Source: Kiritimatiellia bacterium
GTDB lineage: Bacteria; Verrucomicrobiota; Kiritimatiellia; RFP12; UBA1067
Assembly (NCBI GenBank): GCA_017454745.1
Contig: JAFTCL010000028.1
Location: 1 to 64,000, forward strand
Direction: 5' to 3'
Length of the DNA stretch: 64,000 nt
A program made the translations under genes and the position numbers. Positions 1 through 64,000 of the stretch are shown here, piece by piece. How positions within the stretch are numbered: position 1 is the stretch's first letter; every line of letters begins with the position of its first letter. The notes under the pieces are model-generated. The model was not told the origin of the DNA. It saw only the letters and a program-made list of their open reading frames with translations, and did not search any database.

Positions 1-53
1 GCATACGTGCGGCGTTTTGCCCCAATGTATTCGTTTGTTGCCATTCGTGACAT
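1..53 (-). CDS. Transposase/integrase, N-terminal fragment (runs off left edge)
   Basis: Only about 17 codons lie inside the window, read leftwards from an ATG at 53-51. A GGAGG (plus-strand cctcc, 61-65) sits 7 nt upstream, which favours this ATG over the one at 59-57, which is too close to it. The visible peptide begins MSRMATNEYIGAKRRTYA. From memory of the family, this resembles the N-terminus of DDE-type integrase/transposases in which an IG-x-RRR-x-Y segment is followed by a helix-turn-helix. The repeats at 78-98 and 133-154 would be the element's terminal repeats. The fragment is too short for a firm assignment. Confidence 0.45.
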   Translation of the reverse strand, partial: MSRMATNEYIGAKRRTY

Positions 54-77
54 GTTCATGCCTCCTATGATACCATA

Positions 78-154
78 AGTGTCCAGTATTTGACGAACGG
101 GCCCGCCAAAATTCTGCCGCCACTTTCAGAAGAGTGTCCATTATTATGACAAAC
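78..154. repeat. Two imperfect direct repeats, candidate IS end
   Basis: Positions 78-98 and 133-154 are imperfect copies of one 21-22 bp motif, both starting AGTGTCCA and continuing TATT..TGAC.AAC. A further TTGACAC, matching the inverted motif, lies at 164-170. Multiple terminal repeats just upstream of a transposase start are typical of transposase binding sites at an element end. The boundary probably lies between about 133 and 175, before the promoter of the next gene. The right end of the element is outside the window, so this is an inference. Confidence 0.4.
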
Positions 155-176
155 TGCGGTTGGTTGACACTTGTTC

Positions 177-206
177 TTGCTTTGGGGACTAAGGGTGTGG
201 TATTAT
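177..206 (+). promoter_or_regulatory. Candidate sigma70-type promoter for the 303 gene
   Basis: TTGCTT (177-182) and TATTAT (201-206) are separated by 18 nt and lie about 100 nt before the start codon at 303. An alternative -35, TTGACA at 164-169, has only a poor -10 (GACTAA) at the right distance and overlaps the candidate IS-end repeats. No experimental support. Confidence 0.3.
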
Positions 207-302
207 TTTAATGTTGTTGATTTAATGTGTATCGTATTTGTCCGTGCGGTGCGGGTTGCATACGGTGTGAATGAGGTTTTTGATTTAACCTGAGGAGTGG
301 CG

Positions 303-3300
303 ATGAAAAAGTTTTTGGTTGCGTTTGCGGTAGTTGCCACGGTGGTAGCCGCCGATGCGGCGGCGGTGCCGGATCTGGTAACGAAAGAGGCCGGTTTTTG
401 GTTTGACGCCTCGACGCTTGCGGAAGAAGCGGGGGCAAGCCTTGACACGTGGAATGATGTGCGCGGGGAGGGGTATCCAAGCCTTTCCACGTACACCGCC
501 ACCAAGCCGCAGGTGATTCGGATTGCGGACGGCGAACTCGCCGGGAAAAAGGCGGTTACCTTTTTCACCGTCGGCACGGAGTGTGACATGCGATTCCCAT
601 CTACGCAGGAGATTAAGACGGCGTTCTTCGTGGTCGATATCGACCAGGAACAGTACGCCTTTCTCCTCGGCGGCCCCAGCAATGGAACGGCACCGTACAA
701 CTACGGTTTCCACCGCAACGGCGGCGGCGCATACCGTTACCAATACAGTATCACCTCCGTGCAGTACTGGAACGACGGAAGAGTTGTCGCCGCGCCGCAG
801 ACTGACAAGATTCCAACCGGATACCAGCTCATCACGTGGAGATGGGAGTCTGCCGCCCAAGTGCTGAACATCTGCAGCGACCGGGGCATTTCCGGGCGCA
901 TCGGCGGCAAGCGACTGTGCGAAGTCGTAGCATTCAGCCGCGAGCTGGACATAGCGGAACGGAGCGTAGTGGAAGGCTACCTCAAGGCGAAGTGGTGGCA
1001 GGGATCGGTGTCGGAGTCGAAAGCGGCCACGCTCATGCTGGGCAGAAAGGCGCAGGTGCACTTCGACGCAGCCGAGGCCTCTAGCTTCCACTTCGATATC
1101 GTTGGCGACGACACCGCCGTGTCGCAGTGGGACGACCTCTCCGGAAACGATAACCACTTCACGCCAGGGGAGACCTGGGGTACGAAAAACGGCATCAACT
1201 ACGGTACCGTGGGCACGGTGGCCGAAAAGCCGGTCTTCAACGCCGGCGCCGTTTCGAGCGGCATTGACCTAAAGCTCGCATCCCGCATCACCAACACCCG
1301 CACCGTCTTTATCGTGACTGAAATCGACCGCGCCGAGCATGCCTTCTGGCTGGGCGATTCACCAAACTCCACCTACCATTTCCACCGCGGCTCCGGTGGA
1401 CAGTATTCCAATCCCAATCACAGCCGCATCTACAAATACGGCACAATCTGGGCGAACGGATGCAAGATCGTCGACCAGGGGCAGCAGTATCCCGAACCGA
1501 ACGGAGGGCTGACGGTGTACACGCTGCGCTCGTCCCAGAACTGCGAGTGGAGCACTCTCGGCCAGGACCGCAACATCTCCAACCGCAACGGCGGCAAGCG
1601 CGTGGCGGAGATATTAACCTTTTCGGAAGAGCTTGGCGAAGCCGACCGTACCGGGATAGAAAAGCTGTTGATGGAGAAGTGGTGTCCGTCGGAAGAATAC
1701 ATCAATGCGCTCATCGCCGACGCACCCGTGCATGTGGACGCATCCTCCGCCGACAATTTCAACTACTCCGGCGACACCATAACTGGATGGAAGAACCAAG
1801 GCGCCGGCGCGGATCTCGTAAAGCCGGACAAGCTTTACAAGGAATCTGCCGAGCGGGAGTGTTACCCCGGCTCCTACGGCTACACGAACGGCGTACCCGC
1901 CTTCCTCATGGGCCCCCACAGCTCATACATCGACATGTACTTCACGCGCCTCACGAACGTCCGGACCGTATTCTGGGCGATGGACATTGTGCGCGACAAA
2001 GAAGCATTCTTCCTCGCCGACGGCAAGAACGAAGTGATCCAGAATGCGGGGACATACCATTTCCACCGCGGCATCGGAGCGTCCGATTTGGGGTGTTACG
2101 CTTCGGCTAGCTATAGTGCTAGCGGATACAAGAATGGACCGATGTACTGCGATGATGATATCGTGGTGTCGATGACGACCGAACGTCCGCCGTTCGGAAC
2201 CCATGTGTTCGACATCTCTTCTTACGAGAATCTCACGGCATCGTCCATCTCCGCCGACCGCTGGTGCAACGACCGTAACGGCGGCAGGGCGATTTCCGAG
2301 CTGCTGATCCTCACTGTTCAAGTCTCTGGACTCACGCGAAAAGCGATCCGTGATCGCATCGCGGCGAAGTGGACGCGCAGCTGCGGCTGGGCGGGCGCGG
2401 GCGATGTCGAGTGGGGCGCGGGCAAGTACCGTGTGTTCGGCGCGGATGCGACCGTACCCGCGGAGGGCGCGTCTGCGGACGGCATCGGGTTTACGGCAAG
2501 CGCGGAGCTTTCCGGCGGCACGCTGACGCTCGGCGATGGCGGCTTCTTTGCCTCCGAAGGAACCGAGGTCACGGTGTCCGCTCCGGTTGCCGGCAAGCTG
2601 GGCGTGTACGGTCCCGGCACGGTGGCGCTTTCCCAGAAGCTTGGCATGGTGGATTCGCTTTCGGTCGGCTACGGGGCAACGCTTGTTCTGCCGCCGGGCG
2701 GAACGGTGACTGGCGGAATCTCCATTCTTGAGAACGGCAGAATCGTCTTGGACGTCTCGGAACTCGCCGAGAAGGAGTATGTGGTGATGACATTCGGGAA
2801 CGTACTCCTTCCGGCAGGTGGTACGCTGTACGACTATGTGTCGTTGTCCGGCGGGGAAGGGCACTACTTTACCGTGTCGGAGGACGGCACCGCTCTGTAC
2901 GTGAACTCCCCAAACGTGGCGGTGACGGCCGAGTGGACAGCCGCCGAGAGCGGGGAGATTGAGAATCCTCTCAACTGGTCTTGTCGGAACATCGACGGCG
3001 AGCTGTTGCAGGACGTGATACCTGAGCACAGCACGAAGTCCGTGAAGTTCAATGCGGACTGCGATTTGCGCGTTCTCGGACCCGTGGCGTTTGCTGACGG
3101 CGCGACATTCGACTTGAACGGCCACTCGGTGCAGATCGCGGGGAAGTTGGACGTTGACTACGCGAACGCCACTTTCTCGAATGCCGTAGAGGGCGAAGCG
3201 GCTGAACTGCACGTGGAGGTTGCTTCCGGCTTGAATGTCACCAACGAGAGTGTGGTGATAAACGGTAACTTGAAGCTCGTCAAGGACGGCGCTGGCACGC

Positions 3301-4307
3301 TGGCGGTATCGAAGGAGCAACAGGCGTACACCGGCGGCACGGATGTCGCGGTCGGCACGTTCGAGACTCTTCCAGTGAAGCATTTCTCCCCGAGCCGTCT
3401 GGTGCTCGGCCAGAAGGGTAACACCACCACCGTGCGCGCGGGCGCCATGTTCCGCCTGAACGCCTTGTACGGCGAAGCGGACGCCGACTACCGCTTCGTG
3501 CTCGACGGTGGCACGCTGGAGGGCTGCGGAGAAGATCTTCCGAGTAATTGGGGGCAGTTCCATTCCATAGTGCTATCCGCCGACTCCAAATTCATCGTCA
3601 ACACCCACACGGGGCTGCGTCCGGGCGGGTCTTTCAGGGCGACCACGCTTGACCTCGGCGGACACACCCTGACCGTGCAGATCAACACCGGCGGCAAGAA
3701 CTTCTACCTGTATGACACTACCATAAAGAACGGCGTAATCGACATCATTTCGGGCGGGTGGCTGGAGATAGGCAAGATCTATACCGCCGGCATCGAGGCG
3801 CGTGATGTCGATTTCCGCGTGGGCAGCGCGTTGCGGGTCAACGCGCCAATCTCCGTGCGCAATTACGAGCAGATCTTTAAAGGTTCTACGAGCAACAACC
3901 AGGGAACCTCCGCGTTCAATGTGTACGGCGTGTTCAAGCCGGCGGCGGATCACGACCACTTCTACGGCTGCACGATGCAGGACGGTTCGACCATCGATCT
4001 TTCCGACAGGACCGGGGAGTGGTCCACGAAATCCGCGTTCTCCAGCGGGTTGAACACCGTGACTTTCGCGGATGGCGCAACGGTGACGATTAAGCTGGAG
4101 GGACGTGAGGATTTGAAGGCGTTGTCGGAATCCGAAAGCCCGTATGTCGTGACGTGGCCGCTGGACGATGCGGGAGATCCGGTTGAGCCGTCGAACGTGT
4201 CGTTTGTTGCCGACGAGTGGACGGAGCAGAACCGTTTCCTTCTCCGTAAAGACGCGAAGGGGCTTAAGCTGCTCTATAACAACGGCACTTTAATAATCTT
4301 CCTTTAA
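303..4307 (+). CDS. Secreted protein with three repeated lectin-like modules and an autotransporter-type beta-strand repeat
   Basis: The protein has 1,334 residues. The ATG at 303 is chosen over the in-frame GTG at 297 because GAGGA (292-296) is 6 nt upstream. A signal peptide is clear (MKKFLVAFAVVATVVAADA). Three homologous modules of about 200 residues follow. Each has a 'TVF..DI/EID' strand, an 'FHRG/FHRNG' turn and a closing 'DR.....GGKR..E...FS.EL' segment ending in a helix with 'KW' (near residues 206-232, 433-460 and 662-690). They look like concanavalin/LamG-type beta-sandwiches. Near residues 992-1024 is a textbook passenger-associated repeat (KDGAGTL, then YTGGT.V..GT). There is no C-terminal beta-barrel and no obvious sorting signal, so export beyond the Sec step is unexplained. 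It is probably a surface or secreted glycan-associated protein; ligand unknown. Confidence 0.7.
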   Translation: MKKFLVAFAVVATVVAADAAAVPDLVTKEAGFWFDASTLAEEAGASLDTWNDVRGEGYPSLSTYTATKPQVIRIADGELAGKKAVTFFTVGTECDMRFPSTQEIKTAFFVVDIDQEQYAFLLGGPSNGTAPYNYGFHRNGGGAYRYQYSITSVQYWNDGRVVAAPQTDKIPTGYQLITWRWESAAQVLNICSDRGISGRIGGKRLCEVVAFSRELDIAERSVVEGYLKAKWWQGSVSESKAATLMLGRKAQVHFDAAEASSFHFDIVGDDTAVSQWDDLSGNDNHFTPGETWGTKNGINYGTVGTVAEKPVFNAGAVSSGIDLKLASRITNTRTVFIVTEIDRAEHAFWLGDSPNSTYHFHRGSGGQYSNPNHSRIYKYGTIWANGCKIVDQGQQYPEPNGGLTVYTLRSSQNCEWSTLGQDRNISNRNGGKRVAEILTFSEELGEADRTGIEKLLMEKWCPSEEYINALIADAPVHVDASSADNFNYSGDTITGWKNQGAGADLVKPDKLYKESAERECYPGSYGYTNGVPAFLMGPHSSYIDMYFTRLTNVRTVFWAMDIVRDKEAFFLADGKNEVIQNAGTYHFHRGIGASDLGCYASASYSASGYKNGPMYCDDDIVVSMTTERPPFGTHVFDISSYENLTASSISADRWCNDRNGGRAISELLILTVQVSGLTRKAIRDRIAAKWTRSCGWAGAGDVEWGAGKYRVFGADATVPAEGASADGIGFTASAELSGGTLTLGDGGFFASEGTEVTVSAPVAGKLGVYGPGTVALSQKLGMVDSLSVGYGATLVLPPGGTVTGGISILENGRIVLDVSELAEKEYVVMTFGNVLLPAGGTLYDYVSLSGGEGHYFTVSEDGTALYVNSPNVAVTAEWTAAESGEIENPLNWSCRNIDGELLQDVIPEHSTKSVKFNADCDLRVLGPVAFADGATFDLNGHSVQIAGKLDVDYANATFSNAVEGEAAELHVEVASGLNVTNESVVINGNLKLVKDGAGTLAVSKEQQAYTGGTDVAVGTFETLPVKHFSPSRLVLGQKGNTTTVRAGAMFRLNALYGEADADYRFVLDGGTLEGCGEDLPSNWGQFHSIVLSADSKFIVNTHTGLRPGGSFRATTLDLGGHTLTVQINTGGKNFYLYDTTIKNGVIDIISGGWLEIGKIYTAGIEARDVDFRVGSALRVNAPISVRNYEQIFKGSTSNNQGTSAFNVYGVFKPAADHDHFYGCTMQDGSTIDLSDRTGEWSTKSAFSSGLNTVTFADGATVTIKLEGREDLKALSESESPYVVTWPLDDAGDPVEPSNVSFVADEWTEQNRFLLRKDAKGLKLLYNNGTLIIFL

Positions 4308-4323
4308 TATGCTGACCGCGTGG

Positions 4324-6237
4324 TCAACGGTGCATCAGTTTGACCGATTTGTCCCAGGGCAGGTTGCGCAGCGATTTGATTAGGCAGGTTAGCCGCAATC
4401 GCTGCGCATCGTTTACCGGGGAAGATTCGTTGTTGAGCTGGCCTCGCAGTTTTTCGGTGTGCGCGATCCAAATCGCGGTAATTAGGTCTTTTGCCGCTTC
4501 TTCAGGAGAGATTTCCTGTGCGCACAGCAGTTTCTGGCTGCCGGCGGTAAGTTCCGCGATCAGGGGTTGCCACTTCGGATCGGCGGACTGGCAGAATTGC
4601 GGTAACAGGTCTTCGCCCCCGTCGAGTTCCTTGAATATGGTTTCCATTAGACTCTGGGCAAACGGATGCGTCACCATGTCAACAGGCAGATGCGCTCGAA
4701 TCAGCTCCAACACGTTACGCTGGTGTTCGCATTCAATCAGCAGTTCGCAAAGCAGCCGCTCGTTGAGCGGTGGCGGATCGGGCGGCACCTCGCCCGGCTC
4801 AAAATCTTCCGCGGTGCCGGGTACATCTTCTGTTGGTAGGTCGTATTGATCGGTTTGGATGTTCCGGCTTTCCGAATGCGCGTCTTTCGCCCATTCGATT
4901 TTTTGCGCCGCCCGTTTCTGCTGTTGCTCTCTCAACTGGTCCAAATCCTCCTCCAGTGCGGAGAACGGCAGGTGCAGCAGGTCGGAAGCTTCCTGCAACA
5001 GTCGTGAACGCAAGGTGGCGGCGGGGCATCCAGAAAGCATTTCCAGCACTTTGCGGGAAATACGGTTCACCGCATCGATGGAATCGGGAGACGATTCGCC
5101 GTGCCGTAAGGTTTCAATTTGGAATTCGGTTATTGAACTCGCTCCGTCAAGCAACTCCTGAAACGGCTGCGGCCCGCGATCGCGGAGCATGGAGTCTGGA
5201 TCATCGCCCGGCGGCAACGCTGCGACCCGGACCGGGATGGACTCGGCAAGAAACAGCGCCCCGGTTCGGAGCGCGGCCTTGCGGCCAGCGTTGTCGCCGT
5301 CGAACACCAGCACCGCGCAGTCGGCATAGCGTTTTACCAGCTTTACGTGGTCGGGGGTGAAAGCGGTGCCTTGGGAGGCGATGGCGGTGTCAAAACCGCT
5401 CGCGTGGCAGCGGATCACGTCGATTTGGCCTTCGCATACGATCACCTCGCGCCGGGGATGTTTGGTGATCGGGGCGGCGGCCCGGTCGAGCGCGTAAAGC
5501 ACCCGGCCCTTGGTAAAGACCTCGGTCTCCGGAGAGTTGACGTATTTGGCCGGATGCGCCTTGGTGTCCAGAATCCGTCCGCTGAACGCCACCACGCGCC
5601 CCTGGGTGTCGCGGATGGGAAACATTAACCGGCCGCGAAACCGATCGAAATAATCGTTGGGCGCGCGGGAGTTTTTCGGTTCGGACAACACTCCGGCGGC
5701 TACCATTTCCTCTGGTGTGTACCCGTGTTTGTCTGCCCATGTCAAAAGACAGTTTTTACTTTTTGCGGGGGCGTATCCGATGCCGAAAGCCTCCACCACC
5801 GCGTCGGACAGTTTTCGCTTGGCGAGGTAGTCGCGGGCAGGCGCGGCTTCGGCGGTTTGGCTAAGGCACCGCTGGTAGAATGCCGCCAGATCGGCGTTCA
5901 ATGAGTAGAGCCGCGCCCGCAGTTTGGCTTTGGGGTTGTCGGTCACGACAAGTTTCACGCCGGCCTGCGCGGCCAGCCGCTCCACCGCGTCCTGGAATGT
6001 CAGCCCCTCGTACCGCATGAGGAACTTGAAAATGTCGCCGGACTCGCCGCATCCGAAACAATGGTAAAACTGCTTTCCTGAATTGACGTGGAACGAAGGC
6101 GTCTTTTCCTGATGGAAGGGACAACAGCCGACGAGCGAGCTGCCGGAGCGTTTCAGCTGGATCCGGTTCCCGATAACATCCTCAATGGGCAGCCGGGATT
6201 TAATCTCTTCAAGAATCTGCTCGTCGTATCTTGGCAT
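4324..6237 (-). CDS. dnaG: DNA primase DnaG
   Basis: A 637-aa primase that makes RNA primers for the replication fork. The N-terminal CHC2 zinc finger is complete (C39, H42, C60, C63, in CCPFH and HCFGCGESGD). It is followed by the catalytic core and a Toprim domain with the conserved glutamate (VCEGQIDV, near residue 266) and the DGD metal motif (VFDGDNAG, near residue 315). The C-terminal third, acidic and proline-rich around PPDPPPLNE and then helical, fits the helicase-binding domain. Length is typical. It is the last gene of the minus-strand shape/housekeeping block, 14 nt after the BatD-like gene, and converges on the 303-4307 gene with only 16 nt between the stops. Confidence 0.96.
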   Translation of the reverse strand: MPRYDEQILEEIKSRLPIEDVIGNRIQLKRSGSSLVGCCPFHQEKTPSFHVNSGKQFYHCFGCGESGDIFKFLMRYEGLTFQDAVERLAAQAGVKLVVTDNPKAKLRARLYSLNADLAAFYQRCLSQTAEAAPARDYLAKRKLSDAVVEAFGIGYAPAKSKNCLLTWADKHGYTPEEMVAAGVLSEPKNSRAPNDYFDRFRGRLMFPIRDTQGRVVAFSGRILDTKAHPAKYVNSPETEVFTKGRVLYALDRAAAPITKHPRREVIVCEGQIDVIRCHASGFDTAIASQGTAFTPDHVKLVKRYADCAVLVFDGDNAGRKAALRTGALFLAESIPVRVAALPPGDDPDSMLRDRGPQPFQELLDGASSITEFQIETLRHGESSPDSIDAVNRISRKVLEMLSGCPAATLRSRLLQEASDLLHLPFSALEEDLDQLREQQQKRAAQKIEWAKDAHSESRNIQTDQYDLPTEDVPGTAEDFEPGEVPPDPPPLNERLLCELLIECEHQRNVLELIRAHLPVDMVTHPFAQSLMETIFKELDGGEDLLPQFCQSADPKWQPLIAELTAGSQKLLCAQEISPEEAAKDLITAIWIAHTEKLRGQLNNESSPVNDAQRLRLTCLIKSLRNLPWDKSVKLMHR

Positions 6238-6251
6238 AGACGCTTTGGGGC

Positions 6252-7355
6252 TTATTGCCCGCTTTCAATCATGTCTCCGGGAATCCAACCGCGGCGACCT
6301 CCGAACTCCACTCGCACCCAGTTGTTGGCGGATTCCAACGGGGTGACTTTTGCGCCGGGGCTGACTTGGAAGAGCGAGGCGGATTTTGCCGACGGGGCCA
6401 GCCGGGCCTCGCAGTGCGCTTTTACCGGCAACTGCTTTTTCTTGGAAATCAACGCCGCCAGATTCACCGGTGTGATTGCGGCGGGAGTTTCTTCAGGAGG
6501 CAGCTCGGTGTGGATGACCTTTACCCCGCCGTCACCTGACGGGGCGGCGGACTCCGAGACGGTCAGTTTAAACGGCCCGGCCGAGGTCTGCTCGTATTTT
6601 CCGCTGGCCGGATTGAAGAAACTTAAACTGGCGGCGGGAATCTCCGATGCTTGCGTGCCTAGCGGGATCCACACTTGTTCCGTCCGCCGTTTAAGCGGTT
6701 CGTTTTCAATCGTCTTGGGCGGATAGATTTTGAACGCCGGGTCGGATTTCGGTTGCGGCACGGCGCAATCCCCTAACCACCCCTTGCCGTCCAGCACGAG
6801 GGTTAGCTTAACAATGTCGCCGGGGCAGGCTTCGCTTTTGGAAAGACTTCCGCGTAAAGCGAATTTTCCGATCGCGCCGCTGAAATCGTCCGGGCGGCCG
6901 GCCTCCGGCAACTCCAACACTTTAAACCCGACCGGCTTGAGCTGGCATTGCTGCGGGAAAGCCCGCCAATGAGAGAACAACCCGCTGTTCACCCGTTCCA
7001 CCAGCGAGCAGCTGATCTGCAACGCCAGTTGCAGGTCTGCCGGAGCGGAGGCTCTGCCGTCCACGGCGAAACGGTGCACTGTTACCGACTGGAGGGTGTC
7101 TCCCATAGTTTCGCGGGTTTGCGACACTTTACGGATGCGCTCCCAGCGGAAAGCGTCGTTTTTGGGCAAGCCGAAAAAACGGATGTCCTCCATCTCGCTT
7201 CCAAAGGTAACCGTGATCTCGCACTGGAGTTCAAACGGCTGGTTTACATAAATCCGTTCCGGGGTCACGGAAACTTTGCTTTTCAGAATCGCCCCCGCGA
7301 ACGCGCTGTTCGCCGCCGCCAGCATCGCCGCCAGCCAAAAGACCCGTCTGTTCAT
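6252..7355 (-). CDS. BatD-like exported protein with C-terminal SH3-like domain
   Basis: A 367-aa protein with a signal peptide (MNRRVFWLAAMLAAANSAFA). The body is made of beta-sandwich segments like those of BatD ('oxygen tolerance') proteins: repeated 'V.P..IYVNQPFELQCEI' and 'GDIVKLTLVLDGKG' strands with 'P' and 'F.IYPP' motifs. The last ~60 residues (SLFQVSPGAKVTPLES..WVRVEFGGRRGWI) form a bacterial SH3 domain, a wall- or peptide-binding fold. No TM helix is evident at the C-terminus, unlike classic BatD. Its ATG overlaps the stop of the kinase gene (ATGA), so it is probably translationally coupled. It sits in an operon with dnaG. Other Bat genes (MoxR, BatA/B) are not nearby, so function is uncertain. 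Confidence 0.6.
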   Translation of the reverse strand: MNRRVFWLAAMLAAANSAFAGAILKSKVSVTPERIYVNQPFELQCEITVTFGSEMEDIRFFGLPKNDAFRWERIRKVSQTRETMGDTLQSVTVHRFAVDGRASAPADLQLALQISCSLVERVNSGLFSHWRAFPQQCQLKPVGFKVLELPEAGRPDDFSGAIGKFALRGSLSKSEACPGDIVKLTLVLDGKGWLGDCAVPQPKSDPAFKIYPPKTIENEPLKRRTEQVWIPLGTQASEIPAASLSFFNPASGKYEQTSAGPFKLTVSESAAPSGDGGVKVIHTELPPEETPAAITPVNLAALISKKKQLPVKAHCEARLAPSAKSASLFQVSPGAKVTPLESANNWVRVEFGGRRGWIPGDMIESGQ

Positions 7356-8761
7356 TCAAGCTCCTTTGCCGCCAGCTTCGCGCCGCCGAGCGCGGCGGAA
7401 TCGGTGACCTCCAACGGCACCACTTGGGCCTTGAAGATGTCCGCCAGCACTTCGCGGATGCCGCGGCTGCGGGAAGCACCGCCGGTGACACGGATTTCGC
7501 TGAAATCCCCGATCCAGCGCGTGTGCTCGCGCATATTGCCGATTTGCCCCTCGACCACGGCCCTGATTTTAACCTCCGGCGCGGCGGCGGCGTAATCGAA
7601 ATTGGCCTTGATGCCCAATTCTTTCGACGGTGGGGTGATCTCCGGCTCGAACCACGGCAAGGCTTGCCGTCCGAGGTTTCCGGGCGGCGTCAAATCGAAC
7701 GCGGTCTCGTCAAAGAATTTCCAGTCCACGCCGATTTCGCGCCGCACCCGGTCGCGGGCGAGCGAACCGTTCTTGAAGCAAGTCAGGCACATGCAGCCTC
7801 CCGCCGGGTTACCAAAGACATGGCCGCAACCGTCGGGGTCGGTGTGGAAATGGTCCATCGCCGCGAAGAAAGTGTCACTGGTACCGAGACTAACCACCGC
7901 GCAACCGGGTTTTTCCGCCCCGCAACCCACTAGGCTGGCGGGATTGTCGCCGGTCCAAACCGCAACCGGAATGCCGGGCCGCAGTCCGTATTTGGCGAAG
8001 TACGGGTGCAGATTACCAGCGCGTCCGTCCCGCACCGGCGGAAGCTTCTTGATAAGCCCAGGCGCGGTGAATTCGGCAATTTCCGGATCCCAGGCGTTGG
8101 TGTGCAGGTTCAGCAGATTCATGCCAGCGCCGTCGCCGCGGTCAATCGGGGCGGTGCCGCCAATCAGCACCGAACAGAGGAACGAGCTGACCAGATGAAT
8201 GTCGGTGGTGTTGGCGTACTCTTCCGGGCAGGTCCGCCAGAAGCGGCGGATTTGCGGTCCGGTGAACCGCTCGATCGCGGGCGATCCTGTATCGGTCTGG
8301 AGCCGTCCCCCGAACCGCGCGCTCAGCTCGCGGCATTCGTTGCCGGTGGAGCTGTCCATCCAAATCGGGGCGGCGGGGCGGGCGAACGCCGTGGCTAGCT
8401 GTTCCGCCAAGGTGCGTTCCGGGTTGAGCGCGGGCAGAATCTCGCGCCAGTTGCGGTTGAGGTAAACCGAACCGTGCTGCTGGCCGTCGCCGCCGATGGC
8501 GGCGATTTCCGACATCGGGGCGCCCGCGGAATTTAGGCGGCCGAACAGCATGTCTAGCGCGTCCAGCCACATCATGGGGTCGGACTGTTTAACCAACGGG
8601 TCGGGATTGGGCAGCACGCCGTCCGGGCAACCGTACTGGGGCAGGTCGGCCCCGAAATTAACCGAGGCGGTTGCCGCCACCCGGTCTTCCGCCGGATCAT
8701 AAATGCATGCTTTTACGCCCTGGGTGCTGCTGTCGATACCTAACGTGTAACGTTTTTGCAT
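7352..8761 (-). CDS. FGGY-family carbohydrate kinase (xylulokinase-like)
   Basis: A 469-aa cytosolic ATP-dependent sugar kinase. The N-terminal ATPase fold begins LGIDSSTQGVKACIYDP, the phosphate-binding motif of FGGY kinases. 'IGGDGQQHGSVYL' near residues 88-100 matches the xylulokinase-type substrate loop (SGQQHG in close relatives). The C-terminal half has 'GLRPGIPVAVWTGDNPASLVG', a 'VSLGTSDTFFA' phosphate-2 loop and 'VTGGASRSRGIREVLADIF', the adenosine loop. It is translationally coupled to the BatD-like gene. It lies among cell-shape and replication genes rather than a xylose operon, so the physiological substrate (xylulose or another ketose) cannot be read from context. Confidence 0.85.
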   Translation of the reverse strand: MQKRYTLGIDSSTQGVKACIYDPAEDRVAATASVNFGADLPQYGCPDGVLPNPDPLVKQSDPMMWLDALDMLFGRLNSAGAPMSEIAAIGGDGQQHGSVYLNRNWREILPALNPERTLAEQLATAFARPAAPIWMDSSTGNECRELSARFGGRLQTDTGSPAIERFTGPQIRRFWRTCPEEYANTTDIHLVSSFLCSVLIGGTAPIDRGDGAGMNLLNLHTNAWDPEIAEFTAPGLIKKLPPVRDGRAGNLHPYFAKYGLRPGIPVAVWTGDNPASLVGCGAEKPGCAVVSLGTSDTFFAAMDHFHTDPDGCGHVFGNPAGGCMCLTCFKNGSLARDRVRREIGVDWKFFDETAFDLTPPGNLGRQALPWFEPEITPPSKELGIKANFDYAAAAPEVKIRAVVEGQIGNMREHTRWIGDFSEIRVTGGASRSRGIREVLADIFKAQVVPLEVTDSAALGGAKLAAKELE

Positions 8762-8790
8762 AGCAGGAACCTTTCGTTTGGCTAAAGTTG

Positions 8791-10416
8791 TTACGGCACC
8801 AGTTTGGCTTCGCCGGTGGAGTAGAGAATGTCGCCTGATTCGCCTTCGGCGATGCAGAAGGATTCAGGATGGCGGTGCAGTTCGGACTTGAACGTTAGGC
8901 GGCCGCCGTAACGGCGTTGAAGCTCGACCAAGAAGGCTTCGTCCTCGTTGCGCAGCCGGTCAAGCACCGACGGGGCAACCACGATTTGCAGTTCCACGGC
9001 GTCGCGGCGCTCGTAGCGGAACCGCCGCATGAGCGCGGAAATTTGGCGCTGGATGTCCACGCTGAGCGCGAGCGGGGACTTGACCAACCCGTGGCCCTTG
9101 CAGTACGGGCAGTCGCTGTACATTTGCGAAAGGATGCTTTCCTCTTGCCGCTGGCGGGTCATTTCCATCAGCCCCAGCTCGGAGATTTGCAGCACGTTGG
9201 TGCGGGCGCGGTCGCGTTTCAGCGCCTGCTTCATCGCTTTGTAAACCGCGTTTTGATGCTTGCGGGACTTCATGTCGATCAAATCCAGCACCACCAAACC
9301 GCCGATGTTGCGCAGCCGCAACTGGCGGGCCACTTCCTCCACCGCCTCCAGATTCACCTCCAGAATGGCGTCTTCTTGCGAACCCTTTCCGCGATGGCGT
9401 CCGGTGTTCACGTCCACGGCAATCATCGCCTCGGTCTCGTCAACCACCAGATAACCGCCGGACTTCAGGTTGACCTTCCGGCGAAACGCCTCTTCCAGTT
9501 GACGCTCGACGCCGTAGTAATCGAAGATACACTGTTGACCTTCGTAGTGGGTGATAACCTTTTTGGCGCGGCGGGAGATGCGTGCCGCCACGTTGCGCAC
9601 CCGTTCAAACGCCTCGTCGTCGTCGATGGTCACGCGGTCGATTTCCTCGGTGAGCCAGTCGCGAACCACGCGCTCCACCAGTTCAGGCTCCTGGTAAACG
9701 CAAGCCGGGGCGCGGAGTTTGCTGATGTTCTCCTGCAGCACGTTCCAAGACTCCCACAGGTTGCGCAGGTCGCGTACGAACGCGCCCTTGCTGGCGCCCT
9801 GCCCGACGGTGCGCACGATCAACCCCGCGTCATCCGGCAGCGGCATCCGGTCCAAAATCTTCTTCAGCCGCTGGCGCTCCTGGGCATCGCCGATCTTGCG
9901 GGAGACCCCGCGCAGCTTGGTTCCGGGCATCATCACCAGATAGCGTCCGGGCAGCGAAAGGTTCGCCGTCACCCGCGGGCCCTTGGTGCTGATCGGGCCT
10001 TTGCTTACCTGTACCACGATCTCGGTTCCGGGTTTGAAACGCTCTTCGATTTCTTTGTTGTTGATCCGGCGGCGGCGCGACGGCGCGTGGTTCTCGTCGT
10101 CATCGTCCAGCCGGCTGTCGTCGTCCGGAATCATGTCCCAGTAGTGGAGGAAAGCGTTTTTCTTCAGGCCGATGTCCACGAACGCCGCCTGAAGGTCGTG
10201 CTCCAGATTCTGGATCCGCCCCTTGAAAATCGAGCCGACCAGCCGTTCCTGGGTAGGGTGTTCCACCTGGTATTCTTCCAGTCGGCCGTTTTCCAGCACC
10301 GCCACCCGGGTCTCCAGTTTCTCCACGTTAACGATGATTTCGCGCTTGGGTTCAGATTTTTTGAACAATCCCAAGATTGCCTTGCCACCCTGTTGCGCCA
10401 ATGCCATTATACCCAT
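8791..10416 (-). CDS. rng: Ribonuclease E/G family endoribonuclease
   Basis: A 541-aa RNase G/E that cleaves single-stranded A/U-rich RNA and matures rRNA and mRNA. Start chosen at ATG 10416: AGGAGG lies 6 nt upstream, better than the in-frame TTG at 10419. An S1 domain spans roughly residues 40-130 and carries an unusual acidic-then-basic insert (DDDSRLDDDDENH..SRRRR). Catalytic metal ligands are in 'AMIAVDVNTG' (near residue 334) and 'VVLDLIDM' (near 380). The zinc-link CPYCKGHG (near residue 438) supports dimer/tetramer assembly. No long RNase E-type C-terminal scaffold, so it is G-like in length. It follows rodA with a short gap, recalling the mreBCD-rng order of many proteobacteria. Confidence 0.93.
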   Translation of the reverse strand: MGIMALAQQGGKAILGLFKKSEPKREIIVNVEKLETRVAVLENGRLEEYQVEHPTQERLVGSIFKGRIQNLEHDLQAAFVDIGLKKNAFLHYWDMIPDDDSRLDDDDENHAPSRRRRINNKEIEERFKPGTEIVVQVSKGPISTKGPRVTANLSLPGRYLVMMPGTKLRGVSRKIGDAQERQRLKKILDRMPLPDDAGLIVRTVGQGASKGAFVRDLRNLWESWNVLQENISKLRAPACVYQEPELVERVVRDWLTEEIDRVTIDDDEAFERVRNVAARISRRAKKVITHYEGQQCIFDYYGVERQLEEAFRRKVNLKSGGYLVVDETEAMIAVDVNTGRHRGKGSQEDAILEVNLEAVEEVARQLRLRNIGGLVVLDLIDMKSRKHQNAVYKAMKQALKRDRARTNVLQISELGLMEMTRQRQEESILSQMYSDCPYCKGHGLVKSPLALSVDIQRQISALMRRFRYERRDAVELQIVVAPSVLDRLRNEDEAFLVELQRRYGGRLTFKSELHRHPESFCIAEGESGDILYSTGEAKLVP

Positions 10417-10429
10417 CAATAACCTCCTT

Positions 10430-11608
10430 TTAAAACCTTGTTTCCGGTTCGCGTCCGTGTATGGACACGCTTTGGACGAACCCGAACGCCAGCATCAGCG
10501 TCACCATAAAGGTCCGCCCGTAACTTATGAACGGCAGGGGAAGCCCAGTGATCGGCATCATCCCGATGGTCATCGCGATGTTGATGAAGGCGTGGCTGAA
10601 CACCAGCGCCGTCACCCCGACACAGATGAGCCGTCCCCGGTCATCCTGACACTTGAACGCCACCCACAGTCCCGACCACAGCAGGGCCAGAAACAGGAGC
10701 AGCACCGTAATCGTTCCCATGAAGCCGGTTTCTTCGGCCAACACGGAAAAAATGAAGTCGTTTGACGACACCGACGGCGGCAGGTAGCCGAGCGTGTACT
10801 GCTCGCCCTTGCCGTAGCCTTTGCCGCGCCAGCCGCCGGAACCGACCGCAATCTCCGATTGCCGACGGTTGTAGCCGCTGCCGTGCAAATCCTTGTCCGG
10901 GAACAGAAACACCTGTAGCCGCCGGATCTGGTGGGGGCGCAGATGCGTCGCTTTCAGGACCTGTTCCCGCTGTTCCGGCGTTAGGTCTTTGGCCTTTTCG
11001 GCGTAGTAAACCGTGCCCAGTACCGCCCCCGCTAGCAGCATTGCCGCCAATACGCAGGACCAGACCGCCTTGGGCGCGATGTTCGCCGCGAACAGCATCG
11101 CGATAAAAGTCGACGCCATGACCATGGCGGTGCCAAGGTCCGGCTGCAACAGAATCAATGTGGCCGGCACCACGACCAATAACCCGGAAAAGAGGAATGC
11201 CTTGAATCCGTGGTTGGCCCCGCGCTGCCCAAACAGCTGCGCCAGGGTCAGGATGACCGCCAGCTTCATCAGCTCCGCAGGCTGGATCCCGAACAGCCAC
11301 CGTTGGCCGCCCATACGCGATTCGCCGATCAGCGGCACCAGCATCAGCATCACGATTCCCGCCGCGTAGGAGATCCAGTGCCATTCCAGCAGTTTGCGGT
11401 AGTCCAGAAAGGAAATGAACGTCAGCGCGGCCAATCCGGCCAGCGCCACCTCGATATGGCGCAAGTGCAACACTTGCAATACCGGGTTCTCCCGGATTGA
11501 GCAGGCGCTGTATATAAAAAGCGTGCCGACGATGCTTAGGCTGACCACGCAAGACAGAATCAAGGGGTTGAACCGCCGGAGTTTTTTCACGAAGCCCCAG
11601 TCACGCAT
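10430..11608 (-). CDS. rodA: Rod-shape SEDS glycosyltransferase RodA
   Basis: A 392-aa integral membrane SEDS protein that polymerises lipid II glycan during cell elongation together with PBP2. Start at ATG 11608 (MRDWGF): CGGAGG lies 6 nt upstream and the gene overlaps the end of mrdA by 8 nt. The longer form from 11629 is less likely. It has about ten hydrophobic helices. Family motifs include 'GESRMGGQRWL', 'QPAELMKLAVIL', 'LLQPDLGTAMV' and 'LAEETGFMGTI', and the C-terminal 'TGLPLPFISYG' loop. It is the last member of the mre/mrd shape genes and is followed by rng. Confidence 0.95.
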   Translation of the reverse strand: MRDWGFVKKLRRFNPLILSCVVSLSIVGTLFIYSACSIRENPVLQVLHLRHIEVALAGLAALTFISFLDYRKLLEWHWISYAAGIVMLMLVPLIGESRMGGQRWLFGIQPAELMKLAVILTLAQLFGQRGANHGFKAFLFSGLLVVVPATLILLQPDLGTAMVMASTFIAMLFAANIAPKAVWSCVLAAMLLAGAVLGTVYYAEKAKDLTPEQREQVLKATHLRPHQIRRLQVFLFPDKDLHGSGYNRRQSEIAVGSGGWRGKGYGKGEQYTLGYLPPSVSSNDFIFSVLAEETGFMGTITVLLLFLALLWSGLWVAFKCQDDRGRLICVGVTALVFSHAFINIAMTIGMMPITGLPLPFISYGRTFMVTLMLAFGFVQSVSIHGREPETRF

Positions 11609-13463
11609 TGCGGGCCTCCGCTTCTCCATCGGTGCCGTTGGCAGGCGCGGGTTCGTTTTCGGGTTGTTTTTCGTCAGGATGCGTTTCGGCTGCGGAACCG
11701 GTTTCCCCGAAAATCGCCGCCATCACCGCATGGACCATCGGGGCCACGGTAAGCCCTCCGCTTTCGCCGTCCTCCACCATCATCACCACCGCCGCGGTGG
11801 GCGCGTCGTACGGCGCAAAGGCGGTTACCCAGGTGTTTTTGCGGCGGCGCCCGCCTCGGTCGACTTCCGCCGTGCCGGTTTTGGCGGCGATCTTCAGCCC
11901 GCCGGTCTGCACCCGGCGGCCGGTTCCGAAGGTCGCCACATCCAGCATTCCGGCGCGGACCAGCTCGATTTTCCATGTCGGCCAGTCAAGCGACCGCACC
12001 CGTACCGGCGGGTCGGCGAGATTTAGGTGTGGCCGGTATACGGTACCGCGGTTAGCCAGCGCGGCGGTTACCACCGCCATTTGCAGCGGGGTGGTGAGCA
12101 GCATTCCTTGGCCGATCGCGAGTTGGCAGGTATCGCCGGTCCGCCACTTGTCTTTGAGGCGGCGCTGTTTCCACTCATCGGTCGGCAGCAAGCCCGGCGA
12201 CTCGTTGGGCAGGTCGATACCGGTGGCGGCGCCCAAACCGAGTTTTTTGGCTTGGTCATAAATCGCGTTGTAGCCGATAATCCCGCCCAGGTTGCAGAAG
12301 TAACAGTTGCAGGACTGTTCCAGTGCTTTGCGCATCGAGATTTCGCCGTGGCCGTAGGTGTTCCAACAGCGCAGGTGCAGACCCGCCAAGGTGAACACGC
12401 CCGTGCAGTCGTATTCCGCGTCGGGCGAGTAGCCTTTCATCAGGGCCGAGATCGCGGTGACGGGTTTAAAGGTGCTACCCGGTGCGTAACGTCCTTGCAC
12501 GGCCCGGTTAAGCAGCGGCTTGTCCGGGCTGGTGCTGAGTTTTTTCCAGACGGACGGGGAAAGGATCGGTACAAAGCTGTTCAGGTCGTAACTGGGTGCG
12601 CTGGCCAAGGCCAGTACCTCGCCGTTGCGCGGGTCAAGCACCACTCCCGCGCCGCGCCAGCCGCGCAGTGCGCGTTCCACCGCCCGCTGGATTTTCAGGT
12701 CCAGAGTCAATTGAAGGTCGTGTCCCGGCGCGACGTGCTTTTCGCCCTGGATTTCGTCATGCTTGTAGCCGCGGGAGTCAACCTGGATCAATTTTTCGCC
12801 GCTGGAGCCGGTTAGCAATTCGTTGTACTGCGCTTCCAGACCGCTCCGTCCCACCTGTTCCGGCAGGTAGAAGTGTACCACGTCGCCGGGCAGCGGTTTG
12901 GGGCGGTCGCGCCGGACATAACCCAGCACGTGCGCCGCGAGCGAACCGTATGGGTAAACCCGTTCGGGTTGGATGTGGATGTCCGCCCCGGCGAAATTCA
13001 CCGGGCTTTCCGCAAGCCGCGCCACCGTTTCGTGCGACAAATTCCGCCAGACCAGCAACGGCATCGGCAAGGCGCGCAGCACGTGGTTGGAAACCGTTTG
13101 GTGGGAAATGGTGCGCGGGATGTCGAGGAATTTCGCGATGCGGTCGATTTCGGCATCGACAGCGTTGATGGTGTTGGTCCAGTTACCGGGACGGCGGAGT
13201 TCGGCCACGTTGATCGCGATGCAGAAACTCGGCTTAGTTTCGGCAAGGCAGACCCCGTGGCGGTCGAAAATCCGGCCGCGCGCGCCGGGTTCCTGTTTGC
13301 GGCGGATGCTTTGGCGGCGGAGATCGTGCGAGAAACGGTCCACCTCCTCCACTTGGACACGGTGGAGCGATGAAGCCAGGGAGAAAAACCCGACTCCGAA
13401 AATCAACGCCAGCAGGGCGAGCCGCCACCAACTAACGGTTATTTTCTGACCATACGATTCCAT
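11601..13463 (-). CDS. mrdA: Penicillin-binding protein 2 (elongation transpeptidase)
   Basis: A 620-aa class B PBP that cross-links peptidoglycan in the elongasome as partner of RodA. One N-terminal TM anchor (residues 12-31) is followed by the pedestal/dimerisation domain with 'RGRIFDRHG'. The transpeptidase domain has all three motifs: S-x-x-K (PGSTFKP, near residue 330), S-x-N (QSCNCYF, near 385) and K-T-G (AAKTGTAEV, near 528). The last ~40 residues are Pro/Glu/Ala-rich and probably disordered. The start overlaps mreD by 32 nt, with GAAGAGGA just upstream of the ATG, indicating tight coupling. Confidence 0.95.
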   Translation of the reverse strand: MESYGQKITVSWWRLALLALIFGVGFFSLASSLHRVQVEEVDRFSHDLRRQSIRRKQEPGARGRIFDRHGVCLAETKPSFCIAINVAELRRPGNWTNTINAVDAEIDRIAKFLDIPRTISHQTVSNHVLRALPMPLLVWRNLSHETVARLAESPVNFAGADIHIQPERVYPYGSLAAHVLGYVRRDRPKPLPGDVVHFYLPEQVGRSGLEAQYNELLTGSSGEKLIQVDSRGYKHDEIQGEKHVAPGHDLQLTLDLKIQRAVERALRGWRGAGVVLDPRNGEVLALASAPSYDLNSFVPILSPSVWKKLSTSPDKPLLNRAVQGRYAPGSTFKPVTAISALMKGYSPDAEYDCTGVFTLAGLHLRCWNTYGHGEISMRKALEQSCNCYFCNLGGIIGYNAIYDQAKKLGLGAATGIDLPNESPGLLPTDEWKQRRLKDKWRTGDTCQLAIGQGMLLTTPLQMAVVTAALANRGTVYRPHLNLADPPVRVRSLDWPTWKIELVRAGMLDVATFGTGRRVQTGGLKIAAKTGTAEVDRGGRRRKNTWVTAFAPYDAPTAAVVMMVEDGESGGLTVAPMVHAVMAAIFGETGSAAETHPDEKQPENEPAPANGTDGEAEARNA

Positions 13464-13968
13464 TGTCCTCTTCCACCGGTTTTTTCAAACCGGACAGACG
13501 GTCGACCAGCCCGCACCAAGAAAAACCCACTCCGCCGGCGATCGCCCCCGACGCAAACAAAACGCACCAACGCGCCACGGTCTGGAGCGCCGTGGCACCG
13601 TCGCCCCCAATCCATAGCCGAGTCCAAATCCCTTGCAAGACCGCCGTCACCGCGGTGAACAGCACCCAATGCGGCAAATGGGGGTCGTGTAAAATCCGGG
13701 CGAACAGCCTCGTCACCCCCAGCATCATTACTAGGAAACTTACCGTACAGAGCGGCGGCAAACCGCCCAAAACATCAGTGAAACCACCGGCCAGGATTGC
13801 TGCCAGCATGGCGTAGCGCTTGGGCCGGAAAGCCGACGCGTGGAGCGCGACCGCCGTCAGCAGCACGATTTTCACCGGCGCCCCGCCGAGGGCGGGAAGC
13901 GTGTCTTGGAAAACGGCGGCGGCCAGCAGGTTGAAAAGCAGGGCGAAAACGGTTAGCTTATCGGGCAT
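13432..13968 (-). CDS. mreD: Rod-shape protein MreD
   Basis: A 178-aa hydrophobic protein with about five TM segments, matching the size and topology of MreD. MreD links the cytoskeletal MreB filament and MreC to the elongasome in the inner membrane. Sequence conservation in this family is weak, so the call leans on topology (helices near residues 5-20, 30-55, 65-90, 98-115 and 135-155) and on its place between mreC and mrdA. Its ATG overlaps mreC by 11 nt. The C-terminal tail is hydrophilic and the gene runs 32 nt into mrdA. Confidence 0.85.
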   Translation of the reverse strand: MPDKLTVFALLFNLLAAAVFQDTLPALGGAPVKIVLLTAVALHASAFRPKRYAMLAAILAGGFTDVLGGLPPLCTVSFLVMMLGVTRLFARILHDPHLPHWVLFTAVTAVLQGIWTRLWIGGDGATALQTVARWCVLFASGAIAGGVGFSWCGLVDRLSGLKKPVEEDNGIVWSENNR

Positions 13969-14830
13969 TGGCGGCCTCCTGCGCGGTAAGCACGAAAACG
14001 TTTTCCAGACTGGCGAGATCGGCGGCCGGGACCGCTTCGGCGCGGCGGGTAAGCCCGTCCGGCTCCATGGAGCTGTCTAGCAGATATCCCACTGTCAGCC
14101 CTCTGGGGAAGGAACCTCCCAGGCCGGAGGTGATGATCCGGGTGCGGGGCGGCGGGGTGAATTCGCGGTCAAGATAACGGAGCTGAAGCGGCTCAATCAC
14201 GTACAGCAGCGAGAGGTCGCTTTTTTTTTCGCTGTTCTTGGGGCGGGAGAGGCGGGCGTTGCCGCCGTAAAGGATGCCGCGCACCGTGCCCAGCCCTTCG
14301 GACGGCACCTCCAGTTCGCAGGCGATGCGGCTGTTGCTGTCGGTGAGCAGCAGCACTTCCGAGGAGTGCGGCGCGGTGCGGGAAATCCTGCCGACCACGC
14401 CTTCTGGCACCACCACCGGGTCGCCTTGCCGGATTCCGTCGGAGGATCCTTTCCCGATGCGCATGGTTTGCCACAGCGCAGTGGTTCCGCCGCGGGATAG
14501 CACCGCGGCCGGCAGACAGCGCACGTTGCCGGTGAAGGATACCCCGACCGTCCGGCGCAAGCGCTCGACCTCGCACTCCAGCCGCTCAACCCGGTCGGTG
14601 TCGAGCCTCAGACGCTCCACCTCCCGTTCCAGCATTGCGCATCGGGCGGCGTTTGAAGAACGGGCGGCCAAAGCTTTGAGCCGAACCAAGACCGTGCGGT
14701 TAAACCAAACCCGGGCTTTTTCGTAGGGGCAAACGGCGTCAGAGACAACGCCAAAAGTACCGCCGCGCCAAAACACCAGCGCCGCGGTCAAAATGACCAT
14801 TAGCCATATCCAAAACTTCGTGTGCTTCAC
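13958..14830 (-). CDS. mreC: Rod-shape protein MreC
   Basis: A 290-aa bitopic protein that organises the elongation machinery in the periplasm. It starts with GTG at 14830, with GGGGGAG 7 nt upstream. One TM helix lies near residues 7-22. A coiled coil follows (roughly residues 45-95, LEREVERLRLDTDRVERLE and onward). Then comes the paired beta-barrel domain typical of MreC ('GDPVVVPEGVVGRIS', 'LLLTDSNSRIACEL', 'TSGLGGSFPRGLTVGYL'). It lies about 60 nt after mreB and overlaps mreD. Confidence 0.93.
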   Translation of the reverse strand: MKHTKFWIWLMVILTAALVFWRGGTFGVVSDAVCPYEKARVWFNRTVLVRLKALAARSSNAARCAMLEREVERLRLDTDRVERLECEVERLRRTVGVSFTGNVRCLPAAVLSRGGTTALWQTMRIGKGSSDGIRQGDPVVVPEGVVGRISRTAPHSSEVLLLTDSNSRIACELEVPSEGLGTVRGILYGGNARLSRPKNSEKKSDLSLLYVIEPLQLRYLDREFTPPPRTRIITSGLGGSFPRGLTVGYLLDSSMEPDGLTRRAEAVPAADLASLENVFVLTAQEAANAR

Positions 14831-14891
14831 CAGTCCGCTCCCCCGCGTTATCGCGGGCGAATGGGGACCTTAGCGCAGCACCCTGCGGAAA

Positions 14892-15920
14892 TCATCGGCC
14901 CAGTCTTGCCCGGGCCAGAATGTTAATCTCGTTCAGCACTTCGCCGGTGCCTTCTGCCACCGCGCTCAGCGGATCTTCAGCCATCGTTACCGGCAGGTTG
15001 GTTTGCGCGGCAATCAGCTTGTCGAGCCCGCGCAGCAAAGAACCTCCGCCGGCCAGCACGATGCCGCGGTCCACCAGGTCCGCCGCCAGCTCCGGGGGGC
15101 TTTTCTCAAGCGTTATGCGCACGGAATCGACGATGGACGAGACCGGTTCCTGAAGGGCGTCGCGGATCTCTTCCGAGGTCACCGTCAGCGTTTTAGGCAG
15201 GCCGGCCACAAGGTCGCGCCCCTTCACTTCCATGGTCTTCTCTTCGCCCAGTTTGTAAGCCGAACCGATGTTTATTTTGATTTCCTCAGCGGTCTGCTCT
15301 CCGATCATCAAGTTGTAAACGCGCCTCATGTACTGGGTGATGCACTCATCCATGGTGTCACCCCCGACGCGGACGCTCCGCGCGTACACGATACCGCCCA
15401 GCGAGATCAACGCAACCTCGCAGGTGCCGCCACCAATGTCCACAATCATGTTGCCGGCCGGCTCCTCTACCGGCAACCCGACCCCGATCGCAGCCGCCAT
15501 CGGCTCTTCGACCGTAAAGACGTAGCGGGCTCCGGCCCCTTTGGCCGACGCTTCCACCGCCCGCTTTTCCACCTCGGTGATGTCGCTGGGAATCGCTATC
15601 ACCACCCGGGGCTTCACCAGTTTCGTCTTGTGAACCTTGCGGATGAAGTACCGGATCATGGCCCCGGTAATGTCAAAGTCAGCAATCACCCCGGATTTCA
15701 TCGGCCGCACGGCCTTGATGTTGCGGGGGGTGCACCCGAGCATTCGCTTGGCTTCCTCTCCAACCGCCAGAATCTTCTTCGTGCCTTCCTGGATTGCCAC
15801 TACTGAGGGCTCGCGGACTACAATCCCTTCACCCTTTAAAAACACAAGTGTGTTCGCGGTACCGAGATCGATACCGATGTCACTTGACAAAAATCCAAAC
15901 ATTTTCGAAAACGAAAACAT
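14892..15920 (-). CDS. mreB: Actin-like cell-shape protein MreB
   Basis: A 342-aa bacterial actin that forms membrane-associated filaments directing lateral wall synthesis. Phosphate-1 loop 'DIGIDLGTANTLVF' (near residues 14-27), 'GVIADFDITGAMIRYF', phosphate-2 'MIVDIGGGTCEVALISL' and the adenosine loop 'GIVLAGGGSLLRGLD' are all present. The N-terminal 'MFSFSKMFGFLSSDIGID' carries the hydrophobic residues of the usual MreB membrane-binding helix. Length is standard. It is the first gene of the minus-strand block, with a ~210-nt leader region upstream. Confidence 0.97.
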   Translation of the reverse strand: MFSFSKMFGFLSSDIGIDLGTANTLVFLKGEGIVVREPSVVAIQEGTKKILAVGEEAKRMLGCTPRNIKAVRPMKSGVIADFDITGAMIRYFIRKVHKTKLVKPRVVIAIPSDITEVEKRAVEASAKGAGARYVFTVEEPMAAAIGVGLPVEEPAGNMIVDIGGGTCEVALISLGGIVYARSVRVGGDTMDECITQYMRRVYNLMIGEQTAEEIKINIGSAYKLGEEKTMEVKGRDLVAGLPKTLTVTSEEIRDALQEPVSSIVDSVRITLEKSPPELAADLVDRGIVLAGGGSLLRGLDKLIAAQTNLPVTMAEDPLSAVAEGTGEVLNEINILARARLGR

Positions 15921-16071
15921 AGCACGAATATCCCAAACTCAAAAGTTACAAACACTCGCGCCAAATGTGTCTTTTCCCGAAAAAGACGGAAAAAGGCACA
16001 CTTTGCGCATAGTGTTAGATATTTTCCCCTATATGGGATTTGGGGTCAAGCCAAAAAGGCGAAAAAACAAG
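15921..16071. promoter_or_regulatory. mreB upstream region with hairpin
   Basis: This intergenic stretch holds no gene. It should carry the mreB promoter on the minus strand, but no clean -35/-10 pair could be picked out. A small hairpin is visible at 15969-15987 (7-bp stem GTCTTTT/AAAAGAC, 5-nt loop). The flanking TTTTCC/GGAAAA and GTGT/ACAC tracts allow a longer alternative pairing. It could be a leader structure; this is only a sequence observation. Confidence 0.3.
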
Positions 16072-16108
16072 AAAAAACGGAATCCGTTTGTGCCGGATCC
16101 CGTTTTTT
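16072..16108 (-). terminator. Rho-independent terminator after the DEAD-box helicase gene
   Basis: An A-rich/T-rich hairpin: AAAAAACGG-A-ATCCG (16072-16086) pairs with CGGAT-C-CCGTTTTTT (16094-16108) around a 7-nt loop, with one internal mismatch. It lies 24 nt beyond the stop of the minus-strand helicase gene, and on that strand ends in a T-run followed by a second T-tract. It insulates the helicase from mreB transcription. Confidence 0.8.
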
Positions 16109-16131
16109 ACGTCTTCACGGTCTAAACCGGG

Positions 16132-18216
16132 TTAAAAACGGCGAGGTTTGCCGCGCTGTTTCTTGAAGCGGTCGAAACTCCCGCTGCGCGGTCTGCCCCG
16201 GCCGGGACTGGCCGCCCGCGGTTTGCGGTTGCCCGCGACGCTGCCTCCCGGCCGTCCAAAACGCGGACGTTCGCTGCGTTCGCCGCCACGGAAGCCGGGC
16301 TTGCGGCCGCCGAAGCGCGGCCGTTCTTCGCGTTCGCCGAAATGCTTTCTCCCGCCGCGCTCGAAGCGCGGGCGTTCTTCGCGCCTCTCTTCGCGGAAAC
16401 CGGGCTTGCGGCCGCCGAAGCGCGGCTTTTCTTCGCGTTCGCCGAACCGTTTCTGCCCGCCGCGCTCGAAGCGCGGGCGCTTTTCACGCTTTTCTTCTTT
16501 CGGGGCTTTCCGTTTCGGCGGTTTAGGAATCTCTTGGTCGTAACGGGCCAGCTTGGATTCAAATTCGGCCTGATCCTCGTCCAGCTCGCGTTTTTCCTTG
16601 GCTTTCAGATTACGGCTGAAGGGTTCGTCGTACCAGTGGGATTCGACGACCTGATTCTCCTCGTTCTCTGAACGTTTAGACGTCTTGGCGGCTTTGGAAC
16701 GTTCCGGTTTAGGCCGTTCGGGCTTGGGATGTTTGAACGCCGGTTTTTCCGGTTTCGGGGGCTCGTCCAACTCTTCTAGCGGCGAGTGGTGGAAATCGGG
16801 CTGGCGCCGTCCCAGGTTGCTGGGACGACGGGCACGGCGCTCGGTGCGCTCTTTGCGCTGACGCCACGGCGGCACGAAATCGCCGTTTTCGTCAACCGAC
16901 TTTCCGGCGGCACGTTCGGCTTTTTCAGAGTGGTAGGGCTGGTCGCGGCAAATGTCGATTTCCCGCTTAATCAGCCTTTCCACCGCCCGCAGCAGTCCGC
17001 GCTCTTCGGCGGAAACAAAGGAAATCGCGGCACCTGACGCCCCGGCGCGGGCGGTGCGCCCGATACGGTGGATGTATGACTCGGTCTCTTCCGGCAGGTC
17101 GTAGTTGATCACGTGGGTGATGCTGTCAACGTCGATGCCGCGGGAGGCGATATCGGTGGCGACCAACACCCGGACTTTGCCGTTGCGGAATGCGTTCAGG
17201 GTGTTGGTACGCATCCGCTGGGTCTTGTCGCTGTGGATGGCTTCCGCGCTGACATTGCCGTCGCGCAGCGTCCGGACGATTTTGTCGGCGCCGTGGCGGG
17301 TGCGGGCGAAAACCAGCACTTTGTAGTATTCCGGGTGTTCCTCCAACAGGTTCAGCAACAGCTTGGGTTTGTCCCCTTTGTCAACGAACATCAGCATTTG
17401 GTTGATTCGGTCCACGGTCGGCTGTTCCGGCGAAATGGTAATCTCCACCGGGTCGGTGACCATTTCGGCGGCGAGTTTGCGGATTTCCTTTGAGAGGGTT
17501 GCCGAGAAGAACTGCGTGTGCCGCTCCGGCGGGAGTTGCGGCAGAATCTTTTTGATGTCCGGCAGGAAACCCATGTCGAGCATCCGGTCGGCTTCGTCCA
17601 GCACAAACTCGCGAACCGCGGAAAGGGAAACGTGGCCCTGCTCCATCAGGTCAAAAAGACGGCCGGGCGTGGCGATGACGATTTCCGCCCCGCGTTGGAG
17701 CGCCTTGACCTGCGGGTTTTGCCCTACGCCCCCAAACACCACCGCGAACGGCATCCCTAAGAATTTGCCGTATTCGCCGCAGCATTCGGCGATTTGCGCC
17801 GCCAATTCGCGGGTCGGGGCCAGCACTAGGGCGCGGGGCAGTCCGGGCTGGGCTTTGTTTTCGGTGTCGGCGGCGAGCCGATGGAGAATCGGCAACAGGA
17901 ATGCCGCGGTTTTGCCGGTACCGGTTTGGGCGCACCCCAGCAAATCGCTTCCGGAAAGCAAATGGGGAATCGCCTGTTCCTGGATCGGGGTCGGCTGAAG
18001 GTAGCCCTCCTCCGCCACCGCGTGCTGCAACAGCGGGTTCAACAGCCCGAATACGTTGGATGCAAATTGTTCCGGCAGTTCACCTTTGGGTTTTGGCGGC
18101 TCTTTCGGCAGCTCGCGCTCCGCCAGTCCGGGATGTCTGTTTTTGCGCCGACGGTACGGCGCGTGTCCGCCGCGGCCTCTCCGGCGGCGGGAAAAGTCTT
18201 TATCTTCTGAATTCAT
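16132..18216 (-). CDS. DEAD-box ATP-dependent RNA helicase with basic repeat tail (RhlE-like)
   Basis: A 694-aa helicase. The core (residues ~50-430) has the Q motif (PTPIQEQAI), Walker A AQTGTGKT (96-103), PTRELAAQ, DEAD (VLDEADRML, near 206), SAT and HRIGRTARAG. These define an ATP-dependent RNA-duplex unwinder of the RhlE/CsdA group. The ~265-residue C-terminal extension is highly basic and contains a 35-residue unit in two full copies plus a partial (RPRFERGG, FGEREE, PRFGGRKPGFR) near residues 572-665. This is probably a disordered RNA-binding tail like RGG tails. No Shine-Dalgarno precedes the ATG; the upstream sequence is AT-rich. It is monocistronic, followed by a terminator. Confidence 0.93.
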   Translation of the reverse strand: MNSEDKDFSRRRRGRGGHAPYRRRKNRHPGLAERELPKEPPKPKGELPEQFASNVFGLLNPLLQHAVAEEGYLQPTPIQEQAIPHLLSGSDLLGCAQTGTGKTAAFLLPILHRLAADTENKAQPGLPRALVLAPTRELAAQIAECCGEYGKFLGMPFAVVFGGVGQNPQVKALQRGAEIVIATPGRLFDLMEQGHVSLSAVREFVLDEADRMLDMGFLPDIKKILPQLPPERHTQFFSATLSKEIRKLAAEMVTDPVEITISPEQPTVDRINQMLMFVDKGDKPKLLLNLLEEHPEYYKVLVFARTRHGADKIVRTLRDGNVSAEAIHSDKTQRMRTNTLNAFRNGKVRVLVATDIASRGIDVDSITHVINYDLPEETESYIHRIGRTARAGASGAAISFVSAEERGLLRAVERLIKREIDICRDQPYHSEKAERAAGKSVDENGDFVPPWRQRKERTERRARRPSNLGRRQPDFHHSPLEELDEPPKPEKPAFKHPKPERPKPERSKAAKTSKRSENEENQVVESHWYDEPFSRNLKAKEKRELDEDQAEFESKLARYDQEIPKPPKRKAPKEEKREKRPRFERGGQKRFGEREEKPRFGGRKPGFREERREERPRFERGGRKHFGEREERPRFGGRKPGFRGGERSERPRFGRPGGSVAGNRKPRAASPGRGRPRSGSFDRFKKQRGKPRRF
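16255..16500 (-). repeat. 105-bp in-frame tandem repeat in the helicase tail
   Basis: Two near-identical 105-bp units plus a partial third encode the 35-residue motif with the landmarks RPRFERGG, FGEREE and FGGRKPGFR. The similarity is seen at the DNA level too (the segment cgccgaagcgcgg recurs). Such tandem units can expand or contract by recombination without breaking the frame. Confidence 0.7.
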
Positions 18217-18338
18217 AACGCTTATAATTTATAATTTTTTCCGAAGACGCACAAGGTCAAAGTTGGAAATACCGCGAAAATATTTCTTATTTGCGGCAAC
18301 CAGTACGGCGGTTGCAAAACCGCTGAACTCTCGCGTTG

Positions 18339-19772
18339 TCAAATGCCAAGCAGCGTACGGAACGGGACGAGGGCATCGAAATAATTGTCGGCCTCGACGA
18401 TTGGCGCAAGATGTCCATCGTAAACCAATGCCGTGCGGATGGACTTGTTGGTGGGTCTGCCAATCCGTGCGACTTTCTCCTCTACTTCCCTGATGACGTC
18501 CCTTCCGATTTCGCGTTGGCGTTTCACCTCCACGACATAGAGCGCGCGCCGGGTCTGGAGAAGCAAGTCGATCTGTACGCCCCTGCTGTGTTTCGAGTCG
18601 GTACGGCGAAACGGTGCGGCGGACTCAATGAGCGCATTCCCGAGATGGAGAGGCGCAATGAGGTCTGGATAGTTGTTCACGACCAGATTCTCAAATGCGT
18701 ACCCCATGACGGACGCCCATCCGTCGAGTGCATCGAGGCCGATGAATGAATACGAGCCGTCGTCAATCGTATCCTTTTCCGGTTCAATGTACTTCAGGTA
18801 AAACCGCGAGTAGTTGTCCTTGAGGCGATAGCGGCGTTCTTTTGGGAGACGACCTGTTTCCGGGTTCCGTCCGGCGTCAAGTGCCACAAGACCGGCCTCC
18901 TTCAGAAGTTCCAGCGACTTCGAGATCTTGCCGCCTTTATCTATGCCCAGTTCATGGGCCACTTCGGTCACGCTTTTGGGACCGTCGACGAGACTGCGGA
19001 TAACCCTTCCGGACAGCTGGGGCTGCCGCGTGATAGCGTCAAGGAACATTTCGTCAAAGTCGGTACGCAACGTGCTCTTCGCCCGAAAAGCCATCTTTCG
19101 GATGTTTTCATCAGCAGAAAGTCCTGGATCGATCTCTTCAAGGTAACGCGGAACGCCACCTGTGACGGAAAGCACATCAATGATCTCCCGCACGTCGATC
19201 CGCTCAACTGCGTTTCCCCAGAATTTTACGCACTGGGCGAGAGGGAGTTCCCTCACTTCCATTTCCAGCGGGCGCCTTCCCATGAAGGTGCTGTTGTCAA
19301 TGATGTGCTTCTTGACCCATGCCGAGACGCTGCCGCATAGCACGAACACCAGCCGGTCGTGCTTCTTCCAGTAGTTGTCCCATGCGATCTTGATCGTGTC
19401 GGCAAACATGTCATCAAAGTAGCCAAGCCACGACACCTCGTCCAACAACACGACCGTCCTTTCATCATCGTGAATCTCCCTGTCGAGTCGCAGAAACGCA
19501 TTCAGCCAGTTTGAGGGAGGCGTGTCGTCCGCACCTGTTTGGGCCGAGAGTTGCAAAGCAAACGCCTTGAGTTCGGACCCGTTATCGTAGTTGGTCTTGG
19601 GCCTGACACCTTAGATCTTGATGAATCTGGCATTCGACAATGACGCAAAATGCTCAATCAGGGTTGACTTGCCGATTCGTCTCCTGCCACGACATGTGCA
19701 AAGAGACGTCACGCTCTTACCCCAAAGGGCCTGAAGATCGGCTAATTGCGACTCTCGTCCGAAAAATTTCAT
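18339..19772 (-). pseudogene. AAA ATPase (ATPase_2 / DUF234 type), interrupted by an in-frame stop
   Basis: Read from the ATG at 19772, the frame gives MKFFGRESQLADLQ and then a Walker A GRRRIGKST (residues 29-37). A TAA (19611-19613) follows at codon 54. The same frame then stays open for 423 more codons to 18339. It contains Walker B (VVLLDEVSWLG) and a winged-helix segment (VTEVAHELGIDKGGKISKSLELL). A C-terminal nuclease-like domain (SRGVQIDLLLQTRRALYVVEVKRQ) resembles the DUF234/restriction-endonuclease fold. The full length (477 codons) fits the family. The expected codon at the stop would encode the residue after FIKI, so one GAA-to-TAA-type substitution explains the break. It is probably inactive unless read through or restarted internally. 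Confidence 0.8.
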
Positions 19773-19835
19773 AATTTCTCCATTGAAGGCATGATTAGTT
19801 GACCAAAAATCGTCCCGTAAGTCAAATTGGAAAGC

Positions 19836-19923
19836 GCACCAATTTTAATTTTCCAAACTTTGGTGCACTTTTTCGCACCGCCATAAAAGTGCACAAAACT
19901 TCAGAAATCGGACTTTGGTGCAC
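19836..19923. repeat. Cluster of TTGGTGC inverted and direct repeats upstream of the ATPase
   Basis: GCACCAA at 19836-19842 is inverted relative to TTGGTGC at 19860-19866. ACTTTGGTGCAC occurs at 19857-19868 and again at 19912-19923. GTGCACTTTT (19863-19872) pairs with AAAAGTGCAC (19885-19894) as a 10-bp stem. The cluster lies 64-151 nt upstream of the ATPase start, so an operator or mobile-element end is possible. The rest of 19773-20047 holds no gene. Confidence 0.45.
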
Positions 19924-20047
19924 ATCACTTGGTTATCCCATCGTCGCCATGATTACGCTTGTCCCTCCCGGTCGCTGGCCAATGCCACTAAAATATTTCT
20001 TGTCTACGGCAGCCAGTGCGGCGGTTGCGAATTTGTATTTTTTCCCA

Positions 20048-20959
20048 TTACCCGATCAGGCGCAACGGGTTCTCAATGCCGATCAGGCTGAGTTCTCGTT
20101 CGGTCAACCCGATCCGCTCCCGCAAAATGCCCATCATCTTTGCCATTGGGGCGGTGGCTCCGACTAAGCAGTTGCGCACGGGGTTCCAGAGCAAGCCGTC
20201 CGGCTCCAGCCGCGCATTCGCGCCGCAGACTTCGTATTCGCCCGGTTGCATACCCGCCGGATATTGCGCGTCGGAGACGGCGATTAACCGTTCGGCGGGA
20301 ACCGCCCGGCAATAGACCTTCAGTGCCGTGTCGGGCAAGTGGTGTCCGTCGGGAATGAACATGACGCTGGCGCGGTCTTCCGCGAGTGCCGTCAGTATGA
20401 TATTGTTATGGCGCGGGATTAGGTTCGGGATTCCGTTGCCAAGATGCGTGAACGCCTTGGCACCGGCATCGATACAGGGCGCGGTTTCTTTCGGCGTGGC
20501 GGCCAGCTGGTGGCCCAGTGAAACGGTGACGCCCCGCTCCGTTAGGCATTTCACGAAAGCGGGCATCCCCTCGATCTCCGCCGCGACGGTCACCAGTTTT
20601 ATCGCACCATCCGCAGCCTCTTGATAGCGCTCGAAAAGCGCGAGGTCGGGCGGACGCACCCATTCGACAGGATGCGTCCCGACCGCCCCTGGCGCTGGGG
20701 AGATGAACGGTCCTTCGAGATGGATACCGAGAATCCGGTCGCGGCACTCCGGGTCGTTCCGTCTTGCGGCGGCAACCGTCCGAATGTTGGCGAGCACAAC
20801 GGCGGGATCGCCCGTGACGAAGGTCGGCAGGTAATGCGCCGTGCCGTCATCGGCTAGCCGTTTGGTGACGGCGCGGACCTGTTCGACGGTCAACCCGGCG
20901 GTGTTGAAGTCGATGCCGCCGTATCCGTTGATTTGCAGATCCACCCATTTCGGTTTCAT
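20048..20959 (-). CDS. nagA: N-acetylglucosamine-6-phosphate deacetylase (short form)
   Basis: A 303-aa amidohydrolase predicted to deacetylate GlcNAc-6-P to GlcN-6-P, the substrate of the nearby NagB. Start at ATG 20959 (MKPKWVDLQ), just after the symporter stop; the longer frame lacks support. Motifs in order: VDLQINGYGGIDFN (residues 5-18), 'GIHLEGPFISP', 'VTVSLGHQLA', 'AFTHLGNGIPN' and 'IAVSDAQYPAGM', the usual NagA metal- and substrate-binding loops. The protein is about 70 residues shorter than typical NagA because the small N-terminal beta-sandwich part before the barrel is missing. It is the last gene of the five-gene amino-sugar operon. Confidence 0.82.
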   Translation of the reverse strand: MKPKWVDLQINGYGGIDFNTAGLTVEQVRAVTKRLADDGTAHYLPTFVTGDPAVVLANIRTVAAARRNDPECRDRILGIHLEGPFISPAPGAVGTHPVEWVRPPDLALFERYQEAADGAIKLVTVAAEIEGMPAFVKCLTERGVTVSLGHQLAATPKETAPCIDAGAKAFTHLGNGIPNLIPRHNNIILTALAEDRASVMFIPDGHHLPDTALKVYCRAVPAERLIAVSDAQYPAGMQPGEYEVCGANARLEPDGLLWNPVRNCLVGATAPMAKMMGILRERIGLTERELSLIGIENPLRLIG

Positions 20960-20960
20960 G

Positions 20961-22460
20961 TCACGCCTCCAGTTTGTCCATGAACGCGCGTACCGCTTCC
21001 CGGTCCGCCGGAGAATCCGGCAGGAATTTTGACCCGGCGAAGAGGGCAATGGCGGTAGTGGCCGCGGTGATGCAGTACATCGGGATTAATTCGCGCAGTA
21101 CGGGCCATCTCGCGCCGATGGTGAACGCGGCAAGTCCCGTCGCGATTCCCGCGACCAGCCCGATCATGCCGGCGCGTCGGGAGATTCCCCGAATGAAAAG
21201 CCCCGCCAGCATCGGGATGGCGATCGGCGGGATGAATACGCCAAAAGCTTTGTTGGTGAGGTTAAATAGGTCGTCCGCGCCCTGCACATATTGCATCAGG
21301 AAGGTCAGCCCGATCACCAGCACGCCGGTGACTAGCGTCGCGACCCGCGCCGCGACCATCAGACGGCGTGGCGTGGCGTTGGGGTCGAACCGGCGGTAGA
21401 GGTCGTTTGTCATCACGGAGGCGACCGCGTTGAAGTTGCCCGCCAGCGTGCTCATCGTGGCGGAGAACATGGCGGCGATCACCATCCCGATCATTCCGAC
21501 GGGGAGGACCTTGCGGCAGAGCAGGGCGTAAACGCCGTTCACTTGATCCGCCGGCACTTCCGGCAGGAAAACGCGCGCGGCCATCGCCGGGAAGAAGAAG
21601 AGCGGCGGGCCGAGGAAAAGCAGCGCGGCGACCAGATAGGCCATTTTCTTGGCATCTTTCTCGCTTTTGGTCGAGTAGTAGCGCTGAACGAGCGACCAGT
21701 TGGTGGAGAGCGTCGAGCCGACTAGCAGGAAGAAGACGACCATGTACACCCAGTTGTATTTCCCGGCGGTGAGGGCGAAGAATCCCTTCGGTACGCGCTG
21801 GAGAAAGATTCCGAACCCGTGCGCCATCCCCGCGCCGCCGTCAAGCGCGGCGAGTTGGTTAAAGCAGAGCGGCGGCAGGGCGAACACGACCGCGAGGATC
21901 ACGAAGAATTGGATGAAGTCGCAGACGAGCGTTGCCTTCAGTCCGCCGAGGAAGGTGTAAAGCACAATAATCGTCCCCGACGCGGCGATCGCCCAGTTGA
22001 GCGGGAAACCCATGCCGATCCCGACGACGATTCCGATTGACAGGAGCTTGAACGCATTGTCGAGGAACTGCATCGGCAACCCCAGCCAGGCGAGTGCGCC
22101 GCACATTCCGGGCGTGTAGCGCGCGGCGATGTAGTCGATCGGGCTACGGGTCGCGGCGCGCCGCCAGCGCACGGCGAGAAACCGCGCGCCCAGCAGCACG
22201 GCGGGAACCGACAGCCAGCTGATCGTTACAGGAACCCACCCGTATTGGTACGCCAGGGCGGAGTACATGACGAACGCGAGCGCTGAGAAGCTGTTCATGT
22301 AGAACGATATGCCGCTCAGCCACCACGGAACGGATTTGTCACCGCCGAAAAAGAGGTTCGTATTTTTCGCCTTGCGGCTGAAGAATAGTCCCACGGCGAT
22401 CATCGCGGCAAAGAAGGCGATGATCACCGCATAGTCGGTGGAATGGAGCCCTTCCCGCAT
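20961..22460 (-). CDS. Sodium:solute symporter (SSS family)
   Basis: A 499-aa inner-membrane Na+-coupled transporter with about 13 hydrophobic helices. SSS features include 'NSFSALAFVMYSALAYQYGW', 'RRSPIDYIAARY'-like and 'GMGFPLNWAI..GTIIVLYTFLGGLKATLVCDFIQ' segments and 'MSTLAGNFNAVASVMTNDLY'. It resembles sialic-acid/sugar SSS permeases (NanT/SglT type). Its ATG overlaps the oxidoreductase stop by 1 nt and nagA starts 2 nt after its own stop, so it most likely imports the operon's substrate, an amino sugar or derivative. The exact substrate is not readable. Confidence 0.88.
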   Translation of the reverse strand: MREGLHSTDYAVIIAFFAAMIAVGLFFSRKAKNTNLFFGGDKSVPWWLSGISFYMNSFSALAFVMYSALAYQYGWVPVTISWLSVPAVLLGARFLAVRWRRAATRSPIDYIAARYTPGMCGALAWLGLPMQFLDNAFKLLSIGIVVGIGMGFPLNWAIAASGTIIVLYTFLGGLKATLVCDFIQFFVILAVVFALPPLCFNQLAALDGGAGMAHGFGIFLQRVPKGFFALTAGKYNWVYMVVFFLLVGSTLSTNWSLVQRYYSTKSEKDAKKMAYLVAALLFLGPPLFFFPAMAARVFLPEVPADQVNGVYALLCRKVLPVGMIGMVIAAMFSATMSTLAGNFNAVASVMTNDLYRRFDPNATPRRLMVAARVATLVTGVLVIGLTFLMQYVQGADDLFNLTNKAFGVFIPPIAIPMLAGLFIRGISRRAGMIGLVAGIATGLAAFTIGARWPVLRELIPMYCITAATTAIALFAGSKFLPDSPADREAVRAFMDKLEA

Positions 22461-23806
22461 CAGACCAACTCCCAGCCCTTCGCGTACTCACGGCTCCACA
22501 GGCGCATCGCCGCCGGATTCTGGATCGGGCGGCCCGTCACGGGGTCAAGATTAATGGCACCGCCTGTGAACTGGGCGATGTTTCCGACCAGTGCAAGATA
22601 GGTGGATTTAACGCCGATTTCCGCATTCGCGTTCGCGCGTTCAGGCGTCTTGTCGCGGATACATTTCGCGAAGTTCTCCAAATGCTCCTGCGTGGTGTCG
22701 TTCCAGCCACCGCCCGAACGGTTGTCCGTGTTGGTGATTTTTTCCTGACCGGATTTACCGTCCCAGGTGCGGACGGTCTTTCCCTTCAGATCGTAGATTT
22801 CAACCTGCCCGCCGGGAGAAAAAAACGCGCACCCTTGGTCGCCGTAAATCATTGCTCCGGTGGAGACGTTTTGGTACGGTTTGATGTTGGCGCAGCTGAG
22901 ACCTTCCCAGGTGATTAACTTGCCACCCGGAAATTCCCAAGAGATGTTCTGCGTGTCCGGCCATTCCCAATCGGTGTCGGCGGGGATCCAGTATTTTCCG
23001 CCGGAAGATACCGCGCGTTCCGGGTAATCCACGCCGAGACACCACCGCGCGATGTCCACGAAGTGTACGGAGTTGTTCCCCGCCTCGCCGGTTCCCCAGT
23101 TCCTGAACCAGTGCCAGTTGTAGTGGAGGAGGTTGTCGCGCAGATTCTCGCGTGGTGCCGGGCCTTGCCACAACTCCCAATCCAGCCAATCGGGAACGGG
23201 AATGTCGGCACCTTTGCCGATAGGGGCGCGGCGCGTCATGTACCACGTTTTTCCCCATTTCGGGGAGCCGATCGCATGTTCGTCGCGGATTGCCTTGACC
23301 GCAGCGAGGAAGGCGGCGGAGCTGCGGCGTTGCGCCCCCATTTGGAATACCATCCCCGTCTTCTTCCAAGTCTCCAAAATGATTTCGCCTTCCCTTGGGC
23401 AGAAAGCGCAGGGCTTCTCCACATACACGTGTTTGCCCGCGCGCATTGCCAGCACCGCGCTCAGCGCGTGCCAATGGTCCGGGGTTTCGGAAATGACGGC
23501 GTCCAGCTGTTTGTCCTGCAGCACCTTGCGCAGATCCTTCTCCTTCTTGGGCGTGTTACCGGAACTTTTCTGCACGAAAGCGGCGGCGAAATCACGTGCG
23601 CGTGAATCGACATCGCACACCGTGGCGACTTCAATCCCCGGAACCTTCGCGAGTACTTTTAGGATAGCTGCGCCTCGGCCCTTTTCGTGGCAGCCGATAA
23701 CCGCTACTCTCACGCGGTTGGAAGGTGCTCCCTCGCCAATCGCTTTTCCTGCCGCTGCAATGAAGAACGCCCCGGTTCCCGCTTTGATAAAATCGCGTCT
23801 TTTCAT
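22460..23806 (-). CDS. Tat-exported Gfo/Idh/MocA-family oxidoreductase
   Basis: A 448-aa NAD(P)-dependent sugar oxidoreductase. The N-terminus MKRRDFIKAGTGAFFIAAAG is a twin-arginine signal (RRDFIK), suggesting export folded with cofactor bound. The Rossmann fold follows (VRVAVIGCHEKGRG), with the family motif 'HVYVEKPCAF' (near residue 128) carrying the conserved EKP lysine. The C-terminal half has 'GNNSVHFVDIARWCLG'. PVC and Bacteroidota genomes carry many such Tat-tagged members, some known to act as retaining glycosidases or deglycosylases. It lies between the isomerase and symporter genes; substrate unknown. Confidence 0.87.
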   Translation of the reverse strand: MKRRDFIKAGTGAFFIAAAGKAIGEGAPSNRVRVAVIGCHEKGRGAAILKVLAKVPGIEVATVCDVDSRARDFAAAFVQKSSGNTPKKEKDLRKVLQDKQLDAVISETPDHWHALSAVLAMRAGKHVYVEKPCAFCPREGEIILETWKKTGMVFQMGAQRRSSAAFLAAVKAIRDEHAIGSPKWGKTWYMTRRAPIGKGADIPVPDWLDWELWQGPAPRENLRDNLLHYNWHWFRNWGTGEAGNNSVHFVDIARWCLGVDYPERAVSSGGKYWIPADTDWEWPDTQNISWEFPGGKLITWEGLSCANIKPYQNVSTGAMIYGDQGCAFFSPGGQVEIYDLKGKTVRTWDGKSGQEKITNTDNRSGGGWNDTTQEHLENFAKCIRDKTPERANANAEIGVKSTYLALVGNIAQFTGGAINLDPVTGRPIQNPAAMRLWSREYAKGWELV

Positions 23807-23822
23807 ATCCTATTTCCTTTCT

Positions 23823-24725
23823 TTACCCGCCTTGCCGTACGGAGTCCATCAGTCCTTTGAAATAGCCGATTGATAGCGGTATCCACTCTGGATTTGATGG
23901 GAAGGCGTTCGCCAGTTCAATGCCGCAGACACCCTCGTATCCCGTTGCGGCCAGCGCCTTGACCACCTTAAGGTAGTCGATCTTCCCATCGGATGAATTG
24001 GTGCCGGAACTGCCGTTAGCCGGGTCGGAGATGTTTCGGAAATGGCAGTCGAACAAACGGGCCGCGTATTTGCGGATCTCATCCGCCGGATCGAATCCGT
24101 CCGCGAAGGTGTAGGCAATGTCCATGCAGATGCCCATGCGGCGGTCGAGTTCTTTCACCACTTCCCACACGTCCGCCGGTGCGCCGAAGAGATTAGGTGC
24201 GCCGGTTTTCGGGTTGCGTCCGTGGTTATGGATCGCAAACCGGATATCGTAGCGTTCGCAGAGGCTGGAGACTTTAGCGCACAGCTCCGGTGACTGGCAC
24301 CGTTTGTTCCATTGTGTGCCGCCGTCGGGATTAGGTTTCCACGGCACGCCGACTAGCGTCGGGACGCCGAGCGCGGCGGCGTAATCGAACGCGCGTTTGG
24401 CCTCATCCTCCGTCTGCAGGTAGATCGGGCCGACGCCGTATGGGGTCACGCAGTGGTCTTCGCACTTTTTCCTGAATGCCGCGATTTCCGCCGCAGTCGA
24501 TTGGAGCGGTAGATGGAAATCCTTTACGCACAGAAAACGGATGCCGAACTTTTCCAGCGCTTCCAGTGTCTGATCGATGGTGAATTTGTTGTAGGTGTAT
24601 CCCGCCATTCCGAGGCGGAATGAAACCTTATCACGGGATTCCGGTGTACGCGGTGTTTCCGCGACGGCATTGCCGGAGGCGACGACTGCGAGCAGTCCGG
24701 CTTTCATAAAATTACGTCGGTTCAT
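23823..24725 (-). CDS. Tat-exported sugar phosphate isomerase/epimerase-like TIM barrel
   Basis: A 300-aa xylose-isomerase-like TIM-barrel protein. The N-terminus MNRRNFMKAGLLAVVASGNA is a twin-arginine signal. The barrel shows metal-site segments 'FAIHNHGRNPK' (His), 'GICMDIAYTFADG' (Asp), 'LFDCHFRNIS' (His) and 'GVCGIELANAF' (Glu), as in AP-endonuclease-2 family sugar isomerases. It is paired with the Gfo/Idh gene 17 nt away. In related systems such pairs modify a sugar to a 3-keto form or epimerise it. The periplasmic location suggests processing before uptake by the symporter. Confidence 0.83.
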   Translation of the reverse strand: MNRRNFMKAGLLAVVASGNAVAETPRTPESRDKVSFRLGMAGYTYNKFTIDQTLEALEKFGIRFLCVKDFHLPLQSTAAEIAAFRKKCEDHCVTPYGVGPIYLQTEDEAKRAFDYAAALGVPTLVGVPWKPNPDGGTQWNKRCQSPELCAKVSSLCERYDIRFAIHNHGRNPKTGAPNLFGAPADVWEVVKELDRRMGICMDIAYTFADGFDPADEIRKYAARLFDCHFRNISDPANGSSGTNSSDGKIDYLKVVKALAATGYEGVCGIELANAFPSNPEWIPLSIGYFKGLMDSVRQGG

Positions 24726-24741
24726 GTGTCCATCTCCGGTT

Positions 24742-25497
24742 TTAAACGGTTGCGTGGCCGCTCAGCTTTGCCGCCGCCGGCGGATCCAGGAATAACCCGC
24801 AGGAGGGGTGCAGTTGCAAAACGGAGCATGGGCAACGGTTGGTCACTGGCCCCTCCACACCGTTTTTCACCGCATCCGCCTTACGCGCGTCCGGCACCGT
24901 GCAGACTATTTCCCGCGACCACATGATTTGTTTGACGGTCATGGAAAAGGCGAATCTAGGGACTTCGTCCAAAGAGGCGAACCAACCTTCGCCGACCTGC
25001 TGCATCCGGCATTTCTCGTCCAACGGTACCACCCGGTAGGCGGCGTTGGTATCAAAGTCGGCGGGCGGGTCGTTGAACGCGATGTGCCCGTTTTCGCCGA
25101 TTCCGATGCAGGCAACGTCAATCTGATCCTCGCGCACCAGCGCCTCCAGTCGCGCGCACTCCGCCGCCGTGGCGGGCGCGTTCCCGTTGACCTCGTGGAA
25201 CGCCTTCATCGGTTGCGGTGTCCGGGAGACGAAGCGTTCGCGCATATACTTTCGGAAACTTGCCGGATGCTCGACCGGCAAACCGACGTATTCGTCCAAG
25301 TGGAAACCGGTCACCTTTGTCCAGTCGATCCCCGGCTCCTTTACCAACGCGTCAAGAAATTCGAACTGGCTTGCGCCGGTCGCCACGATGATCCGTGCCT
25401 CGCCGCGTTCCGCAATCGCCTTGCGGATCACAGCGGCGGCCGCGTCGGCGGCGAGTCGCGCCATCCCCAGTTTGTCTTTACCAACCACAATCCTCAT
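24742..25497 (-). CDS. nagB: Glucosamine-6-phosphate deaminase
   Basis: A 251-aa enzyme converting GlcN-6-P to fructose-6-P plus ammonia. Start at ATG 25497 ([12 protein letters not shown]), since a GGGGGACAAGG tract precedes it and the ~39 codons upstream in frame lack family similarity. Hallmarks: '[12 protein letters not shown]' (near residues 68-79, catalytic Asp) and '[14 protein letters not shown]' (near 130-143, with the catalytic His). The length and the C-terminal '[17 protein letters not shown]' fit NagB/SOL-type deaminases. First gene of the operon; it would act directly after NagA. Confidence 0.88.
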
Positions 25498-25591
25498 GAC
25501 CTTGTCCCCCGTAGCGACATTTTTCAAAACATTAACATCACACTCGACCACCGGACGAAACACATAATGCTGCGAGAGTATGTTGAAGGTA

Positions 25592-25621
25592 ATCTTACCA
25601 TGCGTAAACGACAACCCTCAA
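25592..25621 (-). promoter_or_regulatory. Candidate promoter of the nag operon
   Basis: On the minus strand TTGAGG (25621-25616) and TAAGAT (25597-25592) are 18 nt apart. A start near 25585 would give a leader of about 88 nt before nagB. The match to the sigma70 consensus is moderate. Confidence 0.35.
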
Positions 25622-25695
25622 AAACAACGAATACAGTATACACCATCCTACGGCAGATTGCAACACTCGTGCCGCGGGAATTCGGAAATGAATAG
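25600..25695 (+). pseudogene. 31-codon ORF, possible IS4-type transposase N-terminal remnant
   Basis: ATG 25600 to TAG 25695 encodes 31 residues beginning [20 protein letters not shown] and ending with a 'LVPREFGNE' segment. This recalls, from memory only, the start of IS4-family transposases (basic leader, then a helix and 'LIP..F'). There is a weak AAGGT 9 nt upstream and no continuation after the stop. It could equally be a chance ORF in a promoter region. Confidence 0.25.
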
Positions 25696-25799
25696 TGGAG
25701 TAAGAAAGCGCGTGTTGCGGTTTTTCGGTCGGTTGCCGTGCTTATGGGGACGATCGGTACGGTAAAATACAAAAATTTTGTCAATCTTGCGTTTTGGGC

Positions 25800-25828
25800 T
25801 TGAGTTTGCGGGCGATTTTTGATACATA
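25800..25828 (+). promoter_or_regulatory. Candidate guaB promoter
   Basis: TTGAGT (25800-25805) and TACATA (25823-25828) have the ideal 17-nt spacing and lie about 55 nt before the guaB ATG. Transcription would start near 25835 and probably continue through trxA. Confidence 0.5.
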
Positions 25829-25881
25829 ATAATAGGCAAAGCGAAGCCAATGGGTTGGTTTCACGTAGTGGAGGTTTCTTT

Positions 25882-27381
25882 ATGCACATCAACCCGTATG
25901 TTGAAAAGTTTATGGATACGTTCCCCTTTGAGGGGTTAACCTATGACGACGTGACGTTGGTCACCCAATACGCGGATTTTCTGCCGTCTGACACTTCGCT
26001 GGTTACCCGTCTGACTTCGCGCCAGACAATGAACATCCCGTTCGTTTCAGCCGCGATGGACACCGTTACCGAGGCTCCGATGGCGATTGCGATGGCCTTG
26101 GCCGGCGGCATCGGGGTGATCCACAAGAATCTTGAAGAGGATGAGCAGGCGGAACAGGTTTCCCGCGTCAAACGTTTTTTGAACGGTCTGATTGAAAACC
26201 CGGTCTGCTTCCACGACAACGACGACATCGATTTCCTGCTGTCCGAAAAGCGTCGGCTGAAACTCAAGTTCAACGGTTTCCCGGTGCTGGACGACCAGGA
26301 CCGGCTCGTGGGTATGATTGCGGGGCGCGATATGCGCTTCATCGCTTCCGGAGCGCACAAACTCCGTGACGTTATGACCGCCACCACCATCACCGCCGCG
26401 CCCGGCACCACGCTTTCCGAGGCTTACGAGCTGATGCGCACCAACAAGGTCGGCAAACTTCCGTTGGTGGACAGTGACGGCCGTCTGGTGGGGCTGTATT
26501 CGTTCACCGACGTTCAGCAGCTGGTGGAGAACCAGAACCCGTCCTACAACCGTGACTCAAAATACCGGCTGCGGGCGGCGGCTTCGGTTTCCGGCGGCAA
26601 GGGCGATTATTCCCGGATGGAAAAACTCGCCGATGCCGAGGTTGATGTGGTGGTGGTGGATTCCGCCCACGGCCACTCGCTGGGTATTATGGAGATGACC
26701 ACTTGGATCGCCAAGCATTTCCCGGACATCGACATCATCGCGGGCAACATCGCCACCGGCGAGGCGGCGGTGGCTTTGCGTGACGCCGGGGCGCACGCGG
26801 TCAAAGTCGGCATCGGCCCCGGATCGATCTGCACCACTCGCGTGGTTTGCGGCGTGGGCATCCCGCAACTTACGGCGGTGTATAACGCGGCCAAGGCGTT
26901 GCAGGGCTCCATTCCGGTGATTGCGGACGGCGGCATCAAGCTGTCTGGCGATGTTCCCAAGGCGATTACCGCCGGCGCGTCCAGCGTGATGCTCGGTTCG
27001 GTGCTGGCCGGCACCGAGGAGAGCCCCGGCGAGAAGATTCTCAACGGCGGCCGCCAGTATGTGGTTTACCGCGGCATGGGTTCGATGGCGGCGCTTAAGA
27101 ACGGCAAGGGTTCCCGCGCCCGTTATTTCCAGGACGAAGAGGCGGAGGACGATTTGGTGCCGCAGGGTATCGAGGGCATGGTTCCCTACTCCGGGCCGGT
27201 CCACCGCATTATGACGCAATATTGCGGCGGGTTGCAGGCTTCTTTGGGTTACTGCGGTTGCCGTAGCATTGCCGAGTTGCAGCAGAAGGGCAAGTTCTAC
27301 CGGGTTACCTCCGCCGGAATGCGCGAGTCCCACCCGCACGATGTGACAATCATCAAGGAAGCTCCCAATTACCGGAGCTAA
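25882..27381 (+). CDS. guaB: IMP dehydrogenase
   Basis: A 499-aa NAD-dependent enzyme oxidising IMP to XMP, the committed step of GMP synthesis. ATG 25882 is chosen because GGAGG (25870-25874) precedes it; the longer frame from 25819 is not supported. The N-terminal barrel segment 'FEGLTYDDVTLV' is followed by two CBS domains (about residues 100-225) with a nucleotide-sensing role, then the catalytic loop 'GIGPGSICTTR' with the nucleophile Cys317. Also present are 'VIADGGI', 'VMLGSVLAGTEESPGE' and the flap 'QGIEGMVPYSGPV'. trxA follows 15 nt later, probably co-transcribed. Confidence 0.97.
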   Translation: MHINPYVEKFMDTFPFEGLTYDDVTLVTQYADFLPSDTSLVTRLTSRQTMNIPFVSAAMDTVTEAPMAIAMALAGGIGVIHKNLEEDEQAEQVSRVKRFLNGLIENPVCFHDNDDIDFLLSEKRRLKLKFNGFPVLDDQDRLVGMIAGRDMRFIASGAHKLRDVMTATTITAAPGTTLSEAYELMRTNKVGKLPLVDSDGRLVGLYSFTDVQQLVENQNPSYNRDSKYRLRAAASVSGGKGDYSRMEKLADAEVDVVVVDSAHGHSLGIMEMTTWIAKHFPDIDIIAGNIATGEAAVALRDAGAHAVKVGIGPGSICTTRVVCGVGIPQLTAVYNAAKALQGSIPVIADGGIKLSGDVPKAITAGASSVMLGSVLAGTEESPGEKILNGGRQYVVYRGMGSMAALKNGKGSRARYFQDEEAEDDLVPQGIEGMVPYSGPVHRIMTQYCGGLQASLGYCGCRSIAELQQKGKFYRVTSAGMRESHPHDVTIIKEAPNYRS

Positions 27382-27396
27382 AAGGAAGGAAGAAAC

Positions 27397-27717
27397 ATGG
27401 CTGACGGAATCATTGATTATTCGGGCGAAGATTTCGACGCGCTGGTCGCGCAGGGAATCACGCTGGTGGACTTTTGGGCCACTTGGTGCGGACCTTGCCA
27501 GATGCAGGGTAAAATCATCGAGCAACAGGTGTTGCCGGAAGTGGCGGGCAAGGTCAAGGTGGTTAAGGTCAACATCGACGAACAGGCGGATCTCGCGGTG
27601 CGTCTCGGTGTGATGAGCGTGCCGATGCTTTTCCTGTACAAGGATGGCCAGCAGGTGGAGTCGTACGACGGTTTGCAGCGCGCTCCGGCGCTGATTCAGG
27701 CCATTCAGGCGTTGTAG
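27397..27717 (+). CDS. trxA: Thioredoxin
   Basis: A 106-aa cytosolic dithiol reductant with the active site W-C-G-P-C (Cys31, Cys34) in 'LVDFWATWCGPC' and the cis-proline segment 'VMSVPMLFLYKDGQ'. Length and fold match classical thioredoxins. A good ribosome site (AAAGGAAGGAAG) precedes the ATG. Its last 13 nt overlap the convergent tRNA nucleotidyltransferase gene. Confidence 0.95.
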   Translation: MADGIIDYSGEDFDALVAQGITLVDFWATWCGPCQMQGKIIEQQVLPEVAGKVKVVKVNIDEQADLAVRLGVMSVPMLFLYKDGQQVESYDGLQRAPALIQAIQAL

Positions 27718-29081
27718 TCGAGTAGGCCGTTTTTCTCCAGAAACGCTTTGGCGCTTTCCGGCGAATCGATTTTGCCCTCCAGTTGGGCGTCATAGAGGCG
27801 GGTCAAAAGCCCGCCCATTTTTTTACCCGGCGGCACGCCCCACGCGATAAGGTCGCGCCCTTTCACAATCGGTTCGGGCAGTATCGGCCGGTCGCGGTAG
27901 GACTGGTAGCTTGCGTTGAGGTATTTCCACGGCCGCAGGTCGCCGTTGCTGTGCAACAGGTCGAGCCGGATGACCGCCAGCAGCACCGGGAAATACTCGG
28001 TGCCCATGAACCGGCGCAACTTCGCGCCGCGCATTTCGCTCGCATTGATAAAGCGCATGTGGTTGGCCACCACGTTGCAAACGGTGTCGATGAAGGCGGT
28101 CGGCATTTTTAGCCGCAACAGTATTTCGCGGGCCATACCGGTGCCGACATCGGCATGGTTGATAAAACGGATTCGGACGCAGCCGTAACGCGGCTCAAAA
28201 CGCTCGGTAAATGTTTTCGGTTTGCCGATGTCGTGTAACAGCACCGCCCACGCCAGTTCCGGCGAACGCGGCGCGGGGATGTCGTCGAGCATTTGCGTGA
28301 CGTGGTTCCACACATCCCCTTCGGGATGGAATTGCGGCGGTTGGCGCACCCCGCGGTAGGCGGCCACCTCGGGAAGAAACCGTTTAAGCATCCCGGTTTC
28401 AAGCAACATCTTCAGCCCGCGTGACGGCACCGGGGACTCGCAAAGCATCCGGGTGAATTCGCTGGCGACGCGTTCGGCGCTTACGGTGTCGATCCACTCG
28501 CGGTGAACGCGGATGGCATCAACCGTATCGGGGTCGATGTTGAAGCCAAGCACGGCGGCAAACCTTACCGCCCGCAGCATCCGCAAATGGTCTTCTGCAA
28601 AACGGGCTTCCGGCTCTCCGATAGCCCGGATTACCCGTTTTTCCAAATCCGCCATTCCTCCGGTGTAGTCGATGACCTCACCTTGAAGCGGATCGCAAAA
28701 AAGGGCGTTTACGGTGAAGTCCCGCCGCCAGGCATCCTCTTCCGCCGACACAAAACTAACCTGTCCTGGATGCCGCCCGTCGGTATAATCGGAATCGGCG
28801 CGGAAGGTGGCCACATCAAAACTGATGCCGTCCAGCCGGACCACGATGATGCCAAAGGATTTGCCGACCGCCACGGTTTTGCCGCAAAAGATTCGTTCCA
28901 CCTCATCCGGGGACGCGGAGGTTGCGATGTCGATGTCGTGCAGCGGGCGGCCAAGCAAAGCGTCCCGCACGCACCCGCCGGCAAACACCGCCTCAAACCC
29001 CCGCTCTTTAAGCGTGGCGGCGATTTTCTGCGCGGCTTTTAACTGCGCCGGATCGAAATTTGAAAAATCGATTTTTGCCAT
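27705..29081 (-). CDS. cca: CCA tRNA nucleotidyltransferase / poly(A) polymerase family
   Basis: A 458-aa class II nucleotidyltransferase. The head domain has 'FAGGCVRDALLGR' and the metal-binding D-x-D in HDIDIATSA (Asp49, Asp51), then 'RRDFTVNALF', 'DPLQGEVIDYTGG' and 'RAIGEPEARFAEDHLRMLRAVRF', the nucleotide-selecting helices. The C-terminal part contains an HD-type segment (AVLLHDIGKPKTFT, NHADVGTGMA), as in the CCA/HD subgroup. It most likely adds or repairs CCA 3' ends. The two tRNAs in this window already encode CCA, so repair may dominate. Poly(A) polymerase activity cannot be excluded. Confidence 0.88.
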   Translation of the reverse strand: MAKIDFSNFDPAQLKAAQKIAATLKERGFEAVFAGGCVRDALLGRPLHDIDIATSASPDEVERIFCGKTVAVGKSFGIIVVRLDGISFDVATFRADSDYTDGRHPGQVSFVSAEEDAWRRDFTVNALFCDPLQGEVIDYTGGMADLEKRVIRAIGEPEARFAEDHLRMLRAVRFAAVLGFNIDPDTVDAIRVHREWIDTVSAERVASEFTRMLCESPVPSRGLKMLLETGMLKRFLPEVAAYRGVRQPPQFHPEGDVWNHVTQMLDDIPAPRSPELAWAVLLHDIGKPKTFTERFEPRYGCVRIRFINHADVGTGMAREILLRLKMPTAFIDTVCNVVANHMRFINASEMRGAKLRRFMGTEYFPVLLAVIRLDLLHSNGDLRPWKYLNASYQSYRDRPILPEPIVKGRDLIAWGVPPGKKMGGLLTRLYDAQLEGKIDSPESAKAFLEKNGLLDYNA

Positions 29082-29082
29082 G

Positions 29083-30009
29083 CTACTTCTCGCGCCAGCG
29101 GCGGTGAGCCCACAAATACTGTTCAGGATACCGACGTATAATCTCGCCCAGTTGCCGGTTGATTTCCGTCACGGTGGCGACGGTGTCGCGTTCACGATCC
29201 CCGGTGCGCGTTACAGTCAACGGTTCTCCGGCAAAAACGCGGTACCGGAACGGGGCTTCGCGGATGAACGCGCCCACGAGCATCGGAACGCCGGTGGTTA
29301 GATGGAGCCGCGCCGGCGAGGTGTGAGTGGACGCCGGACGTCCCAGAAAGTCCACCACCACCCCTTGTTTTTTGCTGGCGTGCTGATCCATCACCAACGT
29401 CAGCGCGGCCTTGGACTGTTGCCACTCGCGGATAACGTCCGGGGTGAAGCCGCGCTTTTTGGAAATAATGGCGACCGTGCCGCGGAAATGGTGCTGTTTT
29501 AGGTAACGCTCGATGTAGGGATTGTTCATCGGGCGCGCCACCGCCATCATCGGCCGCACGTAGGAGAGGATGGTTCCGGCCGCTTCCCATACGCCCAAAT
29601 GGCCGGTAACCAGCATCACCGGCAACCCGGTGTTTTCAAACAACAGTTTTCGGGCGGATTCTGGGCCGTCAAAAATTACGTGTTCGCGCCAGTTTTCCGG
29701 GGTTACCACCTCGCCGACCTTTACCGCTTCGCATAGATGTCCCGCAAAATGCCCGAACGCCTTGCGAGCGATGCGGTCGGCGGTTTTTCGGTCATCGGTA
29801 ATTCCGGATTTGAGCAGGTTATCCACCGCCACCCGGCGACGTCCGGGGAAGAGCGGGTAGAGCGCGGAAACTAAACCCGCGCCCAATCCATAGGCGCGGC
29901 GGGCGGGAATAAGCCCGTACACCGCCAAAAGCACACGGAGTCCGATGTAAGAAATCCAGCTCAGCCAGCGCGGCTCGCGCAATTTGCCGTGGCGGTGTTT
30001 TTTCGGCAT
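29083..30009 (-). CDS. Lipid A biosynthesis-type lauroyl/lysophospholipid acyltransferase
   Basis: A 308-aa LpxL/LpxM/HtrB-family acyltransferase that adds a secondary acyl chain to lipid A or a related lipid at the inner membrane. One N-terminal TM stretch (about residues 17-36) is present. The catalytic H-x4-E is seen as HLGVWE (His137, Glu142). Further family segments are 'ARPMNNPYIERYLKQ', 'VIREWQQSKAALTLVMDQH' and 'DFLGRPASTHTSPARLHLTTGVPM'. It starts 1 nt upstream of the cca gene. It indicates a Gram-negative outer membrane with lipopolysaccharide or lipo-oligosaccharide. Confidence 0.88.
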   Translation of the reverse strand: MPKKHRHGKLREPRWLSWISYIGLRVLLAVYGLIPARRAYGLGAGLVSALYPLFPGRRRVAVDNLLKSGITDDRKTADRIARKAFGHFAGHLCEAVKVGEVVTPENWREHVIFDGPESARKLLFENTGLPVMLVTGHLGVWEAAGTILSYVRPMMAVARPMNNPYIERYLKQHHFRGTVAIISKKRGFTPDVIREWQQSKAALTLVMDQHASKKQGVVVDFLGRPASTHTSPARLHLTTGVPMLVGAFIREAPFRYRVFAGEPLTVTRTGDRERDTVATVTEINRQLGEIIRRYPEQYLWAHRRWREK

Positions 30010-30013
30010 ATTG

Positions 30014-33000
30014 TCACTTCTTTTGGTTTAAGTCGTCAATGCCGAGAGCTTTCAGGGTGCGGTTGCGAAGTTTATCCAAACGCGCCAACTCCAGCGGTTG
30101 CAGTTCGTCGGAACGGCTTTCCAGTTCGGACAGTTCCGAGGCCGCTTCTTCCAGTTGCCCCTGATCGATCATTGCCTCCGCCAGAGTCAAGCGCATATCG
30201 TCGGTAGGTGCACTCTTGGACATGACGTAGCGGATTTCCAAATCAGCGGATTTGGGCTGTTTCGCGGCAAGATACCAATTCGCCAACGCCTGGTGGGTGA
30301 AGAGTTGTGTCGAGTCCAGCGCCAAGGCTTCCTTAAGCGCCTTGCCGGCGGGTTCGATCTCGCCTTGGTTCAGCAACACGTAACCCAGCCAAGACAATGC
30401 CGCAGCGCGGTGCTCGTGCTTAAGGCTGTCCTCAAGCAGGTCGCGGGCAAGTGACCATTCCATGGCGTTGGCGCGGGTTTTGCCGAAAAGGTAGTTGGCG
30501 TACGGATGCTCCGGGTTGATGCGGAGCGAGGCGATCGCGTCCGACCGGGTGAATGCCGGGACGTTCAGTTCGTCATCCAGCGCCAGCAGACGTTCCCGCA
30601 GATCGGAAAGCGTGGGGTTCATTTCCAGCGTTTTGAGGTAATACATTCTGGCCACGCCCGGTGCACGCTGACGTTCGGCCAGCATTCCCCGCAACCAGTA
30701 GTAGAGGTAGTGGTCGTGCAGGCTGGCCGCGTATTGCACGGCCGGCAGCACCCGGTCTTCCAGTTCGTAGAAGTTGTTTTCTTTAAGCAGGATCTTGGTC
30801 AGCGAGCCCCACAGATAGATGTTGTCGTGGTGGTCGGGTATAAGGTAGTTGATACGCGCCTTCGCTTCTTCGAGCTTTCCGCTGAGGCTCAACAGTTCCG
30901 CATCTTCCCAATACAGCGCCGCCGCCGGGTAACCGTTTTCCTTCGCCAAATCCAGCCACAGTCCGGCTTCGGCCGGGTTCCCTTCCTGAAGCCCGATTCG
31001 CGCCTTGCTGATCATCACGAACGTGTCTTTCTCGTTCAGGTCGAAGAGTATGTCCAAAATGTCGTCCGCGTGCTCGTAATCGTTGGCGTCCAGATATTTG
31101 GTAACCAGCTGGTGCAGCTCTTCCACCTTGTCGTTGAGTGCGGCCAGCGGATTCCCGGTACGGACCGGCACGTTGGTGAGCATTTTGCGAATGGTCATTC
31201 CCTTTACCCACAAGTTGCGGCGCACAAGGGACAGCACGTCCTGGTTCAACAGGGCACCGTAGCGGTTGTTGATAACCGGAACGGTCAATTCAAACACGTT
31301 GTACTCAAGCGGTATCTCTTTGAGGCGGGCTTCGAGGTCGGAAATCTCATCCGCGCCGGCCTTGTTTGTGCGCGCCAGCTGGTACTGGTTGAACAGCACC
31401 GCGAGGTTTTTGCGGTCAAATCCGGCCATTTTCTGGAACAGTTGCTGGGCTTCCTGGTTCTTGCCGTTGGCGGCCAAAAGGCATCCCAGCATATTGCCGA
31501 CGAACGCCAGCTGCCGGCCGGCTTCGGTTTTCAGTTTGTCAAATTCACCGTCGTGTTCCGACCAGCGGTCGGCCAGCAGCTTGCCGGTGGCGTCGGTGAT
31601 TTCCATGTGCCGCGCCAACAGTTGGTCGACATCCAGTTTTTCCTCTGCCGGAGCAAGCCGAATCACATATCCGCACGGGACCGGTTGCCAGCGTTTCAGG
31701 TTCAGCCGTGACGGGTCGGCGAAGAACGCCAAATGCCGATAGGCCTCGGGGTCCCGGTTCAACCAGGTCATCAGGAAGGCGTTGTTCGAGACGTCGAGCA
31801 TATTGAGCAGCCGTACCCGGAGGTTTCCGAAACCGGGGTCGGAGTTGACCCATTCACGAAGTTTCGGGGTGAGGATATACTGCCAACGTTCGGTGGACAG
31901 TTCCAGTTCGTGAAACTGCTGGCGATGTTCAAAGCCGTGCAACAGGATCTCGTGGCGGTTGTTGTAAAGATTGATCAGGCAGTCGCCGTCCGTCAGGCCG
32001 GAGGAAATCTCTTTTACCAGTTGCTGGGCAATCCGCCCGGCTTGGGGATTTTTGATTTCATCGCGGGCCGGGGATTTTACCAGCGGCAACAACATCACTC
32101 CTGCCAACAGAACCCATGCGCCGATGCTGCCCAGCACCACCACCAGCCGGTTGTCGCGGTGCTCGTAAAAGTCCGGCACGTCTTCTGGATCGTCGGGGTT
32201 GATGCGGCGTTGGAGGAAACTTTCGATCATCAGGCACCACGCCGCGATCAGGATGCCGATTTCGGCGGCGATGAGCAGATAGGCGGCGGGTGCGATCCGG
32301 TCGACGTCAAAGAACGCTTCCCACTCCCAACCCTGGCGACGGATGGTGAAACTCTTGAACAACAGCGGCGGTGCCAACAGCGCCAGAGCCAACAACTGAA
32401 GCAGGAACAGTTTGATGGTGCGCTTGCTGAAGGAGTCGGTCGCGATTTTGTAAATAATCCAGAAGGGGAGAATGACCAGCAGGAAAGAATACGACCAACC
32501 GTAATGGATCATCCAGCCGCTAGCCTCTTCTTTCATGATTTGGAAGGTTTTGGTCGCCAGCACCACATAGTCGGTGATTGGCACGGGCAAGAGCTGGGAA
32601 CATTGCAAAATTGTCCACGCGCTGAACAGCAGGCCGCCCAACGCGACGGTCACCGTACTGGTGGCTCGGGCGCTGTTAACCAGTTCGTTATAGGCCATCG
32701 TCTTAAAAAGGATCACCACCGCCACCGGGAAGAGTAGCAGGAACACCGGCGATTCAAATGCCATGGCCGCCGAGATAAACACGCAGAGAAAATACGGGAT
32801 GTCCAGCCCGGAATGGCGGTAGTCCACGTAAAGGTTGAGAATCAGCAGCAGTACGGTGATGTCGAACGCGTACGGCAGCAAGCGAGTCGCGGCGTGCCAC
32901 ACCGGCGGGGCAAAGCTGAACGCCGTGGCGGCAGCCACCGCACCGATGATTGACGCGATCAGGGATTGGTTGTTGTGAATCAGCACCGCCATCGGCACCG

Positions 33001-33472
33001 GGGTTTCTTCGGCTTTTGTGCCGCTGGACGATGGGGATGATGAGCGGGAATCGTCGTCGTCATCGTCGTCAACATCAATCGGCACGAACACGTGCAACTC
33101 TCCACCGATGTTTTCCGCCGCCAGCGAGAGAATCAGCCGCACCACCAGCATAAAGAAGAGACCGGCCGCCGCCACGCCGCAATACATCGGGAATTTGTTC
33201 AATTCCGCCGGTTGGACTGGCCTTTTTCCGTTGTCCGACTTGAGGAGCTTAGCGTAGTAGCGGGCGGCGGTTTTGAATACTGGATAGGAGAGATCCGACA
33301 TATCGCTCGCTTCCAGCGCTTCGGCCGCATATTTTGTCACCGCGCCCGGATAAGTGTAGTCCACTACCGTGTTGCGGTATCCGAAATAGGCGATGGCGAT
33401 CGGGATAAGCGAACATAACCAAAACAGCCGCCAAGTGCGGGAAACTGTAAAAATATTTCCGAAAAGCTTCAT
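30014..33472 (-). CDS. Giant polytopic membrane protein with C-terminal TPR repeats
   Basis: A 1,152-aa protein of unknown function. The first TM helix lies near residues 14-32 and another near 95-115. A cytosolic-looking acidic/serine linker follows (a run of seven Asp, then SRSSSPSSSG). A membrane block of about eight hydrophobic helices spans roughly 160-480. From about residue 600 to the end it is helical with TPR-like pairs ('LFGKTRANAMEWSLARDLLED', 'AALSWLGYVLLNQGEIEPAGK', 'HQALANWYLAAKQPKSADLE'). The architecture resembles the PVC-type membrane TPR proteins sometimes linked to O-glycosylation or envelope assembly, but no catalytic motif is visible. It starts 20 nt after the UPF0210 gene stop. 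Confidence 0.6.
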   Translation of the reverse strand: MKLFGNIFTVSRTWRLFWLCSLIPIAIAYFGYRNTVVDYTYPGAVTKYAAEALEASDMSDLSYPVFKTAARYYAKLLKSDNGKRPVQPAELNKFPMYCGVAAAGLFFMLVVRLILSLAAENIGGELHVFVPIDVDDDDDDDSRSSSPSSSGTKAEETPVPMAVLIHNNQSLIASIIGAVAAATAFSFAPPVWHAATRLLPYAFDITVLLLILNLYVDYRHSGLDIPYFLCVFISAAMAFESPVFLLLFPVAVVILFKTMAYNELVNSARATSTVTVALGGLLFSAWTILQCSQLLPVPITDYVVLATKTFQIMKEEASGWMIHYGWSYSFLLVILPFWIIYKIATDSFSKRTIKLFLLQLLALALLAPPLLFKSFTIRRQGWEWEAFFDVDRIAPAAYLLIAAEIGILIAAWCLMIESFLQRRINPDDPEDVPDFYEHRDNRLVVVLGSIGAWVLLAGVMLLPLVKSPARDEIKNPQAGRIAQQLVKEISSGLTDGDCLINLYNNRHEILLHGFEHRQQFHELELSTERWQYILTPKLREWVNSDPGFGNLRVRLLNMLDVSNNAFLMTWLNRDPEAYRHLAFFADPSRLNLKRWQPVPCGYVIRLAPAEEKLDVDQLLARHMEITDATGKLLADRWSEHDGEFDKLKTEAGRQLAFVGNMLGCLLAANGKNQEAQQLFQKMAGFDRKNLAVLFNQYQLARTNKAGADEISDLEARLKEIPLEYNVFELTVPVINNRYGALLNQDVLSLVRRNLWVKGMTIRKMLTNVPVRTGNPLAALNDKVEELHQLVTKYLDANDYEHADDILDILFDLNEKDTFVMISKARIGLQEGNPAEAGLWLDLAKENGYPAAALYWEDAELLSLSGKLEEAKARINYLIPDHHDNIYLWGSLTKILLKENNFYELEDRVLPAVQYAASLHDHYLYYWLRGMLAERQRAPGVARMYYLKTLEMNPTLSDLRERLLALDDELNVPAFTRSDAIASLRINPEHPYANYLFGKTRANAMEWSLARDLLEDSLKHEHRAAALSWLGYVLLNQGEIEPAGKALKEALALDSTQLFTHQALANWYLAAKQPKSADLEIRYVMSKSAPTDDMRLTLAEAMIDQGQLEEAASELSELESRSDELQPLELARLDKLRNRTLKALGIDDLNQKK

Positions 33473-33492
33473 CGGATTTTCCTAACGGGGGG

Positions 33493-34866
33493 TTAATTCA
33501 TGAGGCTGTGCAACGGGGCGGGAATGTGTCCGCCGCGACGAATAAAATCTTCTGCGCCGATCGGACAGGCGGGAGATGTTACTACGCCGGAACCGAACAG
33601 TCCGCCGAAATCCACGAAGTCGCCGGTTTGCGAATCCGGCACCGGGATCACCCGGACGCCGGTGGTCTTGCGGCTGGTTATCCCAATCGCGGATTCGTCA
33701 AGAATTATGCCGGCTATGGTCTCGGCGGTGGTATCGCCCGGCAGCAGGATCATGTCCAACCCCACCGAGCATACCGCCGTCATGGCTTCCAGTTTCTCCA
33801 GCGTGAGCATGCCGTCAGTGACGGCTTTTGAGAGTGCATGGTCTTCCATGACCGGGATAAAGGCGCCGGACAGCCCGCCGACCGAGCTGGAGGCGAAGGA
33901 GCCGCCCTTTTTCACGGCGTCGTTCAGCAGCATTACCGCGGCGGTGGTACCGGGCGCGCCGATATTACGGATGCCCATGCTCTGGTAAATCTCGCCCACC
34001 GAATCGCCGACGCGGGGGGTCGGGGCCAGCGAAAGGTCAACCACCCCAAACGGGATGTCCAGCCGGGTTGCCACTTCGCGGCCGATCAGTTCGCCGGTGC
34101 GGGTGACGCGGAACGCGGTATGCTTGATCTCTTCCGCGAGTTCGTCGAGCGTCACGTCCGGGTCCAGTCTGGTCATCCGGTCCACGGCCCGCTTGACCAC
34201 GCCCGGCCCGCTGACGCCGACATTGATCACGCATTCGGGTTCGCCCGGGCCCAGCATCGCGCCGGCCATGAACGGGTTGTCCTCCGGCTGGTTGGCGAAG
34301 ACCACGATTTTGGCGCATCCGAAACCGCGGGAACTGCGGGTCATTTCCGAAGTCTTGATAATCTGCCGCGAAATCATGTTGACCGCGTCAACGTTGATGC
34401 CAGCCTTGGTGGTGCCGACGTTGAACGAGGCGCAAACCCGGTGCGTGGTGCGCAGCGCGTCCGGCAGCGAGGCGATAAGCGTGCGCTCGCCGGGGGTGAT
34501 GCCCTTTTGCACCAGCGCGGAAAAGCCGCCCAGCAGGTCGATATGCACTTTCTCGGCGGCGGAGTCCAGGGCTTGGCAGACCTTGACCGCAGTGGCGGGG
34601 GTGTGGCCTTCCAACAACAGGCTGACCGGAGAAACCGCGATGCGCTTGTTGACAATCGGCAATCCGTATTTGTCGCTGACTTCGTCGCAGTAGCGCACCA
34701 GTTGTCCGGCTTTCTCGACGATGCGGTCATGCACGGCTTTGGCCAGCCGGTCCGGATCGGGGTTGGCACATACGTTCAGGTTGATGCCCAAAGTAACGGC
34801 ACGGACGTCTAGGTTTTCCTCCCGGACCATCCGGATCGTTGACAACACATCTTGGCGGGTAAGCAT
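33493..34866 (-). CDS. UPF0210 (PFL/DUF711) family protein
   Basis: A 457-aa conserved protein. Start at ATG 34866 (MLTRQDVLSTIRMV), preceded by GGGAG; the upstream 22 in-frame codons have no family similarity. Typical family segments are 'LDVRAVTLGINL', 'GFGCAKIVVFANQPEDNPFMAGA', 'INVGVSGPGVVKRAV' and 'SVGLDMILLPGDTTAETIAGIILDE'. The family is related to pyruvate formate-lyase folds by annotation only and its reaction is unknown to me. It is immediately preceded by an ACT-domain gene, the same pairing seen widely in bacteria. Confidence 0.88.
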   Translation of the reverse strand: MLTRQDVLSTIRMVREENLDVRAVTLGINLNVCANPDPDRLAKAVHDRIVEKAGQLVRYCDEVSDKYGLPIVNKRIAVSPVSLLLEGHTPATAVKVCQALDSAAEKVHIDLLGGFSALVQKGITPGERTLIASLPDALRTTHRVCASFNVGTTKAGINVDAVNMISRQIIKTSEMTRSSRGFGCAKIVVFANQPEDNPFMAGAMLGPGEPECVINVGVSGPGVVKRAVDRMTRLDPDVTLDELAEEIKHTAFRVTRTGELIGREVATRLDIPFGVVDLSLAPTPRVGDSVGEIYQSMGIRNIGAPGTTAAVMLLNDAVKKGGSFASSSVGGLSGAFIPVMEDHALSKAVTDGMLTLEKLEAMTAVCSVGLDMILLPGDTTAETIAGIILDESAIGITSRKTTGVRVIPVPDSQTGDFVDFGGLFGSGVVTSPACPIGAEDFIRRGGHIPAPLHSLMN

Positions 34867-34882
34867 GGCAGTTCTCCCAAAA

Positions 34883-35461
34883 TCAATAATTGTCGGCGGC
34901 CGAGTAGTTGAGTAACGCTCGGATCGGGCCAATTTCCGTGGTGGCGCGGAAAATGTTTTCGTGGCAGAAGATTGCGGTCAGGTTGCGTTTGGACATCTCT
35001 GCCCGGAATTCCGACTGCAACTTGCGGAAATCCGTATTTTCCGGAACCGTAACCTGAGCGATGTACACCACCTGCCCGGCGTCTTCCTCCACCATCCAGT
35101 CCTCGATGTTTATCGCGCGGTCGCTCAAGAAGGTGGTGATGCCGTGGATTGTGCCGGGCCGGTCTTCGCCGCGGGTCATGACCACAAACTTCGCCCCCGT
35201 CGGGATTACCGGGTCGCGCAGTTCCGGGCAGTTTTGCACCACCACCTCGGCGTTGGGCAGTGCGTTCTTGAGTTTGCCGCGCACAGTGTCCGGCGTGTTG
35301 CTGTTTTGCATTTCCGCCGTGAAGATCAGGTGGAAGTATCCGTTAACCACGGTTTGGCGGATTTGCCCGATATTCCCGCCCAGAGCGTAGATAACCCCCG
35401 TCACGTCACGCAACAGCCCGGTGCGGTCCGGCACCAGAATCGAAACAATAAAACGCACCAT
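34883..35461 (-). CDS. Tandem ACT-domain regulatory protein
   Basis: A 192-aa protein with two ACT domains: residues ~3-75 ('VSILVPDRTGLLRDVTGVIYALGGNI') and ~92-170 ('VVMTRGEDRPGTIHGITTFLSDRAINI'). ACT domains bind amino acids. The two-domain layout resembles GcvR-like and UPF0237 proteins. Start at ATG 35461 with AAGGAT upstream. It lies 16 nt before the UPF0210 gene and is probably co-transcribed; it may sense a ligand for that partner. No DNA-binding domain is present. Confidence 0.82.
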   Translation of the reverse strand: MVRFIVSILVPDRTGLLRDVTGVIYALGGNIGQIRQTVVNGYFHLIFTAEMQNSNTPDTVRGKLKNALPNAEVVVQNCPELRDPVIPTGAKFVVMTRGEDRPGTIHGITTFLSDRAINIEDWMVEEDAGQVVYIAQVTVPENTDFRKLQSEFRAEMSKRNLTAIFCHENIFRATTEIGPIRALLNYSAADNY

Positions 35462-35538
35462 AGCGATAATCCTTCCTAAAAACGCGGAATATTGTACTAA
35501 AAACCGGGGCCACAAGCAATGGCAAATTGGGAAATCCG

Positions 35539-37461
35539 CTACTTCAACCTGAACATCGCCGGCTCGGCCGGTTTCAGCGAAAACGTCAAACGGTTTTCCT
35601 TCCATTCGGGCCGGGGACCGAATTCCGGTTCCGCCCCGCTGAATTTCCGGTCAAAAGTCAGTGCGGCGTTTACCGGCTGATCGGTGGAGTTGACGGCCAA
35701 AAGGTAGATCTCGCCGTCGCGATTCCAACAACGCACCTCCACTCCGGCGGGCATGCCGCCGACTTTGGGAGTCGGGCCTACCGCCAGTAACACCGGGATT
35801 TTCGCGGCGATTTCCTCCGCCACCGCCCGGACATTGCCCCAGCGGGTTTCAAAGTCCTCGCCTTCGGTTTTTTTGAACAGGTCGAAGAAGGAGTAGAAAA
35901 CCAACCCGTTGGCGCCCCCCGCCACACATTGCCACGCCATCGAACGGATCTCATCCCGCGTGGGCGACCGGTTTTTGCCGCGCTCTTCCACCCGTTTGTA
36001 AACGTCCCAGTTGAACGCCTGAGGGACTTGCCACACCGCGCGTTTCCCGAAGACCCCGTTGTAAGTCGCCCGCGTCCATCGCGTGGCCACGCTCACGGGT
36101 TTGGACGGTATCGGGTAGGGGTCGGTTCCCACCACGTCGAAGGTGGGCAGGTAGTCGCGGATCTGGTCGTACTGGTACAGCACCACCCAGGTGGGATGGT
36201 CGGCGTCCAACCGTTCCATTAACTGTTGCCGTTCTGAAAGCCGCTGGAGCATGGAGACGGGCAGTTCGTCATTGATGTACCACGCCATCACTGCCGGATG
36301 CTTGCCGTAGTCTTGCACCCGTTTCTCGATGAACGCCACTTCGTCTTCGGAGGATTTGATGCTTTGTGGTGCCCATGTGGTTCCGTGGTAGATGTCTTTT
36401 ACGCTGTAAATCACCTTGAGCCCGCGGGCAAGGCACATGTCTAGCTGCTCGCGGTTTGGGGCCTGGTACGGCATCAGGCAGTTGAACGGGCCTTGCTTGT
36501 AAATGTCAAGCTCGTGTTCCTGCACTCTGCTCCAGTACATCCCCAACGGGAAGAACGGTTTTCCGTCCACCACCACCCGCCGCCATTCGTCAATCCACAC
36601 TTTGCGCTCCGGCATTTTCCGGACTCGGGTAAAGTCCACGCTTCCTTCGCCGATTTTTTCGCCGTTCGCTTTGGTCAGCTCAAACCAGATGGTTTGTTTC
36701 CCCTCCGCCAGATCCGTTGCCTGAAGCGCCAGCCTGGCTTCCTGCGATGTCAAAACGTCGGCCGGTTTGGACATGGTCTTCCCTTCGGCATTACGGAAAC
36801 GGAATGCTCCGCGTACCGTATCCAGCGGGGTGGTGTTTTCGTCGATCCACAGCGCGGCATGGAACGAAACCTCGTTTCGCTCGGCGATGTTTCGGTAGGC
36901 GGAACTGTACACCCCAGTCACCGGCGGACGGATATAAGGCGTAACCGACACGTCGTCGAACCAGGCTTTGCCAACCATTCCCTTCCTGACGTAAGGATGC
37001 ACCATAATGGAGCCGGCTTCATCGGGAATGCCCTGCGTAATACCCTCGATTTTCAACCAGTCGGCGGTGGTGCCCTTTACCCCGTCGGCGTAGCTGCCGC
37101 CTATCCACTTGCCGTTTCGGTCGTACCACTCTATGCAGATGGTCGCTCCGGATTCGTTGCCGGTCAGATTTTCCGTCCGTACCCACACCGAGTAACGGTA
37201 GGCTTTACCGGGTTTCAGCGCAATCCGCTGGCTGGGAAAGGTGTAGAATGCCGGGTCGTCGTTGTCGAAACACAACCCGGCCGTGCCGTTGCGTCCGGCC
37301 CCGGCCTGCCAGCTGTAGTGCGCCGGCGGTTTGCTCCAGTGCTCGGCCGTACCGTTGAGAATCGACTCAAAACCGCCGTTCTTAACCGCCTCGCTTTCTT
37401 GCGCGAAAACGACGGTTGCCGCCGCCAACTGCAAAAGTGTAAGAAACCGTTTCGCGTTCAT
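35539..37461 (-). CDS. Secreted glycoside hydrolase-like TIM barrel with N-terminal carbohydrate-binding module
   Basis: A 640-aa protein starting at ATG 37461 (MNAKRFLTLLQLAAATVVFAQ), a signal peptide. Residues ~25-185 form a CBM-like beta-sandwich ('VKNGGFESILNGTAEHW', 'YRYSVWVRTENL'). After a beta-rich spacer, a (beta/alpha)8 region begins near residue 312 ('LGMYWSRV') with 'VMAWYINDELP' near 398, where N-D-E places the acid/base glutamate as in clan GH-A. 'MAWQCVAGGANGLVFYSFFDL' lies on a late strand. GH42/GH5-like families are possible; the exact family and substrate are unclear. It follows the hydrolase-esterase fusion by 16 nt, suggesting joint glycan degradation. Confidence 0.7.
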   Translation of the reverse strand: MNAKRFLTLLQLAAATVVFAQESEAVKNGGFESILNGTAEHWSKPPAHYSWQAGAGRNGTAGLCFDNDDPAFYTFPSQRIALKPGKAYRYSVWVRTENLTGNESGATICIEWYDRNGKWIGGSYADGVKGTTADWLKIEGITQGIPDEAGSIMVHPYVRKGMVGKAWFDDVSVTPYIRPPVTGVYSSAYRNIAERNEVSFHAALWIDENTTPLDTVRGAFRFRNAEGKTMSKPADVLTSQEARLALQATDLAEGKQTIWFELTKANGEKIGEGSVDFTRVRKMPERKVWIDEWRRVVVDGKPFFPLGMYWSRVQEHELDIYKQGPFNCLMPYQAPNREQLDMCLARGLKVIYSVKDIYHGTTWAPQSIKSSEDEVAFIEKRVQDYGKHPAVMAWYINDELPVSMLQRLSERQQLMERLDADHPTWVVLYQYDQIRDYLPTFDVVGTDPYPIPSKPVSVATRWTRATYNGVFGKRAVWQVPQAFNWDVYKRVEERGKNRSPTRDEIRSMAWQCVAGGANGLVFYSFFDLFKKTEGEDFETRWGNVRAVAEEIAAKIPVLLAVGPTPKVGGMPAGVEVRCWNRDGEIYLLAVNSTDQPVNAALTFDRKFSGAEPEFGPRPEWKENRLTFSLKPAEPAMFRLK

Positions 37462-37477
37462 ACTTTTTCCCGCAGCC

Positions 37478-39412
37478 TTATTGTTCCCCAAGGTAGTCCA
37501 TGTATTTGTCCCAGTCGAATTCGAGCAGACCGTGGCCGCCCTCGCGCACATGGTAGCGCGCATCGGCACCCAGCTTCGCCGCGTTTTCGGCGCAGGCTTT
37601 CTCTGCTGGCGGTCCGGCCCAGTCGTCCTTGCTGCCGGAGGCGATCGCCACTTTGCGGGGCGGGGGCGCGATCAACGCCGCCATCCGGTCTTGGTCGAAG
37701 AGCACTTCCATGTCGTGCCCGTTTTGCTTGCGGTAGTTTAGGCAGAACCAGTGCGGGAAGACCGTGTTGATTCGTTCGATGTGCTCACTCTTGGGGAGAT
37801 CCATTTTGTTGAGTTTTGCTCCGGAACAGCCCGAATCGTTGACGCAGGTCAGGGCAAAGCGGTGGTCACGCGCCCCGGCGACCAGCGCGGTCTTGCCGCC
37901 GCGGCTGTGTCCGATCACGGCCACGTGCTTGGCGTCGAATTCCGGCTGGGTTTCCACCCAGTCCATAACCCGGCTGGCCCCCCAGGCCCATGCGGCGATC
38001 GCACCGCCGTCGTCCGGGCGGCGTTCCTGCTCCGACGGACCGAATGCCTTGAATACGCCGTTGTCGAAACAGGTCTTTGGATTGTCCGGCGCGACCTCGC
38101 CCACGTTGAACGCTACCGCCGCAAACCCGCGGTCGATGATGTGCTTCACCGGGAAGGAGACGAACGACGGGTCTTCCGCATCGGGATTGTAGTTGTTCTT
38201 TTTCCAAGTGATTTCCAGAAACGCGTGGACGAAGGTGCGTAGGTTCTTGGCTCCTTTCTTGAAGTAGGCGTGGGCGTTGAAGGAAAACGGCGCGCGCGGA
38301 CCGTTGCAGGAGATTTTTACGGTGCGGTGGATGACGGTTCCGCCCAGGCACTCTTTTTCCGAGACGGTTTCGAATTTCAGATCGTCGGGTTTGCCTACCC
38401 GCAACACCCCGTAAACTTGCCGGTCGAAGAACTCGCGGGCGGGCGGGCGGCACATCAGTTCGTCGATCACTTTGCCGACCTCGGCTTTGGGCAGTTTTTC
38501 GGTTACCCGCCCACTGGCGGACTTTTCGTCCGCAACCCATTTGTCGTCGCCTTTGTCGCCGACCATCTCGAAGTGGCCGCGCTCCAGGTTGAAATATTTT
38601 TCCCAACCCCGCACCGCAATCAGGACGGCGGTTTCGTCCCAGCTCGGATGTCCCGCCAACTGGTCCCAGGTTTTCCCTTCGACCACCTTTTCGCGGGGCA
38701 AGAGTTTTTTCTTGAACACATCACGGACCGGGTTCCCGTTGTCGGGAAGCTCCGAAACCGCGCGCCCGGCGTAACAGGTGCGGCCATACTGGAAATCCGT
38801 CCAAATAATTGGCGTCGGCCAGTTGCGGAAGGCGTAATCGCTGGATTCGGGGTCGTGCTGGGAATTGCATTCCTTGCCGTTCGGCCAGCTGCACGCCATG
38901 CACACCCAAAGCTTGACCTTCTTGGCGACCAGTTCGCGGTCGGCCCGCACCAGATCGGCCATGTTGTTCATGAACCCCACCGAAACCATGGTTACCGAAC
39001 CGTCGGGTTGCGCGGCCAGAGCCTTGCGGTAGATTTCCACCGCCGACGGCGCGTCCTTGGTGAAGGGATAGCGAACCCACTGCGGGTATTTTTCGACCAG
39101 GCCGAACCCTTGGGCGCCGGGTTGGCAAATCCCGCCGCGCGAGGTTCCCCCGACCGGGATGCCTCCGCGCCCGTAGTAGTTGTTAATCGCTTCGACCGCG
39201 CCGGCCGCACGGTTGCCGTCGCCCCAGGTGCAAACCCCGACCGCTAGAATTTCCGCCTCTCCGGCGTCTGCCAGCGTATGCAGGATTGCCAATGCGCCCA
39301 CATCATCGTAATCGGTGAACATGTCCGTGTCGAAAATCACCTTGACCGGTTCCGCCGTTAGCGTTGCCGCGATCAGGATTGACGCTGCTGTCAAAATAGG
39401 GAATGATTTCAT
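37478..39412 (-). CDS. Fusion: nucleoside-hydrolase-like domain plus CE15-like serine esterase domain, secreted
   Basis: A 644-aa protein with a signal peptide (MKSFPILTAASILIAATLTA). Residues ~22-345 match the ribonucleoside hydrolase fold: the Ca2+ site D-x-D-x4-DD in 'FDTDMFTDYDDVGALAIL' (27-44), plus 'VSVGFMNNMADLV'. Residues ~346-644 are an alpha/beta hydrolase with 'VAVIGHSRGGKTAL' (nucleophile Ser near 502) and a late His in 'EGGHGLLEFD'. It resembles glucuronoyl/acetyl xylan esterases (CE15-like, where the motif is GCSR.GK). The two domains lie in one uninterrupted frame. Both halves are Sec-exported, so a periplasmic glycan or glycoside target is more plausible than nucleoside salvage. 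Confidence 0.78.
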   Translation of the reverse strand: MKSFPILTAASILIAATLTAEPVKVIFDTDMFTDYDDVGALAILHTLADAGEAEILAVGVCTWGDGNRAAGAVEAINNYYGRGGIPVGGTSRGGICQPGAQGFGLVEKYPQWVRYPFTKDAPSAVEIYRKALAAQPDGSVTMVSVGFMNNMADLVRADRELVAKKVKLWVCMACSWPNGKECNSQHDPESSDYAFRNWPTPIIWTDFQYGRTCYAGRAVSELPDNGNPVRDVFKKKLLPREKVVEGKTWDQLAGHPSWDETAVLIAVRGWEKYFNLERGHFEMVGDKGDDKWVADEKSASGRVTEKLPKAEVGKVIDELMCRPPAREFFDRQVYGVLRVGKPDDLKFETVSEKECLGGTVIHRTVKISCNGPRAPFSFNAHAYFKKGAKNLRTFVHAFLEITWKKNNYNPDAEDPSFVSFPVKHIIDRGFAAVAFNVGEVAPDNPKTCFDNGVFKAFGPSEQERRPDDGGAIAAWAWGASRVMDWVETQPEFDAKHVAVIGHSRGGKTALVAGARDHRFALTCVNDSGCSGAKLNKMDLPKSEHIERINTVFPHWFCLNYRKQNGHDMEVLFDQDRMAALIAPPPRKVAIASGSKDDWAGPPAEKACAENAAKLGADARYHVREGGHGLLEFDWDKYMDYLGEQ

Positions 39413-39429
39413 TGTTGTCCTCCAGTTTG

Positions 39430-40296
39430 TTAATGGTCAAAGGTTTCTTCGCCGTGCCAAGCCTCGGCGGGCGGCACCTGCACCATCCCCGCCGCGATGC
39501 GCTGGCGCACCGCCTCGAAAAGTAGGATTGTGGTGGCTGCCGCCACGTTCAGCGAATCGGCCAGTCCCAGCATCGGGATTCTCACCCGCAAATCTGCCGC
39601 GTCCATCCATTTGGCGGTCAGCCCGTACTGCTCCGTGCCGACCGCGATGGCGACGTTTCCGGTTAAATCCACGTCCGAATGCAGGTTCGGGGTGTGCGGT
39701 GTGGCGGCCAGGATTTTGAATCCGCGTCCGCGCAGAAAGGCCAGCGCTTCGTCGCCGCCGGCTTCGACCACAGGGACCGCGAACAGCGTGCCGGTGGAGG
39801 CCCTGACCACGTTGGGGTTGTGGATGTCGGTACAGCGGTCGCACACGATCACCGCGTTCACGCCCGCCGCGTCGGCGGTGCGCAGGATGGTTCCGAGGTT
39901 GCCCGGCTTTTCAATCGATTCCGCCACAATCACCAACGCGTTTTCCGGCAACCGCAGGTCTTCCAGCCGGGTGGAGAGGTAAGGTCCCACCATCAACAGC
40001 CCGTCCGGGCGTTCCCGATAGGCCATTTTCTCGAAAACGGCGGCGGAGCAGGGGTACAACTCCGCGCCCAAATCGGCGCACCGTTGCACCAGTGCGGGTT
40101 CGTTCTCGTGTTTGAGGTAAAGCTCCTCGCAGAAGAACAGCGCATGGGGACGGTAACCGTTGTCCAGCGCCCGCTTGCACTCGCGGTAACCCTCCACCAG
40201 CATTTCGCCGCTCTCGTCGCGGTGCGAGCGTTGGCGGAGCTTAACCGCGTGTTTGACCTTGGGATTGGCGAGCGAGGTTATTTCTACGGCACTCAT
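39430..40296 (-). CDS. TrmH/SpoU-family RNA 2'-O-methyltransferase
   Basis: A 288-aa SPOUT methyltransferase. The N-terminal substrate-binding domain ('LANPKVKHAVKLRQRSHRDE') is followed by the knotted SAM domain with motif 1 'AESIEKPGNLGTILRTADAAG' (near residues 125-145), motif 2 'IAVGTEQYGL' and motif 3 'IPMLGLADSLNVAAATTILLFE'. It methylates a ribose 2'-OH in rRNA or tRNA; the target nucleotide cannot be assigned. Its ATG overlaps the coaX stop by 1 nt (TAATG), so translation is coupled. Confidence 0.92.
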   Translation of the reverse strand: MSAVEITSLANPKVKHAVKLRQRSHRDESGEMLVEGYRECKRALDNGYRPHALFFCEELYLKHENEPALVQRCADLGAELYPCSAAVFEKMAYRERPDGLLMVGPYLSTRLEDLRLPENALVIVAESIEKPGNLGTILRTADAAGVNAVIVCDRCTDIHNPNVVRASTGTLFAVPVVEAGGDEALAFLRGRGFKILAATPHTPNLHSDVDLTGNVAIAVGTEQYGLTAKWMDAADLRVRIPMLGLADSLNVAAATTILLFEAVRQRIAAGMVQVPPAEAWHGEETFDH

Positions 40297-41066
40297 TACT
40301 GCTGATTCCTGAAAATCTGCCCCAGCCCGAACAGGGTCAGCGTGGGGTCAAGGGTGTATTCCATGCCGCTGTTTTTCAGCGCCCAGCCGGCATAACCGCC
40401 GGTGGCGACTAGCTTCGCTTCCGGGCAGCGCATCGAGTCGCGCAGGAACGCGGCGATTTCGCGGACCATGCCCCGGTAGCCGACCTCGGCCCCGATGCGC
40501 ATCGCCTGTTGCGAGCTGCGGCCCATCGGCGGGCAGCGTCCCCCAAGATCCACGCGGGGCAGTTGCGCGGTGCGCTGTTCCAGATAATCCACCATCAGCG
40601 GCAATCCGGGAGCGATCACCCCGCCCAGATAGCGCTGGTCCGGGGTGATGCAGTCGAAGGTGAGTGCGGTGCCGAAGTCGGCCACAATCAGCGGCGCCCC
40701 GTAACGGGCCACGCCGCCGCAGGCGTCGGCCAGCCGGTCGGCCCCGAGTTTTTCCGGTTCCGGGTAGTCGATGGTCACGCCCAGTTTCAGGTCGTGCCGG
40801 ACCTCAGTCAGGGGCAGCCCCAACTCGCCCTCCACCAGCCAATGCCAGAGCTGGTTGACCTTGGGTACGACCGACCCGAGAATCGCGCCGTCGATTTTGG
40901 CTTTTCCCGGTCGGGTCAGACCGGCGGCGCGCCGTACCGCCGCGGCGCATTCTTGCGGGGTGCCGATGATTCCGCCGTTCAGGTGCGTCGGTTTAGAGAT
41001 TTGCCCGTCTCGCCAGAGCGCTATTCCGGTGGAGGTGTTTCCAACGTCGATTACCAGTACTTTCAT
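40296..41066 (-). CDS. coaX: Type III pantothenate kinase
   Basis: A 256-aa ASKHA-fold kinase making 4'-phosphopantothenate, the first step of CoA synthesis. Start at ATG 41066 (MKVLVIDVGNTSTGIAL), which begins exactly at the phosphate loop. Further motifs: 'KLGADRLADACGG' (catalytic Asp), 'LIVADFGTALTFD' and 'YLGGVIAPGLPLM'. Length is normal. It sits 5 nt after nadC and overlaps the methyltransferase gene, an arrangement of cofactor genes common in bacteria. Confidence 0.95.
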   Translation of the reverse strand: MKVLVIDVGNTSTGIALWRDGQISKPTHLNGGIIGTPQECAAAVRRAAGLTRPGKAKIDGAILGSVVPKVNQLWHWLVEGELGLPLTEVRHDLKLGVTIDYPEPEKLGADRLADACGGVARYGAPLIVADFGTALTFDCITPDQRYLGGVIAPGLPLMVDYLEQRTAQLPRVDLGGRCPPMGRSSQQAMRIGAEVGYRGMVREIAAFLRDSMRCPEAKLVATGGYAGWALKNSGMEYTLDPTLTLFGLGQIFRNQQ

Positions 41067-41071
41067 GCCGT

Positions 41072-41944
41072 TTACCGCTCCGCCCGCCATTCCAGCGACA
41101 GGTCAACCGCCGGGGCGCTGTGGGTCAGGCATCCCAGTGAAATCGCGTCCACCCCGGTGGCTGCCACCTCGGCGGCGCGCTCGATTGTTATCCCGCCGGA
41201 CGCTTCGGTTTTGCTGATGCCGCGGCACAGCCCCACGCACGTCCGCATCATTTCGCAGTCCATGTTGTCGAGCATGATCCACTCTGGTTTTGCCCGTAAC
41301 GCGCTGCGGCACTCTTCCACGCTCTCCACTTCCACCTCAACCGCTAGATTGGGGTACGCCTTCCGGGCCGCTTCCACGGCGAGGTCGAGCCGGTCGGGAT
41401 CGCCGCCCAGCCACAGTTTGCGGTGATTGTCTTTCATCAGAATACGGTCGAAAAGCCCGAACCGGTGGTTGGAGCCGCCGCCGCAACGGACGGCGAACTT
41501 CTCGAATTTACGCAGTCCGGGGGTGGTCTTGCGGGTGTCGAGGATCATCGTCCCGTAAGGTGCCACCGCTTCGGTGAACCGGTGGGCCAGGGTGGCGGTG
41601 CCGGACATCCGCTGCATGAAGTTGAGCGCGGTGCGCTCGGCGGTAAGGATTGACGCCGCCCTTCCCTGGAAACGGAGAATCACCCCGCCCGCCGGGACTT
41701 GCCCGCCGTCCGGGATTACGGTTTCGACCTTAATTTCGGGATCGACGCACCGCAGTACCGCTCGCCCCACGCAAACGCCGGCTGCGGTACAGGGTACGCG
41801 GGCCAGAATCTCGCCGGTGGCGGTGGCGGTCGGGTCAACCAACGCCAGAGTGGTGGCGTCACCGCTGCCGATATCCTCGTCCAGCGCTCTGCGGATGGTT
41901 TCCATCACTTCCGGGTCTAATGTCAAATCCTCTAAAACTTGCAT
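41072..41944 (-). CDS. nadC: Nicotinate-nucleotide pyrophosphorylase (quinolinate phosphoribosyltransferase)
   Basis: A 290-aa enzyme converting quinolinate and PRPP to nicotinate mononucleotide in de novo NAD synthesis. ATG 41944 (MQVLEDLTLDPEV) is the family-consistent start; the 90 codons upstream in frame overlap the rhomboid gene and are not protein-like. Motifs: 'DEDIGSGDATT', 'ERTALNFMQRMSGTAT', 'ILDTRKTTPGLRKFEKFAVRCGGGSNHR' (split here as DTRKTTPGLR and FAVRCGGGSNHR), 'LMKDNH', 'EVEVESVEE' and 'EASGGI'. nadA and nadB are not in the window. Confidence 0.96.
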   Translation of the reverse strand: MQVLEDLTLDPEVMETIRRALDEDIGSGDATTLALVDPTATATGEILARVPCTAAGVCVGRAVLRCVDPEIKVETVIPDGGQVPAGGVILRFQGRAASILTAERTALNFMQRMSGTATLAHRFTEAVAPYGTMILDTRKTTPGLRKFEKFAVRCGGGSNHRFGLFDRILMKDNHRKLWLGGDPDRLDLAVEAARKAYPNLAVEVEVESVEECRSALRAKPEWIMLDNMDCEMMRTCVGLCRGISKTEASGGITIERAAEVAATGVDAISLGCLTHSAPAVDLSLEWRAER

Positions 41945-41958
41945 GGATAGGCCTCCGT

Positions 41959-42726
41959 TTACACGGGTTGATAATAATGCCGTCGCAGTCTTCTGGCCAC
42001 CAGATAGCCGCTTATCCCCCCGACCAGATGCGCCGCGTTTGCCACTTGGCTTTGGATCAGGAACATATCGGCCAGGGACAGCGCCACCAAAGCGATGAAG
42101 AGGGTCTTGGCCCTCATCCGCATCGGAATGAAGATCCATACCGCCAGAATCCTGGTGTCCGGGAACAGGGCGCAAAAGGCGCAAATCAGGGCGAACACTC
42201 CGCCCGACGCCCCAACGCAAATCGCGTTGTCAAAACTTTGCCGGACCGCGATTTGCAACCCGATTTTCTCGCTGATCAGTTGCTTAGCCTCGGCGGGAAT
42301 CCACGCGACCAGCTGATCCAGACCCGGAATCAGCGGCCACAGCCAGTTGACCAGCAGCCAACCCAGTCCGCCGGCTACTCCTCCGATGAAAAATATGGCG
42401 GCTTGCCAGCGCGGTCCGACCGCCGATTCCACCACGCGCCCCAACAGGAGCATTGCCAGTACGTTAAACGCCAGATGCCACCACGTGGCGTGTAGAAAGA
42501 TGTGGGTAAAGGGCTGCCAGAAGAAACCGTTTAGGAGAAGCTGACCGTTCAGCCCGAAACACAGCCCGATACAATCGCCGAAAGAATATCCGCGGGTAAA
42601 GGTTACCGTACTGGCGACGCACTGAACCGCGAAAATTAAAATACAACAACCCGCCAATCTCAGAGTGGCGGGATAGCAATAAACAAACTCCCGCAGACGT
42701 TGAAAGCATCTGCGTACCGATAACAT
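41959..42726 (-). CDS. Rhomboid-family intramembrane serine protease
   Basis: A 255-aa polytopic protein with six or so TM helices. 'FLHATWWHLAFNVLAMLLLGRVVE' gives the HxxxN-type oxyanion helix. 'VGASGGVFALI' carries the catalytic Ser near residue 174. 'NAAHLVGGISGYLVA' carries the catalytic His near 232. It cleaves TM helices within the membrane; the substrate is unknown. It lies 14 nt upstream of nadC and 24 nt after the small membrane protein gene. Confidence 0.9.
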   Translation of the reverse strand: MLSVRRCFQRLREFVYCYPATLRLAGCCILIFAVQCVASTVTFTRGYSFGDCIGLCFGLNGQLLLNGFFWQPFTHIFLHATWWHLAFNVLAMLLLGRVVESAVGPRWQAAIFFIGGVAGGLGWLLVNWLWPLIPGLDQLVAWIPAEAKQLISEKIGLQIAVRQSFDNAICVGASGGVFALICAFCALFPDTRILAVWIFIPMRMRAKTLFIALVALSLADMFLIQSQVANAAHLVGGISGYLVARRLRRHYYQPV

Positions 42727-42750
42727 GGCAGGATATCCTCCGGACGGTGG

Positions 42751-42978
42751 TTACGCCGTCTTAATGAGATCCCAATTGAGATAGAGCAGCGCGGTAATGG
42801 CCGCGAGTATCAGCGTGGCGAGAATCGCGCAAATCAGGCCGGCCTTGTCGCTGCCGGACTTTACCGGACCTTCCACGGCGGGATTGCGGAAACGCGACGC
42901 GATGTAGGCACCCTGTTGCTGGTTGCCGCTGGCGGCTGCCGCCTCTACCTCATTAAGAGTCGATTTCTTTAATTTCAT
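42751..42978 (-). CDS. Small tail-anchored membrane protein, unknown function
   Basis: A 75-aa protein with a polar, charged N-terminal half (MKLKKSTLNEVEAAAAS) and one strongly hydrophobic helix near the C-terminus (about residues 48-68, LICAILATLILAAITALLYL). No signal peptide. AGGAT precedes the ATG. It lies between the giant pseudopilin-like gene and the rhomboid gene. The helix contains small residues and could be a rhomboid substrate, but that is speculation. No family recognised. Confidence 0.6.
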   Translation of the reverse strand: MKLKKSTLNEVEAAAASGNQQQGAYIASRFRNPAVEGPVKSGSDKAGLICAILATLILAAITALLYLNWDLIKTA

Positions 42979-43027
42979 GTGACTATCCTAACACAAAGCG
43001 GGGTGGAGTTTCAAGCCCAAAAACGGA

Positions 43028-46018
43028 TTAGTTGCTTAATTGACGGAAGAAGAGTACCCGCATCTCGTGGAACCCGTCGCGGCGGGCGATGTTGTCGGTT
43101 CCGAAGTTATCGATGCCGTCCGAGGTTTCGTTGAAGTACTGGTACCACGGCGAGACTCGGTTGTAATTGTTGCCGCTGTCGCCTTTGCACCACTTCTTTT
43201 GCCCCTTCATGTACCAACTGTCGGTTTCTTTGTCGTAACCATGGGGGTACGGATCGCGCCATACCAGTGCCACGGCGCGTCCGCCGGCCAGTGACTTCAC
43301 TCCGGCATCGGAAACCATGCCGAGTGCCGGTACTGTCGCTTCGGCGGTAATGATGAAGAGGAACAGCTGCTGCCGGTCGGAGAAGTTGTCCAACGTGTAG
43401 GAGTAGAGCATCTTGCGGTCGGATTCGGAGACGTAGTTGGCGTTGCCGATGTCCGCCTCGCTGGCAAAACCCTTGAAAGTGTTGTTCAATCCGGTTCCGG
43501 AACGGGTCCACCAACCCATCGTCTCGTCAAGACAGTAGGCATCGGAAAGATTGTACCGGTAGGAATTGTTCACGGTCAACCCGCTAAACTGGTGCTTTTG
43601 CGCCTCTTTAAGCCGCGCGAACCACTGGGCTTTGAATTCGTTCCACTTGTTGTCGTCCCGGAGCGGCGATGCGGTATCGCCCGCGCCGCTTTTGGCGTAG
43701 AACAGATGGTCCTTCATCTTTTCCCCGTCGATTTCGGAGGCATAGTAGTAATTAAGCGGTACGGCGGAGAGGGCGGCGTACAGCACGTTATCGACGTTGG
43801 ACAGCGGGTTGACCCGGCAACCGTCGAGCGAGCCGTTTTCATTCTCGTAGGTGAAGTAGGTGTAGATCTTGTCTTCGCGCCGGTTGCCTTGTTCGTAAAG
43901 TCGGATGGTGCGGAACATCCGGCTGGCATCGCGCACGCCGGTGGCGGAAGTGGCGGGCGGGTCAACCGCCGGTTCCATGCCGTCGCTCCAACCGTTGTAT
44001 GGGCGAACGATGAATCCCCACTCGCCCGGAGACTGGAAATACCCGGCGTTGGAAACGGATATGAAATAATCGCCGTCACGGCCGTCCTGCCCGAGCAGGT
44101 TTTTAATCTCGTTGTAAACCTCGGAGGGGGTGCGCGGGTCTTCCTTGACACTGCTCCCTTGGTACCAGTTGGCGGCCCGCCAGTTGAATCGCGGGTCGGG
44201 ACAGGCGAGCGAACTCCAGTCCCAGGACAGGGGCAGGTTGCCGCCGTTAAGCCGGTTCCGCAACTCAATCGACGCGGTGCGGAACATCAGCTTGTTAAAG
44301 CCCTGGCCGTATGCGTCGAACATCTCCATCTTGTGGTCGTTTGACCATTGGGCGAACCCGAACGGCACGGCGTCCACATAGTCGCTGCCCTTTTTCAGCG
44401 CCACCAGAAACTCAAGGCTTACCTGCAGATTGTTTATAAGATACTGGATGCCGCCGTTTCGGGACTGGGTGGCTACCTCCAGTTTGCATTCCTGCGATCC
44501 GGTCACCCCAATGAAGTGGTAACAGCAGTTGCCGCTGGTTTGCCGGTTGATGGTGTTACCGGTAAGGTATTGGGTGGATTTGTTTCCGTTGCTGGCGGTG
44601 AGGAACGGCTGGTTGTTACCGCCTTCTCCGATATGCAGGTTTGCGTACAGCTCAATCGAGTAGTTTTTGGAGGGGTCTGCGGAGTCTTTGAAAGGATAGA
44701 TGGTTTCAACGCCAATCACCTGATCGTCAGACGGGAACGACGGAAATACCAGATAGTAGGTGGTGACTTGGCCATCGGACGAGGTCTCGATTTTGGGCTG
44801 CCATTGGCTGCGGAACAGCTCCATCAGCACGACGCGGCAAATCATCGGAGCGCGCTCGGCGGAAGGGAGGTTCAGCTGGGGAATATTGTCGGTGTCGAGA
44901 TAGTCGGCAATCATTCCCGCCGCGAGTTGGCCAGGGGCGCCGCTGATGTTCACCGAGTCGCCGTTGTTGAGCGCGTTTTCCAACGCTTTGCTCATTTTGT
45001 TGGCGTTCTCGAAAATGTCGGTGAAAATTTTGCCTTCGCGGTTGTCGTATTTCACGCTGCTGCCGTTGAAAGTGGACTTGAGGGTTGCCAGTTTCAGGTT
45101 GCAGGTTTTTTCCTCGCTGGCGCGGGGTTCGGCTTTGACCCACGAGTCGGCGATTACCACGTTCTTGCCCTCAAAAGCGGCTTGGTTGAATGCCCCTTCG
45201 TTGCCTTCTTCGACAAACCGGTGCCACGGACTGCGGAATGTCTGGTCGTTACGGGCGTCCATGCAAGAATAGAAGTCCAGCAGGGAGTCGTAATAACGGT
45301 CGGTGTTTTTGTAGTTGTCGTCAAACTGCTGGGCTTCGGAGTCGGAGTTGAAGAGGTGGTTCAGGGAGATGCGGTTGGTGACCGCGTTGGCGTTTGCAAG
45401 AGCGGCCCGGCAGCCGTTTACATCCAACATGTCGGAGACGTTCAGACAGGCGTAGGCGAAACGCCCCACCGAAGAGGAGCTTTCGGCGTTGTGGTTGCCG
45501 TCCACCTGCGATACCGGAATGGTCAACGGGCGCCACTTGGCGCCGGTGTAACATTTGTAGGCAATGGAGGTGTCTTCCTTGGTGTCCAGATCAAAACCGT
45601 CATCATCTTCGTTTTCCACCGCGTAACGGCGCAGGTCATTGATGAATATCCCGGGCACGTAACGGAGCGATTCCAGCGAGAGCACATGGGCGTCGCCGCG
45701 GTTTTCGGCGACGGATGACACCGCCGAAACCAGCGTCCGGCCCTGCCAGTCGTCATTGTTGGCTCCGCTTGGGAATTTAGTGGCCAGCCGCACCCCGTTC
45801 ACCGATTCAATGCGCAATTCGGAGTCCAGCTCGTCCATCGCCTGAAACAGCGCCGACTCCAGAAAATGCCTTGAGGAGGTGACGTGGCGGAAGTTGGACG
45901 ATGCCTGGTGCTCAATACGCATATAGACCGCGAACGACACCGCGCTCACCATCATGAAGCTGAGAAATCCCAGCACCACCAGCAGCGCCGAACCTTTTTT
46001 GTCGATTTTTCTCTTCAT
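43028..46018 (-). CDS. Giant pseudopilin-like protein (Verru_Chthon cassette protein A-like / GspK-like)
   Basis: A 996-aa protein. Start at ATG 46018 (MKRKIDKKGSALLVVLGFLSF), with GGGG 6 nt upstream, rather than 46030. The N-terminus has a prepilin-like KKG/SALL cleavage site and hydrophobic helix but no Glu at +5, as in GspK and PilX tip pseudopilins. The rest is a large soluble beta-rich domain full of aromatic, Asn and Ser residues. By size, N-terminal sequence and position next to three other prepilins it resembles protein A of the four-gene Verru_Chthon cassette described from Verrucomicrobia; I rely on memory for that. It would cap a type II secretion-like pseudopilus. Confidence 0.65.
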   Translation of the reverse strand: MKRKIDKKGSALLVVLGFLSFMMVSAVSFAVYMRIEHQASSNFRHVTSSRHFLESALFQAMDELDSELRIESVNGVRLATKFPSGANNDDWQGRTLVSAVSSVAENRGDAHVLSLESLRYVPGIFINDLRRYAVENEDDDGFDLDTKEDTSIAYKCYTGAKWRPLTIPVSQVDGNHNAESSSSVGRFAYACLNVSDMLDVNGCRAALANANAVTNRISLNHLFNSDSEAQQFDDNYKNTDRYYDSLLDFYSCMDARNDQTFRSPWHRFVEEGNEGAFNQAAFEGKNVVIADSWVKAEPRASEEKTCNLKLATLKSTFNGSSVKYDNREGKIFTDIFENANKMSKALENALNNGDSVNISGAPGQLAAGMIADYLDTDNIPQLNLPSAERAPMICRVVLMELFRSQWQPKIETSSDGQVTTYYLVFPSFPSDDQVIGVETIYPFKDSADPSKNYSIELYANLHIGEGGNNQPFLTASNGNKSTQYLTGNTINRQTSGNCCYHFIGVTGSQECKLEVATQSRNGGIQYLINNLQVSLEFLVALKKGSDYVDAVPFGFAQWSNDHKMEMFDAYGQGFNKLMFRTASIELRNRLNGGNLPLSWDWSSLACPDPRFNWRAANWYQGSSVKEDPRTPSEVYNEIKNLLGQDGRDGDYFISVSNAGYFQSPGEWGFIVRPYNGWSDGMEPAVDPPATSATGVRDASRMFRTIRLYEQGNRREDKIYTYFTYENENGSLDGCRVNPLSNVDNVLYAALSAVPLNYYYASEIDGEKMKDHLFYAKSGAGDTASPLRDDNKWNEFKAQWFARLKEAQKHQFSGLTVNNSYRYNLSDAYCLDETMGWWTRSGTGLNNTFKGFASEADIGNANYVSESDRKMLYSYTLDNFSDRQQLFLFIITAEATVPALGMVSDAGVKSLAGGRAVALVWRDPYPHGYDKETDSWYMKGQKKWCKGDSGNNYNRVSPWYQYFNETSDGIDNFGTDNIARRDGFHEMRVLFFRQLSN

Positions 46019-46063
46019 CTGAAACCCCATATTAAATCCGTTTTGGTCAATCCGCCCCGTCGG

Positions 46064-46504
46064 CTAACGCAGGTAACGGTGACGGTTCGGGAAGGCGATG
46101 GACATCGAAAACTCGTCCGAAACCCTGCCGCCGCCGCTGTTTTGGAGCAGGCGGAACTTGTACGGCGTGCCCCACGGATCACGGAACGCCCCGGATACGA
46201 TCGGCGCGTTCAGGAACACCATGTCACGTCCGCCGCCGCCAAGCAGCTCTTGGAGGTTGTCCTCGGTGGCTTCCAACTCGTCTCCCTGCACCGAGACCGG
46301 CCAGTCGTCGTACGCCGACTCGTAGGAGAGCCATGCGTTCACCAGTTCGCGGAGCTCAACGTTGGCCTTGGCCACCCGCGCTTGTTTTTTGGCCTGTCCC
46401 AGCCCGGTCACCGCCACGCCCATCAGGATTCCCAGCATGCCCGTGACCACCAGCATTTCAATCAGCGTGAAAGCGCTTAGCTTTGAACTATTACGGTTGC
46501 TCAT
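46064..46504 (-). CDS. Prepilin-like pseudopilin (GspG-like)
   Basis: A 146-aa protein with a type IV prepilin N-terminus (SAFTLIEMLVVTGMLGILMG, cleavage before F, Glu +5). The globular domain has 'WLSYESAYDDWPVSVQGDE' and 'FRDPWGTPYKFRL', the latter a GspG-like 'D.WG.PY' motif that in GspG is part of the Ca2+ loop. Start at ATG 46504 with GGAGGAT upstream. It lies between the giant gene and the GspJ/C-like gene in one operon. Confidence 0.75.
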   Translation of the reverse strand: MSNRNSSKLSAFTLIEMLVVTGMLGILMGVAVTGLGQAKKQARVAKANVELRELVNAWLSYESAYDDWPVSVQGDELEATEDNLQELLGGGGRDMVFLNAPIVSGAFRDPWGTPYKFRLLQNSGGGRVSDEFSMSIAFPNRHRYLR

Positions 46505-46525
46505 ATCCAAATCCTCCGCCTATCG

Positions 46526-47185
46526 CTACTGCTTGTTCCAGGTGGTGATGTCATCCTTGGTGCCCCACTCCTGATCCGGTCCGGCGGACGCCGCCCCGAT
46601 CTCCAGTGTGTAACCGCTGGACTGCACGGTGGCCTGCACGGTGGTGTAGAGCGGCAAACCCCGATCCCCGTTCGGCCCGTTGTAGCCGCTTTCCCACTCG
46701 GCATCGAAACTCTTGATGTTGACCGACGGGGTGTTGGCGTTGCTCTGGCGCTCGATGTAGGTCATCACATTGTAGGTTTGCCCCTGCTTCCATGAGCCGG
46801 AGTTCGCGTCCAGCACGTCCTCGCGCCGGTTGCCGGAAAGGTCGTAGCTGACCTTGCTCAGGCTGCGGTTGGTTCCGGTAAGGGTGTAGAAGGTCAGGGA
46901 CGACCCGGTGAATTTCTGGTCCTCCAGCGAAAGGTTGTCCGTGGGGTTGATACGCTTGCGGTATGCCTTGACGCCTTCCACGTCGATCGCCTGCGAGGCA
47001 TCGCGCTGGATGGCCCCGATCAGGGAACGCACCTGCATGAAACCCTCGGCGCGTTTGGAGCCGGACCGCCACGCCAGGCTGCTCTGCTGGAAAATCATCC
47101 CCAGCATCATCACGATCACCGTCAGGATCGCGGAAGCCACCAGGACTTCAATCATTGAGAATCCGCTTTGTCTGTCGCTTCGCAT
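46526..47185 (-). CDS. Prepilin-like protein, GspJ-like (Verru_Chthon cassette protein C-like)
   Basis: A 219-aa protein starting at ATG 47185 (MRSDRQSGFSMIEVLVAS), with GAGG 5 nt upstream. It has a prepilin cleavage site (SG/FSMIEV, Glu +5) and a 20-residue hydrophobic helix. The globular part has 'SLAWRSGSKRAEGFMQVRSLIGAIQRDAS', the GspJ pattern of a helix followed by an 'I..D' strand. Minor pseudopilin, probably in the tip complex with the I-, K- and H-like members of this operon. Confidence 0.7.
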   Translation of the reverse strand: MRSDRQSGFSMIEVLVASAILTVIVMMLGMIFQQSSLAWRSGSKRAEGFMQVRSLIGAIQRDASQAIDVEGVKAYRKRINPTDNLSLEDQKFTGSSLTFYTLTGTNRSLSKVSYDLSGNRREDVLDANSGSWKQGQTYNVMTYIERQSNANTPSVNIKSFDAEWESGYNGPNGDRGLPLYTTVQATVQSSGYTLEIGAASAGPDQEWGTKDDITTWNKQ

Positions 47186-47212
47186 AAGCACCTCGCTAAA
47201 ATGCCTCCGCCG

Positions 47213-47704
47213 TTATTTCGTGGGATCACCCTGGAAATATGCCTGGGCGAAGAACACCGGGTTGTTGGAGTAGTCGTTGTAGTTTCTGGCCTCGATGTCC
47301 GTACACTGGATCATTACCCCCATCACCCGGTCGGAGTGTCCGTACAGTTTGCAGCACCCGATCTTGAATTCCTTGTCCTTATAGGAGAAACTCCCGCCGT
47401 CGGCGCCTTTCATACGGGTTTTGATGAAGTTGGGCAGTTCGTTATCCATCTCCAGCGTGTCGTCGCCCAACTTAGCCTCAGGCATGGCATCCCATTGCGA
47501 CCACGGGAAGTTGGTCATCGATGCGATTGCCACCACTTGGTTCAGGTAATAGTCGGCCATCGCGGACTGTTTGAGGTCGGCGTTGCCCTGGAAGCTCTCG
47601 CGCAGCCCGAGCGGGAAGAGCGCCACAATGCTCAGCACGCCGATCGCCATCACGAAGATCGCCATGTTAACTTCAATCAGAGAAAAACCTTTTTTTCTTT
47701 TCAT
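47213..47704 (-). CDS. Prepilin-like protein, GspI-like (Verru_Chthon cassette protein B-like)
   Basis: A 163-aa protein with N-terminus MKRKKGFSLIEVNMAIFVMA, a canonical prepilin site with Glu +5. The helix continues as 'GVLSIVALFPLGLRESFQGN', where 'LFPLGL' is a feature I associate with Verru_Chthon B/GspI-like proteins. The rest is short and Lys/Asp-rich. It is 27 nt upstream of the GspJ-like gene and belongs to the same operon. Confidence 0.7.
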   Translation of the reverse strand: MKRKKGFSLIEVNMAIFVMAIGVLSIVALFPLGLRESFQGNADLKQSAMADYYLNQVVAIASMTNFPWSQWDAMPEAKLGDDTLEMDNELPNFIKTRMKGADGGSFSYKDKEFKIGCCKLYGHSDRVMGVMIQCTDIEARNYNDYSNNPVFFAQAYFQGDPTK

Positions 47705-47719
47705 AGCCGCCTCGCGTGG

Positions 47720-48535
47720 TTAGTTCCACTTTTCGTCGTAAGTTACAGTGCCGTCGGACCGGACCTTGACTTTGGTAGTCTTCCGGGTCAGCATTTCCTC
47801 AATTTCGATGGTGGTGTCGGAGTCGTTCTGGATACGTCCGTCCGGCTCGAAAGTCACGTGCAGCGGCTCGCGGGAGATGTCGTCCTCCAGCTTGGTGAAC
47901 TGGAATCCCTTGGGGAGCGAGGTGGAGGGGTTAACCTCGATGCCGTAAGGCGAGCCCACATCCCAGTTGGAAGCGTCAGCACCGTTGTTTTTCACGTTGT
48001 TGTTCTTTACGAACGCGAAGCACGGGATGTTGGCGACGGTCCCGTCTTGCATGGTTACTCCGGTGATGGTGCGCCGCAGTACTTTGGGGAAAACGCACGT
48101 CCACTTGCCCTGGGCCAGATTGTAGAGGCGGATGCTGCTGTATTTGCCGTCATCTTCCAGCTTGCTCTGCTCCCGGACCGATCCAAAATACTGGTCGAGC
48201 GCGGTGAACTCGTCGTAAATCATTCCGCCTTGGTATCGGGTGACCTGACCGATCTCGCGGCAAATCACGAACGACGGCGCGACCAGTTCGTTGTTCTTGC
48301 TGTCGTACCCTGTGATTTCGTTGAAGATCATCACGCTCATTCGGGCGTTTTCCATGCAAGCCCGCTGCCGGGCCAGCACCAGAGTGTTGGCCAGATGCTT
48401 AATCGCGCTGCGCCGGGTCATGCCGCGAACGGAGGCGAAGTAGCTGGCGATCGCCATTGAGGATAGCATCACCATGATGGTGATTACCGTCAGCAGTTCC
48501 AACAGCGTAAAGCCGCGTTTGTTGTCTTTGGCCAT
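47720..48535 (-). CDS. Prepilin-like protein, GspH-like (Verru_Chthon cassette protein D-like)
   Basis: A 271-aa protein from ATG 48535 (MAKDNKRGFTLLELLTVIT), with GGAG 7 nt upstream. Prepilin site RG/FTLLEL with Glu +5. The helix ends in 'ASVRGMTRRSAIKHLANTLVLARQRACMEN', typical of GspH/FimT and Verru_Chthon D. The globular domain is beta-rich. One of four adjacent genes that together resemble the Verru_Chthon cassette. Confidence 0.7.
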   Translation of the reverse strand: MAKDNKRGFTLLELLTVITIMVMLSSMAIASYFASVRGMTRRSAIKHLANTLVLARQRACMENARMSVMIFNEITGYDSKNNELVAPSFVICREIGQVTRYQGGMIYDEFTALDQYFGSVREQSKLEDDGKYSSIRLYNLAQGKWTCVFPKVLRRTITGVTMQDGTVANIPCFAFVKNNNVKNNGADASNWDVGSPYGIEVNPSTSLPKGFQFTKLEDDISREPLHVTFEPDGRIQNDSDTTIEIEEMLTRKTTKVKVRSDGTVTYDEKWN

Positions 48536-48554
48536 CGTCAATCTCCGCTTGCGG

Positions 48555-49070
48555 TTAGTCGCAGCTGCCGCAGTTGCGGCGCACCTGCACGTTCTGGGTT
48601 AGACTGTTGTACTCAACGCAGAAATACCGGAAAATGCTCTGGTCTTTGGGGTCGGGGTATCCCAGCGGCAGATTCCTGCGTGAGCCTTTCGGCACCTCGT
48701 TCAGCCGTTTGCGCCCGCCTTGGTAGATGGCGAAAAGCCCCGAACCGTCCAAATACCCCTTGTTTCCGTCCTTGATCTCGTAAAGGTCGGAAAACACCAG
48801 CTTGTTGTTTTTGCCGTGCGCCCAGTACTTGGTGTTGTCACTGGCATTGTGGCTGAGTTCGCTGATTTTGAACGGCCATTCCCCGGTATCGACGCGATAG
48901 GTGTTGATCGCGGTCTCCAGGATGGTGATCATGCCGTCAATGCGGCGTTCGCGCACCTGATGGAGCGCTTTGATGGCCGCTCCGGTAGCCAGCGTCGCGA
49001 CGATCGCGATGATGGAGATTACCACCAGCAGCTCAAGAATGGTGAAACCTTTTTTGTTGCGAATGTTCAT
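48555..49070 (-). CDS. Prepilin-like pseudopilin (GspG-like)
   Basis: A 171-aa protein from ATG 49070 (MNIRNKKGFTILELLVVIS) with AGGAG 9 nt upstream. Prepilin site KG/FTILEL with Glu +5. 'AINTYRVDTGEWPFKI' matches the major pseudopilin pattern 'A...Y..D.G.YP'. The C-terminus has two Cys close together (NCGSCD), which may be a disulfide. Part of the seven-prepilin operon. Confidence 0.75.
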   Translation of the reverse strand: MNIRNKKGFTILELLVVISIIAIVATLATGAAIKALHQVRERRIDGMITILETAINTYRVDTGEWPFKISELSHNASDNTKYWAHGKNNKLVFSDLYEIKDGNKGYLDGSGLFAIYQGGRKRLNEVPKGSRRNLPLGYPDPKDQSIFRYFCVEYNSLTQNVQVRRNCGSCD

Positions 49071-49103
49071 GGCTAACATCTCCTGTCTCTTCAATGGCAC
49101 CGG

Positions 49104-49742
49104 TTATTCGGCGGTGCCCGCCACGCTCCAGCTTAACCTGTCGTCACCTGGGAATTTCCCGCCGGCCCTTTCGGCGTCCTTGCCGTCCGGACCGCGCGAC
49201 CACACGATCACCGACGCCCGGACCTTCATCCCCTTCGGAGCTCCTTCCGACGAATCCACGAACCCGTCGTAGTTTTTGTCCACGCGGTACTGGATCCGGT
49301 GGTCTTTGTATGTCCCGCTCCCGTCGGGAATCTGCCGTCCGGCGTCCTGGCATTTCGGCACCTTCTTGAGGGCGGCGCGGCCATAGGGGTCCAAAATCCC
49401 GAAACGGTCCAGACTGTCCTCGTTGATGGTGGTCCCGATGGCGCCCTGCTTGTAGGTGCTTATGTCCATCAGTTTCTTCGATTGGAAAACCGCGCAGACT
49501 TCCGGTACGCACCCGCCCTCGGTCTCCTTTGAGTATTCCAGAATCTCGTCCGGCCACTGGCGTTCCTGCTGGAGCAGGATGTTGAGGGCGGTTGCCACCT
49601 CGGTCACCAGACTCTGCGCCTGCGCCTGCAGGGCGGTCTTCTTCATGTGCGAGAGTGAAACCACCATCACCGAAGCCAAAATCCCCATGATGCCGATGAC
49701 GATCAGCATCTCAACCAACGTGAAACCTTTGTTTTTGCCCAT
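49104..49742 (-). CDS. Prepilin-like pseudopilin
   Basis: A 212-aa protein with N-terminus MGKNKGFTLVEMLIVIGIMG, a prepilin site with Glu +5. The globular region has 'ALNILLQQERQWPDEIL' and a C-terminal 'GPDGKDAERAGGKFPGDD', a GspG-like 'S.G.DG' calcium-loop pattern. It lies 11 nt after the next upstream prepilin gene. Either a second major-type subunit or a minor pseudopilin. Confidence 0.73.
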   Translation of the reverse strand: MGKNKGFTLVEMLIVIGIMGILASVMVVSLSHMKKTALQAQAQSLVTEVATALNILLQQERQWPDEILEYSKETEGGCVPEVCAVFQSKKLMDISTYKQGAIGTTINEDSLDRFGILDPYGRAALKKVPKCQDAGRQIPDGSGTYKDHRIQYRVDKNYDGFVDSSEGAPKGMKVRASVIVWSRGPDGKDAERAGGKFPGDDRLSWSVAGTAE

Positions 49743-49753
49743 TTCTGTGCCTC

Positions 49754-50767
49754 CTACTGGTCAAAGCGGGTAATGTCGTCTTTAATCCAATCGCTGACCC
49801 TCTTGCGATCGCCGGCGCTGAGCGAGTTGACATCCACCCAGGGCGGAAAGGTGTTGCCGTTGGATCCGGCCGACCAAATCCGGTAGGTCTGGTAGGGCGG
49901 CGGGGAATAGTAGTAGAAGTTTCTACCCCAGCCGTCATGGATGGAAACAATCTGCAGCACATATTTGGACGAACCGCCGGTAACGAATCCCTGCCCTCCG
50001 GAACCGGACGTGAAACGCGGCCCGGCCTCTTTCGGCGCGCCGGTGCTGATGCCGAAATGGCTCATTCCGCCGTAAAGGATGCCCTCGAAATTAGGCATCC
50101 AGCGGGCGCAGGCATGGTTTTCGCGAGTCCAGCACTCGGTGCGCATCTCGACCTTGGTCTTGGACCAGCCGTTGTTGTTCTTCGTCCACTGCTTGGATTC
50201 GAAGAAGTTGGCGCTGGGCATCTTGTTGCCGCCCACGTTGTTCACCAAGTTGATTCCGCCCATCAGCTCGATGCGCGGCAGCAGGTAGGACATCAGCCCG
50301 AACCGGAAAATACGGGTGTTGTTCCAGTCGGCATCGGTGGCGGAGAAGTTCTGCCCGCCGATGGTCTCGTTCGCGCTCAGCAGGCGGCTGGCCTTGTAGG
50401 CGATCTGCACATACTCGTCTAGCCCCTTCACGTTCGGGAAGCAGAAGTCCACCGGTTGCGCCGCCGCCGCATGGTTGCAGTTCGCCGCCGAGAGCGAGGA
50501 GCTGTTCCTCGACTGGTTGATGCCATCGCCGTCGTCTTCCACCTCCGGGTCGCCTGAACGGACCCGCTTGACTGGCGGGTAGGTTCCGTATTCGGCGTGG
50601 TAACCGGCCAGAGCGTTTTGCAACCGCTGCATACGGGCGGCGGTGATGGCCCGCTTGGTGTTCTCGCCAGCCGCTGCGACCAGCTTGAACACACCGGCGA
50701 TCAGGATTCCGATGATCGCCACCACCACCATCATTTCAATTAGGGTAAACCCTTTGCTGTTTTTCAT
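49754..50767 (-). CDS. Large prepilin-like protein
   Basis: A 337-aa protein from ATG 50767 (MKNSKGFTLIEMMVVVAII) with GAGGA upstream. Prepilin site KG/FTLIEM with Glu +5. 'ALAGYHAEYGTYPPVKR' follows the GspG pattern, but the globular part (about 300 residues) is more than twice normal size, with Asn/Gly-rich insertions. Its C-terminus contains 'GWGRNFYYYSPPPYQTY', similar to the 'D.WG..Y.Y' of major pseudopilins. It is the first prepilin after gspF in transcription order. Confidence 0.73.
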   Translation of the reverse strand: MKNSKGFTLIEMMVVVAIIGILIAGVFKLVAAAGENTKRAITAARMQRLQNALAGYHAEYGTYPPVKRVRSGDPEVEDDGDGINQSRNSSSLSAANCNHAAAAQPVDFCFPNVKGLDEYVQIAYKASRLLSANETIGGQNFSATDADWNNTRIFRFGLMSYLLPRIELMGGINLVNNVGGNKMPSANFFESKQWTKNNNGWSKTKVEMRTECWTRENHACARWMPNFEGILYGGMSHFGISTGAPKEAGPRFTSGSGGQGFVTGGSSKYVLQIVSIHDGWGRNFYYYSPPPYQTYRIWSAGSNGNTFPPWVDVNSLSAGDRKRVSDWIKDDITRFDQ

Positions 50768-50806
50768 CTTACGCTCCTCGCTTTCGGGTTTTCCCCGGCC
50801 CAAGCT

Positions 50807-52099
50807 TTACGCCTGGGATCCGAGGGAGCTGATGATCTGGATCATCGGCATGAACATTGCGATAACAATCGTGCCGACCACCAACGCCAGGATGATGATC
50901 ATCAACGGCTCGATGACGGAGGTGAGGCCCGCCACCGCGTTGTCGACTTCGTCATCGTAGGTGTTCGCGATACGCAACAACATATCCGGCAGTGCGCCGG
51001 TTTCCTCGCCGACCTCTACCATAGAGATCACCATCGGGGGGAACACTTTGGACGCGGCCAGCGGCGCGGTCATGCTTTCGCCTTCCTTGACCGCGTCATG
51101 CACGTTCTGGATAGCCTTGGAGATTACCGCGTTGCCGGTGGTGTCGCGCACGATGTTCAGCGCTTGCAGCACCGGTACGCCGGATGACAGCAGCGTGCCC
51201 AATGTACGGGTCATGCGGGAAACCGCGTTACGGCGGACCAGCGAACCGAACATCGGGGCTTTCAGCGCCACCACGTCCATCAGGTATGCGCCACCCTTGG
51301 TTTTGGTGAAAATCTTGAACATCACCACGAATGCGATGATGCCGATCAGCACCATCAGTCCGTTCTGCATGATCAGGTTACTGATGTTCATCACGAACTG
51401 GGTGATCGCCGGCAGCGGTTTGCCTTCGAGCAGGTCGTTGAAAATGTCCTTGAACTTAGGAATAACCGCCACCATCAAGAACGCCGTGATACCGACTGCC
51501 GCGCACAACACGACCGTTGGATATACCATCGCGCCCTTGACCTTGTTCTTGATCTTCTCCGCCTTTTCGGCGAATTCGGCCAGACGGTTCAACACCACTT
51601 CCAGCACGCCGCCGGCCTCGCCGGCCTTGACCATGTTGACATACAGGTCATTGAAAATCTTCGGAAAGTTGAGCAGCGACTCGGAGAAGGTGCTGCCGCC
51701 CTCCACGCTCTCGCTCATGCCCACCAATGCGTCTTTTAGCGTCGGGTTCTGCGTCTGACGCTGCAACACGCGCAAGCCGCGCAACAACGGCAGACCGGCG
51801 TCCACCAGCGTCGCCAGCTGACGGGTAAAGCCGGTCAGGTCTTTCTGCTTCACTTTCGGCCGCAGGAACTTCGGCAGCTTAATCTCGATGTTTTTAGACG
51901 ACTTCTTGGCCGCAGCCGCCGGCTTGCCTCCCGGTTTCTTTCCGGCGGCGGGTTTGTCGTCACCCACCACGCCGATGGCGGTCGGGAACATCCCTTGGCT
52001 TCTCACCTTGGCTACCGCCTGGGCTTGGTTCGGGGCTTCAATCGTTCCGCGGGTCTCTTTACCCGAAGAATCTTTGGCAATGTATGCGAATTTAGGCAT
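50807..52099 (-). CDS. gspF: Type II secretion / type IV pilus inner-membrane platform protein
   Basis: A 430-aa GspF/PilC protein that anchors the assembly ATPase and drives pseudopilus growth. Start at ATG 52099 (MPKFAYIAKDSSGKETRG), with GGAG 7 nt upstream; the longer frame is not supported. Two T2SF domains are visible: one near residues 105-230 ('FTRQLATLVDAGLPLLRGLRVL') and one near 300-425 ('AVSRMTRTLGTLLSSGVPVLQAL'), each followed by TM helices. A Pro/Lys/Ala linker lies near residues 55-85. First gene of the secretion operon in the window; gspE and gspD are not here. Confidence 0.93.
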   Translation of the reverse strand: MPKFAYIAKDSSGKETRGTIEAPNQAQAVAKVRSQGMFPTAIGVVGDDKPAAGKKPGGKPAAAAKKSSKNIEIKLPKFLRPKVKQKDLTGFTRQLATLVDAGLPLLRGLRVLQRQTQNPTLKDALVGMSESVEGGSTFSESLLNFPKIFNDLYVNMVKAGEAGGVLEVVLNRLAEFAEKAEKIKNKVKGAMVYPTVVLCAAVGITAFLMVAVIPKFKDIFNDLLEGKPLPAITQFVMNISNLIMQNGLMVLIGIIAFVVMFKIFTKTKGGAYLMDVVALKAPMFGSLVRRNAVSRMTRTLGTLLSSGVPVLQALNIVRDTTGNAVISKAIQNVHDAVKEGESMTAPLAASKVFPPMVISMVEVGEETGALPDMLLRIANTYDDEVDNAVAGLTSVIEPLMIIILALVVGTIVIAMFMPMIQIISSLGSQA

Positions 52100-52274
52100 A
52101 AAATCACTCCAATCTGTGGCCGGGACACGCCCCAACCAATCCTTGATTAGTGGTACGAGTAGATAGCATACCACAGTATGCACCCGTTTGCCAAGCATAA
52201 AGGCAAGTTTTTTGCGTGGCTATTTTGCGGAGTTTTTTGCGGTTTATTCGGAAATCCGGTCGGCCCCCGGAATG

Positions 52275-54680
52275 TTATTTCTCTCCCGCGCCGGCCCCGC
52301 TTACCTCCAGCTCCATCGGTTTGGTGGCCAGCACCACCCCGTCAACGGTCTCGGTTTCCGCCCACACCAGGTATTTTCCCGGCGCCAGCCGTGATTGCGG
52401 CGGCCCCACCTCAATAGCGGCGGCGCATTTTGGGCCCTCGCCGCTGCCCAGGCACTTCATCCCGGTCCACAGAGAAACCCGCCGAACCCCGCGGGGGACT
52501 TCGGCCTCGGCGGCGGCGGTCACGAACGCCGGTCCGGCAATGACCGTTCCGGGAGCGGGTTCGGTGACTTTCAGTCCCGGTAGTGTCTGTCCGCCGCGGT
52601 TCAGCTGGAATTCTTGCCGGAAAGTCACCCCGTTGTAACGCAGGTCTTCGGATTTAACCGCCAGCTCCACATCAAGCCGCCCCTGCCGGTAATCGGACAG
52701 CGTCGGGTGCGCCCGCAACGGTTGGGCGTCGAGAGCTTCGGGCGCGAAGACCATCCGTTGGGTCTCCATGCCATGCTGGCGCACCGACACCTCTAATATG
52801 GCGGTCGGCCGCAGCGAAGGTTTCAGCCCCGGGCTGAAACCGGTCTTCGGGGAGAGTTCCCGCGTACTGAATTCGAACCCGCCCGGTTCTGATTCGTTGA
52901 AGTTTAGTACCAGCATCCGGGTGTCGCTCTTGCCGTCCACTGCCCGGTCGGAGGAGGTCGCCCCCGCCATGAACTGGACGAAACGGTTGGCCTCGCCGGT
53001 GAGCGGCGTTACCCGTACGGTCTGTTCGATGTCGAAATTTTCCGGGGTGAATTCCGCCTCTTCGCAGGAGAGTGCCGCCTCGTTCGGATTATCCACCGCA
53101 AACAGCACTTTTACCGGCGCGGCAGGACGGTCGAGCAGCCGTACCCCGGCGAATCCCGGCTGTCCCGCCGCGGTCCGGGAGAAATCGTTTCTAACCAACA
53201 GCGCGTTGTTTGCCTCCGACAGCCCCGAAAGCTGGATCATGGTGTCGTAACCGATTCTTGCGCAACGGGCGTGGTAGCTGGCAGGATGGATGCTGTTGGC
53301 GTAATGCGGCTTGGGCTGTTCCGACGGCGGTTGGAACCTTCCGGTGCATGCGGCGTACAGCATATTGGCCAGCATGTAACTCAGCCAATCATTGCGTCTC
53401 GCCGGGTCGGAGGTGGCAACCATCGCCGGGTCGGCGGCGCAGGCTCTCGCCCAAGCCAGCGGGTAAGGAATGTACACTAGCTTGTTCTCGCGGGCGAAGT
53501 CGTAGCCGTCGAATAGCAGCGTCTCCAGCCTCAGCAGGATGTCATCCGTTTTCGACAGTCCCTCCGGAAGCCGGGAAAACACCGCCACGCAGGGCTTGAA
53601 CGCCTCGCCGGTATATGGGGTGGTGTAAACCGAGCGGTCGAGATATTGTTTGATTTGCTGGCGGTCGCCGTAAACCAGATCGAACGGCACCCAGAACCGG
53701 TCCACGCCGTCGGTGTACCAGTCGGCGACGGATCGGCTAAACAGCCGCAGGTTGGCGGTCTGCAGCAGAGCCTTCAGGTTGGGCAGCACCGGGTCGGAAT
53801 CCGGCGCGGCGGCCTGGTAAACCTTCATGTCCGGCGATAGCCGCTGCCCGGTGGCCACCACCCCCGCAAAGGGTTTTGAATAGTGGCGGCGGATCCGCTC
53901 CTGCCGCACCGCCTCCAGCGCGGACTCGGCCAGCGCCCCGGCGGTTTTCGCGGTGGTCCAGAACACCTCCAGCCCGGCTTTGCGCACGGCCTCGCCGGAG
54001 TATTGGGAGTAAACGGCGGCGGCGGCCAGAAACGCCCCGCATCGCGCCTTTTGCGGCGAGTCGCCGGGCATCCGGTTGTGGAACAGCGCCTGTTTCCATC
54101 CGTAGCCGGCGGGGATGACCTCGATGCCGCAACCCGCCCCCACGCGGTAAACTATCTCCGCCGTGCTGTCGGGCAGTTTGTCGCGGTGCGTAGCCCGCGG
54201 GCTGGACATCATTACCAGCGCGGTCTTTACCCCGTTGGCGCGGGCCAGCGCGGCCACGCAACGCACCCCCTCGAAGAAAAACTCGGGATAGCGCTTGACG
54301 ATCTCTTCGTGTTCGGCCAGCAACAGCAGGTCGGTCTGCCCGTTCACCAGTTTCTCCCGCTCGATATCGGTGTCGGGCGCGTACCACCACCCCATCATGG
54401 AGCGGTATTTGCCCAGCGGCACCAGACCGACGCGCACCGGGCATTTAACCGACGCTTTTAGGATCCCCTCCAGATCGGTCGCCCATACCGCGGCGTTAAT
54501 CCCGCCCGCGTGGACGGCTGGCGACAATACCGCTATCCGCACCGAACCGTCGCCGTTGAAATCGAACCCCGGCCCTTTGCTGAGGAACGGCAAACGCGAT
54601 AATATGCTGTCCCCGGCGGCGGTTGCCGCCAGCGCCGCCGCAACTCCGGCCAGTAAAAAGCGTCGTCCCATTCCTTTCAT
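52275..54680 (-). CDS. Secreted protein of unknown function with C-terminal Ig-like domain
   Basis: An 801-aa protein with a signal peptide (MKGMGRRFLLAGVAAALAATAAG). No family recognised. The N-terminal ~250 residues look like an alpha/beta domain ('VRIAVLSPAVHAGGINAAVW', 'TDLLLLAEHEEIVKRYPEFF', 'VKTALVMMSSPRATH') of SGNH-like or glycosidase type. The middle is a helical-beta mix with 'FDLVYGDRQQIKQYLDRS'. The last ~100 residues (LKVTEPAPGTVIAGPAFVTAAA onward) form an Ig-like beta-sandwich. The ATG lies 4 nt after the holA stop, so it is probably co-transcribed with holA. An extracellular glycan role is a guess from the signal peptide and Ig-like end. Confidence 0.6.
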   Translation of the reverse strand: MKGMGRRFLLAGVAAALAATAAGDSILSRLPFLSKGPGFDFNGDGSVRIAVLSPAVHAGGINAAVWATDLEGILKASVKCPVRVGLVPLGKYRSMMGWWYAPDTDIEREKLVNGQTDLLLLAEHEEIVKRYPEFFFEGVRCVAALARANGVKTALVMMSSPRATHRDKLPDSTAEIVYRVGAGCGIEVIPAGYGWKQALFHNRMPGDSPQKARCGAFLAAAAVYSQYSGEAVRKAGLEVFWTTAKTAGALAESALEAVRQERIRRHYSKPFAGVVATGQRLSPDMKVYQAAAPDSDPVLPNLKALLQTANLRLFSRSVADWYTDGVDRFWVPFDLVYGDRQQIKQYLDRSVYTTPYTGEAFKPCVAVFSRLPEGLSKTDDILLRLETLLFDGYDFARENKLVYIPYPLAWARACAADPAMVATSDPARRNDWLSYMLANMLYAACTGRFQPPSEQPKPHYANSIHPASYHARCARIGYDTMIQLSGLSEANNALLVRNDFSRTAAGQPGFAGVRLLDRPAAPVKVLFAVDNPNEAALSCEEAEFTPENFDIEQTVRVTPLTGEANRFVQFMAGATSSDRAVDGKSDTRMLVLNFNESEPGGFEFSTRELSPKTGFSPGLKPSLRPTAILEVSVRQHGMETQRMVFAPEALDAQPLRAHPTLSDYRQGRLDVELAVKSEDLRYNGVTFRQEFQLNRGGQTLPGLKVTEPAPGTVIAGPAFVTAAAEAEVPRGVRRVSLWTGMKCLGSGEGPKCAAAIEVGPPQSRLAPGKYLVWAETETVDGVVLATKPMELEVSGAGAGEK

Positions 54681-54684
54681 ATAA

Positions 54685-55788
54685 TTACGGCCTCCCGTTT
54701 TTTTTCGGCCGCCCGATGCAGCGCAACAGCGCGGTTTCCACCAGCAGCATTTCCGGCCGTTGGGTCGAAACCAGCTGTTCTCGCAGCAAAAGAGTGTTGG
54801 CCCGCGCCCGCCTCAGCTCTTCCACGGTGAAATTTCTGGCATGGGGGAGCTTTTTCTTCAACGCCCAGTCGTTGACCGTTCTGGGGTTGGCGGGCATCAT
54901 TTCCAGTAGCCGCAATGTCTCTTCGGGCAAATCCTTGCGCCAGCCATTGGCGGTGACCCACCCGCGGTCGTAAGCCTCGCGCAGCGCCAGCAGTTCGCGT
55001 GCGGTCTTGTCCAGCATCGCGGCAAGCATCACGCCCGATCCCTTCTGCCCGTTGAACCGGGCCAGCACCGAAAGCGCTTTCGAGGCGTTGCGTTCTCCGA
55101 ACCCCTCGGTCAGGTCCCATACTTCAACCTCGCGGCCGATCGAGGTAACCTCCCGCACGTCCGCTGCGGTGGCGCGGTTGCGGGGATGGATGTACGCGCC
55201 GAGCTTTTCCAGTTCGCTCACGATAAAACGGGTGTCGCAGCCGGTTAGTTTAAGGAACTCCTCCTTGGCACCGGGGGCGAAGGCCACCCCGGCCTCTTTG
55301 GCCAATCCGTCCAGACGTTTGGCGGTCTCCCGTTCCAACTCCCATGGCTTAAGCCCGGTTCCGGTGTCGATAACCTCGCCGCACTTCTGGCAGGTTTTGA
55401 AGAACACCGAAGTCCGCAGGATTTTGGTGGAGGTGATAATCAGGTTCATTCCTTCAGGAAGGCCCTTTTTCAACCACTCCGCCATCTTGGACACCGCCTC
55501 TTTCGTGTCGGACGCCTCGGCGGTACGCTTGTTTTCGCCGCCGGTTAGGAAATTCGCGTTGCGCAGCCACGTTGTCTTGCGGCTGGCGAACAGCCCCAGC
55601 GATTGCGCCGACTCCATACAGGAACGGACGGCCCGCACCGCCTCTTCCGCGTTGTCGACCGTTCCGTCGATTGCCTCCAGCCCCCATTCGCGTTCTTCCG
55701 GCGGGATCAGCCCGTCGATCTTATCCCGTGCCGCCCGGTCGGTGAGGTAATCATCGTCGCCGCAAATAAAAAACAATTTCCCGTTCAT
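54685..55788 (-). CDS. holA: DNA polymerase III delta subunit
   Basis: A 367-aa clamp-loader subunit (start at ATG 55788, MNGKLFFICGDDDYLTDRA; a TTG at 55797 is the alternative). The N-terminal AAA+-like domain has 'FICGDDDYL' (the HolA 'G.E..L' site) but no functional Walker A, as expected for delta. 'LKLTGCDTRFIVSELEKLGAYI' and 'VWDLTEGFGERNASKALSVLARF' match domains II and III. A Cys pair (TCQKCGE) lies near residue 140. It opens the sliding clamp. The gene starts about 125 nt from the divergent tRNA genes. Confidence 0.85.
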   Translation of the reverse strand: MNGKLFFICGDDDYLTDRAARDKIDGLIPPEEREWGLEAIDGTVDNAEEAVRAVRSCMESAQSLGLFASRKTTWLRNANFLTGGENKRTAEASDTKEAVSKMAEWLKKGLPEGMNLIITSTKILRTSVFFKTCQKCGEVIDTGTGLKPWELERETAKRLDGLAKEAGVAFAPGAKEEFLKLTGCDTRFIVSELEKLGAYIHPRNRATAADVREVTSIGREVEVWDLTEGFGERNASKALSVLARFNGQKGSGVMLAAMLDKTARELLALREAYDRGWVTANGWRKDLPEETLRLLEMMPANPRTVNDWALKKKLPHARNFTVEELRRARANTLLLREQLVSTQRPEMLLVETALLRCIGRPKKNGRP

Positions 55789-55863
55789 CTCCGCCAATAT
55801 ACTAAAACCGGCCGAAGGAAAAAAGGAAAAACAACAAAAAACCGCGATTTTGACATAAGGTAG

Positions 55864-55892
55864 TTGACATCTGCGGCGAAATTTGGTTTAAT
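55864..55892 (+). promoter_or_regulatory. Sigma70-type promoter of the tRNA pair
   Basis: A consensus TTGACA (55864-55869), 17-nt spacer, and TTTAAT (55887-55892) lie about 23 nt before the mature tRNA-Lys. It is the best promoter match noticed in the window, as expected for a stable RNA unit. Confidence 0.75.
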
Positions 55893-55914
55893 GCCCACCG
55901 TTTTTTGCGGAGAT

Positions 55915-55990
55915 AGGGCCATAGCTCAGTTGGTAGAGCACGACACTTTTAATGTTGGGGTCGTGGGTTCGAATCCCACTGGCCCTACCA
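55915..55990 (+). tRNA. tRNA-Lys (anticodon UUU)
   Basis: The acceptor stem AGGGCCA pairs fully with TGGCCCT. D-arm GCTC-AGTTGGTA-GAGC, anticodon stem CGACA/TGTTG (one G-U) with loop CTTTTAA, so anticodon TTT, and T-arm GTGGG-TTCGAAT-CCCAC. The 3' CCA is encoded (55988-55990). 76 nt. Confidence 0.95.
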
Positions 55991-56010
55991 TTCTGCCGCT
56001 AATCTCAGGT

Positions 56011-56087
56011 CGGGCCGTAGCGCAGACTGGTAGCGCGTTTGCTTGGGGTGCAAAAGGTCTCGGGTTCAAATCCCGACGGCCCGACCA
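56011..56087 (+). tRNA. tRNA-Pro (anticodon GGG)
   Basis: The acceptor stem CGGGCCG pairs with CGGCCCG. The anticodon stem TTTGC/GCAAA encloses loop TTGGGGT, giving anticodon GGG for CCC codons. T-arm TCGGG-TTCAAAT-CCCGA; CCA is encoded. It lies 20 nt after tRNA-Lys, probably on one transcript. The sequence after it changes to accessory content, so the 3' end is a plausible integration site. Confidence 0.95.
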
Positions 56088-56524
56088 ATCTAATTGTTTA
56101 ATTTACGTTTTCCCATTTTGTAAGGAGAAGTGTCGATGGCGGTTGCCGACCAATCCGCAGGCATAAGTAGAGATCCCCTCTCCAAAGACGGATAGGGGTA
56201 GGTTGCCCCAAGCACCTTTCAATTGCAACATTTTATGTCTCGTTCAGTGGACGAATGTGATGCTAATGGAAAGAACAAAGAAAAACGCCCATGTAATCTG
56301 CATGTTTTGCGGCCGGTTCCCACGCCGCCGCGCGATCTTCTATCCTGCCCGATATCCAAGACCGCCCGCCGGTTGCAAAAATCAATCCTGTAAACCATGA
56401 GAGTTGCCACCCCACTGGGTAGTGCGGCGGGGGCTGGAAGTGATACACTGTTCGCCATGGAGAATATGTCGGTTTATAACGGAAAGACGGCTGTGACGGA
56501 TCGTCAAAAGGAAAGGAACGTAAG
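56088..56524. other. Intergenic region between tRNA-Pro and the SGNH esterase gene
   Basis: These 437 bases hold no convincing gene. A 19-codon ORF (56136-56195) follows a good AAGGAG but is too short to judge. No clean promoter, terminator or duplicated tRNA 3' end (attR) could be found by eye. The composition is slightly less GC-rich than the flanks. Confidence 0.5.
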
Positions 56525-58435
56525 ATGGTGAAGTTTACGATCTTGGTATTCGTGTCTCTCGGCATGGTGGCGGGAGCGCGCGCAGATGACGGCGTTGCCG
56601 ACATCTTCATGATGGGCGATTCGACGATGTGCGACTACAAGCCCGGGGCGTATCCGCAGGAGGGGTGGGGACAGCGCCTGAGGACGTTCACAAAGGATGG
56701 CGTGACGATCCACAACCGCGCAGTCGGCGGCATCAGCTCCAAGACGTTCATCGACTCCGGTCGATGGCAGAAGGTTCTCGACGACATCAAGCCCGGCGAT
56801 TACGCAATCATGGCGTTCGGACACAACGACGCGACAAAGTCAAAGCCCCAGCGCTACTGCAACAAGGAAGACTATACGAAGAATATGACGCTCTTCATCG
56901 ACGGTATTAGGGAGAAGGGTGCTACGCCAATCCTTGCGACGTCGATCATCCATATCGGCGGAGTAAGCGTGGATGCTGAAGGCAAGGTGTCCGTTAGGGC
57001 TGATGCGGCCTCTCTTGGCCCCTATCTCGCCGCGACGCGCGAGCTCGCGGCGGCGAAAGGAGTTCCGCTTCTCGACCTCAATGTTGCCGCGAAGGAGGCG
57101 TTTGAGAAGATGACGAAGAAGGAAATCGAATCGTACTATATGGTACTCGGGCCAGCGCAATCGTTGTATGCACTTAAGGGGAAGTCCGACCGCTGCCATC
57201 CGCGCGACAAGGGCGCGGACTTCTATGCGCGTACGGCGGTCGAGCTTGCGAAGATCAAGACGCCGAAACTCTACGAGGACTGCTTCAAGGACCCGGCGAC
57301 AGTTCCTTTCGTCGCGACTCCCAAGCCGATGGGGATTGACGAAGCGTATCAAAAACTTCTTACGGAGGAAGCGGCGAAGCTCGCAAAGGGGACAAGCGAC
57401 AAGTTCTATTCCTACACATACGACGAGCTGATGGAGATCGGGAACTACGATGTCACCGTCAATCTTGGAACAGACAAAGGCCCGAGCGCCAACTATGTGA
57501 AGTTCATGGGACGCCGTCTCGCGATCGACCGTACGGAGGTGAAGGCGGGTGATACGAAGCCGGTAACTTTCACGGTACGCGTACCCGGTCCCTATACGAC
57601 GCGCAGGGGCGACGCAGACAGCAACAAGCGTCTTATCATCGAGATGGTTTCAAACGCGCCGCAGTCTGACATGCCGGTATTCGAGCCGCTCGTTGTGCCG
57701 AATCCGAAGGCGCGTACGATCTACCTCTGCGGAGACTCTACCGTAACCGACCAGCGCAATGAGCCGTGGGGCAGTTGGGGGCAGATTCTCCCCGCTTTCG
57801 TGCGTCAGGGGTGGGCCGTCTCGAATTTCGCGCGCTCTGGCCTCGCGCTCAAGACATTCGAAGGGGAAGGACGCCTCACTCGCATTCTTGAACACCTCAA
57901 GAAAGATGACTGGGTTGTCATCCAGTTCGGGCACAACGACCAGAAAATTGCGGGTGAAGAGCCCGGGAACGGCTACACGCGCCGCCTCAATGCGTGGATC
58001 GACAAGGTTTCCGCGAAGGGTGCGTATGTTGTTCTGGTCACGCCGGTGGAGCGTCGCCGGTTCGATGAGCGGACGGGAGAGCATCAAGGCAAGACGCTCG
58101 CCGGTTACGCGGAGGCCGTCAAGGCCGTTGCCGTCGCGCGTGGCGTGCCCGTCATCGACCTCAACGACGCGAGCTATCGGATGCACGCCAAGATGGGCGC
58201 GAAGGGATCTGCTAAGCTTCAAGTTATCAACAAGGGCAAGATAGACAACACGCACCACAACGTCTACGGCGCGTACGAGATGGCGCGCATTGTCGCGGCG
58301 GGGCTTGCGGAGATTCCGACCGTTAAGGACGCGATCCGCGCACCCTACCGTTCGTTTGATCCGGAACATCCCGACTCCGACCCCAAGATACCGCCAAGCG
58401 GCAAGACCGACTACACCAAACCCAAAGGGTCGTGA
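56525..58435 (+). CDS. Secreted double-domain SGNH esterase (rhamnogalacturonan acetylesterase-like, CE12)
   Basis: A 636-aa protein with a signal peptide (MVKFTILVFVSLGMVAGARA). Two complete SGNH domains occur in tandem. Domain 1 (residues ~25-255) has 'MMGDSTM', 'FGHNDATK' (near 98) and 'DRCHPRDKGA' (Asp-His). Domain 2 (~395-625) has 'LCGDSTVTDQ' (near 403), 'QFGHNDQK' (near 469) and 'DNTHHNVYGA'. All four SGNH blocks are present in each, so both look active. They are about equally close to rhamnogalacturonan/xylan acetylesterases. A ~90-residue linker (beta-rich, GNYDVTVNLG) may bind glycan. It deacetylates plant pectin-type glycans by inference. Ends 373 nt before jetB. Confidence 0.85.
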   Translation: MVKFTILVFVSLGMVAGARADDGVADIFMMGDSTMCDYKPGAYPQEGWGQRLRTFTKDGVTIHNRAVGGISSKTFIDSGRWQKVLDDIKPGDYAIMAFGHNDATKSKPQRYCNKEDYTKNMTLFIDGIREKGATPILATSIIHIGGVSVDAEGKVSVRADAASLGPYLAATRELAAAKGVPLLDLNVAAKEAFEKMTKKEIESYYMVLGPAQSLYALKGKSDRCHPRDKGADFYARTAVELAKIKTPKLYEDCFKDPATVPFVATPKPMGIDEAYQKLLTEEAAKLAKGTSDKFYSYTYDELMEIGNYDVTVNLGTDKGPSANYVKFMGRRLAIDRTEVKAGDTKPVTFTVRVPGPYTTRRGDADSNKRLIIEMVSNAPQSDMPVFEPLVVPNPKARTIYLCGDSTVTDQRNEPWGSWGQILPAFVRQGWAVSNFARSGLALKTFEGEGRLTRILEHLKKDDWVVIQFGHNDQKIAGEEPGNGYTRRLNAWIDKVSAKGAYVVLVTPVERRRFDERTGEHQGKTLAGYAEAVKAVAVARGVPVIDLNDASYRMHAKMGAKGSAKLQVINKGKIDNTHHNVYGAYEMARIVAAGLAEIPTVKDAIRAPYRSFDPEHPDSDPKIPPSGKTDYTKPKGS

Positions 58436-58808
58436 TCCACTGGAGAGGAAGAATGAATCTTCTTTGTGCCACTATCGTATCGTACCAGATTACGACCTGG
58501 CTTCCGCTGAAGCACTACGGTTGGTGCCTTGGCAAGCGGCTCGTCAAACGCGTGTCAGCGCATTGACTTTCAGGACGCTTTTTGGTAAATTAATTGTCAT
58601 CACAAATTGTAGTAGTTGGTAATTGCCGCTTCTGCAAAGGAGGACATCTATGATTGCTCGTTGAACAACCGAAAACGTCGGTTGCGGCACTCCCCTATGC
58701 CCTCAATGGGATGCTATTGAAAAGGGGTTTAATGGCAATCGATGCACTTCATACGATAAGAGGAGGAATACCTCATGTTTTTTTGCATCGAGGAAGTTGG
58801 TGGCTGCG
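58436..58808 (+). promoter_or_regulatory. jetB leader with two strong ribosome sites, mini-ORFs and a hairpin
   Basis: No full gene lies here. In order: a 37-codon ORF at 58453-58566 after GAGAGGAAG; AAAGGAGGA (58636-58644) followed by a four-codon ORF (58650-58664, MIAR stop); a hairpin at 58666-58684 (stem CAACCG/CGGTTG, 7-nt loop); and AGGAGG (58761-58766), 8 nt before an ATG at 58775. That ATG opens a 14-residue peptide (MFFCIEEVGGCDED) ending at 58819, overlapping the jetB start in another frame. This could be a translational-attenuation leader, the debris of a lost upstream gene, or both. No jetA-like coding sequence was found here. Confidence 0.45.
58453..58566 (+). CDS. Hypothetical 37-aa ORF upstream of jetB
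   Basis: ATG 58453 to TGA 58566, with GAGAGGAAG just upstream. It encodes MNLLCATIVSYQITTWLPLK followed by a basic tail with Lys/Arg and a His end. A hydrophobic N-terminal third could be a short membrane segment. No homology recognised. It may be a chance ORF after the SGNH gene; the ribosome site is its only support. Confidence 0.25.
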   Translation: MNLLCATIVSYQITTWLPLKHYGWCLGKRLVKRVSAH

Positions 58809-59459
58809 ATGAAGATTGAAGAATTGATTGACGGAGGGGAGCAGACGGCGCAGAACGTGCGGGCTGTTTTGAACATTCTTCTGGAATCTCCCTACTTCTA
58901 CAAGACCGACGACGAGCGGCTGTTTCTTGTCTTAATGCGGTACAAGCGCGCATTCGAGGCGTTCTTCGACAAGTTCTTCGGCTGGTCGCTTGTGATGGAC
59001 GCGAAGTGCGCCAGGCTCTACAAGCCGAAGTGGTTCAACGAGAAGATCACGCTGCCGAACCGCGACATGTTCACCTTCACGAAGCGCGACGACTGCATGG
59101 CGTTCCTGCTGGTCCTTGAGTTTTTCGAGCGCGAATGCCGCGAACAGGGCGTGACGGCAGACGACCGCGACAACCTGCGCTATCGCTTCGGTGACCTTCT
59201 GGAATATGCGGCGGTGCGTTTCCGCGCACTCATGACCGGAAAAGAGGAGAACTACACCGACGAGCGCGTACGGCAGATTCTGAAAGGAATCATGCCCCAA
59301 TTGGAGAAGTACCGCTTCCTCCGCAAGGTCAAGCCCTCCGCCGACGATAACGTGAGCGAAGCCGAGACAATCTTCGAGTGTCTTCCCGCAATGTGGCACT
59401 ACCAGGCGGCCCAGCTCGCCCAGGGCATGGAAGCCAACGGGAAGGAGGTTACAGAATGA
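58809..59459 (+). CDS. jetB: Wadjet JetB-like subunit (KITE/MukE-MksE-type)
   Basis: A 216-aa protein starting at ATG 58809 (MKIEELIDGGEQTAQN); GTG 58800 and TTG 58797 are in-frame alternatives. Winged-helix features: 'NVRAVLNILLESPYFYKTDD', 'FEAFFDKFFGWSLVMDAKCARLYK' and 'YRFGDLLEYAAVRFRAL', matching the JetB/DUF4194-like pattern of two winged helices that bind the kleisin. Its stop overlaps the jetC start (ATGA). In Wadjet systems JetB joins JetA (kleisin) and JetC (SMC) in a loop-extruding complex that detects small circular DNA. The upstream JetA gene is absent here. The assignment rests on context and fold pattern; primary sequence similarity is modest. Confidence 0.72.
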   Translation: MKIEELIDGGEQTAQNVRAVLNILLESPYFYKTDDERLFLVLMRYKRAFEAFFDKFFGWSLVMDAKCARLYKPKWFNEKITLPNRDMFTFTKRDDCMAFLLVLEFFERECREQGVTADDRDNLRYRFGDLLEYAAVRFRALMTGKEENYTDERVRQILKGIMPQLEKYRFLRKVKPSADDNVSEAETIFECLPAMWHYQAAQLAQGMEANGKEVTE

Positions 59460-62400
59460 AGCCGCGCGAAATGTATCGGATCACCGCCGTGAGGCTGGTG
59501 GAGTTCCACAACCTCGGGACGACGACGATTGAAATCCCCGAAGGCGGGCATCTGTTCCTTCTTGGCGACAACGGCTCCGGCAAGACGACGATTCTCGACG
59601 CAATCCATCTCGTGCTGACTGCCGGACGCGAAATGGAATTCAATTCCGCCGCGCGCGTCGCGGGCGCGAAAGACTCCGGCGGACGCACAATTCAGGGCAT
59701 CGTGCTTCGGTACAATGCCGTCACGGGCAAGACCGCGCGCGAGGCCGGCATCACGTATGCCGCCGTTGAACTGCGTTCGGACGCGGGACGCGTCTGCTCG
59801 CTCGCCGTCGGGCTCTCCGCCAGCGGCATGGACGTTGCCTACGAACGATGGGGAGGCATCGCGTCTGTACCGGTCGCCGAGTTACCACTGACCGTTGAGG
59901 AGAATGGCCGTCTTCGCGCTTCAAGGCAAGGGGAATTCAAGGTCGGCATGGCTTCGCTCGCGGGCGGGAAATACTTTGCCCACATCAACGATTATGCCGA
60001 TACGGTGGGGGTGCGGCTCTTCGGTGGCGAGGCGAAGTACGCCGATGTCTGCAAACTTCTCAGGACTGGCAAGGCATACCGCGAGATCGCCGCGCGCGCC
60101 GCGAACTACGACGATCTGTTTCGGCAGCTTCTGGAAGATCCGAGCCGGGACACGTTCGAGCCGCTTCTGAAGGGCTTGCGGGAGATCGAGGAAAGCAAGG
60201 GGAAACTCGATCAAATCGACGAACGGGCCACGTATCTTGACGAACTGAGGCGCGAGTCCGAGCGCCTTGGGAAACTGCGGGTGAAGGCGGATGTCACATC
60301 CTGGTGCGAAGAGTCGCGTAAGCGCGCAGAGGCCGAGCGCGCGGTGCAATCGCTGTCCGAGGCGGAGTCCGGCGGGAAGGCCGTGCTTGCCGCAGCCGAA
60401 CGCGAATGGGCGGCGATCAAGGGCGAGGCCGCGAGGTTGCGCGAGCGGCTTGCGGAACTTCGCGCAAAGGACAAGACCGGTCTCATCGACCGCGAGAAGG
60501 CGTCCGCTCAGCGTTTCGCGGAGGCGGATCGCAAGGCGGTTGAGGCGGAACGAACCTACGCCGAGGCGAGGCAGATGGCGGACGCCGCCGAGAAGGCGGA
60601 GAAGGATGCGCGCGCAAAACGCGGCACGGCACTCAGGAAATGCGCGGACGACCTCATCGCCGCCGGCAAGTCGGCGAACTTCGCCGTTGGCGGCGTCGCC
60701 GATGCGCTGTATGGTGTCAAGGATGATTTTGCGGATGTCTTCGCCGAGGCGAACGCCAAGGTCGCGGCGGAGCGGGAAGCGCGTTCAAATGCGGCGTTTC
60801 GCACGCGCGAGGTGGCCGATGCGGCCGTGCGCGAGACGGATGCGCGGCGTGCGGAACTGGATGCGATTCGCGCGCGTGGCGAGAACTTGCCGGAGGTGGT
60901 GGGTTTCGAGGCGGCGCGCGCAGAGATCCGTTCGCAGATGCTCGGGGCGCGTCCTGTCTATGAACTGCTGGAGCCGGCTTCCGGGTGCGACGCTCGGCAT
61001 CTGGCGCTCTTGGAGCGACTTGCCGGCGACGAGTTCCTGGCGACATGGATGGTGAGACCCGAAGAGGCCGATCAGGTGCGACGAATCGCGTGGCGGTCTC
61101 AGCTGGCAACGGACAAGATGTCCGTTGTCCCAGTATGCAACGGGCGAGACGCCCGTTGTCCCAGTATCGCCGTGCGGGGAGAGGCCGGCGACGTGTCGGT
61201 GAATGATGTCGCACCGTGGTTGGGAAAGTATATTTCGTTCGAGCCCGGGGGATCGGATGTCGAGGCGATTGGCCTCTTGGCGCGGCATCTTGCGGCGAAG
61301 GTCGGGCCTGCCGACGGGGATTTCCTTTCGCAGAAGACGTGGCTTTTCAGGGGACGCGAGGGGGTGGCTTCGTCCGCGAAACCGCGCCTCATCGGACGCA
61401 AAGCGCGAGAGGCGGAGCAGGCTCGGCTCGAAAAAGCGGCGGAGGCACGGCTTGCCGAAGCGGAGAAGGCGCAGAAGGCGGCGGAGAAAAGTGCTTCGTC
61501 CAGTGCAGACGCGCTTGCGCGTCTGAAGCAACTGGAGAATTCGCTTGCCGCTGCGCGCGATGCCGCATGGCGCGAGGCGGATGCTGTACGTGACGCGGCG
61601 GGCGAAGCGAAGCGGGCGACGGAACGTGCCACGCTTGAAGGCAACGCGGCGCGTGAGCGTCGGGGGGATGCGGACGCAGCGCACGAGGAACTGGAGGACA
61701 TCCGCGTGAAGATGCGCGCGGCGGGAATCGACGGCTCGCTTGAAAAGCGCATAGCATCCGCCGAGAAGGCCGTGCGCGTGAAAGAATCCGAGGCGGATGA
61801 GAAGAGGCTCGAGATCGGCGGCGTGCGCGGCAAGCTGGAGGGACTTGCCAAGGCCCGCGAGGCGAAGGAAAACGAGGCCACCGCCGCAACTGCGCGGGCA
61901 GAGACGTTTAAGGCCCGATTCGCAGCGCACGTTCCAGAAGGGACGGAAATTGATGCGTTTGCGGCGGCGGAGTGTCCGCAATGCGTGGAAGAGGGTGCGG
62001 ACTTCGTGGCTCTCAGTAAACAGTTCGCGGAGGAGGCCGGTGCGGCGGCGGAGAAGATCGAGCAGCGCGTCCGCGACCAGAAAGGCGAGGCGTATGCGTT
62101 CTCGTTCGACAGGGCGGCGAATACGATCACGGACAGACGGGGGAGTCCGCTTGCGGACGTCCTGCAGGACGAGAAGCGGCGGCTTGACGAGCTGCGCGGC
62201 GTTCTTGACCAGAAGAGCCGCGAGGTGTTCGAGCGCATCTTCATGGGCGAGGTGATGCGACGGCTGTACATGGACCTCCTGCGCATTACCGACCTCACGG
62301 GACGCATACAACGCAAGCTCGCGGGACGGCGATTCGGGTCGAACCGCTATGCGTTCGCGATCACGCCCGTGCCGGAATACGAGCATTTCGTCGAACTTGT

Positions 62401-62986
62401 CCGAAAAGGGTATGCGCTCGACTCCGGCGGCGAGAAGGACGAATTACGCGACTATCTTGCGCAGCACCGCGAGGAGATACTCAACGCGGAGATCGATGCA
62501 ATCCCCGAAATCTTCGATTACCGCAGATGGTTCCGCTTCGAGCTGAAGGTCGTGACGGAGAACGAGGAAGGGCGCGTCATCGACCGCAAGGTGAAGAGCA
62601 TGGGATCCGGAGGCGAACAGGCCGTGCCGAACTATCTCCTGATTCTCACGGTCGCCGAGTTCCTGTACCATGGCGGGGACGGCACGGAGCCGCCGAAGGC
62701 TTCGCCGATTCTCTTCGACGAGGCGTTCTACGGAATCGACGCGGCGCGGCGCGACCAGCTTCTGGCGTTTGCGGACGATCTCGGACTTCAGCTCTTCGTC
62801 TCGTCGCCCGACCAGGACGGCGTGAAGCGCGAAATCAGGCATTCCGTTTCCCTCATCGTGATCAAGGACGAGAACCTCGACGTGCATCTCACGCCCGTCA
62901 TCTGGCGCAACACGCCTACCCAGACCGACCTCCTGGGCGGCGACTCGCCAGATGTCGGCATGACGGTCAAGGAGGAGACAAGGTGA
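59456..62986 (+). CDS. jetC: Wadjet JetC-like SMC/MukB-type ATPase
   Basis: A 1,176-aa SMC-like motor starting at ATG 59456, with GAAGGAGG 6 nt upstream. Walker A GDNGSGKTT (37-45), then two long charged coiled-coil arms (about residues 230-460 and 655-900) around a central hinge-like region. The ABC signature SGGEQ lies near residue 1050 and Walker B 'PILFDEAFYGID' near 1084-1095, followed by a D-loop. All ATPase motifs are intact. In Wadjet it dimerises, extrudes DNA and presents plasmids to JetD for cleavage. Residues ~551-571 are encoded by two tandem palindromic repeat units, probably an insertion in the hinge region (see findings). Coupled to jetB by ATGA and to the next small ORF by GTGA. 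Confidence 0.85.
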   Translation: MKPREMYRITAVRLVEFHNLGTTTIEIPEGGHLFLLGDNGSGKTTILDAIHLVLTAGREMEFNSAARVAGAKDSGGRTIQGIVLRYNAVTGKTAREAGITYAAVELRSDAGRVCSLAVGLSASGMDVAYERWGGIASVPVAELPLTVEENGRLRASRQGEFKVGMASLAGGKYFAHINDYADTVGVRLFGGEAKYADVCKLLRTGKAYREIAARAANYDDLFRQLLEDPSRDTFEPLLKGLREIEESKGKLDQIDERATYLDELRRESERLGKLRVKADVTSWCEESRKRAEAERAVQSLSEAESGGKAVLAAAEREWAAIKGEAARLRERLAELRAKDKTGLIDREKASAQRFAEADRKAVEAERTYAEARQMADAAEKAEKDARAKRGTALRKCADDLIAAGKSANFAVGGVADALYGVKDDFADVFAEANAKVAAEREARSNAAFRTREVADAAVRETDARRAELDAIRARGENLPEVVGFEAARAEIRSQMLGARPVYELLEPASGCDARHLALLERLAGDEFLATWMVRPEEADQVRRIAWRSQLATDKMSVVPVCNGRDARCPSIAVRGEAGDVSVNDVAPWLGKYISFEPGGSDVEAIGLLARHLAAKVGPADGDFLSQKTWLFRGREGVASSAKPRLIGRKAREAEQARLEKAAEARLAEAEKAQKAAEKSASSSADALARLKQLENSLAAARDAAWREADAVRDAAGEAKRATERATLEGNAARERRGDADAAHEELEDIRVKMRAAGIDGSLEKRIASAEKAVRVKESEADEKRLEIGGVRGKLEGLAKAREAKENEATAATARAETFKARFAAHVPEGTEIDAFAAAECPQCVEEGADFVALSKQFAEEAGAAAEKIEQRVRDQKGEAYAFSFDRAANTITDRRGSPLADVLQDEKRRLDELRGVLDQKSREVFERIFMGEVMRRLYMDLLRITDLTGRIQRKLAGRRFGSNRYAFAITPVPEYEHFVELVRKGYALDSGGEKDELRDYLAQHREEILNAEIDAIPEIFDYRRWFRFELKVVTENEEGRVIDRKVKSMGSGGEQAVPNYLLILTVAEFLYHGGDGTEPPKASPILFDEAFYGIDAARRDQLLAFADDLGLQLFVSSPDQDGVKREIRHSVSLIVIKDENLDVHLTPVIWRNTPTQTDLLGGDSPDVGMTVKEETR
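61107..61168 (+). repeat. Two tandem 31-bp palindromic (REP-like) units inside jetC
   Basis: Unit 1 (61107-61137) is CAACGGACA-AGA-TGTCCGTTG followed by TCCCAGTATG. Unit 2 (61138-61168) is CAACGGGCG-AGA-CGCCCGTTG followed by TCCCAGTATC. Each has a perfect 9-bp stem, the same AGA loop and the same tail. The stems differ in their inner 3 bases but covary. They lie in frame in jetC without introducing a stop. REP-like sequences are normally intergenic, so a coding location is unusual. Confidence 0.85.
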
Positions 62987-63102
62987 ACAAATTACAGGCA
63001 AAAGCGGCAGATATGATACTGGACGAGGCTGTTTCGTTCATAAAATGTGGCCCTTACGGCAAAAGTTCGTTCATAAAATGTGATACCATGTGGTGTAGAT
63101 GA
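62983..63102 (+). CDS. Small 39-aa ORF coupled to jetC, with internal repeat
   Basis: GTG 62983 overlaps the jetC stop (GTGA) and AAGGAGGA lies 6-7 nt upstream, a typical coupled start. The protein begins VNKLQAKAADMILDEAV. It contains an 11-residue spacing repeat, SFIKCGPYGKS then SFIKC, and ends in CDTMWCR. Three Cys are present in the last ~22 residues. The repeat is also a DNA repeat (63033-63049 and 63066-63082). No family recognised; it may be an accessory micro-protein or the truncated start of a lost gene. Confidence 0.45.
   Translation: MNKLQAKAADMILDEAVSFIKCGPYGKSSFIKCDTMWCR
63033..63082 (+). repeat. Perfect 17-bp direct repeat between jetC and jetD
   Basis: TTCGTTCATAAAATGTG occurs at 63033-63049 and 63066-63082, 33 bp apart (11 codons, about three helical turns). 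It lies inside the 39-codon ORF and upstream of the next SD. It could be an operator, a recombination scar or simple in-frame duplication. Confidence 0.7.
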
Positions 63103-63144
63103 TTTGGGATACAAAAGTGTATTGTGAGTTGAAAAGGAGATTAA

Positions 63145-63249
63145 ATGATAACGAACAAGATGACAAGGGCCGATGTCGAGGCCGTGCTGGCCGACGGAGG
63201 CAGTTGGACTTGCGATGTTCGCGAAGCGGCGGACGAGGAAATGAAGTGA
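63145..63249 (+). CDS. Small 34-aa ORF coupled to jetD
   Basis: ATG 63145 follows AAAAGGAGA by 4-5 nt and runs to a TGA that overlaps the jetD ATG (TGATG at 63247-63251). The peptide begins MITNKMTRADVEAVLADGGS, then WTCDVREAADEEMK, and is acidic. Its strong ribosome site and the stop-start overlap suggest that ribosomes reach jetD through it. No homology recognised. Either a real small protein or a coupling leader. Confidence 0.45.
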   Translation: MITNKMTRADVEAVLADGGSWTCDVREAADEEMK

Positions 63250-64000
63250 TGATGACGAAGGTGGAGATTGCGGCTGCGGTGGAGCGGGTGCCAGAGGTGA
63301 AACCGGTGCTGGCAAAACTGGCCGGCAAGATGGCGCGTGGCGTCGCGCTGCCGGCGCAGTTCTCGGAGAAAAACCTTTCCTACGCCGCGCAGCGGGAACT
63401 GGAAGTGCTTTGGTGCGTCGCCGGGAAGCGAATGTCGGATGGACGCGTGTCGTTTCCGCTCCCGGAGGGACTGCTTGTTCAGTCCGCGTGGCGTGGTGCG
63501 ATGGAATATTTCGGCATTGACTTGCCCGAGGCTTCTGCGGACGACGAGGATGTCTTTGCGAGGCTGAAGCTGCTTGTGCCATACAGCGATTGGTACGTTG
63601 ACAGAATCGCATCGAGCGAAGAGGTTCGCCGATTCGCGTCAAGACCGGAAAACAGGCATGATTGGTTGACTCTCGCCAAAGGTGTACTTGAGCGCCTTCT
63701 TGGCGGATGCCTTCCCGCTACGACACTGTCCCAACTCGGGTCAGACTGGTTCGGCGACAGCAAGAAAATCAGAACCGGCGCACTGCGCCGCCAGCTTGTC
63801 GCCATATACGGCGCAATCCTGAACATATCGCCCGACGAAGAATCCAGATTGCTGGACGGCTTCGGTATCGCGGCCAACCCTTATACAAGCTGCGTGACTT
63901 TCTGCGCTCCGCTGACATTTAAGATTGATGAAGAGACATTTGACTTCCCGCTGAAACTCTATGAAAAGAGAATGGCGTGCCAGCTGCCGCTTGAGACCGT
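63249..64000 (+). CDS. jetD: Wadjet JetD-like nuclease, N-terminal part (runs off right edge)
   Basis: About 250 codons from ATG 63249 (MMTKVEIAAAVERVPEV); no stop in the window. The N-terminal ~200 residues are helical, with 'YAAQRELEVLWCVAGKRMSDG' and 'RFASRPENRHDWLTLAKGVLERLL'. Then 'SQLGSDWFGDSKKIR' and 'LLDGFGIAANPYTSCVTF' resemble the linker between the arm domain and Toprim domain of JetD (DSK-x-L/I, then ENP). The catalytic Toprim part should lie just beyond position 64000. JetD cleaves plasmid DNA held by JetABC. The assignment is supported mostly by operon context. Confidence 0.65.
   Translation, partial: MMTKVEIAAAVERVPEVKPVLAKLAGKMARGVALPAQFSEKNLSYAAQRELEVLWCVAGKRMSDGRVSFPLPEGLLVQSAWRGAMEYFGIDLPEASADDEDVFARLKLLVPYSDWYVDRIASSEEVRRFASRPENRHDWLTLAKGVLERLLGGCLPATTLSQLGSDWFGDSKKIRTGALRRQLVAIYGAILNISPDEESRLLDGFGIAANPYTSCVTFCAPLTFKIDEETFDFPLKLYEKRMACQLPLET

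What the first reader, a model, noticed from the sequence alone, without database searches (positions are those of the whole stretch)
61107..61168. REP-like palindrome pair inserted in frame into the SMC hinge region of JetC
Two 31-bp units with perfect 9-bp stems, identical AGA loops and identical TCCCAGTAT tails sit back to back inside an open reading frame that continues into intact ATPase motifs. The stem sequences covary between units, which is what selection on hairpin structure rather than on protein produces. At 62 bp the pair is not a multiple of three, so flanking sequence must have been gained or lost to keep the frame. This suggests a transposable REP-like family that can enter genes, and here it altered a defence protein in its middle.
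Basis: seen in the sequence. Interest (0 to 1): 0.72.

Follow-up and report, generated by a model that had tools for sequence, protein, structure and literature searches.

The report
REP palindrome pair inside JetC hinge
A 62-base pair of mobile hairpin repeats has jumped, without breaking the reading frame, into a flexible loop of an anti-plasmid defence protein, and because the repeat is found nowhere else in this genome but is common in related bacteria, it works as a fingerprint of where the defence gene came from.

Summary
Two tandem 31-bp units (61106-61136, 61137-61167) lie inside an intact jetC (59456-62986) of a Wadjet operon. Relatives show a real insertion: the 88%-identical orthologue has an empty site (17 nt where this gene has 68; net +51 nt). 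The loop is 7-9 residues in 61 of 65 diverse JetCs and 25 here. AlphaFold (pLDDT 94) places it as a poorly ordered loop of the SMC hinge.

The unit belongs to a REP-like family (stem covariation 0/500 shuffles) with up to 127 copies in sister genera, often inside genes and in frame. In this genome it occurs only here, and there is no cognate RAYT. In two related genomes a RAYT flanked by the same repeats sits in frame inside a uronate isomerase. Two other JetCs carry inverted pairs of GTAG-tagged REPs in the same loop; those families too are rare or absent elsewhere in their hosts but common in a genus-g15 genome.

Best reading: REP pairs inserted into a permissive hinge loop in REP-rich donors, then Wadjet moved by horizontal transfer. 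Intragenic REPs are known (Opitutus, Rickettsia), so this is a new family of a known kind. Mobilisation by the RAYT and any effect on JetC function are inferred.

The parts
61106..61136 (+). REP-like unit 1: GCAACGGACAAGATGTCCGTTGTCCCAGTAT (9-bp stem, AGA loop, GTCCCAGT tail); encodes JetC 551-561 ATDKMSVVPVC
   Evidence: stem type also found in other genomes
61137..61167 (+). REP-like unit 2: GCAACGGGCGAGACGCCCGTTGTCCCAGTAT; its first 28 nt from the C equal the family consensus; encodes JetC 561-571 CNGRDARCPSI, read one frame on from unit 1
61100..61167 (+). whole segment that replaces 17 nt of the empty site (net +51 nt)
   Evidence: alignment with L016/G106, 88% identical JetC
59456..62986 (+). 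jetC, Wadjet SMC-like ATPase, 1176 aa, intact, insert in a hinge loop
   Evidence: dN/dS about 0.2 against G030 and G106
58797..59459 (+). jetB (MukE/MksE-like)
63249..64000 (+). jetD, runs off the window to contig position 64475; jetA follows at contig 64472-66028 (order B-C-D-A)

Best explanation
The feature is a tandem pair of REP-like elements (on the other strand 5'-ACTGGGA[C/G]-AACGGGCG-TCT-CGCCCGTT-[G/C]) lodged in frame in a variable loop of the JetC hinge. Shown: it is a lineage-specific insertion of net 17 codons; the unit belongs to a multi-copy family whose stem is kept by compensatory changes; the family lives in sister genera, often inside genes, and its consensus is open in all six frames; the same loop holds inserts of other REP families in two other JetCs; and each of these inserts is an orphan or nearly so in its host genome but belongs to a family common in a genus-g15 genome. 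Inferred: the unit spreads as a non-autonomous element moved by a single-strand-acting RAYT of the kind found flanked by it in G043 and G038; selection removed out-of-frame or damaging events and left inserts in a flexible loop; and the Wadjet operon with its insert was later transferred from a REP-rich, g15-like donor into this genome. The insert is most likely near neutral for JetC.
For: Empty sites and loop length: (loop 7-9 aa in 61 of 65 JetCs; 25 here, 26 in L013). Family: 38 of 114 genomes of the taxonomic family match within 2 mismatches; 127, 107, 103 and 76 copies in G036, G039, G030 and G035; 2 here; 0 in congener G105; 5 of 288 genomes drawn across the phylum, all in the same family. 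Covariation: (7 of 9 pairs change on both sides; score 0.318 against 0.130; 0/500 shuffles). Same tandem elsewhere: (G043, 55 of 62 identical, gapless). Other genes hit in frame: LolD-type ABC ATPase, RNA polymerase beta-like gene with empty sites in relatives, glycoside hydrolases, UxaC. RAYT: (best PDB match TnpA_REP 4er8). Hinge loop. Transfer: JetC identity disagrees with genus: g15 G030 is 86% identical to this JetC but 74% to g15 G042; copies in G030: 103, 19 and 26. Precedent: PMC3733652.
Against: 28 other related RAYT loci, and 20 Y1_Tnp neighbourhoods in this genome and element-rich genomes, have no copy of the unit near them, and REP-rich G036 and G039 have no hit to this RAYT clade, so the RAYT link rests on two genomes. 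No target-site duplication or fixed boundary could be read. No donor with the identical jetC insert was found; the donor is inferred from family abundance. The genome is a draft (83 contigs, 92% complete), so a few unseen copies are possible. The three JetC inserts need not all come from one donor genus.
Confidence: 0.78

Rival explanations
1. The segment is native JetC sequence that happens to be palindromic.
For: It is open, in frame and inside an intact gene.
Against: Absent from all homologues; loop length 7-9 in 61 of 65; identical units dispersed in other genomes; stem covariation across the family.
Confidence: 0.01
2. Same element, but inserted in this genome by a local RAYT whose other products were lost or lie in missing contigs, without transfer of the Wadjet operon after insertion.
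For: One Y1_Tnp gene exists in this genome (L158); the assembly is 92% complete.
Against: That gene is not of the G043/G038 clade and has no unit near it; zero further copies here and none in congener G105; JetC identity is incongruent with genus; the two other REP-bearing JetCs show the same orphan pattern.
Confidence: 0.15
3. The loop is a REP target hot spot, or the inserts are selected because lengthening the hinge loop changes the hinge gate (for example obstacle bypass), rather than the loop being merely permissive.
For: Three different REP families and a fourth 7-codon insert at the same loop; the Wadjet hinge is a functional single-strand gate (PMC12647877).
Against: An RNA polymerase beta-like gene and UxaC show the same pattern of different inserts at one variable loop, which fits permissiveness; no functional data.
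Confidence: 0.12
4. Assembly or binning artefact: the end of contig C1 belongs to another organism.
For: The operon lies at 58.8-66.0 kb of a 66.8-kb contig, and the repeat family is otherwise absent from the genome.
Against: Complete B-C-D-A operon with an intact reading frame through the repeats; JetCs of other REP-poor genomes show the same orphan pattern.
Confidence: 0.06

Closest known systems
Intragenic REPs of Opitutus terrae and others (Di Nocera et al. 2013, PMC3733652)
   Same: Small palindromes, often dimers, inserted in coding regions and encoding 20-30 aa; also in a PVC bacterium; RAYTs known for the GTAG class.
   Different: Terminal tag here is TGGGA, neither GTAG nor CGTC; family not found described; host group is Kiritimatiellae; target is a Wadjet SMC hinge; orphan in its genome.
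Rickettsia palindromic elements (RPE) and Wolbachia protein-coding palindromic repeats (cited in PMC3733652)
   Same: Palindromic repeats inserted in frame in many unrelated proteins, presumably tolerated in surface loops.
   Different: Different sequences and hosts; the paper reports no dedicated transposase for the CGTC class that includes RPE-4/6, whereas here a RAYT flanked by the repeat was found in two genomes.
REPINs / RAYT systems (PMC3116915, PMC2817692)
   Same: Short hairpins in pairs, high copy in some genomes, RAYT flanked by the repeats in G043 and G038.
   Different: The pair in jetC is a direct tandem, not an inverted REPIN pair; copies inside genes are common; most related RAYTs are not flanked by this unit.
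GTAG-tagged REP pairs in JetC of G046 (L013) and G079 (L138)
   Same: Same hinge loop, in frame, palindromic, family orphan or nearly so in its host.
   Different: Different REP class, inverted arrangement, different sequences.

Membership tests
REP (repetitive palindrome, broad sense) | 20-40 bp palindromic unit with conserved stem | tested here: met
   9-bp stem, 3-nt loop, conserved tail, covariation 0/500 shuffles.
REP (repetitive palindrome, broad sense) | High copy number in a genome | tested here: met
   met in sister genera (up to 127 copies); not met in this genome (2 copies).
REP (repetitive palindrome, broad sense) | Mostly extragenic | tested here: inconclusive
   9 of 26 elements inside coding-like ORFs against 48% of random positions by the same rule; weak avoidance only, small sample.
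GTAG or CGTC REP superfamilies | Terminal GTAG or CGTC tetranucleotide | tested here: not met
   terminal tag is TGGGA (TCCCA on the + strand).
RAYT-associated REP | A RAYT gene flanked by the same repeat | tested here: inconclusive
   Met in G043 and G038; not seen at 28 other related RAYTs or 20 Y1_Tnp neighbourhoods; none in this genome.
REPIN | Two inverted REPs forming one long hairpin | tested here: not met
   The jetC pair is a direct tandem; inverted pairs occur in L013 and L138.
Protein-coding palindromic repeats (RPE-like) | In-frame insertion in genes with empty orthologues | tested here: met
   jetC, RNA polymerase beta-like gene and UxaC.
RAYT-associated REP | The RAYT binds, cleaves and moves the hairpin | not testable with these tools
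   Needs biochemistry.
Wadjet (JetABCD) | Four genes jetA-D together | tested here: met
   B, C, D and A in one run, order B-C-D-A; JetA match is weak (E 2e-05).

The most novel reading that the evidence does not exclude
A REP/RAYT system adapted to live inside coding sequence: units open in all six frames, pairs that keep or restore frame, and a RAYT gene that itself sits in frame inside a host enzyme gene (UxaC in G043 and G038) and would be translated as part of it. JetC inserts would be one product, spread further by transfer of defence operons.
Probability: 0.2. Interest if true: 0.75.

Novelty: new member of a known kind. Interest (0 to 1): 0.48.

Why it matters
It shows that REP insertions in a defence gene can be read as a barcode: three JetC lineages each carry a REP family that is foreign or nearly so to its host and common in a REP-rich genus, which makes traffic of Wadjet operons between rumen and gut Kiritimatiellae traceable. 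It also gives natural loop-insertion variants of an SMC hinge, a domain recently shown to be a gate for obstacle bypass, and extends intragenic REPs to a new bacterial class with a candidate transposase.

Tried and rejected
Pattern of the full tail in this genome: only the two known copies. A looser stem pattern gave four unrelated single hairpins. First look for a RAYT link: 20 Y1_Tnp neighbourhoods gave no unit, which first suggested no RAYT; reversed when L108/L196 and L202 turned out to hold a RAYT inside UxaC. Viral contigs, phage and plasmid collections: no match. Structure prediction with 13 sequences was too poor to use (pLDDT 54); with 65 sequences it was good. PDB sequence search with the hinge profile: nothing. 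Correlation of unit copy number with presence of this RAYT clade is suggestive but incomplete, so it was not used as proof. Target-site duplications could not be defined.

Full report
What is there. The window segment 61106-61167 consists of two direct 31-bp units, GCAACGGACAAGATGTCCGTTGTCCCAGTAT and GCAACGGGCGAGACGCCCGTTGTCCCAGTAT, each a perfect 9-bp stem with an AGA loop and a TCCCAGTAT tail. They lie inside an intact jetC (59456-62986, 1176 aa) of a Wadjet operon in the order B-C-D-A, which runs past the window end. The units are read in two different frames because 31 is not a multiple of three; the unit contains no stop in any of the six frames. Two such hairpins within 60 bp never occurred in 100 Markov sequences.

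It is an insertion. JetC homologues from 79 loci were fetched. In the closest, L016/G106 (88% identical), 17 nt stand where this gene has 68, a net gain of 51 nt. Between the anchors RRIAW and IAVRG, 61 of 65 diverse JetCs have 7-9 residues; this one has 25. Codon comparison gives pN/pS of about 0.21 against both G030 and G106, and the ATPase motifs are kept, so the gene looks under purifying selection; this does not date the insert.

Where it sits in the protein. A model of residues 452-668 built on 65 sequences has mean pLDDT 93.8; the only weak stretch is about residues 552-571, a loop between a long helix and a strand. Foldseek finds the JetC hinge of Neobacillus Wadjet-II (9qe0) first and MukB hinges next. 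The hinge of Wadjet is a gate for obstacle bypass (PMC12647877); whether the loop matters for that is unknown.

It is a family, but not of this genome. The whole genome holds only these two copies and the congener G105 holds none, whereas several genera of the same family hold tens to over a hundred (G036 127, G039 107, G030 103, G035 76, G038 60). Across 288 genomes drawn over the phylum only 5 match, all in the same family. Among 29 distinct units 7 of 9 stem pairs change on both sides and none of 500 shuffles reaches the observed covariation. The exact tandem with the AGTATGC spacer is found in G043, 55 of 62 bases identical without a gap.

The family lives in genes. Of 26 units sampled about one per genome, 9 lie within coding-like ORFs by a strict rule, against 48% of random positions. 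Clear cases include a LolD-type ABC ATPase, an RNA polymerase beta-like protein, glycoside hydrolases and a uronate isomerase. In the RNA polymerase-like gene G030 has a pair and G039 a longer set, G042 and G036 have a different insert, and G032, G031 and G034 are empty at the same loop, the same pattern as in jetC.

Mobility. In G043 and G038 a RAYT (Y1_Tnp, best PDB match TnpA_REP 4er8) lies in frame within UxaC and is flanked on both sides by arrays of the unit; in G043 the flanks share an identical 108-bp stretch. Orthologous UxaC genes in G030, G034, G035 and G037 lack the RAYT. This makes the RAYT the best candidate mobiliser. Against it, 28 related RAYTs elsewhere have no unit near them and this genome has no member of that RAYT clade. 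So mobilisation by RAYT is an inference, not shown.

Provenance. The same JetC loop carries an inverted pair of GTAG-tagged REPs in G046 (L013) and another in G079 (L138). The G046 family, searched for by its own pattern, occurs only at that jetC in G046 but 19 times in G030; the G079 pattern occurs only at jetC in G079, once elsewhere in G046, and 26 times in G030. With the 2-against-103 pattern of the present unit, and with JetC identities that ignore genus boundaries, the simplest account is insertion in REP-rich, g15-like donors and later transfer of the operon. The actual donor was not found.

Comparison with the known. Intragenic REPs, often dimers that encode 20-30 residues, were described in 2013, with Opitutus terrae (Verrucomicrobia) the richest for the GTAG class and Rickettsia (RPE-4, RPE-6) for the CGTC class (PMC3733652). 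The present family is neither GTAG- nor CGTC-tagged, and no description of it was found in the papers searched. It is best called a new member of a known kind; the RAYT held in frame inside UxaC is the most unusual side finding.

Noticed in passing
L196 (G043:C39) 502-2805, - strand; L202/L210 (G038:C98): A uronate isomerase (UxaC) ORF of about 750 codons holds a complete-looking RAYT domain in frame, flanked by arrays of the palindromic unit; orthologues in four relatives lack it.
   Followed up: partly
L239-L243, L199 (G030:C19), L106 (G041:C372): A divergent RNA polymerase with beta-like (and, in L106, beta-prime-like ADFDGDEM) motifs in one open frame of about 1640-1680 codons in several g15 genomes; it looks like a beta/beta-prime fusion and collects in-frame repeats.
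   Followed up: no
UxaC alignment (L255, L245, L256, L196): Other short repeat-like peptides (HKDHKEHKDELFTNDNCHNCSQ and HTEAQRHRGG) are inserted in frame at variable loops of the same gene in several species, which suggests further intragenic repeat families.
   Followed up: no
L009, L012, L025, L054 at the same JetC loop: A shared 7-codon insert (ATTSGQQQGV type) at the REP site, possibly a decayed element.
   Followed up: partly
window 63030-63085: Direct repeat TTCATAAAATGTG twice in the jetC-jetD gap; looks like a small regulatory or recombination site.
   Followed up: no
window 55915-56087: tRNA-Lys and tRNA-Pro lie about 2.7 kb upstream of the Wadjet operon, a usual kind of integration landmark.
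   Followed up: no
L016/L137 (G106:C52): The closest jetC orthologue is broken near codon 240-333 by a frame change, so it may be a pseudogene or an assembly error.
   Followed up: no
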